Origin: Pedobacter sp.
GTDB lineage: Bacteria; Bacteroidota; Bacteroidia; Sphingobacteriales; Sphingobacteriaceae
Length of the DNA stretch: 33,147 bases
Direction: 5' to 3'
NCBI GenBank assembly: GCA_031179845.1
Contig: JAPSHM010000008.1
Location: forward strand, 1-33,147
A model generated the notes under the pieces. It ran no database searches. It saw only the letters and a program-made list of their open reading frames with translations, and was not told where the DNA came from. The translations under genes were made by a program, and so were the position numbers. Positions 1 to 33,147 of the stretch are shown piece after piece; position 1 is the first letter of the stretch; the number at the start of each line of letters is the position of its first letter.

Positions 1-28
1 ATTAGTTCTTTAACATTTGCTTATACTC

Positions 29-138
29 TGTAGGGTGGTGAAATTGGCAGACGCACCTCCTTGTCTCGGTGGTGGAGAATATGGAAAACCCGTAAGGGCT
101 AACTACTCCTTGAAGGTTCGACTCCTTCCCCTACAGCA
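29..138 (+). tRNA. Class II (long variable arm) tRNA with anticodon GTC (Asp), first copy
   Basis: The cloverleaf can be drawn by eye: acceptor TGTAGGG (29-35) with CCCTACA (129-135), D stem GTG (38-40) with CGC (52-54), anticodon stem 56-60/68-72 with one T-T mismatch, anticodon loop TTGTCTC (61-67), and T arm GAAGG-TTCGACT-CCTTC (112-128). The anticodon at 63-65 is GTC, which reads Asp codons. The D arm resembles tRNA-Leu. The variable arm is about 38 nt, closed by GGAG (74-77)/CTCC (106-109), with a small hairpin CCC-GTAA-GGG (89-98) at its tip. The discriminator is G136, followed by CA only, so CCA is incomplete. Ordinary tRNA-Asp is class I with a short variable loop, so this is anomalous. 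An automated caller might label it Leu, Asp or undetermined. Structure is confident; charging identity is inference. Confidence 0.75.
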
Positions 139-205
139 ATTGAGCAGTAAGATAAATCAACCTAAACCAATCTTACTGCTTGATCAAATTAGTACTTTAA
201 ATGAA

Positions 206-350
206 TGTTGGGTGGTGAAATTGGCAGACACGCCTTCTTGTCTCGGTGGTGGGGATAAATGGACAAACGCAGTTTATGGGTTGACCACAAATTAATTTTT
301 GAACTGTAGCTAACTACCCCTTGGAGGTTCGACTCCTTCCCCAACAGCCA
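206..350 (+). tRNA. Class II tRNA with anticodon GTC (Asp), second copy, extra-long variable arm
   Basis: This is a paralogue of the tRNA 70 bases upstream. Acceptor TGTTGGG (206-212) pairs with CCCAACA (340-346), D stem GTG (215-217) with CAC (229-231), anticodon loop TTGTCTC is 238-244 (anticodon GTC 240-242), and the T arm is GGAGG-TTCGACT-CCTTC (323-339). Discriminator G347 is followed by an encoded CCA (348-350). The variable region is about 73 nt, closed by GGGG (251-254)/CCCC (317-320), with an inner hairpin CAGTTT (270-275)/GAACTG (301-306). Relative to copy 1 the acceptor pair 4-69 changes from A-T to T-A and a variable-stem pair from A-T to G-C. These compensatory changes argue that both RNAs are under structural constraint and are not decayed pseudogenes. 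Confidence 0.75.
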
Positions 351-382
351 GTTTTTTTATGAATAATAAGTTAGTTAAAAAC

Positions 383-414
383 GAGTAATCTTGGATGAGA
401 TTACTCTTTTTTTT
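383..414 (+). terminator. Rho-independent terminator of the tRNA pair
   Basis: A perfect 9-bp stem, GAGTAATCT (383-391) and AGATTACTC (398-406), with loop TGGATG is followed by eight T (407-414). It lies 33 bases after the second tRNA and should end that transcript. The TTG in the stem/loop (391-393) and the sequence just after the T tract could also serve as promoter boxes for the next gene. Confidence 0.9.
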
Positions 415-421
415 ATATTGG
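391..421 (+). promoter_or_regulatory. Possible promoter of the Dabb gene embedded in the preceding terminator
   Basis: TTG at 391-393 and TATATTGG at 414-421 are 20 bases apart. This approximates the Bacteroidota pattern (-33 TTTG/TTG, 17-23 bases, -7 TAnnTTTG) with one deviation in the -7 box. The start codon at 426 lies only four bases after the box, so the mRNA would have almost no leader. This is inference from motif spacing. Confidence 0.35.
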
Positions 422-425
422 CTAA

Positions 426-749
426 ATGAATATGAAAACTTTCCCCATAGTGCACCATGTGTTCTTCTGGCTTAAAAACCCTGGATCCGAAGTTGAACGT
501 GATCAGCTGATCGCTGGCATCAAAAAATTAAAAGGTATCGAAACGGTTAACAATCTTCATGTAGGAATTGCTGCAAAAACAGAGAAACGTGACGTTATCG
601 ACAACAGTTGGAGCGTTTCTGAGCTAATGTACTTCAAAGACCTTAAAGCTCAGGCGATCTACCAGTCGCACCCGCTACACCTTGAATTTATTGAAAATTG
701 TGGACACTTATGGAGCAAAGTGCTGGTATATGATATCGAAGAAGTGTAG
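426..749 (+). CDS. Dabb (stress-responsive alpha/beta barrel) domain protein
   Basis: This 107-residue protein looks like a single Dabb ferredoxin-like domain. The opening PIVHHVFFWLKNP is the family's first strand with its His residues, followed by helix EVERDQLIAGIKKLKGIETV, a central strand NLHVGI, and an ending YQSHPLHLEFIE that matches the usual YxxHPxHxxF region. Its length suits one domain, and such proteins usually dimerise. Dabb proteins are small cytosolic proteins, some induced by stress and some acting as cyclases or monooxygenase-like enzymes; the substrate here cannot be read from sequence. ATG 426 starts MNMKT; ATG 432 is an alternative two codons in. It sits alone between two terminators, so it is probably monocistronic. 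Confidence 0.85.
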   Translation: MNMKTFPIVHHVFFWLKNPGSEVERDQLIAGIKKLKGIETVNNLHVGIAAKTEKRDVIDNSWSVSELMYFKDLKAQAIYQSHPLHLEFIENCGHLWSKVLVYDIEEV

Positions 750-773
750 TAGTGTAAAGATTAGATAGGATAC

Positions 774-807
774 AAAACAGGCCCGGCAATTTTGCCGGGC
801 CTGTTTT
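774..807. terminator. Strong bidirectional terminator hairpin
   Basis: A perfect 16-bp inverted repeat (774-789 with 792-807) has a GC-rich core GCCCGGC and A/T flanks AAAA...TTTT. The T tract works on the plus strand for the Dabb gene and the complementary one on the minus strand for the receptor remnant, whose stop is at 851. Confidence 0.9.
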
Positions 808-850
808 CATTGATAACCTTGTTGTTTTTAACTAGGGCTGTCTAATGGGA

Positions 851-1224
851 TTAAAAGGCATATCTAATGCCAATTTGACCTTGATACGGTGAACCTGTTG
901 GAATGGCAACACCGGCATTATTCACGTTGTAAACGAATTGATTGCTTGTCTTGTCAAATGAATTTACACTATAAAGCCCCTGATTTCCCAACGACTCATT
1001 AACACCCCAATTTTTGTTGATCAGGTCGGCTACATTGAATAGATCGCCTGAAACTTCCAGGCTGTGACCTTTATAAAATTTAAACTTCTTACCCCCGGAA
1101 TTGGCTTTTTCTGTTCATCTGTTATCGTTCCTGTAATCGAAGTCCGCGTTGTTTGGGCGCTGAGTTCAAAATTGGCAAAAAGACCAATTAGAATGAGTAC
1201 TGCTGCCGATCGTAAGTTTTTCAT
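851..1224 (-). pseudogene. Remnant of a TonB-dependent outer-membrane receptor (ends kept, middle deleted)
   Basis: The minus strand starts at ATG 1224 with a signal peptide (MKNLRSAAVLILIGLFANFELSAQ) and the first strand of a carboxypeptidase-regulatory-like domain (SITGTITDEQKKPIPG), typical of Bacteroidota TonB-dependent receptors. Near 1090 the reading jumps. In another frame the DNA continues with KGHSLEVSGDLFNVADLINK, then NWGVNESLGN, and ends SPYQGQIGIRYAF followed by TAA at 851-853. The end, including the terminal Phe of outer-membrane barrels, is a receptor C-terminus. A full receptor is about 900-1100 residues, so nearly all the plug and barrel is missing and the two ends are out of frame. 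In the first frame translation stops at 1030. This cannot encode a working receptor, though the signal peptide could still be expressed. Confidence 0.85.
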
Positions 1225-1400
1225 TATAGATTAGTTAAATAGAATTATCGCCGAAAGTAGGCTTGGTGTATTATTGTAATGATAATGCTGTATTAAGAAA
1301 TGAAGCCAGAAAAAATAAACGAAAGGCAGGGTGCAAACTTTATAACGATTCTAAAAAAGATATAACGTTTGGGTTTTATGCTTATAAGAAAGTAAATAAC

Positions 1401-1408
1401 TAAGTTTG
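1401..1408 (+). promoter_or_regulatory. -7 box TAAGTTTG upstream of the membrane protein gene
   Basis: An exact match to TAnnTTTG lies 14 bases before the start codon at 1423. I see no good TTTG at the usual 17-23 base spacing, so the promoter call rests on one box. Confidence 0.45.
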
Positions 1409-1422
1409 AAAGAAAAATTTCT

Positions 1423-1851
1423 ATGTATCAGATTTTAAGAAGTGCACATTCAGGCTGGCGTTACCTGGTTTTAATTTTATTGGTAGTGGCAATTGTTCAA
1501 GCTCTTGTCGGCTGGCTGGGTAAAAAGCCTTATACAGAAGCAAACAGAAAGATTAACCTATTCACCTTAATATTTGTACACACGCAGATCCTGATTGGTT
1601 TAGTTCTTTATTTCATGAGTCCGCTTGTAGAAGCCGGTGAGAGGTATTGGAAGATGGAACACATTGGTATGATGATCTTTTCCGCGGTTTTAGTAACAGT
1701 AGGTAATGCAAGGTCGAAAAAAGGTGACGACCCGGCGGCAAAACATAGAGCGGTAGCACTGTACTTTGGACTCGCATTGATTATAATCGTTGCTGCAATC
1801 ATACGGATGACAAACGTTGATCCAACACGTTCCTTCTTTGGTGTTTCATAA
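1423..1851 (+). CDS. Small four-helix inner-membrane protein, cytochrome b-like, function unknown
   Basis: This 142-residue protein has four predicted membrane helices: about 13-31 (YLVLILLVVAIVQALVGWL), 45-65 (LFTLIFVHTQILIGLVLYFM), 79-95 (EHIGMMIFSAVLVTVGNA) and 111-130 (ALYFGLALIIIVAAIIRM). Histidines lie at the start of helix 1 (residue 9, AHSGWR), inside helix 2 (HTQ), at the start of helix 3 (EHIG) and before helix 4 (KHRA), a layout that could hold haem as in small cytochrome b-type proteins. The architecture matches a conserved, poorly characterised Bacteroidota family as I recall it. Haem binding is inference. It has its own -7 box and no obvious terminator before the trp leader. Confidence 0.75.
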   Translation: MYQILRSAHSGWRYLVLILLVVAIVQALVGWLGKKPYTEANRKINLFTLIFVHTQILIGLVLYFMSPLVEAGERYWKMEHIGMMIFSAVLVTVGNARSKKGDDPAAKHRAVALYFGLALIIIVAAIIRMTNVDPTRSFFGVS

Positions 1852-1866
1852 AAATTACAAATATAA

Positions 1867-1897
1867 TTTGGCTTTGTAAGATTTATTTATATTTTTG
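1867..1897 (+). promoter_or_regulatory. Promoter of the trp leader and operon
   Basis: TTTG (1867-1870) and TATTTTTG (1890-1897) are separated by 19 bases, a full match to the Bacteroidota -33/-7 consensus. The transcription start should lie near 1901-1904, almost exactly at the leader-peptide ATG at 1904. Confidence 0.7.
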
Positions 1898-1903
1898 TGA
1901 CAT

Positions 1904-1981
1904 ATGATTAACAATATACATACATGGCAATGGCGTAGTTCTTTTCAAGAGAGTCTAGTCGTAGCTTTGTGTACCTTATAG
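1904..1981 (+). CDS. trpL: trp operon leader peptide with Trp-Gln-Trp
   Basis: A 25-codon open frame starts at ATG 1904 and ends at TAG 1979-1981. It reads MINNIHTWQWRSSF then QESLVVALCTL. Two Trp codons (1925-1927 and 1931-1933) are separated by one Gln codon. Clustered Trp codons in a short frame between a promoter and a terminator just ahead of trpE are the hallmark of ribosome-mediated trp attenuation. The predicted transcription start leaves almost no space for a ribosome-binding site, so translation may be leaderless. The peptide itself needs no function: stalling at the Trp codons is the signal. The frame is seen directly; its role is inferred from context. Confidence 0.75.
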   Translation: MINNIHTWQWRSSFQESLVVALCTL

Positions 1982-2023
1982 TTTATCAACCTAAACCAAA
2001 CCACATTGAAACCCGACGTAGAC
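1953..2023 (+). promoter_or_regulatory. Candidate antiterminator pairing of the trp leader
   Basis: GTCTAGTCG (1953-1961), inside the leader peptide frame, can pair with CGACGTAGAC (2014-2023) with one bulged G at 2018, giving nine pairs. That would occupy the 5' half of the terminator stem. A ribosome stalled at 1925-1933 would leave 1953-1961 free and allow this pairing; one running to the stop codon would cover it. A weaker upstream hairpin (TTCTT 1939-1943 with AAGAG 1947-1951) could act as the competing or pausing stem. The pairing was found by eye and no folding energies were computed. Confidence 0.5.
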
Positions 2024-2040
2024 CACACGTCGGGTTTTTT
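2009..2040 (+). terminator. trp attenuator terminator
   Basis: An 11-bp stem, AAACCCGACGT (2009-2019) with ACGTCGGGTTT (2027-2037), loop AGACCAC, runs into a T tract (2035-2040). It lies after the leader peptide stop and 38 bases before trpE, so as a simple terminator it would block the operon. This fits conditional termination. Confidence 0.85.
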
Positions 2041-2078
2041 ATTGAGTTTAATTTTACGACTACGAATAAAGATTATTT

Positions 2079-3485
2079 ATGAAGACTAATTATATCATCA
2101 ACACCACTTATAAGAAAAGACTGGCAGATACGACTACACCGGTAAGCATTTATCTGCGATTGAGGGACGTGTTCCCAAACACGATACTGCTCGAAAGCTC
2201 GGACTACCATAGCCGCTCAAATGCTGTGAGTTATGTTTGCGCCGAGCCGGTAGCAGGCATTATTTTACAGGATGGTAAATTGTCGACCTACTTTCCCGAT
2301 GGATTTAAAGAGGAAAAAGCGGATTTTATACTTGCAGAAGAAATCGATACCTTCAAAGCATCGTTCTCACCACCAGTGCTGGAAGATACCAGGTACATTT
2401 CTAGTGGTCTTTTTGGTTATTTTACATGGAATGCAGTTCAGTATTTTGAAGATATTAAATTTAGCGCGACCACACCCAAGGATCAGGAAGTTCCAATAAT
2501 GCAATATCATATCTATAGATATATCATTGCAATTGACCATTTTAAGAATGAAATTACCCTCTTTAAAAACACGTTCAATAACGACTATGACGAGGATCTT
2601 GAAAAAATGGAATATATTATTCAAAACAAGAATTTTCCAGAGTACAATTTCAAGGTAGATGGGGAGGAGCAATCCAATCTTAGTAATGAAGGCTTTATCG
2701 ATATAGTAGAGAAGATGAAGAAGCATATCTTACGTGGAGATGTCTTCCAAATCGTGCCTTCCAGGGCCTATAACCAAGGCTTTTTAGGAGATGAATTTAA
2801 TGTTTACCGTTGTTTGAGGTCTATCAATCCATCGCCATATCTTTTTTACTTTGATTACGGCAGCTTTAAGCTTTTTGGCTCTTCGCCTGAGGCACAAATC
2901 ACGATTAAAGATAATATCGCAAATATTTTCCCTATTGCGGGCACTTTCAAGCGCACTGGTAACGACATGGAAGACGCGGAGTTGGCCAGGAAGCTGGAGC
3001 AGGATCCGAAGGAAAGTGCAGAGCATGTGATGTTAGTTGACCTGGCCAGGAATGACCTGAGTAGGCATTGTAGTGGTGTGGAAGTGAAGTCATTTAAGGA
3101 GGTCCAATACTATTCACATTTGATTCATCTGGTATCAAAGGTGAGCGGGAACCTTCAACCTGATGTGTCGGCATTTAAGGTTGTCGCCGATACGTATCCG
3201 GCAGGCACATTGAGTGGCGCACCGAAATACAGGGCCATGCAATTGATTGACGAGTACGAAGGACTGGGGCGTAACTTTTATGCCGGGGCAATCGGCTATA
3301 TGGGTTTCAACGACCAGTTTAATCATGCCATTATGATCAGAACTTTTATGAGTAAAAATAACCAGTTGCATTATCGCGCAGGGGCGGGTATCGTTGCCGA
3401 TTCTATAGCGATCAATGAACTGAATGAAGTAAATAATAAGATTGCTGCTTTACGCAAGGCAATACAAATGGCTGCAGATATTTAA
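2079..3485 (+). CDS. trpE: Anthranilate synthase component I
   Basis: Converts chorismate to anthranilate, using ammonia delivered by TrpG, in the first committed step of Trp synthesis. The 468 residues show the N-terminal regulatory part with the feedback-site motif LLESSDYHSRSN (about 38-49) and the chorismate-binding domain: GDVFQIVPSR (about 227-236), SPYLFYFDYGSFKLFGSSPE, IAGTFKRTG, ESAEHVMLVDLARNDLSR, TYPAGTLSGAPKYRAMQLID and RNFYAGAIGYMGF. The LLES motif suggests Trp feedback inhibition in addition to attenuation of the leader. The sequence fits TrpE better than PabB because a dedicated trpG and trpC follow at once and a Trp leader precedes. Length is normal for the family. The start ATG at 2079 lies 38 bases after the attenuator. 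Confidence 0.96.
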   Translation: MKTNYIINTTYKKRLADTTTPVSIYLRLRDVFPNTILLESSDYHSRSNAVSYVCAEPVAGIILQDGKLSTYFPDGFKEEKADFILAEEIDTFKASFSPPVLEDTRYISSGLFGYFTWNAVQYFEDIKFSATTPKDQEVPIMQYHIYRYIIAIDHFKNEITLFKNTFNNDYDEDLEKMEYIIQNKNFPEYNFKVDGEEQSNLSNEGFIDIVEKMKKHILRGDVFQIVPSRAYNQGFLGDEFNVYRCLRSINPSPYLFYFDYGSFKLFGSSPEAQITIKDNIANIFPIAGTFKRTGNDMEDAELARKLEQDPKESAEHVMLVDLARNDLSRHCSGVEVKSFKEVQYYSHLIHLVSKVSGNLQPDVSAFKVVADTYPAGTLSGAPKYRAMQLIDEYEGLGRNFYAGAIGYMGFNDQFNHAIMIRTFMSKNNQLHYRAGAGIVADSIAINELNEVNNKIAALRKAIQMAADI

Positions 3486-3489
3486 GAAG

Positions 3490-4074
3490 ATGAATAAGAG
3501 CATACAAAAAAAGATATTGGTTATCGATAATTACGATTCATTCACTTACAATTTAGTGCATTTAGTAAATGAACTGGACCGGGATGTTGAAGTTTGGAGA
3601 AATGACAAGTTTGAGCTGGCGGATGTAGATCAGTTTGACAAGATTATTCTATCGCCCGGGCCAGGCATTCCTGAAGAAGCCGGCTTGTTGCTTAACGTGA
3701 TTAGAACTTATGCCGCTTCAAAAAGCATCTTTGGCGTCTGCTTAGGTCAGCAAGCAATTGCGCAAGCTTTTGGCGGGACCTTGTTGAATTTAGGCAGACC
3801 AATGCACGGGATCGCTACACCGATCTCTGTCTTAGACAAAAATGAATTACTTTTCAAAGATTGTCCTGATATCATAAACGTTGGCCGTTATCACTCCTGG
3901 GTGGTTAACAACGAAGGGTTGCCAGACTGCCTTGCCGTAACTGCAACGGATGTTGATGCGGAAATAATGGCATTGAGACATAAGGAACTGGATGTTCGTG
4001 GAGTTCAGTTTCACCCTGAAAGTGTCCTTACAGAATATGGAAAACAAATGATGCGTAACTGGTTAGAGAACTAA
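3490..4074 (+). CDS. trpG: Anthranilate synthase glutamine amidotransferase component
   Basis: Class I glutamine amidotransferase subunit that supplies ammonia to TrpE. The 194 residues starting at ATG 3490 open with KKILVIDNYDSFTYNLVHLV, the family's typical first strand, which argues for this start over the upstream frame start at 3442 inside trpE. The oxyanion motif ILSPGPGIPEEAG is at about 53-65, the nucleophile Cys84 lies in FGVCLGQQAIAQAFGG, and the catalytic pair is His175 and Glu177 in GVQFHPESVLTEYG. It begins four bases after the trpE stop and ends one base before trpC, so the three genes are one transcript. It could also serve PabB, as some TrpG proteins do; nothing here tests that. 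Confidence 0.95.
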   Translation: MNKSIQKKILVIDNYDSFTYNLVHLVNELDRDVEVWRNDKFELADVDQFDKIILSPGPGIPEEAGLLLNVIRTYAASKSIFGVCLGQQAIAQAFGGTLLNLGRPMHGIATPISVLDKNELLFKDCPDIINVGRYHSWVVNNEGLPDCLAVTATDVDAEIMALRHKELDVRGVQFHPESVLTEYGKQMMRNWLEN

Positions 4075-4075
4075 T

Positions 4076-4867
4076 ATGACTATTTTAGATAAAATCGTAC
4101 TGCGCAAAAAAGAAGAAGTAGCATTCTCAAAACTGGCAGTTCCTGTTAAGCAATTGGAGGCAGGTTTACATTTCAATCGCAACCCCCATGTGTTTAAAGA
4201 CTTCCTGCTCGATAAAAGTCGGACAGGCATCATTGCCGAGTTTAAACGGCGATCACCTTCCAAAGGCGTCATAAACGATAAGGCAACTGTTGAAGATGTG
4301 ACGCAAGGCTATACTGCGGCAGGAGCCTCAGCGCTTTCAGTGTTAACAGATGTGGATTTCTTTGGAGGTCATACAGGTGACCTGCTTCTGGCAAGGGCAG
4401 TGAACGAGATCCCTGTATTACGGAAAGACTTTATGATCGATGAATACCAGGTTCTGGAGGCGAAAGCCTTGGGTGCTGACATCATTTTATTAATTGCTGC
4501 TATTTTGACACCTCAAGAAATCAAAACGCTCTCTTCTTTAGCAAAAAGCCTGGGCTTAAATGTGCTTCTGGAAGTCCATAATCAAGTAGAGTTGCAAAGA
4601 AGCATTTGTAAAGATTTAGATGCAATCGGCGTAAACAACCGCAATTTGGCTGATTTTTCAGTGAATATTCAAACGTCCTTTGATCTTGTGAAAGAGATTC
4701 CGGATGAATTTCTAAAGATATCAGAAAGTGCCATAAGTGCAGTGGATACCATAACTGAGTTGAGGGCAGCGGGGTTCAACGGCTTTTTAATTGGCGAAAA
4801 TTTCATGAAAACCGCTAATCCTGGTTTGGCAATGCAGGCCTTTACCCGACAGTTGAACTCGGTATAA
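4076..4867 (+). CDS. trpC: Indole-3-glycerol-phosphate synthase
   Basis: Closes the indole ring from CdRP in Trp synthesis. This is a complete 263-residue TIM barrel: Glu55 and Lys57 in IIAEFKRRSPSKG, VLTDVDFFGG (about 89-98), catalytic Lys117 in VLRKDFMIDEYQV, Glu166 in LLEVHN, Asn187 in IGVNNRNL, the Ser218 region SESAIS and the phosphate-binding GFLIGENFM. It is not fused to TrpF. It starts one base after the trpG stop. The usual Bacteroidota order places trpD between trpG and trpC and trpF, trpB and trpA after; none of these is here, and hflX follows with its own promoter. Confidence 0.95.
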   Translation: MTILDKIVLRKKEEVAFSKLAVPVKQLEAGLHFNRNPHVFKDFLLDKSRTGIIAEFKRRSPSKGVINDKATVEDVTQGYTAAGASALSVLTDVDFFGGHTGDLLLARAVNEIPVLRKDFMIDEYQVLEAKALGADIILLIAAILTPQEIKTLSSLAKSLGLNVLLEVHNQVELQRSICKDLDAIGVNNRNLADFSVNIQTSFDLVKEIPDEFLKISESAISAVDTITELRAAGFNGFLIGENFMKTANPGLAMQAFTRQLNSV

Positions 4868-4881
4868 CTTTTGTATCTTTG
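4853..4881 (+). promoter_or_regulatory. hflX promoter
   Basis: TTG (4853-4855) and TATCTTTG (4874-4881) are separated by 18 bases, matching the Bacteroidota consensus. The -33 box lies inside the last codons of trpC. The start codon at 4890 is eight bases past the box, so the leader would be only a few bases long. Confidence 0.6.
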
Positions 4882-4889
4882 TATTTTAC

Positions 4890-6080
4890 ATGGGAAAACA
4901 GAAAAACTACGATACAGCACTTAAACAGGAACGGGCAGTACTTGTTGGCGTGATCCGGCCTGGTGAAAAACCTGAGGAAACCAGGGAATTTCTGGATGAG
5001 TTATCTTTTTTGGTGGATACAGCGGGCGGGATTGTTGACCGTGAGTTTACCCAAAAAATGCTTAAGCCAGATCGCTCAACTTTTGTGGGTACAGGAAAGC
5101 TGGAAGAGATACAGGCTTATGTCAAGTCGGAAGAGATCGATATGGTCGTTTTTGATGATGAGCTTTCGCCATCACAGCTAAAGAATATTGAAAGAGAACT
5201 GCAGGTAAAAGTCCTCGATCGAAGTAACCTGATCTTAGATATTTTCGCCGGCAGGGCACAAACAGCACAAGCGAAAACACAGGTGGAACTGGCGCAGCTA
5301 CAATATTTATTGCCCCGATTAACCCGTTTATGGACCCACTTGGAACGTCAGAAAGGTGGTATTGGTATGCGTGGCCCAGGTGAGACACAGATTGAAAGCG
5401 ATAGAAGGATGATCCTTGAAAAAATAGCTTTGCTAAAGGGCCGCTTGAAATTGATCGATAAACAGAATGAAACGCAACGCAAGAACCGTGGTCAATTGAT
5501 CCGGGTTGCATTGGTTGGCTATACCAACGTTGGTAAATCGACCATCATGAACATGATTTCAAAATCAGATGTATTTGCGGAAAACAAGCTTTTTGCTACA
5601 TTGGATACGACGGTGCGCAAAGTGGTTATTGAAAATCTTCCCTTTCTTTTGTCTGATACAGTTGGATTTATTAGAAAATTGCCGCATCACCTAGTAGAGT
5701 GTTTCAAATCGACCCTTGATGAAGTCCGTGAGGCCGATGTACTCATCCATGTTGTCGATGTTTCGCATCCCAATTTTGAGGATCAGATCAATGTGGTAAA
5801 CGAGACGCTGAAGGATCTTGGCGCAAGGGATAAAGAAACGATCATGGTGTTCAATAAAATCGACGCCTACGTAAGCCCGGAGCCTGATCATGAGCAAGAG
5901 GAAAAGCTTGTGCTTACGCTTGAAGATTTCAAAAAAAGCTGGATGGGTTCAGAAAATGCACCAGCAATTTTTATATCAGCGTTGCACAAAGAGAATTTAG
6001 AAGAATTTAAACAGCTATTATACGATAAGGTTATCGCTTTACACACAGAGCGGTATCCCTATGATAAGTTGTTATATTAA
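4890..6080 (+). CDS. hflX: Ribosome-associated GTPase HflX
   Basis: GTPase that binds the 50S subunit and in other bacteria splits stalled or stress-inactivated 70S ribosomes. In this 396-residue protein the N-terminal nucleotide-binding domain includes the hallmark RGPGETQIESDRR region, followed by a helical linker (EKIALLKGRLKLIDKQ). The GTPase domain has G1 GYTNVGKST (about 209-217), G2 around TLDTTVRKV, G3 DTVGFIRKLPHHL, G4 NKID and G5 SAL. Length is normal. It is followed 17 bases later by rbfA, so two ribosome-related genes share a transcript, consistent with a role in ribosome assembly or rescue. Confidence 0.95.
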   Translation: MGKQKNYDTALKQERAVLVGVIRPGEKPEETREFLDELSFLVDTAGGIVDREFTQKMLKPDRSTFVGTGKLEEIQAYVKSEEIDMVVFDDELSPSQLKNIERELQVKVLDRSNLILDIFAGRAQTAQAKTQVELAQLQYLLPRLTRLWTHLERQKGGIGMRGPGETQIESDRRMILEKIALLKGRLKLIDKQNETQRKNRGQLIRVALVGYTNVGKSTIMNMISKSDVFAENKLFATLDTTVRKVVIENLPFLLSDTVGFIRKLPHHLVECFKSTLDEVREADVLIHVVDVSHPNFEDQINVVNETLKDLGARDKETIMVFNKIDAYVSPEPDHEQEEKLVLTLEDFKKSWMGSENAPAIFISALHKENLEEFKQLLYDKVIALHTERYPYDKLLY

Positions 6081-6097
6081 TTGAAGAAAGGAAGAAT

Positions 6098-6475
6098 ATG
6101 GAAAGTAAACGTCAACAGAAATTTGCCGGGATCATACAAGAAGAGTTAGCAGCTATTTTTCAGCGGGAAGGCGCAGCCTATTTACCAAATACGTTGGTAA
6201 CCATCACTAAAGTCCGTGTATCTTCGGATTTGGGCGTTGCTAGAGTGTATCTGAGCTTTTTCAATAACAGCAACACAACTTTATCGGTAGCAGAGGTAAA
6301 TTCTCATGCCGGAGAAATCAGATATAAATTGGGTGCAAGAATCCGTCACCAGGCGCGAGTAATACCAACGTTAATGTTCTTTGTAGATGATACCAACGCC
6401 TATGTGGAACACATGGATAAATTGTTCGACAAGATTTCCAAGGACCGTAAAGAAAGCGGTACAGAAGAGGAATAA
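6098..6475 (+). CDS. rbfA: Ribosome-binding factor A
   Basis: Small KH-fold protein that binds the 30S subunit and helps mature the 16S rRNA 5' end. The 125-residue sequence has the family pattern: KRQQKFAGIIQEELAAIFQRE helix, LVTITKVRVSSDLGVARVYLSFF strands, and GARIRHQARVIPTLMFFVDDTNAYVEHMDKLFDKI at the end. A purine-rich stretch, GAAAGGAAG, precedes the ATG and is a better Shine-Dalgarno sequence than most genes here have. It is co-transcribed with hflX. Confidence 0.93.
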   Translation: MESKRQQKFAGIIQEELAAIFQREGAAYLPNTLVTITKVRVSSDLGVARVYLSFFNNSNTTLSVAEVNSHAGEIRYKLGARIRHQARVIPTLMFFVDDTNAYVEHMDKLFDKISKDRKESGTEEE

Positions 6476-6492
6476 AATTTGTAAATTGGGAT

Positions 6493-7143
6493 ATGGTAAG
6501 GATCCTATTAGTATTTCTTTTATTCTTAACATCATCACTTAAGGCCCAGCCAGTATTAAAGGGAGGATTAGAAGCATTTGTTATCGCAAACCATGTTTAT
6601 CCCAGGTATTCTCTACACAATTGTATCCAGGGAACGGTTAATATAAGCTTCAAGCTGAATCAAAATGGCGAGGTTTATTTTTCCAAGATAATCTCCGGGA
6701 TTGGTACTGATCTGGACGACGAAGCGTTAAGGCTGATCAGAATGAGTAGTGGAAAATGGCTTATCCCTGAAAATCATGATACTACAATGTCACTGATCGC
6801 TCCATTGAAGTTTAGCTTATCGGGCTATAACTGCGATGCTAAAGACCCGCAGGAGATCAGTCGGGCCATTTTGAGCTATAAAACTAAGGAAGCACTTAGC
6901 AATTCAATTCTCAACTTTTATAGAAACAAAGAGAAAGGAATGTTTAAAATAAAGGAGGAGGCCAGATTTGTGGCTTTGAAGCAAGAATTAGGTTACGACG
7001 ATGCGTATTTCCAGGAGCGCATAAGAGACGGGCTTAAAAAACTAAAACAGAAGGACAAACAAGGTGCTTGTGAAGACTTTACATTCGTGAAATATATGGG
7101 TTCCGGGCTTGCAGATGAAATGATCGCGAAACACTGTCTTTAA
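6493..7143 (+). CDS. Secreted protein with a TonB C-terminal-like domain
   Basis: Residues 1-19 (MVRILLVFLLFLTSSLKAQ) form a signal peptide. Residues about 25-110 resemble the TonB C-terminal domain common in Bacteroidota envelope proteins: GTVNISFKLNQNGEVYFSKI, then GIGTDLDDEALRLIRMSSGKW and a following strand. The tail has charged helices and ends with KKLKQKDKQGACEDFTFVKY, a Cys-containing motif seen after such domains, possibly one Sel1/TPR-like unit. There is no N-terminal anchor helix separate from the signal, so it is probably periplasmic and not a TonB energy transducer. Partner unknown. It follows rbfA by 17 bases and ends three bases before the convergent lipid kinase. Confidence 0.75.
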   Translation: MVRILLVFLLFLTSSLKAQPVLKGGLEAFVIANHVYPRYSLHNCIQGTVNISFKLNQNGEVYFSKIISGIGTDLDDEALRLIRMSSGKWLIPENHDTTMSLIAPLKFSLSGYNCDAKDPQEISRAILSYKTKEALSNSILNFYRNKEKGMFKIKEEARFVALKQELGYDDAYFQERIRDGLKKLKQKDKQGACEDFTFVKYMGSGLADEMIAKHCL

Positions 7144-7146
7144 CCA

Positions 7147-8022
7147 TTATACAATGATATTGATGGCAGATGTTATGATGCGGGCGTTGATGCTGTTAAC
7201 TCGTCCTATATATTCGCCGTCGACTTGAAAGTGCGCTTTATGCCGGGTTTTTATTTTTAACCCGCTGGTTTGAAAGGTTTCTATCTTTTCCGGGTTGAAT
7301 GGCAGATTGGTGAATCGGACCTTTAAAATTTCCACTACCGAATATTTTTTTACCAATATTACTTCAAAAAGATCATCGTCAAGCCGTCCATCAGGGTTAA
7401 TTTTAACCCCTGTTCCATACTTGGTCGCATTGGCGATAACCACCATTGCAGCTTCTGATCGGATAACTTCTCCCTTAATTTTAAATTCAACCTCCATCTT
7501 ATGGTGACTCCATAAGGCCTTCCATGCTGCTTTTGCATAACCGAGCATGCCGCGTTGTGAAAGGTCATCAAACTTTTTGACGATGTAGGCATTGAAGCCG
7601 ATGTCAGCCAGGTGAATGCACAATTGACCATTTACTAATACGGCGTGTATCTTTCTTGGATTACCATTTACGGCAACGTCAAGCGCCTCCTCAATGTCGG
7701 CTGGTATTCCAAGTTCTTTGGCCATACCATTTGCCGAGCCAGCGGGAATTATGCCAACCGGTGTATCGGTTTCCAACAGGCATTCAGCAACCATCTTCAA
7801 GGTGCCATCACCACCTACCGCAACAACCCGGTCTGCATTTGATTCATTGATGGTTTCTTTTAATTTATCGATTGAGCAATCGGGAGCCAACTCGTGAAGT
7901 ATATAGCTATGAAGTGCATCTTCAAAATAGGTTGTGATTAATTCTTTTATGTTTATTTTTTCAGTTCCGGCGCCCGGATTGATAATAAACAGTAATTTTA
8001 TGTTTGAAGTGCTTTCTCTCAT
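7147..8022 (-). CDS. DAG kinase-family lipid kinase (YegS/BmrU type)
   Basis: This 291-residue protein has the diacylglycerol kinase catalytic fold: N-terminal KLLFIINPGAGTEKI (phosphate loop), the ATP motif VVAVGGDGTLKMVAE (about 65-79), PVGIIPAGSANGMAKELGIP (about 89-108) and a C-terminal beta domain with DDDLFEVILVKK. The family phosphorylates diacylglycerol, sphingoid bases or related lipids with ATP; the substrate cannot be read here. It is transcribed away from an APP1-like phosphatidate phosphatase, 46 bases apart, so the two may carry out opposing steps at a shared lipid. It is cytosolic or peripheral at the membrane, with no signal peptide. Confidence 0.9.
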   Translation of the reverse strand: MRESTSNIKLLFIINPGAGTEKINIKELITTYFEDALHSYILHELAPDCSIDKLKETINESNADRVVAVGGDGTLKMVAECLLETDTPVGIIPAGSANGMAKELGIPADIEEALDVAVNGNPRKIHAVLVNGQLCIHLADIGFNAYIVKKFDDLSQRGMLGYAKAAWKALWSHHKMEVEFKIKGEVIRSEAAMVVIANATKYGTGVKINPDGRLDDDLFEVILVKKYSVVEILKVRFTNLPFNPEKIETFQTSGLKIKTRHKAHFQVDGEYIGRVNSINARIITSAINIIV

Positions 8023-8068
8023 AGTTTAATAGCAAAACAACTGTTGCCTTAGTCTGTTTTAATAGATA

Positions 8069-9046
8069 ATGAATAAAACTGTTAGCGTAAAAATTTATCA
8101 TGGGTATGGACACACTCACAATTTAGTGGTTTATGGACATGTATTTAGGTTTAAGGCTAAGGTGAAACAAGTGTACAGCGACAACCTTTTCGTAAATGTT
8201 CTTCATCTTTTGAAGCTGTTTATTCTTAAACCCTATCCCTTCGTAAAAGTAAGACTGCAATTTAACGGCCAAACTGTCTATAGCCACACGGAATATGACG
8301 GCTTCTTCAAATTTGAATGGAAAGCTGAAAAAAATGTAGTCGCCGGTTGGCATGTGGTAAAGGTGGAGGCGTTAGGAGAAGATCGTTCCGTGCTTGCCGG
8401 GAATGAAGGACTGATTTATGTGCCGCATATTACGCAGTATGCTTTTATATCGGACATAGATGATACCATCATGATTTCTCACTCTGCAACAATATGGAGA
8501 AGGTTAAGGGAACTTTTTATAAAGAACCCCCGTACGCGCAAAACATTTACTGATGCCCGCAAGTACTATCGCAAACTTGCCCTTTCACATACCGATGCTG
8601 TGCAACCAAATCCATTCTTTTACGTATCAAGCAGTGAATGGAACCTATACGACTACCTCGTGGAAACGTTTCGGTACAATGAGTTGCCAGAGGGCACTTT
8701 TTTATTGAACCAGATTAAGCAGTGGAAAGATTTAATCAAGACAGGCAAGACAGGTCATGAAGGCAAACTTATCCGGGTGATGCGTATCCTGGATGCCTTT
8801 CCAAATCAAAAATTTGTATTCATAGGAGACAATTCCCAGCGCGACCCTACAATTTATACTACGATAGCGAACAAATACCCTCGAAATATTGAGGCGATCT
8901 ACATTAGAAACATTCGGAAGGAAAATGAAGTTGAAGCCAATGTATTGTTAAAAGCTGTTGAGGATGCCCATGGAATCAAAACTTGTCTGTTCGATGATAA
9001 TGAAGAAGCTATGCTCCATTCAAAAACAATTGGGTTAATTGATTAG
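8069..9046 (+). CDS. APP1-like phosphatidate phosphatase (DUF2183)
   Basis: This 325-residue protein has an N-terminal beta-rich region (about 1-118) and a HAD-like catalytic domain. Its nucleophile motif is DIDDT (129-133, in AFISDIDDTIMISHS). It continues with FFYVSSSEWNLYDYLVETF and the acidic motif FVFIGDNSQRDPTIYTTIA. These are the signatures of the App1 phosphatidate phosphatase catalytic domain, which removes phosphate from phosphatidic acid to give diacylglycerol in yeast. Bacterial members are common in Bacteroidota but little studied. The YSHTEYDGFFKFEW stretch in the N-terminal domain looks like a beta-sandwich. It is divergent from the lipid kinase, which would catalyse the reverse type of step. 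Confidence 0.88.
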   Translation: MNKTVSVKIYHGYGHTHNLVVYGHVFRFKAKVKQVYSDNLFVNVLHLLKLFILKPYPFVKVRLQFNGQTVYSHTEYDGFFKFEWKAEKNVVAGWHVVKVEALGEDRSVLAGNEGLIYVPHITQYAFISDIDDTIMISHSATIWRRLRELFIKNPRTRKTFTDARKYYRKLALSHTDAVQPNPFFYVSSSEWNLYDYLVETFRYNELPEGTFLLNQIKQWKDLIKTGKTGHEGKLIRVMRILDAFPNQKFVFIGDNSQRDPTIYTTIANKYPRNIEAIYIRNIRKENEVEANVLLKAVEDAHGIKTCLFDDNEEAMLHSKTIGLID

Positions 9047-9100
9047 CTCAAATCCGTAGAATGTTAATATATTTCAAAAATTATTTGGAACCTAATGAGC

Positions 9101-9112
9101 ACAAACGTTTGT
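9101..9112. repeat. Perfect 12-bp palindrome upstream of aat, possible operator
   Basis: ACAAACGTTTGT is fully self-complementary and ends six bases before the -7 box of aat. Its central AACGTT resembles LacI-type half-sites. A CAAACGTTT core recurs at 31975-31983 between nagB and anmK. No regulator is encoded nearby. This may be chance. Confidence 0.3.
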
Positions 9113-9118
9113 AGACGG

Positions 9119-9126
9119 TATTTTTG
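9119..9126 (+). promoter_or_regulatory. -7 box TATTTTTG of aat
   Basis: An exact TAnnTTTG match whose last base is only three bases before ATG 9130. Transcription would begin at or next to the start codon. No clear -33 TTTG at normal spacing was found. Confidence 0.45.
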
Positions 9127-9129
9127 TAT

Positions 9130-9765
9130 ATGATTTTCAAATTAGACGATAATGAGATCTTTTTTCCTGATCCAGGATTTGCCGATCCTGACGGCCTTCT
9201 GGCAATCGGTGGAGACCTGAGGCCGGAAAGATTAATCATGGCCTATAATAAGGGGATTTTTCCATGGTTCAGTGAGGAAGATCCAATATGTTGGTATGCG
9301 CCTAAGGAGCGCTGCGTGATTTTTCCAGGCGACATTTTTGTTAGTAAAAGCATGTCTAAATTATTGGCTAATCATGCGTTTCGGGTAACTTACGACGAGT
9401 CGTTTGCCGAGGTAATCGGAAACTGCGCTAAGATTGGAAGGAAGGACCAGCAAGGTACCTGGATTACGCAACACATGCAGAATGCTTATATAGAACTGCA
9501 TGAACGTGGCTATGCACATAGTGTGGAAGTATGGCAGGATGACACATTGGTAGGTGGGCTCTATGGAGTACAAATTAACCAGGTCTTTTGTGGGGAGAGT
9601 ATGTTTAGTAAAGTGAGCAACGCGTCTAAATACGCATTGATCTGGCTATGTAGAAATAAAGGTTTTCGGCTGATAGATTGTCAGCTTCCTAACGATCACC
9701 TGATGAGCCTCGGTGCTGAAATGATGGAAACTGATACATATTTACACATATTAGAAAACAACTAA
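9130..9765 (+). CDS. aat: Leucyl/phenylalanyl-tRNA--protein transferase
   Basis: Adds Leu or Phe from charged tRNA to the N-terminus of proteins with basic first residues, marking them for ClpS/ClpAP in the N-degron pathway. The 211-residue protein carries the family signatures: FFPDPGFADPDGLLAIGGDL, a LIMAYNKGIFPWF stretch with the conserved GIFPW, CWYAPKERCVIFP, GTWITQHMQNAYIELHERGYAHSVEVW, LVGGLYGVQINQVFCGESMFS and FRLIDCQLPNDHLMSLGAE. I chose ATG 9130 over TTG 9124 because the family begins with a short strand right before the FPDP motif and the TTG lies within the promoter box. It converges on the SNF2 gene. Confidence 0.93.
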   Translation: MIFKLDDNEIFFPDPGFADPDGLLAIGGDLRPERLIMAYNKGIFPWFSEEDPICWYAPKERCVIFPGDIFVSKSMSKLLANHAFRVTYDESFAEVIGNCAKIGRKDQQGTWITQHMQNAYIELHERGYAHSVEVWQDDTLVGGLYGVQINQVFCGESMFSKVSNASKYALIWLCRNKGFRLIDCQLPNDHLMSLGAEMMETDTYLHILENN

Positions 9766-9796
9766 CTTACGTTTGCAGGCCGATCACATCGGTTGA

Positions 9797-9887
9797 TTTG
9801 GTTCGGTATCCAGAATGTCTATATTTCGTTGTGAAGTTTTAGACTGGAGGTATTTTTATGAAAAGAAGCAAACTGTTAGCGAAGTAA
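9797..9887 (+). other. Orphan expression unit: promoter, strong Shine-Dalgarno and a 9-codon frame
   Basis: TTTG (9797-9800), 19 bases, then TATATTTC (9820-9827) looks like a promoter. Downstream, GGAGG (9846-9850) lies seven bases before ATG 9858, which opens a nine-codon frame (MKRSKLLAK) stopping at TAA 9885-9887 inside the 3' end of the SNF2 gene. Such a complete Shine-Dalgarno is unusual for this phylum. It may be the stump of a gene cut off by a past rearrangement, a micropeptide, or chance. Confidence 0.35.
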
Positions 9888-12845
9888 CTCGCTGATATCT
9901 TCTTTGCTGAGCGATTTGAAAAAACTTTCTTCAGTTGTAATTAATGAGCTAGCCAACCGTTTTTTGCGGTTCTGAAGTGCCAGGATCTTTTCTTCTACGG
10001 TGTCTTTTGCAATAAATTTATAGATAAACACCTTTTTCTCCTGTCCGATCCGATGAGTACGGTCGATAGCCTGCTGCTCAACAGCCGGATTCCACCAAGG
10101 ATCAAGGATAAATACGTAATCGGCCTGCGTTAGGTTTAAACCAACGCCTCCTGCCTTGATGGAGATCAGGAATACTTTTAATGCTGTGTTCTGTTGGAAT
10201 TCTGCAACGATCTCTCCACGGTTTTTTGTCGTGCCGTCAAGATAAGCAAAAGGAATCTCCTCTTTAGTGAGATATTGCTTGAATATAGCCAGATGTTTTA
10301 CAAATTGGGAAAAGATCAGCACCTTATGACCTCCCTTAAGGACATTATCAAGCGTGTGGATGACGTTTTCAAACTTGCCGGAATCAGACGCATAACTGTC
10401 ATCGATCATCAGCGGATGATTAGCCAGCTGACGTAAAGCTGTAAGCCCTTGTAACAGTTGCACCTGTTTTTTTACATAGGTGCCATCATCCATACTGGTC
10501 AACAAGTCGTTTCGGTAGGCTGATTTTGTCTTCTCGTAATAGGCTGCCTGGTCTTCGCTCATATTGCAGTAGAAAATTTGCTCAGTTTTAGATGGCAGTT
10601 CTGCCGCGACCTGTTCTTTTGTTCTGCGCAATACGAAAGGCTTGATTATGGCTTGTAATTTTCGGGCTTTGTCTTCATCTTTTCTTTTCTCAATTGCTTG
10701 TACATATTCTTCATTGAAAAAGGCTTGGGTACCCAATAATCCGGGATTAAGAAAGGTAAGCTGCGTCCAGAGATCGCTCACTGAGTTTTCTACCGGAGTT
10801 CCACTAAGAATTAATTTATTCTTTGACTTGAGAGACCTTACCGCTCTAAATGATTTAGAGGAAGGGTTTTTAATGTTCTGACTTTCATCGAGTATGATAT
10901 AATTGAAGTAAAACATTTTAAACTCATCGATGTCTACCCGTGTGATTCCATAGGTCGTAATGATGATATCAAAATTGGCAAAGCGACTTACGTCTTTATT
11001 TCTCGTAGTTCCAGTATGGGCATGAATCTTTAATTTCGGCGTAAATTTCTTCGCTTCGTTAAGCCAATTATAAATCAACGAGGTCGGCATGATAATTAAA
11101 GAGGTACTGTGAGTTGAGTTTGCCTGGTCCTCTTCTTTTAGCTTCTGCAGCATTGCAAGCGTCTGAATTGTTTTACCCAAACCCATATCATCGGCAAGGC
11201 AGCCGCCAAAATTATATTCTCTCAGAAAGCTGAACCAATTGTAGCCAGCCTTTTGATAGCCGCGCAGATCACCTTTGAAATTTACTGGCATTTGCGTCTC
11301 TGCTATGTTTTCGAAGTCGTTTAATTTTTGAAGTTTTCGACTAAGCGTGATGTTGGCAACGCTGTCTTCAGCAAGGTCATTGATCAGGCCAATATGATGC
11401 TTTTTGAGTTTGAGTGATTTTCCAGCATCTGCAAGACTAAACAGCGTACTGTACTGTGTAAACCATTTATCGGGAATGATGGCTATTGATCCATCAGGCA
11501 GTAAAAATTCCCTTTTCTTATGTAGGATATGCTGTTTTAAAGAAATAAACGGGATAGGGTGACTTCCAAAGTAAACGATCGCATTGATGTCGAACCAGTC
11601 GTTGTCTTCTTTTATTTCAAAATTGATTGTATTAACAGCGAAAAGAAAACGCTTGTTACCTTTAGTTTGCTCAATCTCAAAACCTTCATGCCTTAATTGT
11701 TCAAGGTGTTCATTTACCCAGTTGAGTACTCCGTATGAAGCGTCCTGATCCTGTCCTACCGGTAGTTCAAGATGATAGTAAAGCGCACTGGTTTTTTTTA
11801 AATCGAGGTTTAATAAATAGTTATACTTTTCATTTTCCCAGTTTACATCTCGTTTCACACGGGTAAATATGTAATTATCCTGTTCTTTATGCAGGTGAAC
11901 GGTTACCCTTTTCTCATTACCCATCGCGAAGGCGTGCTCCCCATAATTGAAGTACAATTGCAATTGAGAAATGCCCGCATCTACGTAAATTACTTTAATA
12001 ACAGGGCTCGGAACATATTTTTCAGTTTTAATGTCAAACCCTTCTGCATATACATGATATTTTTCTATTAAAGGCGCCACAAACTTTTTGAAGTAGGCCT
12101 CTTCCGTAGATTTTGGGATAGTAATGTAACGCTTACTTAGAAACGGGAGTAATTTTTTACCTTCAATGTCTTGCTCAAAGTAGTAAAGCATGTCGTTTAG
12201 CAGCAACCAGGACGGTTGATTACTAATTACCTGGGCATCCTTAAACATAAAATCTATGCGTTGACCCTGGTATTTGATTGTTGGGAAGTATCGGGTTTCT
12301 GTTTCATTTCTTCGAAAATGAAAAAGCACTGTTGAAGGCTCAACAGCAATTTCTATTTTCCGCTCAGCGGGCCATCCATCTTTATCCATCAGGTACAAAG
12401 AGCCCTCAAGCTTTAAGATTTCCAAAACTTCCGATAGTTTCTTTTCAATTTTCGGTCGGACGCTTTCGTAAAATTTTTCGTCAAAGTATTTGCCGAAGAA
12501 TTCTACGGGTCGGATTGCCTTTTTATGAAATTTCTTAATAATAGAGTCCTGCTCAGTCTCGTCAAGTATTTTGATCAATTTAAGATCTGTTTCTTTGAGG
12601 TGTTTTGTGAATTCTTTTGCCGTATGGGAAAAAATACGCTGATAAGTCAACGAGAAGTCGCCCTGCGGGTTTAGTTGAACGATATGAGGCTCAATCAAAT
12701 ATCCAAGATATGCATGTTTACATATAGAATATACAATCTTGCAGGGCTTGGAACTATCTACACGTAACATTGACAATTGGTTAAAACAATCAGAGGATAA
12801 GCATTTAAAAATCTTTAAACATACATCAAATTGGTGTGTGATCAA
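9876..12845 (-). CDS. SNF2-family DEAD/DEAH-type helicase/translocase
   Basis: Large ATP-dependent DNA translocase of the bacterial SNF2 (HepA/RapA-like) group, 989 residues from the TTG at 12845. The first ~500 residues are the bacterial SNF2-associated region with no motif I can name. The ATPase core starts near 530: Q-motif region DLRGYQKAGYNWFSFL, Walker A DDMGLGKT (Lys about 557), motif II DESQ (about 652; Gln replaces His of DEAH), motif III LSGTPVENS, then the C-terminal lobe with VLIFSQF, GVGLNLTQADYVFILDPWWNPAVEQQA and the arginine-finger motif RTHRIGQ (about 929). ATG 12770 (residue 26) is an alternative start. Role probably remodelling of protein-DNA complexes; cellular target unknown. 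It is alone on its strand. Confidence 0.9.
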   Translation of the reverse strand: MITHQFDVCLKIFKCLSSDCFNQLSMLRVDSSKPCKIVYSICKHAYLGYLIEPHIVQLNPQGDFSLTYQRIFSHTAKEFTKHLKETDLKLIKILDETEQDSIIKKFHKKAIRPVEFFGKYFDEKFYESVRPKIEKKLSEVLEILKLEGSLYLMDKDGWPAERKIEIAVEPSTVLFHFRRNETETRYFPTIKYQGQRIDFMFKDAQVISNQPSWLLLNDMLYYFEQDIEGKKLLPFLSKRYITIPKSTEEAYFKKFVAPLIEKYHVYAEGFDIKTEKYVPSPVIKVIYVDAGISQLQLYFNYGEHAFAMGNEKRVTVHLHKEQDNYIFTRVKRDVNWENEKYNYLLNLDLKKTSALYYHLELPVGQDQDASYGVLNWVNEHLEQLRHEGFEIEQTKGNKRFLFAVNTINFEIKEDNDWFDINAIVYFGSHPIPFISLKQHILHKKREFLLPDGSIAIIPDKWFTQYSTLFSLADAGKSLKLKKHHIGLINDLAEDSVANITLSRKLQKLNDFENIAETQMPVNFKGDLRGYQKAGYNWFSFLREYNFGGCLADDMGLGKTIQTLAMLQKLKEEDQANSTHSTSLIIMPTSLIYNWLNEAKKFTPKLKIHAHTGTTRNKDVSRFANFDIIITTYGITRVDIDEFKMFYFNYIILDESQNIKNPSSKSFRAVRSLKSKNKLILSGTPVENSVSDLWTQLTFLNPGLLGTQAFFNEEYVQAIEKRKDEDKARKLQAIIKPFVLRRTKEQVAAELPSKTEQIFYCNMSEDQAAYYEKTKSAYRNDLLTSMDDGTYVKKQVQLLQGLTALRQLANHPLMIDDSYASDSGKFENVIHTLDNVLKGGHKVLIFSQFVKHLAIFKQYLTKEEIPFAYLDGTTKNRGEIVAEFQQNTALKVFLISIKAGGVGLNLTQADYVFILDPWWNPAVEQQAIDRTHRIGQEKKVFIYKFIAKDTVEEKILALQNRKKRLASSLITTEESFFKSLSKEDISELLR

Positions 12846-13012
12846 ATAACTTATTTCGTTTTTTTAATTTTCTTACTAAAAAATAATTGGAGGTTACATA
12901 CGTCTGTTGTCCCTTGAATTCAAATTATTGATAAAAGATTAGAAGATCTTGTAACGATCCGAAATTTTTAATGACTTATAAATAAAAACTCCAAAATTCA
13001 AAAGCTTTTATT
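12846..13012. other. Divergent intergenic region, SNF2 gene / GIN gene
   Basis: These 167 A/T-rich bases lie between two divergent genes. I find no exact TAnnTTTG box in either direction, no terminator and no open frame of note. A GGAGG at 12891-12895 is not followed by a start codon. Confidence 0.5.
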
Positions 13013-13654
13013 ATGATTAATTATTTAAGACGATTATTAACCTGCGGTCTAACAGGATTCTTCCTGGCTTTTTCCCCTTTTACTTCGGGTGCCGCAAACA
13101 AAGTATCAACTACGCTGATTGTCAAGCCTTCAATAGATTACAATAAAGTTATTGTTAAAGGCAATGTCAAAGTCATTTTGATCCAATCAAAAACTCAGCA
13201 CGTTATGATATATGACAGTCAGGACAAAGCGTTAATTTCGGTATGCCAAAGAGCGAACAATCTCTACATCAGTGCAACAAATGAACAGCCCACAGAAGTT
13301 GTGGTTTATATCAAAGATCTGCATAGAATTGATGCATGTAACAGTGCCTCAGTGTCCACCAAGGGTAAGTTTATTTGCCGCGCTTTGCAGGTTTTTTTAT
13401 GTGATGACGCAACTGCTTTTGTAAACGGCCATACTGAAACGCTGTACACCGTGCTTAAAAATCGTTCAAAGCTAAAATTAAAAGGTTTTTCTAAAGATCA
13501 CACCTTGGTTACAGAAAGCATCGCTAAACTAAATACCGATAACTTCGCTGCATTGAAAACTACGGCAACGTCACTTAATGGGCATATATTAGCCATCGAT
13601 GATATTGAAACATCATTGAAAGATACGGTAATAGCCGGGAACAAGATCAAATAG
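13013..13654 (+). CDS. Secreted GIN-domain (DUF2807-like) protein
   Basis: This 213-residue protein has a signal peptide (about 1-27, ending TSGAANK; hydrophobic core LLTCGLTGFFLAF). The rest is a repetitive beta-rich domain of the GIN or head-GIN type: YNKVIVKGNVKVILIQSK, then LYISATNEQPTEVVVYIKDL, IDACNSASVSTKGKF, and alternating strands of the form K-L-K-L-K-G, as in the beta-helix of these proteins. Such domains are abundant in Bacteroidota, are exported, and their function is largely unknown; the autotransporter-adhesin label attached to them is weak. The repeats here are less regular than in most GIN proteins. It probably faces the periplasm or cell surface. There is no link to neighbours beyond proximity. 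Confidence 0.75.
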   Translation: MINYLRRLLTCGLTGFFLAFSPFTSGAANKVSTTLIVKPSIDYNKVIVKGNVKVILIQSKTQHVMIYDSQDKALISVCQRANNLYISATNEQPTEVVVYIKDLHRIDACNSASVSTKGKFICRALQVFLCDDATAFVNGHTETLYTVLKNRSKLKLKGFSKDHTLVTESIAKLNTDNFAALKTTATSLNGHILAIDDIETSLKDTVIAGNKIK

Positions 13655-13680
13655 CAGTCATCATCAGCTCGTCAAAAAGC

Positions 13681-13866
13681 TTACTTATCTTTCCCATTCC
13701 GTATTTTTCTCTTCCGATTGGATATTTCGATGCGAAATCCGCTGACCGAGCCCGGCCGGTCTATCAGTTTCGTGACTTGAATTTTACCGGATTTCGGATA
13801 AACTTCCGTTATTTTGTATAATAATTCTGAACAATGAGTTTTCACATTATTAATGTAATCAGTCAT
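13681..13866 (-). CDS. Small hypothetical protein (61 aa)
   Basis: The frame starts at ATG 13866 and ends at 13681. It encodes a soluble, basic 61-residue protein beginning MTDYINNVKTHCSELLYKI, with predicted strand content (GKIQVTKLI, GFRIEIS) and a Lys/Arg-rich tail (NRKRKIRNGKDK). It has no signal peptide or membrane helix. It is the only substantial frame between the GIN and TPR genes and its composition resembles a real protein. A weak -7-like TAATTTTC lies upstream on the minus strand. I do not recognise a family. It could be a nucleic-acid-binding protein, given the charge, but that is a guess. Confidence 0.45.
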   Translation of the reverse strand: MTDYINNVKTHCSELLYKITEVYPKSGKIQVTKLIDRPGSVSGFRIEISNRKRKIRNGKDK

Positions 13867-13979
13867 TTAACATTCATGTTGTGTGTATGTTGAAAATTAT
13901 TTAGCTTATACCGTTATAATAGTCGTAAACTTATAATGTATTTAGCAAAAAAGGGATCTGTTCTTTAATTATTTAATAC

Positions 13980-15383
13980 ATGGAAGAGGAATTTTATTTA
14001 GATTTTAGTGATGATGCCCAACGGTCAGTTGAGCGTTATGAGGAGATGTTACGAAATCAAGATCAGTACTTTTTTGATGCGCAGGCCTTTGAAAGCATAA
14101 TTGATTATTATATTGAAAAGAGCGATCCGGTAAAGGCCCTGCAGGTTATAGAGTATGCTGTAAATCAACATCCATATGCAGCGGTATTTTTAGTTAAACA
14201 GGCACAATTGCTATTCATTACCGATCAAACAGAGCGCGCCTTTTTATCGCTCGAAAAGGCAGAAATGCTGGAAGCCTCGGAAGCAGAAATCTACATTTTA
14301 AGAGGTAATATCTTCAACAGCCTTGAACGGTATTCCGAGGCTCTGGATAATTTTCAGAAAGCTCTGGAATTTGCTGAAACTACAGATGAGATACTTTTGC
14401 AGATTGCGTATGTGTATCAGAATATGCTTGATTATGAAAGTGCTATAGTATATATCAAGCAGAGTTTGGAGCAAAATATGGAAAACAAAGATGGATTGTA
14501 TGAGCTTGCTTTTTGTTATGATATTCTAGATAAGCAGGAAGAAAGCATACAGTTTTACCAGGAATATATTGATAATGATCCATATTCCTATGCAGCTTGG
14601 TACAACCTGGCAAATTCCTATCATAAGCTGGACTTGTTCGAAAAGGCCATTGACGCCTATGATTACGCTATTCTTATAAAAGATAATTTTGCTTCTGCAT
14701 ATTACAATAAAGGTAATGCGCTTGTTCAACTGGAGCGGTATCAGGAGGCGATCGACGTTTATAAGCAGACCTTTGAGTACGAACCGCCAAATGCAGACAC
14801 TTATTGTGCAATTGGCGAGTGCTATGAAAAGTTGGAGCAGATGGACGAAGCGAGGTCATATTATAAAAAATCTGTGAAGATGGACCCTAAGATGGCGGAT
14901 GCGTGGTTTGGGATCGGTGTGACGCTGAATTTTGAAGAACGTTTTTTTGAATCTCTTCATTTTTACAGAAAAGCACTTGAATTAGATGGCGAGAACCCCG
15001 ACTTTTGGTTTGCCATGGCCGATGCACATTATAAGCTAGGTCAGATCGACGAATCTGTCGAAGCTTATTATAAAGTGCTTGAGTATAATCCTATAGATGT
15101 TGAAGCGTGGCTCGATTTTTCTACGGTGTTATATGAACAAGGGAAGCTATTGGAAGCTTCGGAGACAATTTCGGATGCAATAAAAAACAATCCGGACGCA
15201 GCAGAGCTATATTACCGAATGGTAGCTTATTTATTTGCGCTTGGGAAAAAGAATGAAGCCTTGTTGTATCTCGAGACAGCCTTGGTAACTGACCCCCAAA
15301 AACATTATATTTTATTTGAGTATTTGCCTCAGTTGCAGGATAACAGCTCAATTATAGACGTTATCAACCGGTACATTAAATAG
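13980..15383 (+). CDS. Tetratricopeptide-repeat protein
   Basis: This 467-residue protein consists almost wholly of TPR units (about eleven) from residue 40 to the end, without a signal peptide or membrane helix. Typical repeats are AEIYILRGNIFNSLERYSEA, SAYYNKGNALVQLERYQEA and ADAWFGIGVTLNFEERFFES, with consensus W/L-G-Y-A-F-A-P positions. The N-terminus is acidic (MEEEFYLDFSDDAQ). TPR proteins act as scaffolds, and no enzymatic domain is present. The product is likely cytosolic. A terminator follows at once, so it is not co-transcribed with comA. The partner is unknown. Confidence 0.9.
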   Translation: MEEEFYLDFSDDAQRSVERYEEMLRNQDQYFFDAQAFESIIDYYIEKSDPVKALQVIEYAVNQHPYAAVFLVKQAQLLFITDQTERAFLSLEKAEMLEASEAEIYILRGNIFNSLERYSEALDNFQKALEFAETTDEILLQIAYVYQNMLDYESAIVYIKQSLEQNMENKDGLYELAFCYDILDKQEESIQFYQEYIDNDPYSYAAWYNLANSYHKLDLFEKAIDAYDYAILIKDNFASAYYNKGNALVQLERYQEAIDVYKQTFEYEPPNADTYCAIGECYEKLEQMDEARSYYKKSVKMDPKMADAWFGIGVTLNFEERFFESLHFYRKALELDGENPDFWFAMADAHYKLGQIDESVEAYYKVLEYNPIDVEAWLDFSTVLYEQGKLLEASETISDAIKNNPDAAELYYRMVAYLFALGKKNEALLYLETALVTDPQKHYILFEYLPQLQDNSSIIDVINRYIK

Positions 15384-15397
15384 TAATGTGCTTTTAT

Positions 15398-15431
15398 TAG
15401 ACAGTATTGATAAAAACTGTCTATTTTTTTT
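15398..15431 (+). terminator. Rho-independent terminator after the TPR gene
   Basis: TAGACAGT (15398-15405) pairs with ACTGTCTA (15416-15423) around a 10-base loop, followed by eight T (15424-15431). The candidate comA -7 box begins at the very next base. Confidence 0.85.
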
Positions 15432-15439
15432 CACCTTTG
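15407..15439 (+). promoter_or_regulatory. Candidate comA promoter overlapping the terminator
   Basis: TTG (15407-15409) in the terminator loop and CACCTTTG (15432-15439) are 22 bases apart. The -7 box differs from TAnnTTTG at the first base. The start codon 15448 is eight bases downstream. The arrangement repeats that seen at 391-421. Confidence 0.4.
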
Positions 15440-15447
15440 TGAGCTAT

Positions 15448-16215
15448 ATGAATTACGCATTGAATAATATACCCGAACGTCCTGTAAAACCACGTAATAA
15501 AGGAATTACAATGGTTATGGACAAGGGACTAAGTTTAAGACAAACTGAAGATTTTATAGAAGTTGCAGGAGTGCATACTGATATTGTAAAACTTGGCTGG
15601 GCAACTTCTTTTGTTACCCCAAACCTTAAAGAGAAACTACAAATTTATAGAGATGCTGGAATCCCGACGTATTTCGGAGGAACACTTTTTGAAGCTTTTG
15701 TAATCCGCAATCAGTTTGATGATTATCGTAGAGTGTTGGATCAGTTCAATATGGAATATGCTGAAGTTTCAGACGGCTCTATTACCATAGAACATGAGTT
15801 GAAGTGTGAGTTTATTCAGAAATTGGCTAAACAAGTGACTGTGATTTCGGAGGTTGGTTCAAAGGATGCGACTAAGATATTTGCGCCCTATAAATGGATC
15901 AAATTAATGAATGCAGAAATTGAAGCTGGTTCCTGGAAGGTAATTGCTGAGGCGAGAGAGGGTGGCAATGTTGGTATCTACAGGGGTTCCGGAGAAGTTC
16001 GGGAAGGCCTTGTTGATGAGATTCTTACTCAAATCCCTGAAGAAACTATTATTTGGGAAGCCCCTCAAAAAGAGCAACAAGTTTGGTTTATCAAACTTCT
16101 GGGCGCCAATGTAAATATCGGAAACATTGCTCCAGCAGAAGTAATTCCTTTGGAAACAATCCGCTTGGGACTGCGTGGTGATACCTTTGATCATTTCTTG
16201 AATATAGGAAAATAG
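15448..16215 (+). CDS. comA: Phosphosulfolactate synthase homologue
   Basis: This family adds sulfite to phosphoenolpyruvate to give phosphosulfolactate, the first step of one coenzyme M route in methanogens. The 255-residue TIM barrel has PRNKGITMVMDKGLSLRQ, DIVKLGWATSFV, IPTYFGGTLFEAF, EVSDGSITIEHELK, VISEVGSKDAT, VIAEAREGGNVGIYRGSGEVR, IIWEAPQKEQQVWFIKLLGANVNIGNI and GLRGDTFDHF. I start it at ATG 15448 because the family begins near NNIPERP and an upstream TTG at 15388 would read through the terminator. Coenzyme M synthesis is unlikely here; a sulfonate such as a precursor of capnine-type sulfonolipids is a guess. aroE follows by 26 bases. Confidence 0.9.
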   Translation: MNYALNNIPERPVKPRNKGITMVMDKGLSLRQTEDFIEVAGVHTDIVKLGWATSFVTPNLKEKLQIYRDAGIPTYFGGTLFEAFVIRNQFDDYRRVLDQFNMEYAEVSDGSITIEHELKCEFIQKLAKQVTVISEVGSKDATKIFAPYKWIKLMNAEIEAGSWKVIAEAREGGNVGIYRGSGEVREGLVDEILTQIPEETIIWEAPQKEQQVWFIKLLGANVNIGNIAPAEVIPLETIRLGLRGDTFDHFLNIGK

Positions 16216-16241
16216 AGTTCTACAATTTATCGGTTTAGATA

Positions 16242-16985
16242 ATGAGAAAATTTGGTCTAATAGGTTATCCCTTATCACATTCCTTTTCAAAGAAGTTCTT
16301 TACTGAAAAATTTAGGGATGAGCAAATCGGTGGATGTGAATATGAACTCTATCCAATTGCAAATATTGAGGATTTTTCCAATCTTATCATTGATGAGCCA
16401 GCGCTTGATGGAGTCAATGTAACCATACCCTACAAAGTACAGGTGTTACCGTTTTTGAATGAAATGGATGAAGCTGCTATCGAAATTGGCGCCGTAAACT
16501 GTATTTCTATCAAAATGAGAAGGGGTGAGCGTTGGCTCAAAGGTTACAATACGGATGCCTATGGTTTTGAAGCGTCCTTGAAGCCTTTGCTAAGTTCAGC
16601 ACATACTAAAGCTTTGGTTTTTGGTGACGGAGGTGCTGCTAAAGCGATAAAGTACGTACTGAATAAGTTGAATATTGCTTTTTTAGTGGTTACCAGAAAA
16701 CCATCAGAAACCAGCATAGTTTATGAGGCGGTTGATCAATCGATACTCCAGGAGTATAAAATATTGATAAACACGACCCCTTTGGGAATGTCACCTGATC
16801 TGGATACCTTTCCTGATATTCCTTATGACACGATAACACCAGATCATATTGCCTATGATCTGGTCTACAATCCTGAAGAGACTCTTTTTTTGAAACAAGT
16901 GAAAAGCAAAGGTGGGAAAACAAAAAATGGGCTTGAAATGTTGCATCTCCAGGCTTTACGTTCCTGGGAGATTTGGAATTCATAA
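16242..16985 (+). CDS. aroE: Shikimate dehydrogenase
   Basis: NADPH-dependent reduction of 3-dehydroshikimate to shikimate in the chorismate pathway. It has 247 residues: substrate-binding Ser12/Ser14 in GYPLSHSFSKKFF, catalytic Lys65 in GVNVTIPYKVQVLP, Asn88 in GAVNCI, Asp105 in GYNTDAYGFEASL, a Rossmann motif VFGDGGAAKAIKYVL, and the C-terminal TTPLGMSPD and NGLEMLHLQA. It is slightly shorter than E. coli AroE, which is usual in this phylum. It sits in a plus-strand run after comA and ends one base before gldD. It supplies chorismate used by the trp and mqn genes of this window. Confidence 0.95.
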   Translation: MRKFGLIGYPLSHSFSKKFFTEKFRDEQIGGCEYELYPIANIEDFSNLIIDEPALDGVNVTIPYKVQVLPFLNEMDEAAIEIGAVNCISIKMRRGERWLKGYNTDAYGFEASLKPLLSSAHTKALVFGDGGAAKAIKYVLNKLNIAFLVVTRKPSETSIVYEAVDQSILQEYKILINTTPLGMSPDLDTFPDIPYDTITPDHIAYDLVYNPEETLFLKQVKSKGGKTKNGLEMLHLQALRSWEIWNS

Positions 16986-16986
16986 A

Positions 16987-17571
16987 ATGAAAAGGTATTA
17001 TTTTCTTTTTTCTTTTTTTTGCCTGTTGGCATTTTCCGCCTGTAGCAATGACAGCTACACGCCCAAACCACGAGGTTATTTCAAAATTGACTTTCCTGCA
17101 AAAACATACCAGTCGTTTCAAAACGATTGTCCGTTCACTTTCGACTATCCGACATATGCCAATATGGTGGCCGATGCCACCAAGGGTGCAGAACCTTATT
17201 GGTATAATCTTGCGTTTCCCAAATTCAATGGCAGGTTGCATATCACCTATTACCCCATTTCCTCAAAAAAAGAGTATGATAATCTCGTTGAGGATGCTAG
17301 AACATTTGCTTTTAAACACACTGTAAAGGCAAATGCTATCGATCAAAGGATCATTAACTATCCTGAAAAAAAGGTTTATGGCGTTTATTATGCTATAGAG
17401 GGCAATACAGCGTCTTCTGTTCAGTTCTTTTTAACAGATAGCCTGAAACATTACTTTAGAGCTGCATTGTATTTTAATGAAAGACCTCGGTACGACTCAA
17501 TTCAGCCTGTTGTCAGTTTTATAAAGAAAGACCTCGACCGGATGATCAATACATTTAAATGGAAAAATTAA
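16987..17571 (+). CDS. gldD: Gliding motility lipoprotein GldD
   Basis: This 194-residue lipoprotein has a signal peptide ending in a lipobox with Cys19 (LLAFSACSND). It continues with the family signature TPKPRGYFKIDFPAKTYQSF, followed by CPFTFDYPTYANMV, YWYNLAFPKFNGRLHITYYP, VYGVYYAIEGNTASSVQFFL and FRAALYFNERPRYDSI. In Flavobacterium, GldD is needed for gliding; the gene is widespread in Bacteroidota, also in non-gliders, and the protein is an envelope lipoprotein. I take ATG 16987, which lies one base after the aroE stop; the longer upstream frame has no signal peptide at its start. It is in the middle of the comA-lolE run. Confidence 0.92.
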   Translation: MKRYYFLFSFFCLLAFSACSNDSYTPKPRGYFKIDFPAKTYQSFQNDCPFTFDYPTYANMVADATKGAEPYWYNLAFPKFNGRLHITYYPISSKKEYDNLVEDARTFAFKHTVKANAIDQRIINYPEKKVYGVYYAIEGNTASSVQFFLTDSLKHYFRAALYFNERPRYDSIQPVVSFIKKDLDRMINTFKWKN

Positions 17572-17592
17572 TTTCATAGATTAACATGACTT

Positions 17593-18231
17593 ATGATAAA
17601 TATTAAACAATTCACCTTCAATCCTGTAAGCGAGAACACCTATGTTTTGTTTGATGAAACCAATGAGTGTGTGATCATTGATCCGGGGATGTATGATGCT
17701 ACTGAGCAGAATGCCATGGTGAGATTTATTCAAGAAAAAAGCTTGAAACCTGTGCTTTTGCTCAATACACATTGTCACTATGACCACGTATTTGGCAATA
17801 AATTTGTCTACGACCAGTGGGGACTCAAGCCGCAATTTCATAAAGGTGAATTATATGTATTGCAGGCCATACCTGGTTACGTTCCTCAAATGGGATTGAG
17901 TTACGAGCTTTCGCCGGAGCCTGAGGTGTTTTTACAGGAAACCGGCAGTGTTAAGTTCGGCAACAGTCAGCTCGAACTTATTTTTGCCCCCGGACACTCG
18001 CCTGCTCATTTATGTTTTTATGCACCGATTGACAATTTTCTAATTGGCGGAGACGTTTTGTTTTACACGAGTATTGGGCGAACTGATCTCCCAGGAGGCA
18101 ATCATTCACAGTTGATTAGCAGTATCAAAAATAACCTGTTTATCTTACCCGATAACTGCAAAGTTTATCCCGGACATGGACAGCCGACAACAATAGGCTT
18201 TGAGAAGCAAAACAATCCGTTTTTACAATAA
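17593..18231 (+). CDS. MBL-fold metallo-hydrolase (glyoxalase II-like)
   Basis: This 212-residue metallo-beta-lactamase-fold hydrolase has the metal motif HxHxDH at His60-His65 (LLNTHCHYDHVFGNK), a further His in GHSPAHLCFY, the Asp ligand region GGDVLFYTSIGRTDLPGGN and a last His in YPGHGQPTTIG. The domain arrangement matches bacterial hydroxyacylglutathione hydrolase-like enzymes and YcbL-type proteins, without the extra C-terminal domain of true glyoxalase II. The substrate cannot be told. There is no signal peptide, so it is cytosolic. It lies 21 bases after gldD. Confidence 0.9.
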   Translation: MINIKQFTFNPVSENTYVLFDETNECVIIDPGMYDATEQNAMVRFIQEKSLKPVLLLNTHCHYDHVFGNKFVYDQWGLKPQFHKGELYVLQAIPGYVPQMGLSYELSPEPEVFLQETGSVKFGNSQLELIFAPGHSPAHLCFYAPIDNFLIGGDVLFYTSIGRTDLPGGNHSQLISSIKNNLFILPDNCKVYPGHGQPTTIGFEKQNNPFLQ

Positions 18232-18248
18232 CTAAGCTAACCAACGTA

Positions 18249-19484
18249 TTGAACACTCCATTCTACATAGCCCGCAGGTATCTTTTTGCAAAAAAATCTA
18301 CTAATGCCATCAACATCATTTCAACAATTTCTGTAATTGGCGTTTTTGTGGGCAGTGCTGCCTTGATTATCATTTTATCGGTATTTAATGGTTTTGAAGA
18401 GGTTGTGTTGAAGATGTTTAATACCATTACGCCACAAATTGTAATTGCTCCTGCTCAGGGAAAGACATTCGATCCAAACACAGCGCATTTCGTGGAAATC
18501 AGGAGTAAAGAAGGTATCTATTCGTTTACCGAAGTGTTGTCTGAAAATGCATTGCTAAGGTACAATGATAAACAGTCAGTGGGTTTGGTGAAGGGAGTGA
18601 GCGCTGATTATTTAAAGAATACCCGCCTGGACAGCATCATCATTGATGGAGATTTCACCTTAGAGAACAGGAGTCTGAACTATGCAGTTATCGGTTCGGC
18701 CATTCAAACATTTTTGATGGTGAATACCACTGACCCCTTTAACCCTTTACAGATATTTTCGCCCAAGAAGAAGGGAAATCGTACTGGTTCGATTAATCCA
18801 GCAGATGATTTTACCATCCTTTCTATTCCCGTATCGGGTATTTTTGAGGTTCAGCAAGATTTTGACAATGTGGCTATCGTGCCGTTAAGATTTGCCCGAA
18901 AGCTTTTAGAAGAGCCGGTGAAAATCTCCTCGATTGAGATTAACCTTAAGGATGGCATCGATCCCGACGAATTCAAAGCGGATGTCGAGCGAAAATTAGG
19001 GGAGGAATTTGAAGTAAAAAACAGGATTCAGCAAAATAAGGTTTTGTATAATATCCTGGGAAGCGAAAAATGGGCTGTGTATATTATATTGACATTTATT
19101 TTGATCATAGCGATATTTAACATTATCGGTTCATTAACCATGCTGGTCATCGATAAGCTAAAGGATATTGCCATTTTAAGTAGTCTGGGTGCTGGAAAGA
19201 AATTGATCAAACGAATTTTTCTTTTTGAGGGAATGATGATCACAATGGCTGGATGTATATCTGGCTTGATCATCGGTTTACTGTTCTGTCTTGTTCAACA
19301 AAAGTTTGGAATTATTAAGATGTCGCAAGACAACCTGGTGATAACCAATGCCTATCCTGTGGCATTAAAATGGAAGGATTTTTTATTGGTGTTTCTTACG
19401 GTAAGTGTTTTTTCTTTTATGGCATCAGCTTTGTCATCTAATCTAAGTGTGAAGAAGATAAACCATTTAAATCGAGATTTGTAA
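18249..19484 (+). CDS. LolC/LolE-family ABC transporter permease
   Basis: This 411-residue permease has four membrane helices: one near the N-terminus (NIISTISVIGVFVGSAALIIILSVF) and three at the C-terminal end (about 276-300, 325-350 and 378-400), with an extracytoplasmic MacB-like domain between them (about 50-265) and the FtsX-type ending. The opening FYIARRYLFAKKSTNAINIIS is the usual N-terminus of this Bacteroidota family. Translation apparently starts at TTG 18249, because no suitable ATG exists and the N-terminus is complete. By analogy with LolCDE it would help release lipoproteins for outer-membrane sorting. Its ATPase partner LolD is not in this window. It follows the hydrolase by 17 bases. 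Confidence 0.9.
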   Translation: MNTPFYIARRYLFAKKSTNAINIISTISVIGVFVGSAALIIILSVFNGFEEVVLKMFNTITPQIVIAPAQGKTFDPNTAHFVEIRSKEGIYSFTEVLSENALLRYNDKQSVGLVKGVSADYLKNTRLDSIIIDGDFTLENRSLNYAVIGSAIQTFLMVNTTDPFNPLQIFSPKKKGNRTGSINPADDFTILSIPVSGIFEVQQDFDNVAIVPLRFARKLLEEPVKISSIEINLKDGIDPDEFKADVERKLGEEFEVKNRIQQNKVLYNILGSEKWAVYIILTFILIIAIFNIIGSLTMLVIDKLKDIAILSSLGAGKKLIKRIFLFEGMMITMAGCISGLIIGLLFCLVQQKFGIIKMSQDNLVITNAYPVALKWKDFLLVFLTVSVFSFMASALSSNLSVKKINHLNRDL

Positions 19485-19488
19485 AATC

Positions 19489-19866
19489 ATGAACATTTTT
19501 AAAATTCAAATATTTCTATGCTCAGTGATTCTTATTGCAGCCTTGGCTTGTACTTCGGATCGGGTACCCGAAAAGGAAAGCGTTACCCGTGTAATGAAGG
19601 GGCTTTATAGTTGCGGACCTGAGCTCAAGTCCTTCACAGAATGCGAACAGGGAACGGAATACTGGGTAGCCGATAGTGCAAAGACACTGGAGCTGGCTTA
19701 CAGTAATTTAAACTTTGAAAAACCTTATGAGCCAGTCTACATTGAAGTCGAATGCCATCCCGTTAAATCGGATAGCCTCGGGATGTCGGCCGACTTCGAT
19801 TCAACCCTTATAGTAACCAAATTATTAAAGATCTCAAAAGAGATTCCTGACGGCCCATGTAATTAA
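19489..19866 (+). CDS. Small lipoprotein, NlpE-C-like (low confidence)
   Basis: This 125-residue lipoprotein has a hydrophobic signal (IFLCSVILIAALACTSD, lipobox Cys21). The mature part has four more Cys and strands such as LYSCGPELKSFTECEQGTEY, ELAYSNLN, YEPVYIEVE and IVTKLLKIS. The FTxC-xxGxxxxV...LExAY...VYIEVE pattern resembles the C-terminal OB-like domain of NlpE-type lipoproteins, but I cannot confirm this by eye. Its function is unknown. It begins four bases after the lolE-like gene and overlaps the convergent mqnD stop by four bases. Confidence 0.7.
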   Translation: MNIFKIQIFLCSVILIAALACTSDRVPEKESVTRVMKGLYSCGPELKSFTECEQGTEYWVADSAKTLELAYSNLNFEKPYEPVYIEVECHPVKSDSLGMSADFDSTLIVTKLLKISKEIPDGPCN

Positions 19867-20708
19867 GGCATCAGGTAAAGTTCGTTTTTGATAGGTGGGA
19901 TCAGTTCTTTTTGCTGAGCCATACTGAACAAAACATCAATGGATTTTCTGCCTTCATTTCCAAGTTCAACGCTGTATTGATTAACGTAAAGTTCAATATG
20001 CTTAGATATTACCTCTTCGCTCATCTCCTGTGCATGTTGCTTTATGAAATCGGTGCTTGATGTTGGATTGGCAAACGCAAATTCTACGGAGTTTTTGATC
20101 AGTCTGTTCACTTTCTCCTTGACCTTTTGATCTAACTTTCGGTTAATTACAATGCCGCCTAATGGGATGGCACATCCAGTCAACTGTTCCCAGTAGTTTC
20201 CCAAATCTAAAATTTTATATAATCCCTTTTCTGCGTAAGTGAATCTGTTTTCATGTATAATTAGCCCCAGATCAATGGTGTCCTTCAGCAGAGCGGATTC
20301 TATTTCTGAGAAAACTATTTCCTGTTTATTTGTCAAATAGGGGAATGCAATTCCCAATAGGAAATTTGCTGTTGTATATCGGCCCGGTATGCCAACTTTT
20401 AAAGTTGCATTTAAAAGATCTTTTTTTTGGACATACTTCTCCTTGTGGCAAATCAACAGTGGGCCTACACCAAAACCCAAGGCACTTCCAGAATCAAGGA
20501 GGGCATATTGTTCGTTTACATGGGCAAACGCGTGAAAACTAAGTTTGGTGATGTCCAGTTCGCCACAAAAAGCCTTTTGATTTAATGTTTCAACATCATG
20601 GAAGCAAACGTCAAACTCGAAACCCTCAGTGTCGATCTTATGATGAATCAGGGCGTCAAATATAAAAGTATCATTGGGACAAGGTGAAAATCCTAGACTA
20701 AGTTTCAT
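19863..20708 (-). CDS. mqnD: 1,4-dihydroxy-6-naphthoate synthase (futalosine pathway)
   Basis: A step of the futalosine route to menaquinone, converting cyclic dehypoxanthine futalosine to 1,4-dihydroxy-6-naphthoate. The 281 residues open with LSLGFSPCPNDTFIFDALIH, the MqnD signature, and continue with DVETLNQKAF, DITKLSFHAFAHV, SGSALGFGVGPLLICHK, VGIPGRYTTANFLLGIAFP and CAIPLGGIVINRKL. The fold is that of a periplasmic-binding-like enzyme. It is downstream of mqnB on the same strand by 34 bases, probably one transcript, and its end overlaps the lipoprotein gene by four bases. Confidence 0.93.
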   Translation of the reverse strand: MKLSLGFSPCPNDTFIFDALIHHKIDTEGFEFDVCFHDVETLNQKAFCGELDITKLSFHAFAHVNEQYALLDSGSALGFGVGPLLICHKEKYVQKKDLLNATLKVGIPGRYTTANFLLGIAFPYLTNKQEIVFSEIESALLKDTIDLGLIIHENRFTYAEKGLYKILDLGNYWEQLTGCAIPLGGIVINRKLDQKVKEKVNRLIKNSVEFAFANPTSSTDFIKQHAQEMSEEVISKHIELYVNQYSVELGNEGRKSIDVLFSMAQQKELIPPIKNELYLMP

Positions 20709-20742
20709 TGGGTAAAGATAAGTACTACCTGAAATCCATTGG

Positions 20743-21375
20743 TTATGTTTTTGTCAAATATCCAATGGCCCAGTCATTGAGGCTTTTAATGGCAGGCCCG
20801 ATTTGCCAATTTGCCTTATTCCTGACCTCAACATAATTGGAGATACTACGCACTTGCACGCAAGGAATATTTTCCTGTTCACAACAATAAAGGACTGCAG
20901 CACCTTCCATACTTTCGATCTGTGGGTTACTCTGTTCAATAGCTTTTTTGATGGTGTTTTCATGCCCGTGAACGCGGTTAACAGTGATGCCATGTACTTT
21001 CGGAAGTTTCTCCAGGCGAAGGTTGTGCAGGTTGCTGCTGACCGCGTATTTTGCTTTTCCGAAGCCAAGTTCATCGATACTCAAAAAAGTATCTCCGTTT
21101 TCGGCGCCAAGTTCCGAGAACTCGTCTGTTGTAACGTTTACAACTGTTGTCAAAGCTAGACTACGCGAAAATGCACCGGCAATGCCAAGGTTTAAAACAA
21201 GCTCATAATTTCCAGGGAGGTGCTTTCCCAGCGCAAAGGCTGTTGCGGTCATGCCGACTCCTGTAATCAGCAAATCAAAATCTTCAGTGCTAACAAAGTT
21301 TTGCTGTTGCATGTCGAAATGCTGTATTAACGGAGAGATTTCTGCCGCTGTTGCTGCAACCAAAAGAATCTTCAT
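20743..21375 (-). CDS. mqnB: Futalosine hydrolase
   Basis: Hydrolyses futalosine to dehypoxanthine futalosine and hypoxanthine. The protein has 210 residues of the nucleoside phosphorylase/MTAN fold: KILLVAATAAEISPLIQHF, LLITGVGMTATAFALGKHL, VLNLGIAGAFS, the active-site SMEGAAVLYCCEQENIPC, and VRSISNYVEVRNKANWQI. It resembles MTA/SAH nucleosidases, but pairing with mqnD and the RNKANW ending favour MqnB. A TAACTTAG box (21381-21388, minus strand) right before the ATG may be its promoter. Presence of MqnB and MqnD suggests the classical futalosine route from chorismate. Confidence 0.9.
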   Translation of the reverse strand: MKILLVAATAAEISPLIQHFDMQQQNFVSTEDFDLLITGVGMTATAFALGKHLPGNYELVLNLGIAGAFSRSLALTTVVNVTTDEFSELGAENGDTFLSIDELGFGKAKYAVSSNLHNLRLEKLPKVHGITVNRVHGHENTIKKAIEQSNPQIESMEGAAVLYCCEQENIPCVQVRSISNYVEVRNKANWQIGPAIKSLNDWAIGYLTKT

Positions 21376-21421
21376 GTTAGCTAAGTTATAGATTTAACCT
21401 TTCTACTTTAACGTTTCTGCG

Positions 21422-21429
21422 TATATTTG
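21422..21429 (+). promoter_or_regulatory. -7 box TATATTTG of the PTPS-folE unit
   Basis: An exact match to TAnnTTTG, 18 bases before ATG 21448. No -33 TTTG was found at the usual distance. The divergent mqnB shares this 72-base gap. Confidence 0.5.
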
Positions 21430-21447
21430 TCAATATTATAACAGAGA

Positions 21448-21861
21448 ATGATATATATAACCAGAAAAGCATCTTTCAATGCGGCGCATAAATTGTCCAG
21501 ACCGGATTGGACGGAAGATAAGAATACCGAAGTATACGGCAAATGTGCAAATCCAAACTGGCATGGGCACAATTACCACTTGTATGTAACAGTTAAGGGG
21601 GAGGTAAATCCAGAGACTGGTTTTTTGGTAGACCTAAAATGGCTTAAAGACCTAACCAATACCTATGTTGTCGATAAGATTGATCATAAAAATCTAAATT
21701 TGGATGTGGATTTTATGAAAGGCAAACTGGCCTCAACAGAGAATCTGGCGATTGCGATTTGGGAGCAATTGGTTGAGCTGATCGCAGAATCCGGAGCACA
21801 GTTACACAGCATAAAAATTTACGAGACTGAAAATAACTTTGTAGAGTATTTCGGTCAATAA
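21448..21861 (+). CDS. 6-pyruvoyltetrahydropterin synthase/QueD family protein
   Basis: This 137-residue protein has the PTPS/QueD fold. Zinc ligands His14 (FNAAHKL), His39 and His41 (HGHNY), and the catalytic Cys33 are in the arrangement C-x5-HGH ([11 protein letters not shown]), the spacing of PTPS enzymes rather than the C-x3-HGH of classical Que[25 protein letters not shown] and [10 protein letters not shown] complete the motifs. It acts on dihydroneopterin triphosphate, the product of FolE next door, to make either 6-carboxytetrahydropterin (queuosine) or 6-pyruvoyltetrahydropterin. The Cx5 spacing leans to the latter, but family members are promiscuous. It is eight bases upstream of folE. 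Confidence 0.9.
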
Positions 21862-21869
21862 CAGTACAT

Positions 21870-22502
21870 ATGAACAATCTTATAGATCATTTAGATGACG
21901 AAGATGACGGTTATATCAAAATAGACCGTTATAATGAAGGTATAATCGCTACGGTTGCCAATCACTATAAGGCAATATTAGGCCAGATTGGTGAGAACGC
22001 AACGCGTGAGGGCTTGTTGAAGACACCGGAGCGCGCTGCTAAAGCTCTGCAATACCTTACCCATGGCTACGACCTTAATCCTTCGGAGATATTGCGCTCA
22101 GCGATGTTTAAAGAAGATTATAGTCAAATGGTTGTTGTGAAGGATATTGAAGTGTATTCCATGTGTGAACATCATATGCTTCCGTTTTTTGGAAAGGCTC
22201 ATGTTGCTTATATTCCAAATGGACATATAGTCGGTCTTAGTAAAATACCACGGATAGTGGATGCCTTTGCACGACGGTTACAGGTACAGGAGCGTTTAAC
22301 CAACGAGATCAGGGACTGCATTCAGGAGACTTTGATGCCTGCAGGGGTTGCAGTAGTAATTGAATGTCAGCACTTGTGTATGGCCATGAGGGGAATCCAG
22401 AAACAAAATTCAGTTACCACAACCTCTGCTTTTACCGGTGAGTTTGCCAAAGACAAAACAAGAGCGGAATTCCTGCGGTTAATTACCGCCAAGTTACATT
22501 AA
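21870..22502 (+). CDS. folE: GTP cyclohydrolase I
   Basis: GTP to 7,8-dihydroneopterin triphosphate, the entry to folate, queuosine and biopterin synthesis. The protein has 210 residues with an acidic N-terminal extension and the zinc site Cys99/His102 (MCEHHMLPF) plus Cys170 ([11 protein letters not shown]). Other family motifs are [37 protein letters not shown] and [12 protein letters not shown]. It is a normal FolE1. Its closeness to the PTPS homologue suggests coupled use of dihydroneopterin triphosphate. It precedes fabD by 49 bases. Confidence 0.95.
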
Positions 22503-22551
22503 ACAAGAGCAAACCTAAGGTTTGAGAAACACTAAATTATAATAGAAAGAA

Positions 22552-23433
22552 ATGAAGGCATATATATTTCCCGGGCAGGGTGCACAGTTTTCGGGTATGG
22601 GTAAAGGGCTGTATGAAAATGAGCTTGCCAGAGGTTTATTTGAGCGGGCAAACGAGATTATAGGATTTCGCATCAGCGATATTATGTTTTCCGGTACTGA
22701 GGAAGAACTAAAACAAACTAAAGTTACCCAACCGGCAATATTTCTACATTCGGTCATATTAGCTAAGACATTAGGTGATCAATTTAAACCTGAAATGGTT
22801 GCGGGGCATTCATTAGGGGAGTTTTCTGCCTTGGTTGCAACATCGGCATTGTCATTTGAAGATGGATTGAGGCTTGTCATTACGCGTGCAAATGCAATGC
22901 AACGGGCATGTGAACTGCAGCCTTCTACAATGGCGGCAATTCTCGGACTTGCCGATGATGTTGTTGAAAATGTATGTCGCGATATAGATGCTGTCGTAGT
23001 GGCTGCGAATTATAATTGTCCCGGGCAAATTGTAATTTCAGGTAGTATTGAAGGTGTCGATATCGCATGTCAGCAATTAACTGAGGCCGGAGCGAAGCGG
23101 GCGTTGAAACTTAACGTTGGTGGAGCGTTTCACTCACCATTAATGGAACCAGCCAGATTGGAATTGCAGCAGGCGATCGAGCAAGTGACCATCCAGTCCC
23201 CAATTTGTCCGATCTATCAAAATGTGGAGCCTGTTCCGAATACAGACCCAGAGAAAATTAAAATCAACCTGATCACGCAGTTGACAGGTGCCGTGCGGTG
23301 GACTCAGACTATTGAGCAGATGATCCTAGATGGCGCAGACCAATTTATTGAAGTTGGGCCAGGTAATGTACTGCAAGGTTTGGTTAAGAAGGTAAACAGA
23401 ACTATGGAAACAAGTTCTGCTACCACTGTATGA
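22552..23433 (+). CDS. fabD: Malonyl-CoA:ACP transacylase
   Basis: Transfers malonate from CoA to acyl-carrier protein for fatty-acid elongation. The 293 residues carry YIFPGQGAQFSGMGKGLYE, nucleophile Ser87 in AGHSLGEFSAL, Arg114-containing RANAMQRAC, NCPGQIVISG, His194 in GGAFHSPLMEPA, and the ending QFIEVGPGNVLQGLVKKV. It is full length and single-domain. A purine stretch, GAAAGAA, precedes the ATG. Confidence 0.95.
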   Translation: MKAYIFPGQGAQFSGMGKGLYENELARGLFERANEIIGFRISDIMFSGTEEELKQTKVTQPAIFLHSVILAKTLGDQFKPEMVAGHSLGEFSALVATSALSFEDGLRLVITRANAMQRACELQPSTMAAILGLADDVVENVCRDIDAVVVAANYNCPGQIVISGSIEGVDIACQQLTEAGAKRALKLNVGGAFHSPLMEPARLELQQAIEQVTIQSPICPIYQNVEPVPNTDPEKIKINLITQLTGAVRWTQTIEQMILDGADQFIEVGPGNVLQGLVKKVNRTMETSSATTV

Positions 23434-23464
23434 TTGATCACAAGTCTTTAACTACATAACAAGA

Positions 23465-26400
23465 GTGAGCATTAGGGGTAAAATAAGATTTCTATTATTG
23501 GTGCTTGGCGCTTGTTGCATCATTACTGCTCTTTCTTTAAGACATTCGATTACAAAAAAGGAGCTCCTCAGGTTCGATGCACGTCAGCTTCAGGAAAACC
23601 TTTTGGTTAAAGAAAAAACGGTATACGATTTCCTGTCAGACGGATCACAAGTAGAAAAAGCGAAAAAATTTGGTCAGGAAATGAATTCCGCCAAGGCATT
23701 CATTGAAGCTTATTCTGAAAAAGGTATTAACCTTTTGGTTTATAAAAACAATGAGTTAAAGTTCTGGAGTTCCTTTAATGCGTTTCCGTCTGACCCAAGG
23801 TCTGTGAAAGAAGGCTCTTCGTTTGTCGGCCTTCGAAACGGTTCTTATGAATTGATCAAAAGAACTTCAGGGGATTTTACACTTATGTTTCTCATTGAGG
23901 TCAAGAGCAATTTCGACATTCAAAATCATTACCTGGAAAATACCATTTCAAAATACCTTTCTCCGTCAAACTCCCTGTCTCTCGCTAGTTTTGCAGATGC
24001 TGAAGTGTTCAGCATTAAGAACATTAGGGGAGAGCCCTTGTTTGAGGTTAAGTTAAAACAAGGGTACTCTAAAAGCATATATGGTGCTATCGAAGTTTGG
24101 CTATGGGTTGTCGGTCTCTTCAGTTTCTGCCTTTTTTTTAATTCACTTTGTGCCTGGCTTGCCCGGAGGGGTAATTTGATGTCAGGTACCCTGTTGTTAA
24201 TCCTTTTCTTTTTTGGAATCAGAGTGACAGATCTTGAATACGGCTGGTTTAATCATCAATTCAATCTGCAGATATTTAGTCCAACTATATTTGGTGAAAG
24301 TTTCTTTCTTCCCTCTTTGGGAGATTTTTTGCTTAACGTGGTCGCAATAACCTGGGTTGTTTTATTTATATATACCTATAAGGACAAGTACAGATTGCCT
24401 GGCTGGCTCGCTGCTAGTAGAATAGGGGGGTTGGTACTGCACATTTTGTTGTTGATTGCTTTCTCAACACTAGCGTTTTTGTTTGATCAGGTGTTTTTTG
24501 GACTGATCATCAATTCGAAGATCAACTTCAACATTACCAACATTATCAATTTGGACTGGATCAGTTGGATCAGTATCATCATTTTATGCCTCGTTTGGTT
24601 CAACGTTTATTTAATTGGTAACATCTTCATGCAGCAAACGCTTCAGACGAATGTAACCAACAGGGAACGTTTTATTTTGTTCCTCTCCGTCTTTTTCGCT
24701 TATCTTATCTATAGGGTCGCGACCGGATTCAGCATCTTCTTTGTTGCGTATGGGATATTCATCTTCATAATGGGCTGGAATGTCTACGTGAAAAAAAATA
24801 AGTTTTCTATTGGTACAATTGCGGCCCTATTTTTCTGCCTTGCATTTATCAGCTCTATCAAATACCTAAAATTTACAGACGTAAAAGAAAAAAGTAAGCG
24901 GTATTCTATAGCTCAGAAGTTAGGATACGCTGACGACCCTAAGATAATCAGTTCAATTGAGAGTTTGGAAAAGGCTGTCTCCACAGATGCGTTTATTGCC
25001 GAGTATTTTAAGCGGCCAATTCTTGATGGCACGTTTGACCTCGAAAAACACGTAAATAAAATTCTACTAGGTGGGTACCTTACGCAATATGAATATAATT
25101 TATACGAGTATAACGGGCAGGATTCTGCCATATCCAAGAAGGCAGCCGTCCCTTTAAGCTACTATAAAAATTTAGTAAGATCCGGATCTATTAAAGTGCC
25201 CGAATCTAAATTCTTCTATAGGATGAATTATACATTTGGGTACCAAAATTATTTTGGAATCATTCCTATATTTTTTGATAATCACATATTGGGATCACTG
25301 GTTATAGACTTGAAATCTCCCCAGTACAATTATAATAGTCAACTGCCCGAAATACTGGTCGATGGTAAAGTTAGTGGAGAAGAAGATTACAGCAGTTATT
25401 CTTTCGCATTCTACAATTCCGGAAAATTGATTAACCAGTCTGGGAAATATACTTATCAGCTATCTGGAAAGGATTTCAAGGGACAGGCAGGCAACGGTCA
25501 GATCATCACCGATACACTGAATTACACTCATCTTGTTTATAAGCCAGGAAGCTCAAAAACGATCGTGATTAGTAAAGAGCGGGTTTCGTACGTAGTAAGG
25601 CTGGCTACGTTATCGTTCTTCTTTTTAGTGTTCATTATTTTCTCTGTCACCCTATATGCTTTAATATGGTTGATCAAGAACATAGATAAGAGTTGGGGAG
25701 GTTGGTTTAACATCAACCGGTCACTCATGATCAATGCCAATAAGATCCTTTATAAAACCAGGATACAATTCTCCATTGTTCTTTCTGTTGTGGCTACGTT
25801 GCTGATCGTAGGCTGGACAACTTATTTTTATATCCGTGACGAATACCGTAAGCAGCAGGAAACGCTAATAAAGGAAAAGATTCGGAAAGTTCAACTTTCT
25901 TATGAAAAACAGATCTTTAGTACAGGAATGATCCCGGCGGAAAGCGATCAGACAAACGCTGACTTCAATCAATTTGCAAACATTAATGCGGCTTACCTAA
26001 ATATTTTTGACACCGATGGGAATGTCCGCTTCACCTCTTTACCAAAAATCTATGATTTTGGAATAATAGGTAAAAGGATGGATGCGACCGCCTATCTCTA
26101 TCTTAAGCTTCAGGAGGTATCGGAATACATCAATCCAGCTGAACAGATCGGTGATTTTACATATGCATCAGCTTATGCACCAATCAGGGATGCCCAAAAT
26201 AGGACTATCGCCTATATTGGCCTTCCATATTATGGAAATGAAGCCGATTATCAAGCTAAAATTGGGTTGTTCATTAACACGCTCATTAATATCTATGCAT
26301 TGGTGTTTGTGGCCATTGGTATTCTTGCCGTGTTTCTGGCCAATCAGATTACCAGTCCGTTAACTTTTATACAGGACAGCATCAGGAAGACTAAGCTAGG

Positions 26401-27187
26401 GCAAAAAAACCAGCCCATTCAATGGTCGCGACATGACGAAATTGGATCATTAATAAAAGAATACAATAAGATGATCGCTGCGCTTGAAGAAAGTGCGGCT
26501 AAGTTAGCCCGTTCCGAAAGGGAAAGCGCCTGGAGAGAAATGGCAAAACAAGTTGCCCATGAAATAAAAAACCCTCTGACACCTTTAAAACTTGGCGTTC
26601 AACTGCTCGAAAAGTCATGGAAAGAGAAAGATCCAAATTTCGAAAAGAAGTTTGAAAGATTTAATAAATCGTTTATTGAGCAAATTGACAGCCTGTCGAC
26701 CATCGCATCCGAGTTTTCAAACTTCGCAAAGATGCCTGATACCAAGCTTGAGAGATTGCACTTACTTCCAATAATAGAGCAAGCGAGAAATGTATTCACA
26801 AATACGGAAGACGCTGAAATTTATGTATTTAACCATTCGAATGTAGAGCTCATCATACTTGGCGACAAAGATCAATTGCTTCGTACCTTCAACAACTTGC
26901 TTAAGAATGGTATTGAAGCAGGGAATTCAAACGAAAAATGTGTCATTAAAATCCGTGTGGTGCACGATGAGTCACACGTTTTCATTGAAGTGGAGGACAA
27001 TGGTAATGGAATTGATCTCTATCTTCAGGATAAAATATTTGTCCCCAATTTTACAACGAAATCATCTGGAACAGGCTTGGGATTGGCATTTGTTAAACAA
27101 GCGGTTGAGAACGCCGGTGGAACAGTCGAGTTTAAATCGGTGACTAATATCGGAACTACGTTTTACCTCAGTTTTCCCTTATCTTAA
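23465..27187 (+). CDS. Large NtrY-like sensor histidine kinase
   Basis: This 1240-residue kinase starts at GTG 23465. An N-terminal helix is followed by an extracytoplasmic region (about 30-205), a block of about eight membrane helices (about 207-465), a second extracytoplasmic region (about 470-710), two more helices (about 715-790), a third extracytoplasmic region, and a final helix (about 935-955). The cytoplasmic part has HAMP (about 955-1010), a DHp domain with phospho-acceptor His1032 (VAHEIKNPLTPLKL, the NtrY-like form), and an ATPase domain with N box LLKNGIEAG, G1 VEDNGNGID and G2 SGTGLGLAFVKQAV. No response regulator is encoded nearby, so it is an orphan kinase here. The ligand is unknown. 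Its last nine bases overlap the convergent gene. Confidence 0.9.
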   Translation: MSIRGKIRFLLLVLGACCIITALSLRHSITKKELLRFDARQLQENLLVKEKTVYDFLSDGSQVEKAKKFGQEMNSAKAFIEAYSEKGINLLVYKNNELKFWSSFNAFPSDPRSVKEGSSFVGLRNGSYELIKRTSGDFTLMFLIEVKSNFDIQNHYLENTISKYLSPSNSLSLASFADAEVFSIKNIRGEPLFEVKLKQGYSKSIYGAIEVWLWVVGLFSFCLFFNSLCAWLARRGNLMSGTLLLILFFFGIRVTDLEYGWFNHQFNLQIFSPTIFGESFFLPSLGDFLLNVVAITWVVLFIYTYKDKYRLPGWLAASRIGGLVLHILLLIAFSTLAFLFDQVFFGLIINSKINFNITNIINLDWISWISIIILCLVWFNVYLIGNIFMQQTLQTNVTNRERFILFLSVFFAYLIYRVATGFSIFFVAYGIFIFIMGWNVYVKKNKFSIGTIAALFFCLAFISSIKYLKFTDVKEKSKRYSIAQKLGYADDPKIISSIESLEKAVSTDAFIAEYFKRPILDGTFDLEKHVNKILLGGYLTQYEYNLYEYNGQDSAISKKAAVPLSYYKNLVRSGSIKVPESKFFYRMNYTFGYQNYFGIIPIFFDNHILGSLVIDLKSPQYNYNSQLPEILVDGKVSGEEDYSSYSFAFYNSGKLINQSGKYTYQLSGKDFKGQAGNGQIITDTLNYTHLVYKPGSSKTIVISKERVSYVVRLATLSFFFLVFIIFSVTLYALIWLIKNIDKSWGGWFNINRSLMINANKILYKTRIQFSIVLSVVATLLIVGWTTYFYIRDEYRKQQETLIKEKIRKVQLSYEKQIFSTGMIPAESDQTNADFNQFANINAAYLNIFDTDGNVRFTSLPKIYDFGIIGKRMDATAYLYLKLQEVSEYINPAEQIGDFTYASAYAPIRDAQNRTIAYIGLPYYGNEADYQAKIGLFINTLINIYALVFVAIGILAVFLANQITSPLTFIQDSIRKTKLGQKNQPIQWSRHDEIGSLIKEYNKMIAALEESAAKLARSERESAWREMAKQVAHEIKNPLTPLKLGVQLLEKSWKEKDPNFEKKFERFNKSFIEQIDSLSTIASEFSNFAKMPDTKLERLHLLPIIEQARNVFTNTEDAEIYVFNHSNVELIILGDKDQLLRTFNNLLKNGIEAGNSNEKCVIKIRVVHDESHVFIEVEDNGNGIDLYLQDKIFVPNFTTKSSGTGLGLAFVKQAVENAGGTVEFKSVTNIGTTFYLSFPLS

Positions 27188-28087
27188 TGTGATTGATGCT
27201 TTACCCATCGTTGAGCCATCAGTGTATAAAATGACAGAATAATCTCCTTTGATAAAATTATTAGGGTTCACCCAGTCCATGGTATAGGTGGTATTGTCAT
27301 CGTTGTAGGATATTGAGGTTGATAAGGTATATTGCATCTCCTGACCATCAGCTTCGAACATGTTATTTCCATTAGCAACCAAATTGCCTGCGGGGTCAAA
27401 AATACGGAGGTATACTTTGTGGTAGTTTTTTTCGGCTAATGGGTTTGTTACTATCCCGAACCTAACGCTTAATTTTTTAGCCGAGCTGGCTTTTGTTACT
27501 TCAATGTTCTTTCCACTGGTTTTGACTTTATAGGCAAAGATTTGAACATTATTGGCCTTTAGGGAAGCACCCGTTTTTACCTTAGCGTTGAGTTCAGCGT
27601 TTTTTTTTGACAGTTCCTCCGCCTTGAGGCTTTCTGCATTGGCAAGGTCTCTTAAACGATCCCTCTGCGTCTTCAATGATACGTTTTCCTGCTCAAGAAA
27701 TGAGATCTGCTCATTATGTGTATTAACAAATTCTCGAAGTTCACGAACCTCCCTCTGTGCTGCTGCTAAATTTTCTTCAGTTAATGAGCCTTGTTCTAAA
27801 GCCAGCTTCAATTCTGCTATCTTTTGGCGTGCTGATGTTTGTTCCTCCTGTAGTTTACCTGTCAGTACCAGGTTCAAATTATTTGCTTTGTCCAGCTCTA
27901 CTTCAATTTTTTCTACTTCCAGCTTTAGCCGGTCTTTTTCTGTGTTTATGGTAACGAACCGGCCATTTTGCTGTTCGTCCTTAATATACAGATAAGCATT
28001 CGTGCCTAACAAAGCTACTATGACTACGATCAGAAAATAGATCTTATTGCGGTCGCCTTTATTTACACTATCAGTTTGGTTTGACAT
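27179..28087 (-). CDS. Membrane-anchored coiled-coil protein
   Basis: This 302-residue protein starts at ATG 28087 (an upstream TTG at 28153 adds a stretch without support). One membrane helix (about 15-34, IYFLIVVIVALLGTNAYLYI) is followed by a long heptad-rich coiled coil (about 45-160: KDRLKLEVEKIEVELDKA, then AELKLALEQGSLTEENL, then FLEQENVSLKTQRDRLRDLA), and a C-terminal beta-sandwich (about 180-302: VRFGIVTNPLAEKNYHKVYLRIFDPAGNLV and MDWVNPNNFIKGDYSVILYTDG). Similar proteins are conserved in Bacteroidota without a named function. The anchor puts the coil and the C-terminal domain in the periplasm if the N-terminus is inside. It converges on the kinase with a nine-base overlap. Confidence 0.8.
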   Translation of the reverse strand: MSNQTDSVNKGDRNKIYFLIVVIVALLGTNAYLYIKDEQQNGRFVTINTEKDRLKLEVEKIEVELDKANNLNLVLTGKLQEEQTSARQKIAELKLALEQGSLTEENLAAAQREVRELREFVNTHNEQISFLEQENVSLKTQRDRLRDLANAESLKAEELSKKNAELNAKVKTGASLKANNVQIFAYKVKTSGKNIEVTKASSAKKLSVRFGIVTNPLAEKNYHKVYLRIFDPAGNLVANGNNMFEADGQEMQYTLSTSISYNDDNTTYTMDWVNPNNFIKGDYSVILYTDGSTMGKASITLR

Positions 28088-28257
28088 TTTTAAGTTCTTA
28101 TGACAATAAATTAGAATAGCAGAAAATGCATAGTTCGGTAAAAAAACACTCAATTTGTATGAGACCTAAAAAAAATTCGTTTAATTGCTTAAACTGGTAT
28201 CACTCTGTATACTGGAAACAACAAATGAAACCTTTACATCACCACTAATTTTCAAAG

Positions 28258-29817
28258 ATGTTCAAATTAATAATCTTTACACTATTAACATTAATAATTT
28301 TTCCGATTTCCCCATTCGCGCAGACACCCTCAAAAATTGCTCCAAAAAGGGAGTTTAGAGGCGTATGGGTTGCTACAGTAGCTAATATTGACTGGCCATC
28401 CCGCCCCGGACTGAGTGTAGATCAGCAAAAAGCGGAATTGATCGGGTTATTAGAGCAACATAAGGCCAATGGAATGAACGCTATCCTTTTACAGGTTAGG
28501 CCCGCAGCGGATGCTTTTTATAGCAAGTCAAGAGAGCCCTGGAGCCAATGGTTAACAGGCACACAGGGACGATCGCCTGGACCTGGATATGATCCCCTCG
28601 CTTTTGCCATTAAAGAGGCGCATTTCAGAGGTATGGAGCTACACGCCTGGTTTAATCCCTATCGTGCAACTATGAGCCCGAATACCATCGTTAGTGAGGA
28701 TCATATGACTCGCAAACGTCCGGATCTGTTTTTTGTTTACGGTGGTAAAAAGCAATTTGATCCTGGAATTCCTGAGGTAAGGTCCTACATCGTTCAGGTT
28801 ATTCTGGATGTTGTAAAAGGGTATGATATCGATGGGATTCACTTTGACGATTATTTCTATCCTTACAAGATTGCCGGGCAAACTATAAATGATGCAGCCA
28901 CCTTTAACAAATATGCTGATGGATTTACCAACATTTCCGATTGGCGCAGAAATAATGTAGATCTACTGATCAAACAATTGGACGATAGCATTCATCACTA
29001 CAAAAAATACGTGAAGTTTGGAATTAGCCCCTTTGGAATCTGGAAGAATGACTCTGAGGACAGCCTTGGATCAGCCACAAATGGCTTGTCTAATTATTCT
29101 GAACTATATGCTGATTCACGTAAATGGATTAAGGAAGGTTGGGTGGACTATATAAACCCGCAGATATATTTCAGTTTTACCCGCAGAGCAGCTCCGTTTG
29201 GCACGTTAGTAGATTGGTGGAGCAACAATTCGTTCGGAAGGCACGTGTATGTAGGACAAGGCGCCTATTTAATGCATAACGGAAATTCTAAAAAAGAGGC
29301 AGCCTGGGCTTTCCCCGACCAAGTGCCGAATCAGATCCGGTACATTCGCGACAATAATCGGATGCAGGGTAGTGTATTTTTCAGTTCCAAATCCTTTTCT
29401 ACTGTTGCCAGTAAACTGGGAGACTCTTTAAGAACCGATTTATATCGGTATCCGTCTTTGCCTCCACAAATGCCCTGGTTAGATGAAGTGGTGCCTAACC
29501 AGCCGCTTAATGTCATAGCCGAGGCTCTTATCGACGGTGTACACCTCAGTTGGGAAAAACCCCTGATAGCATCAGATGGTGAAACCGCATCAGGATATGT
29601 GATCTACCGATTTGAAGAAGGTGACCGGATCAGTACTGTTGACCCTAAGCACATCATCCGCATTAGTTTTGAAGACTTTTCTAGTTTTATTGATACGAAT
29701 GTTGAAACCGGAAGACGATATAATTACGTCGTTACTGCATTGGATAGGTTGAAAAACGAAAGTGAACCCAGCGCCCCGGTTGGTATCCAGACGAAGGATC
29801 TGGCCAGCACAAAGTAA
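28258..29817 (+). CDS. GHL10-family glycoside hydrolase with FN3 domain
   Basis: A secreted 519-residue hydrolase with signal peptide (about 1-22, ending SPFAQ). The GHL10/DUF187 domain starts with KREFRGVWVATVANIDWPS and continues with GMNAILLQVRPAADAFYSKS, LHAWFNPYRA, DIDGIHFDDYFYPY (the acidic motif of the barrel), VKFGISPFGIWKN and DYINPQIYFSF. The last ~85 residues are a fibronectin type III-like domain (GVHLSWEKP, SGYVIYRFEE, YNYVVTALD). Members such as YngK-type enzymes are suggested to act on peptidoglycan-derived sugars. Next to nagB-lmbE and anmK, this fits amino-sugar salvage, but the substrate is inference. Confidence 0.88.
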   Translation: MFKLIIFTLLTLIIFPISPFAQTPSKIAPKREFRGVWVATVANIDWPSRPGLSVDQQKAELIGLLEQHKANGMNAILLQVRPAADAFYSKSREPWSQWLTGTQGRSPGPGYDPLAFAIKEAHFRGMELHAWFNPYRATMSPNTIVSEDHMTRKRPDLFFVYGGKKQFDPGIPEVRSYIVQVILDVVKGYDIDGIHFDDYFYPYKIAGQTINDAATFNKYADGFTNISDWRRNNVDLLIKQLDDSIHHYKKYVKFGISPFGIWKNDSEDSLGSATNGLSNYSELYADSRKWIKEGWVDYINPQIYFSFTRRAAPFGTLVDWWSNNSFGRHVYVGQGAYLMHNGNSKKEAAWAFPDQVPNQIRYIRDNNRMQGSVFFSSKSFSTVASKLGDSLRTDLYRYPSLPPQMPWLDEVVPNQPLNVIAEALIDGVHLSWEKPLIASDGETASGYVIYRFEEGDRISTVDPKHIIRISFEDFSSFIDTNVETGRRYNYVVTALDRLKNESEPSAPVGIQTKDLASTK

Positions 29818-29839
29818 CTATGGTTCGATATTAAACATT

Positions 29840-29873
29840 AAAAGCCGCTATTACGTCAGTACTAGCGGCTTTT
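29840..29873. terminator. Bidirectional terminator between GHL10 gene and nagB
   Basis: AAAAGCCGCTA (29840-29850) pairs with TAGCGGCTTTT (29863-29873) around a 12-base loop, flanked by A and T tracts, so it can end transcripts from both convergent genes. Confidence 0.88.
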
Positions 29874-29889
29874 ATGTTTGGTTAGGTGA

Positions 29890-31809
29890 TTAGAATTTAT
29901 ACCGGACAAAAGCTTCCATTGCTTCATATTCAGCTAAACCCAGGCTATCATATGCTTGTGCAGTCTCTCTATTCCTATCTTCAGCACGCTGCCAAAATTC
30001 CCTTGAATCATCGCCAGGAAAAACTGCTCTGTCTTTTTGAGACTGGTGTTTGTAAATGGCAAATTTCTTTCTCTCTACTTCTTGTGGACTAAGCGGCACA
30101 GCCATTTGAATTTCGTGAGTTTCAAATTCCTGCCATGCGCCACGATACATCCATAACCAGCAATCTTTAACCCATTCTTCCGTCTTGGCGAGACGTCTTA
30201 ACGCATCAACAATGATATTAAAGCAAACAATATGGGTTCCATGTGGATCTTCAAAATCGCCTGCGGCAAACACCTGGTGGGGTTTCACCTTTTGAAGCAA
30301 CTCCATAGTTAAGACCACATCGGTTTCCGTAACCGGATTTTTCTGGCTTTTACCGCTTTCATAGAATGGCAATGCCATAAAATGGATATGATCATCCTCC
30401 AACCCGCAGTAACGTGCACCTGCAATTGCTTCTCCTTTTCTAATCAACCCTTTTACAGTTTGAATTTCCGAAGTATCTATCTGATTTGGACTTTTTTGAT
30501 CAATGAATGATCGCATATTTTGGTAAAGACGTTTCATTTCAGCATTCTCCAAGCCCATTTTATCAGCAAAATCAATGTTGAACTCTACAAAACGTAAGGC
30601 ATCATCGTCCCATACAGCAGTATTTCCTGAAGTTTGATATGCCACATGAACATCCTGTTTCTGGTCAACCAGACGAATGAAAGTTCCTCCCATAGAGATG
30701 ACATCGTCGTCAGGGTGTGGAGAGAAAATGATTGAACGCTTTTTAGCAGGTTCAGCTCTCTCAGGCCTCTGCGAATCATCTGCATTTGGCTTACCGCCTG
30801 GCCATCCAGTAATGGTGTGCTGCAGTTTGTTAAAAATGTCGATGTTGATGTTGTATACAGGTCCACGTTCAACAGCTAGTTGGGCCATTCCGTGACCATT
30901 ATAGTCATCGTCGGTAAGTTTTAAAACTGGCTTTTTAAGCTTGTTTGACAACCAGATTACGGCTTTTCTCGTTAGCTTTTCGTCCCAGATACAATCTTTA
31001 ACCAACCAGGGGGTATCGAACCGGGTAAGCATTGATGCTGCATCCTGATCTAGAATGAATTCAACATGTTCAGATAGCTGTAAATAGGTTGCAGGAACCT
31101 CGCTGGAGATTTCCCCCTCAACAGTTTTCTTAATTATTGGTGCCTTTTTTCTATTCCAAGCCATGAGGATGATTTCTCTGGCTTTGAAAATAGTGCCGAC
31201 ACCCATTGTAATGGCTTTGGTTGGTACAAAAGACTTGCCTCCAAAATCTCTTGCAGCGTCTCGTCTTGTCAGGTCATCCAAGGTAACGAGTCGTGTTCCG
31301 GAATTCGGCGCAGAGCCCGGCTCATTGAAACCGATGTGTCCTGTACGTCCGATACCAAGAATTTGTATATCTAATCCTCCCAGATCTCCAATTTTTTTCT
31401 CGTATTCAAGGCAAAATGCAGGAATCTTTTCCAAAGGCAAGGTACCGTCAGGAATATTTACGTTGTTCTTGTCAATGTCGATGTGATCAAAAAGGTTTTC
31501 ATTCATGAAAGTAACATAACTCTGCGCGGCGTTCGGCTGCATAGGGTAATATTCATCCAGATTGAATGTGATCACATTTTTAAAACTTAAACCTTCCTCT
31601 TTATGCATCCTAACCAATTCAGCATAAACGGCAATCGGTGTAGCCCCTGTAGCTAAACCTAGAACTGCCTGAGCATTGTTTTTTTGTTTTTCTTTAATGA
31701 GATCCCCTATTCGACGAGCAACGCTAAATGATGCTGCTTTTGGAGTTTCAAAGACAGAGACCGGCAATTTTTCAAAGCGGGTTTCTTCCAGAAGATTTAA
31801 TCTAGCCAT
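29890..31809 (-). CDS. nagB: Glucosamine-6-phosphate deaminase fused to an LmbE/PIG-L-type deacetylase domain
   Basis: This 639-residue two-domain protein has an N-terminal NagB domain (about 1-300): GLATGATPIAVYAEL (49-63), FNLDEYYP with Asp85 and Glu86, and LGIGRTGHIGFNEPGS with His158 and Glu163. It converts glucosamine-6-phosphate to fructose-6-phosphate and ammonia. From about 355 a PIG-L/LmbE-type domain follows: IFSPHPDDDVISMGG (His-Pro-Asp-Asp zinc motif) and DPHGTHIVCFN. This fusion is known in Bacteroidota NagB proteins. The LmbE part may deacetylate an N-acetyl amino sugar before deamination, which would let one protein do two steps, but its activity is inferred. The gene is divergent from anmK, and both feed recovered cell-wall sugars towards fructose-6-phosphate. 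Confidence 0.93.
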   Translation of the reverse strand: MARLNLLEETRFEKLPVSVFETPKAASFSVARRIGDLIKEKQKNNAQAVLGLATGATPIAVYAELVRMHKEEGLSFKNVITFNLDEYYPMQPNAAQSYVTFMNENLFDHIDIDKNNVNIPDGTLPLEKIPAFCLEYEKKIGDLGGLDIQILGIGRTGHIGFNEPGSAPNSGTRLVTLDDLTRRDAARDFGGKSFVPTKAITMGVGTIFKAREIILMAWNRKKAPIIKKTVEGEISSEVPATYLQLSEHVEFILDQDAASMLTRFDTPWLVKDCIWDEKLTRKAVIWLSNKLKKPVLKLTDDDYNGHGMAQLAVERGPVYNINIDIFNKLQHTITGWPGGKPNADDSQRPERAEPAKKRSIIFSPHPDDDVISMGGTFIRLVDQKQDVHVAYQTSGNTAVWDDDALRFVEFNIDFADKMGLENAEMKRLYQNMRSFIDQKSPNQIDTSEIQTVKGLIRKGEAIAGARYCGLEDDHIHFMALPFYESGKSQKNPVTETDVVLTMELLQKVKPHQVFAAGDFEDPHGTHIVCFNIIVDALRRLAKTEEWVKDCWLWMYRGAWQEFETHEIQMAVPLSPQEVERKKFAIYKHQSQKDRAVFPGDDSREFWQRAEDRNRETAQAYDSLGLAEYEAMEAFVRYKF

Positions 31810-32113
31810 TAGTTTGTTCTTAAAGTTTGTACGGAGCAGTAAATATAGCTACTTTGCTCACTTAATCAAATTTTTTAATAAGTATCTCTGACTTAAATTT
31901 TCGGTGCCTGAATTATGTTTATCAATTGAACCGTTGTGTAAGCAGTTGATCACGAACACTTAGTCGCTTTAATGCAAACGTTTATCGAGTCTAAAGAGTT
32001 TAATCTGCTATATTTAAATTAAATCTTTCCATTCAAACTGCAGAATTTCGCTACAAAAAGCAAGATTTGCAATGTGGATTGATCACCATCAGGAAGACCT
32101 TGAAAACATTGGT
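31810..32113. promoter_or_regulatory. Shared nagB/anmK regulatory region
   Basis: These 304 bases hold the nagB promoter on the left and a possible anmK -7 box TATATTTA (32009-32016) on the right. The palindromic core AAACGTTT (31976-31983) lies between them. Central placement between two divergent amino-sugar genes suggests one operator for both, for example of a LacI-type regulator, but no regulator is encoded here. No gene-sized frame was found, apart from a possible 14-codon extension of anmK from ATG 32072. Confidence 0.4.
31840..31870 (-). promoter_or_regulatory. nagB promoter
   Basis: On the minus strand TTTG (31870-31867) is followed after 19 bases by TATATTTA (31847-31840), close to the consensus. 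The transcription start would be near 31835, giving a leader of about 26 bases before ATG 31809. Confidence 0.55.
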
Positions 32114-33147
32114 ATGAACTCAAATTGGAAAAGAGTTTTTGATAGCATTCAAAAGCAAGAACGGTTAATTATTGGATTGATGTCTGGAACGTCCATGGAC
32201 GGTTTGGATATTGCGCTATGTGCAATTTCAGGATGCGGAACTGGAAGCCGGGTGAGGTTGCTCGAATTCAAAACAGTTGTTTACACGAATGAATTTAAAG
32301 CTGAAATTAAGGCCATCTTTTCAAAACGGGACGCTGATCTGCAATTGGTCTGTATAATGAATGAGAAAATTGCGCAGGTGCATGCAGAAATGATTTTGGA
32401 AGCGCTTAAATACTGGGGTCGGACTCCGGAAGAGATTGACGCAGTTGCCAGTCATGGACAGACTATTTTTCATGCCCCCCGGTCTTTACACGGATTGTCG
32501 GGTTACCCGAATGCTACAATGCAAATTGGAGATGGGGATCATATCGCTGTTCTTACTGGGATTGTTACCGTGTCTGATTTCAGACAAAAACATATTGCAG
32601 GTGGGGGAGAAGGCGCTCCTTTAGCAGTATATGGAGATTACCTGCTATTCTCCAAAGAGAATGAACACCGGATTATGCTCAACATTGGGGGGATTGCAAA
32701 CTTTACGTATCTTCCTGCAGATCATGATGCCACTAAAGTTTTCTCGACAGACGTAGGTCCGGGAAATACTTTGATGGATCAATATGTACAAAAATACTAT
32801 GAAGGGAAATATTTCGACAAGGACGCTGCAATAGCCAGTTCAGGCACAGTAAACGATTTATTGTTGAACGCGCTAATGCAAAGTGATTTCCTACGGGCGG
32901 ATTTTCCTAAGACTACCGGTCCGGAACTTTTCAACCTTAGGTACCTGGAAAGTGCGCAAACGCGATCGAAAACACTGCACATTAGCAGGGAAGATGTCAT
33001 GGCAACTTTGAGTAGTTTTTCTGCAAAAGTGATCATTCAGGCAATTGAGAAATGTGTTGAGAGGGAGACCATTCCATTCATTTACATCAGCGGAGGAGGG
33101 ATGCACAATCCTTTGTTAATAAAGCAATTGAAAGCGGCTTTGACTCA
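32114..33147 (+). CDS. anmK: Anhydro-N-acetylmuramic acid kinase, 3' end outside window
   Basis: Phosphorylates 1,6-anhydroMurNAc from peptidoglycan turnover to MurNAc-6-phosphate; MurQ, NagA and NagB then lead to fructose-6-phosphate. About 344 residues are visible: the ATP loop GLMSGTSMDGLDIAL (21-35), AVASHGQTIFHAP, MQIGDGDHIAVLTGI, VSDFRQKHIAGGGEGAPL, HRIMLNIGGIANFTYLP, STDVGPGNTLMDQYV and the ending FIYISGGGMHNPLLIKQL. Only the last stretch of the family length is missing, cut by the window edge. ATG 32114 fits relatives; ATG 32072 in frame would add 14 residues. It is divergent from nagB, 304 bases away. Confidence 0.92.
   Translation, partial: MNSNWKRVFDSIQKQERLIIGLMSGTSMDGLDIALCAISGCGTGSRVRLLEFKTVVYTNEFKAEIKAIFSKRDADLQLVCIMNEKIAQVHAEMILEALKYWGRTPEEIDAVASHGQTIFHAPRSLHGLSGYPNATMQIGDGDHIAVLTGIVTVSDFRQKHIAGGGEGAPLAVYGDYLLFSKENEHRIMLNIGGIANFTYLPADHDATKVFSTDVGPGNTLMDQYVQKYYEGKYFDKDAAIASSGTVNDLLLNALMQSDFLRADFPKTTGPELFNLRYLESAQTRSKTLHISREDVMATLSSFSAKVIIQAIEKCVERETIPFIYISGGGMHNPLLIKQLKAALT

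Follow-up and report, generated by a model that had tools for sequence, protein, structure and literature searches.

A conserved family of class II tRNA-like RNAs with a GUC anticodon in Bacteroidia and phages, and its possible role in asparagine synthesis

Two tandem RNA genes near one end of a 33,147-nucleotide stretch of Pedobacter sp. DNA (contig JAPSHM010000008.1, assembly GCA_031179845.1; the whole stretch is called the window here) are members of a conserved, structured RNA family. We propose that RNAs of this family may be dedicated, decoding-impaired carriers that AspRS would charge and on which GatCAB would amidate the amino acid, such that asparagine would be made without an asparagine synthetase, a reading in which our confidence and our doubt are evenly balanced.

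RESULTS

The window contains two tandem class II tRNA-like RNAs. Counted from acceptor U1 to C74, copy 1, with a short variable domain, lies at 29..137 and copy 2, with a long one, at 206..348, both on the plus strand. The copies score 121.8 and 128.2 bits, respectively, against covariance model R1, values to be read with regard to the fact that both copies were among the sequences that seeded it. Each has a 7-bp acceptor stem, a Leu-type D arm, an anticodon arm, a long variable region, a 5-bp T stem, and G73. The anticodon loop TTGTCTC (G34 U35 C36, U37, C38) was placed by alignment at 61..67 (plus strand) in copy 1 and by sequence and alignment at 238..244 (plus strand) in copy 2. Sequence and alignment also placed the variable domain of copy 1 at 73..111 (plus strand), with a 4-bp outer stem, the inner hairpin CCCGTAAGGG, and CTAAC. 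The variable domain of copy 2 (250..322, plus strand; variable region of about 73 nt) is built of an outer stem GGGG/CCCC, a mid stem, a GACAAA..CTAA internal loop, an inner helix, and an apical motif, GGGTTGACCAC, at 278..288 (plus strand), which also occurs in other families and in phages. A sequence-only reading had described both RNAs as class II, with a Leu-like D arm, a long variable arm, and GTC within the TTGTCTC loop, and had noted compensatory changes between the copies, A-T to T-A in the acceptor and A-T to G-C in the variable stem; that description proved accurate, and both changes are real.

A terminator scan indicated an intrinsic-terminator-like hairpin followed by T8 at 383..406 on the plus strand, which may be the end of the RNA unit; window positions 1-900 contain three terminator-like sites compared with a mean of 0.5 in shuffles, and a Dabb-domain gene at 426-749 lies 3′ of the hairpin. 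A scan of the plus strand of window 1-900 for sigma-70-type promoters found none. Another contig of the same genome (C325; genome G000) overlaps copy 1 over window 1-128 and extends upstream to an Lrp/AsnC gene, which is on the opposite strand and starts about 150 nt from the RNA. The assembly breaks inside copy 1, and copy 1 was therefore counted twice in genome searches.

ARAGORN called neither copy in the window, Rfam at gathering level matched neither RNA over the whole window, and no Rfam family specific to these RNAs was found. When the search was confined to 450 nt, the Rfam tRNA model gave copy 1 a score of 32.1 bits, treating 37 nt of the variable region as an insertion. A tmRNA identity was rejected, as an anticodon arm with a covarying stem is present and neither ARAGORN nor Rfam gave a tmRNA match in the window. 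A search of open-access literature by title and abstract found no description of the RNA.

The RNA is widespread in the class. A degenerate pattern was present in 45 of 47 other genomes of the same genus, in at least two places in 42 of them, and also in other families; the two congeners without it, G006 and G036, are 84% and 81% complete, respectively, and the match in one further genome (G050) was a chance match. A search of 395 class genomes with a covariance model built from 16 sequences detected the RNA in 68 genomes from 19 families, counted by hand, at 72.9 bits or above, the matches listed reaching down to about E 1.6e-11. All RNA-bearing genomes scored at least 86 bits except G207. 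The next score, 68.3 bits, belonged to a core-only variant in G105, which stands outside the 68, and matches at or below 64.1 bits, about 80-88 nt long, were taken as ordinary tRNAs by length rather than by individual inspection. Of 148 genomes sampled from the phylum with classes pooled, 14 matched at E 1e-14, and each of the 14 belongs to this same class. A plasmid search with the pattern gave no match. The four copies in genome G389 (L100-L103) are spread over three contigs, each at a place of its own.

Covariation supports all five stems. In alignment A2 (93 rows), 98.8% of pair cells were standard and 22 of 24 pairs changed on both sides, counts favored by the fitting of A2 to the model and drawn from rows that include six ordinary tRNAs, the source of the changes at pairs 1-72 and 2-71, and one truncated sequence. 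None of 500 shuffles of A2 reached any of five covariation measures, and slid structures paired at 53-61%. In A1, a MAFFT alignment of 16 family rows, pairing was 97.1%, ten pairs changed on both sides, and four of the five measures exceeded all 500 shuffles, the fifth being reached in 8 of 500. The branch of acceptor and T stem is 7/5, with every pair formed in the 16 A1 rows and 99.8% and 100% of cells paired in A2. Anticodon stems vary with compensation (CCCTC/GGGGG, CCCGC/GCGGG, CCGCC/GGCGG, and CCAGC/GCTGG), and the stem of the window genus, CCTCC/GGTGG, carries a T29.T41 mismatch that is found in both window copies. A standard Leu anticodon, for which a check had been proposed, was not found in the loop; an ordinary Leu anticodon or an intron there was rejected, because loop length does not vary from 7 nt and the anticodon stem shows covariation.

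The variable domain has a structure of its own, with a 4-bp outer stem, a 5′ bulge, a 3-bp mid stem, an RAYAAA/CUAA internal loop, and an inner helix, and many family members carry GGGUUGACCAC within it. The mid stem was fully paired in 55 of 70 motif-bearing sequences compared with a shuffle mean of 14.6 and maximum of 31, a count that leaves out 41 of 111 dereplicated rows that did not fit the regular expression. Across 63 rows, the variable region ranges from 38 to 123 nt. The variant in G105 (L309 738-814) is a minimal relative, with a variable region of about 7 nt, the triplet AUC, and a downstream hairpin with a T run; it still has U1-A72, G2-C71, G73, U35, C36, C38, and U37 without the variable domain. 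The presence of the RNA in nearly all congeners and, by covariance model, in 19 families, together with covariation beyond that of shuffles, indicates that the family is not a product of chance. Thus, the earlier suggestion of tRNA-like RNAs with a conserved fold is upheld by family relatives and covariation, and the relatives sought in related genomes exist and show compensatory changes.

The RNA keeps AspRS signals and a GatCAB-positive first pair. Positions were counted over 63 rows dereplicated at 85%, of which 8 came from the pattern search or the window, one from a phage, and 54 from the model search. U1-A72, G2-C71, G73, C74, U35, and C36 were each present in 63 of 63 rows, G34 in 60, and C38 in 61, the covariance model having itself been seeded with GTC loops. 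Position 33 was U in 51 rows and G or C in 12, and position 37 was U in 55, G in 4, C in 3, and A in 1. G10 was rare (11 of 63), and position 20a in Leu-type numbering, two bases past G18-G19, was A in all 63 rows and never U. Five rows combine U33 with a purine at 37, one of them with the ordinary Asp loop CTGTCAC. Triplets other than GUC were CUC (L122 and L125), UUC (L097 and L134), and the AUC of G105. The CUC and UUC of L122, L125 (family f49), and L097 are Glu-type triplets, and the role of the RNA may have changed in f49, because the f49 genome G235 also has AsnA. Among 56 distinct viral sequences of at least 135 nt, 54 keep U1-A72, G2-C71, G73, and C74 while pairs 3-7 vary, although most viral rows came from a pattern that fixes GTCTCG; the exceptions are L199, with a 5′-end misfit, and one copy in L137, with C73.

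According to passages of PMC9976931, Asp identity consists of G73, G34, U35, C36, and C38 plus G1-C72 and G2-C71, and GatCAB amidation of Asp-tRNA-Asn needs U1-A72, with G1-C72 and U20a acting as antideterminants. The nucleotides of a GatCAB substrate were found in all 63 rows, with U1-A72 and neither G1-C72 nor U20a. Among tRNA-Asp features, G34, U35, C36, C38, and G73 were kept, and G1-C72 and a conserved G10 were not. The sequence-only reading had listed G73, G34-U35-C36, C38, G10, and G2-C71 as AspRS identity bases, and the list stands except for G10. The decoding loop of U33 and purine 37 is not a feature of the family. Counted position by position, the AspRS signals are therefore kept and the decoding features relaxed, and, by the rules in those passages of PMC9976931, the RNA joins AspRS anticodon and discriminator signals to a GatCAB-positive first pair. 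As judged from sequence, this combination is in neither tRNA-Asp nor tRNA-Asn.

Comparison with individual tRNAs bore on three ways in which the RNA might be charged. The family resembles bacterial tRNA-Leu in class, Leu-type D arm, U8-G9, and the 2-nt 3′ base of the variable arm but differs in the GUC anticodon, in a variable region of 38 to 123 nt instead of about 15 nt, and in G73 (63 of 63) instead of A73; charging by LeuRS is thus unlikely, as had been argued. With bacterial tRNA-Asp it shares G34-U35-C36, C38, G2-C71, and G73, and the anticodon stem of L089 is identical to that of tRNA-Asp in the near-complete congener G428. The differences from tRNA-Asp are U1-A72 in place of G1-C72, a mostly pyrimidine position 37, the class II body, and the absence of a conserved G10. 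An alternative Asp tRNA or a missense tRNA active in decoding, as the sequence-only reading had entertained, would account for G34-U35-C36 in 60 of 63 rows and for U33 in 51, but it is barely credible and finds no support, because 58 of 63 rows have a pyrimidine and 5 a purine at position 37, 12 rows lack U33, and the search for an ordinary tRNA-Asp found one in G428, with G1-C72 and the loop CTGTCAC.

Two unpaired bases lie at the base of the variable arm, a geometry of tRNA-Leu, and the anticodon is conserved though SerRS does not recognize the anticodon; both points speak against a Ser-charged class II RNA of the allo-tRNA or Sec type. The class II body with its long variable arm and G73 would fit such an RNA, and allo-tRNAs with GUC exist (Mukai 2017, via passages of PMC7609411). 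Charging of allo-tRNAs is of the Ser type, and their acceptor branch is 8/4 or 9/3, a fold that was rejected here as the family branch is 7/5. Moreover, the family has U1-A72 where bacterial Ser identity includes C72 (passages of PMC9976931), and we regard the likelihood of Ser charging as close to negligible.

The RNA adjoins an Lrp/AsnC-type gene in bacteria and is carried by phages. In 36 of 65 loci, an Lrp/AsnC-type gene lies upstream, always divergent, 92-441 nt from the best-scoring copy; the next commonest neighbor gene clusters occur in at most 6 of the 65. This distribution bears on a reading in which Asp-RNA would donate its amino acid to a transferase (lipid, wall, or peptide) without amidation. 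AspRS-type identity with relaxed decoding positions would suit a donor, and other systems have dedicated tRNAs that do not decode, such as the donor tRNA-Gly of staphylococci, which resembles the family as a dedicated non-decoding isoacceptor and differs from it in amino acid, fold, and partner enzymes. Besides Lrp, however, any one gene is shared by at most 6 of 65 loci, smaller clusters being unannotated, and amidation is indicated by the invariant U1-A72 and the association with GatB; a donor role is quite improbable.

The RNA was found in 82 viral records (81 model-confirmed contigs, including L137, plus LR756504.1), some of which are perhaps the same virus. IMG/VR gave 84 stretches with the pattern, and the viral counts draw on 80 of the 84. 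In INPHARED record LR756504.1, an uncultured phage of 636 kb, the RNA lies within a tRNA cluster, and at least one ordinary tRNA was near the RNA in 57 of 79 viral loci and at least three in 27. A same-strand gene follows at a median of 430 nt downstream in 37 of the 79 loci, and the one representative scanned was a terminase large subunit. A phage packaging RNA was nevertheless set aside, as the bacterial copies that were read adjoin Lrp or other genes.

Palindromes (GCGCGC, GTGCAC, GCATGC, and GCTTGCAAGC) were observed directly after GGGTTGACCAC in viral copies (L041, L136-L213). A palindrome of at least 6 nt follows the motif in 28 of 38 phage copies versus a shuffle mean of 10.3 and in 10 of 25 bacterial copies versus 6.8, and it might be an RNA dimer site in phage copies. 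A second tRNA-like RNA was also seen in phages, with an acceptor of AGTCAGG/CCTGACT or near it, a Leu-type D arm, an ordinary T arm, and a variable interior in which no clear anticodon arm was discerned by eye (L136 1958-2061, 10174-10281, 10395-10518, and 10651-10809; L137 5273-5435; L204 5999-6120; L208 3000-3089).

One role that draws on these features is that of a regulatory tRNA-like RNA, uncharged or charged, serving as an AspRS decoy or as a sensor with Lrp, with the variable domain as its active part. The conserved variable domain with its covarying 3-bp stem and apical motif, the Lrp neighbor, and the palindromes in phage copies are consistent with such a role. G105, however, keeps the acceptor and loop nucleotides without the domain, the domain is short in many members, and the dependence on GatB would go unexplained, so that we find a regulatory RNA distinctly unlikely.

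Occurrence of the RNA is linked to GatCAB and to the lack of conserved asparagine synthetases. GatCAB presence was scored by gatB, which was found in 68 of 68 RNA-bearing and 228 of 327 RNA-less genomes (Fisher p 3e-10, without phylogenetic correction). Thus, none of 99 gatB-less genomes carries the RNA, and gatB is not sufficient for it, given the 228 genomes that have gatB but no RNA. In a hand-chosen set of 40 genomes (26 RNA-bearing and 14 RNA-less), AsnRS was present in all 40, bacterial AspRS above the cut-off in 39, and GlnRS in 20 of 26 RNA-bearing and 10 of 14 RNA-less genomes. In the 30 chosen genomes with both AsnRS and GlnRS, decoding needs no GatCAB because both enzymes are present, and there gatB was found in 20 of 20 RNA-bearing versus 1 of 10 RNA-less genomes (p 7e-7, with no ancestry correction). 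Four of the five gatB-bearing RNA-less genomes of the 40 lack GlnRS, which would explain gatB in those four, but not in the fifth, G434.

AsnA was found in one of 26 RNA-bearing genomes (G235, triplet CUC) and in 3 of 14 RNA-less ones (G087, G303, and G165). Five genomes, all RNA-less and gatB-less (G087, G303, G192, G068, and G112), share an AsnB of 555-563 aa with 72-85% identity among them, which is presumably a housekeeping enzyme. Predicted AsnB-like proteins are present in 23 of 26 RNA-bearing genomes and count against the carrier reading. Those from ten RNA-bearing genomes (10 of 20 regions retrieved) share no more than 32% identity with the conserved AsnB and look like paralogues, the remaining matches being judged by profile coverage and length alone. 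With AsnA and the conserved AsnB taken together, 1 of 26 RNA-bearing versus 6 of 14 RNA-less genomes had either (p 0.004, with no ancestry correction). In RNA-bearing genomes G048, G347, and G337, AsnRS is present and searches found no match to AsnA (E 1e-30) or AsnB (E 1e-60). Within family f1, five genomes tested from genera g1 and g34 have the RNA and GatB and neither AsnA nor the conserved AsnB; three tested from genera g33 and g35 have AsnB, two of them also AsnA, and neither the RNA nor GatB. AsnRS needs free asparagine, and genomes without an asparagine synthetase must therefore obtain asparagine elsewhere. Against the carrier reading, G434 has GatB, AsnRS, and GlnRS with no AsnA or AsnB match and no RNA detected, G237 and G290 have GatB with neither the RNA nor an asparagine synthetase, and RNA-less G123 has neither GatB nor an asparagine synthetase match.

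In an AspRS alignment of 13 RNA-bearing and 7 RNA-less genomes, no column fully separated the groups, and AspRS thus did not visibly change with the RNA. Seven of the 13 have RDLG, which we take to be the discriminating form of E. coli, and six have RDKG, RNKG, or RKFG. These data bear on the main rival to an asparagine carrier, in which asparagine would be made on ordinary tRNA-Asn by a non-discriminating AspRS and GatCAB, as in Bdellovibrio, and the RNA would travel with GatCAB in another role. That route needs no special RNA, and in its favor tRNA-Asn of G428 and G000 has U1-A72 and G73. Passages of PMC4206432 demonstrate it in a genome that has a single AspRS beside AsnRS, GlnRS, and GatCAB, and they count 18 genera, Bacteroidetes among the clades, with AsnRS, GlnRS, and GatCAB and no asparagine synthetase. 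The missing separating column and the RDLG of seven RNA-bearing genomes argue against it, however, and it leaves the kept combination of U1-A72 and AspRS signals in the RNA unexplained; we judge it unlikely but a contender to be taken seriously.

DISCUSSION

The analysis added to the sequence-only reading an invariant U1-A72, a structured variable domain, phage copies, an Lrp neighbor, and a GatCAB link, and of these, the phage copies, the Lrp neighbor, and the GatCAB link point to asparagine synthesis. The kept and relaxed positions are those to be expected if selection had acted on recognition by AspRS and GatCAB rather than on decoding. As a carrier, the RNA would be loaded with Asp by an AspRS that reads the GUC/C38 anticodon loop, G2-C71, and G73. 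GatCAB would recognize U1-A72, meet neither G1-C72 nor U20a, and convert Asp to Asn on the RNA. In U1-A72, G73, G34-U35, and the passage from Asp to Asn that we infer here, the RNA is like tRNA-Asn, the known GatCAB substrate, and it differs in the class II body with a large domain, the relaxed decoding features, and C36 instead of U36, so that AspRS rather than AsnRS should recognize it. Against the carrier reading, G1-C72 is absent and G10 rare, and both are kept in bacterial tRNA-Asp.

Asn-RNA on the ribosome would misread Asp codons. Pyrimidine 37, the tolerated G or C at 33, and the bulky variable domain may bar it from the ribosome, and these features would be explained by the harm that an Asn-RNA with GUC would do there. 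Five members have U33 with a purine at 37, and exclusion therefore cannot rest on the loop alone. Asn would be freed from the RNA by hydrolysis or a putative deacylase and would then feed AsnRS. The divergent Lrp/AsnC-type gene may regulate the RNA by amino-acid supply, and an AsnC-type neighbor fits amino-acid control. Phage copies might raise the asparagine supply during infection.

Taken further, the family would be an asparagine synthetase built on RNA: a tRNA-derived molecule, widespread and outside translation, that offers AspRS and GatCAB a reusable scaffold for making free asparagine, is swapped for AsnA or AsnB, and is borne by phages as a metabolic RNA. We find this plausible but lean slightly against it.

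Whatever the mechanism, the family is a large group of structured RNAs that ARAGORN and Rfam at its gathering thresholds missed in the window. For the persistence of GatCAB beside AsnRS and GlnRS, passages of PMC4206432 suggest a non-discriminating AspRS or a vestige; the RNA offers a concrete candidate partner in Bacteroidia. tRNA-dependent asparagine synthesis is already known, and synthesis of free asparagine would go further. To our knowledge, no dedicated tRNA serves as a cofactor for the synthesis of a free amino acid. If the proposal is true, a tRNA would have taken on that function, and phages would carry such a tRNA.
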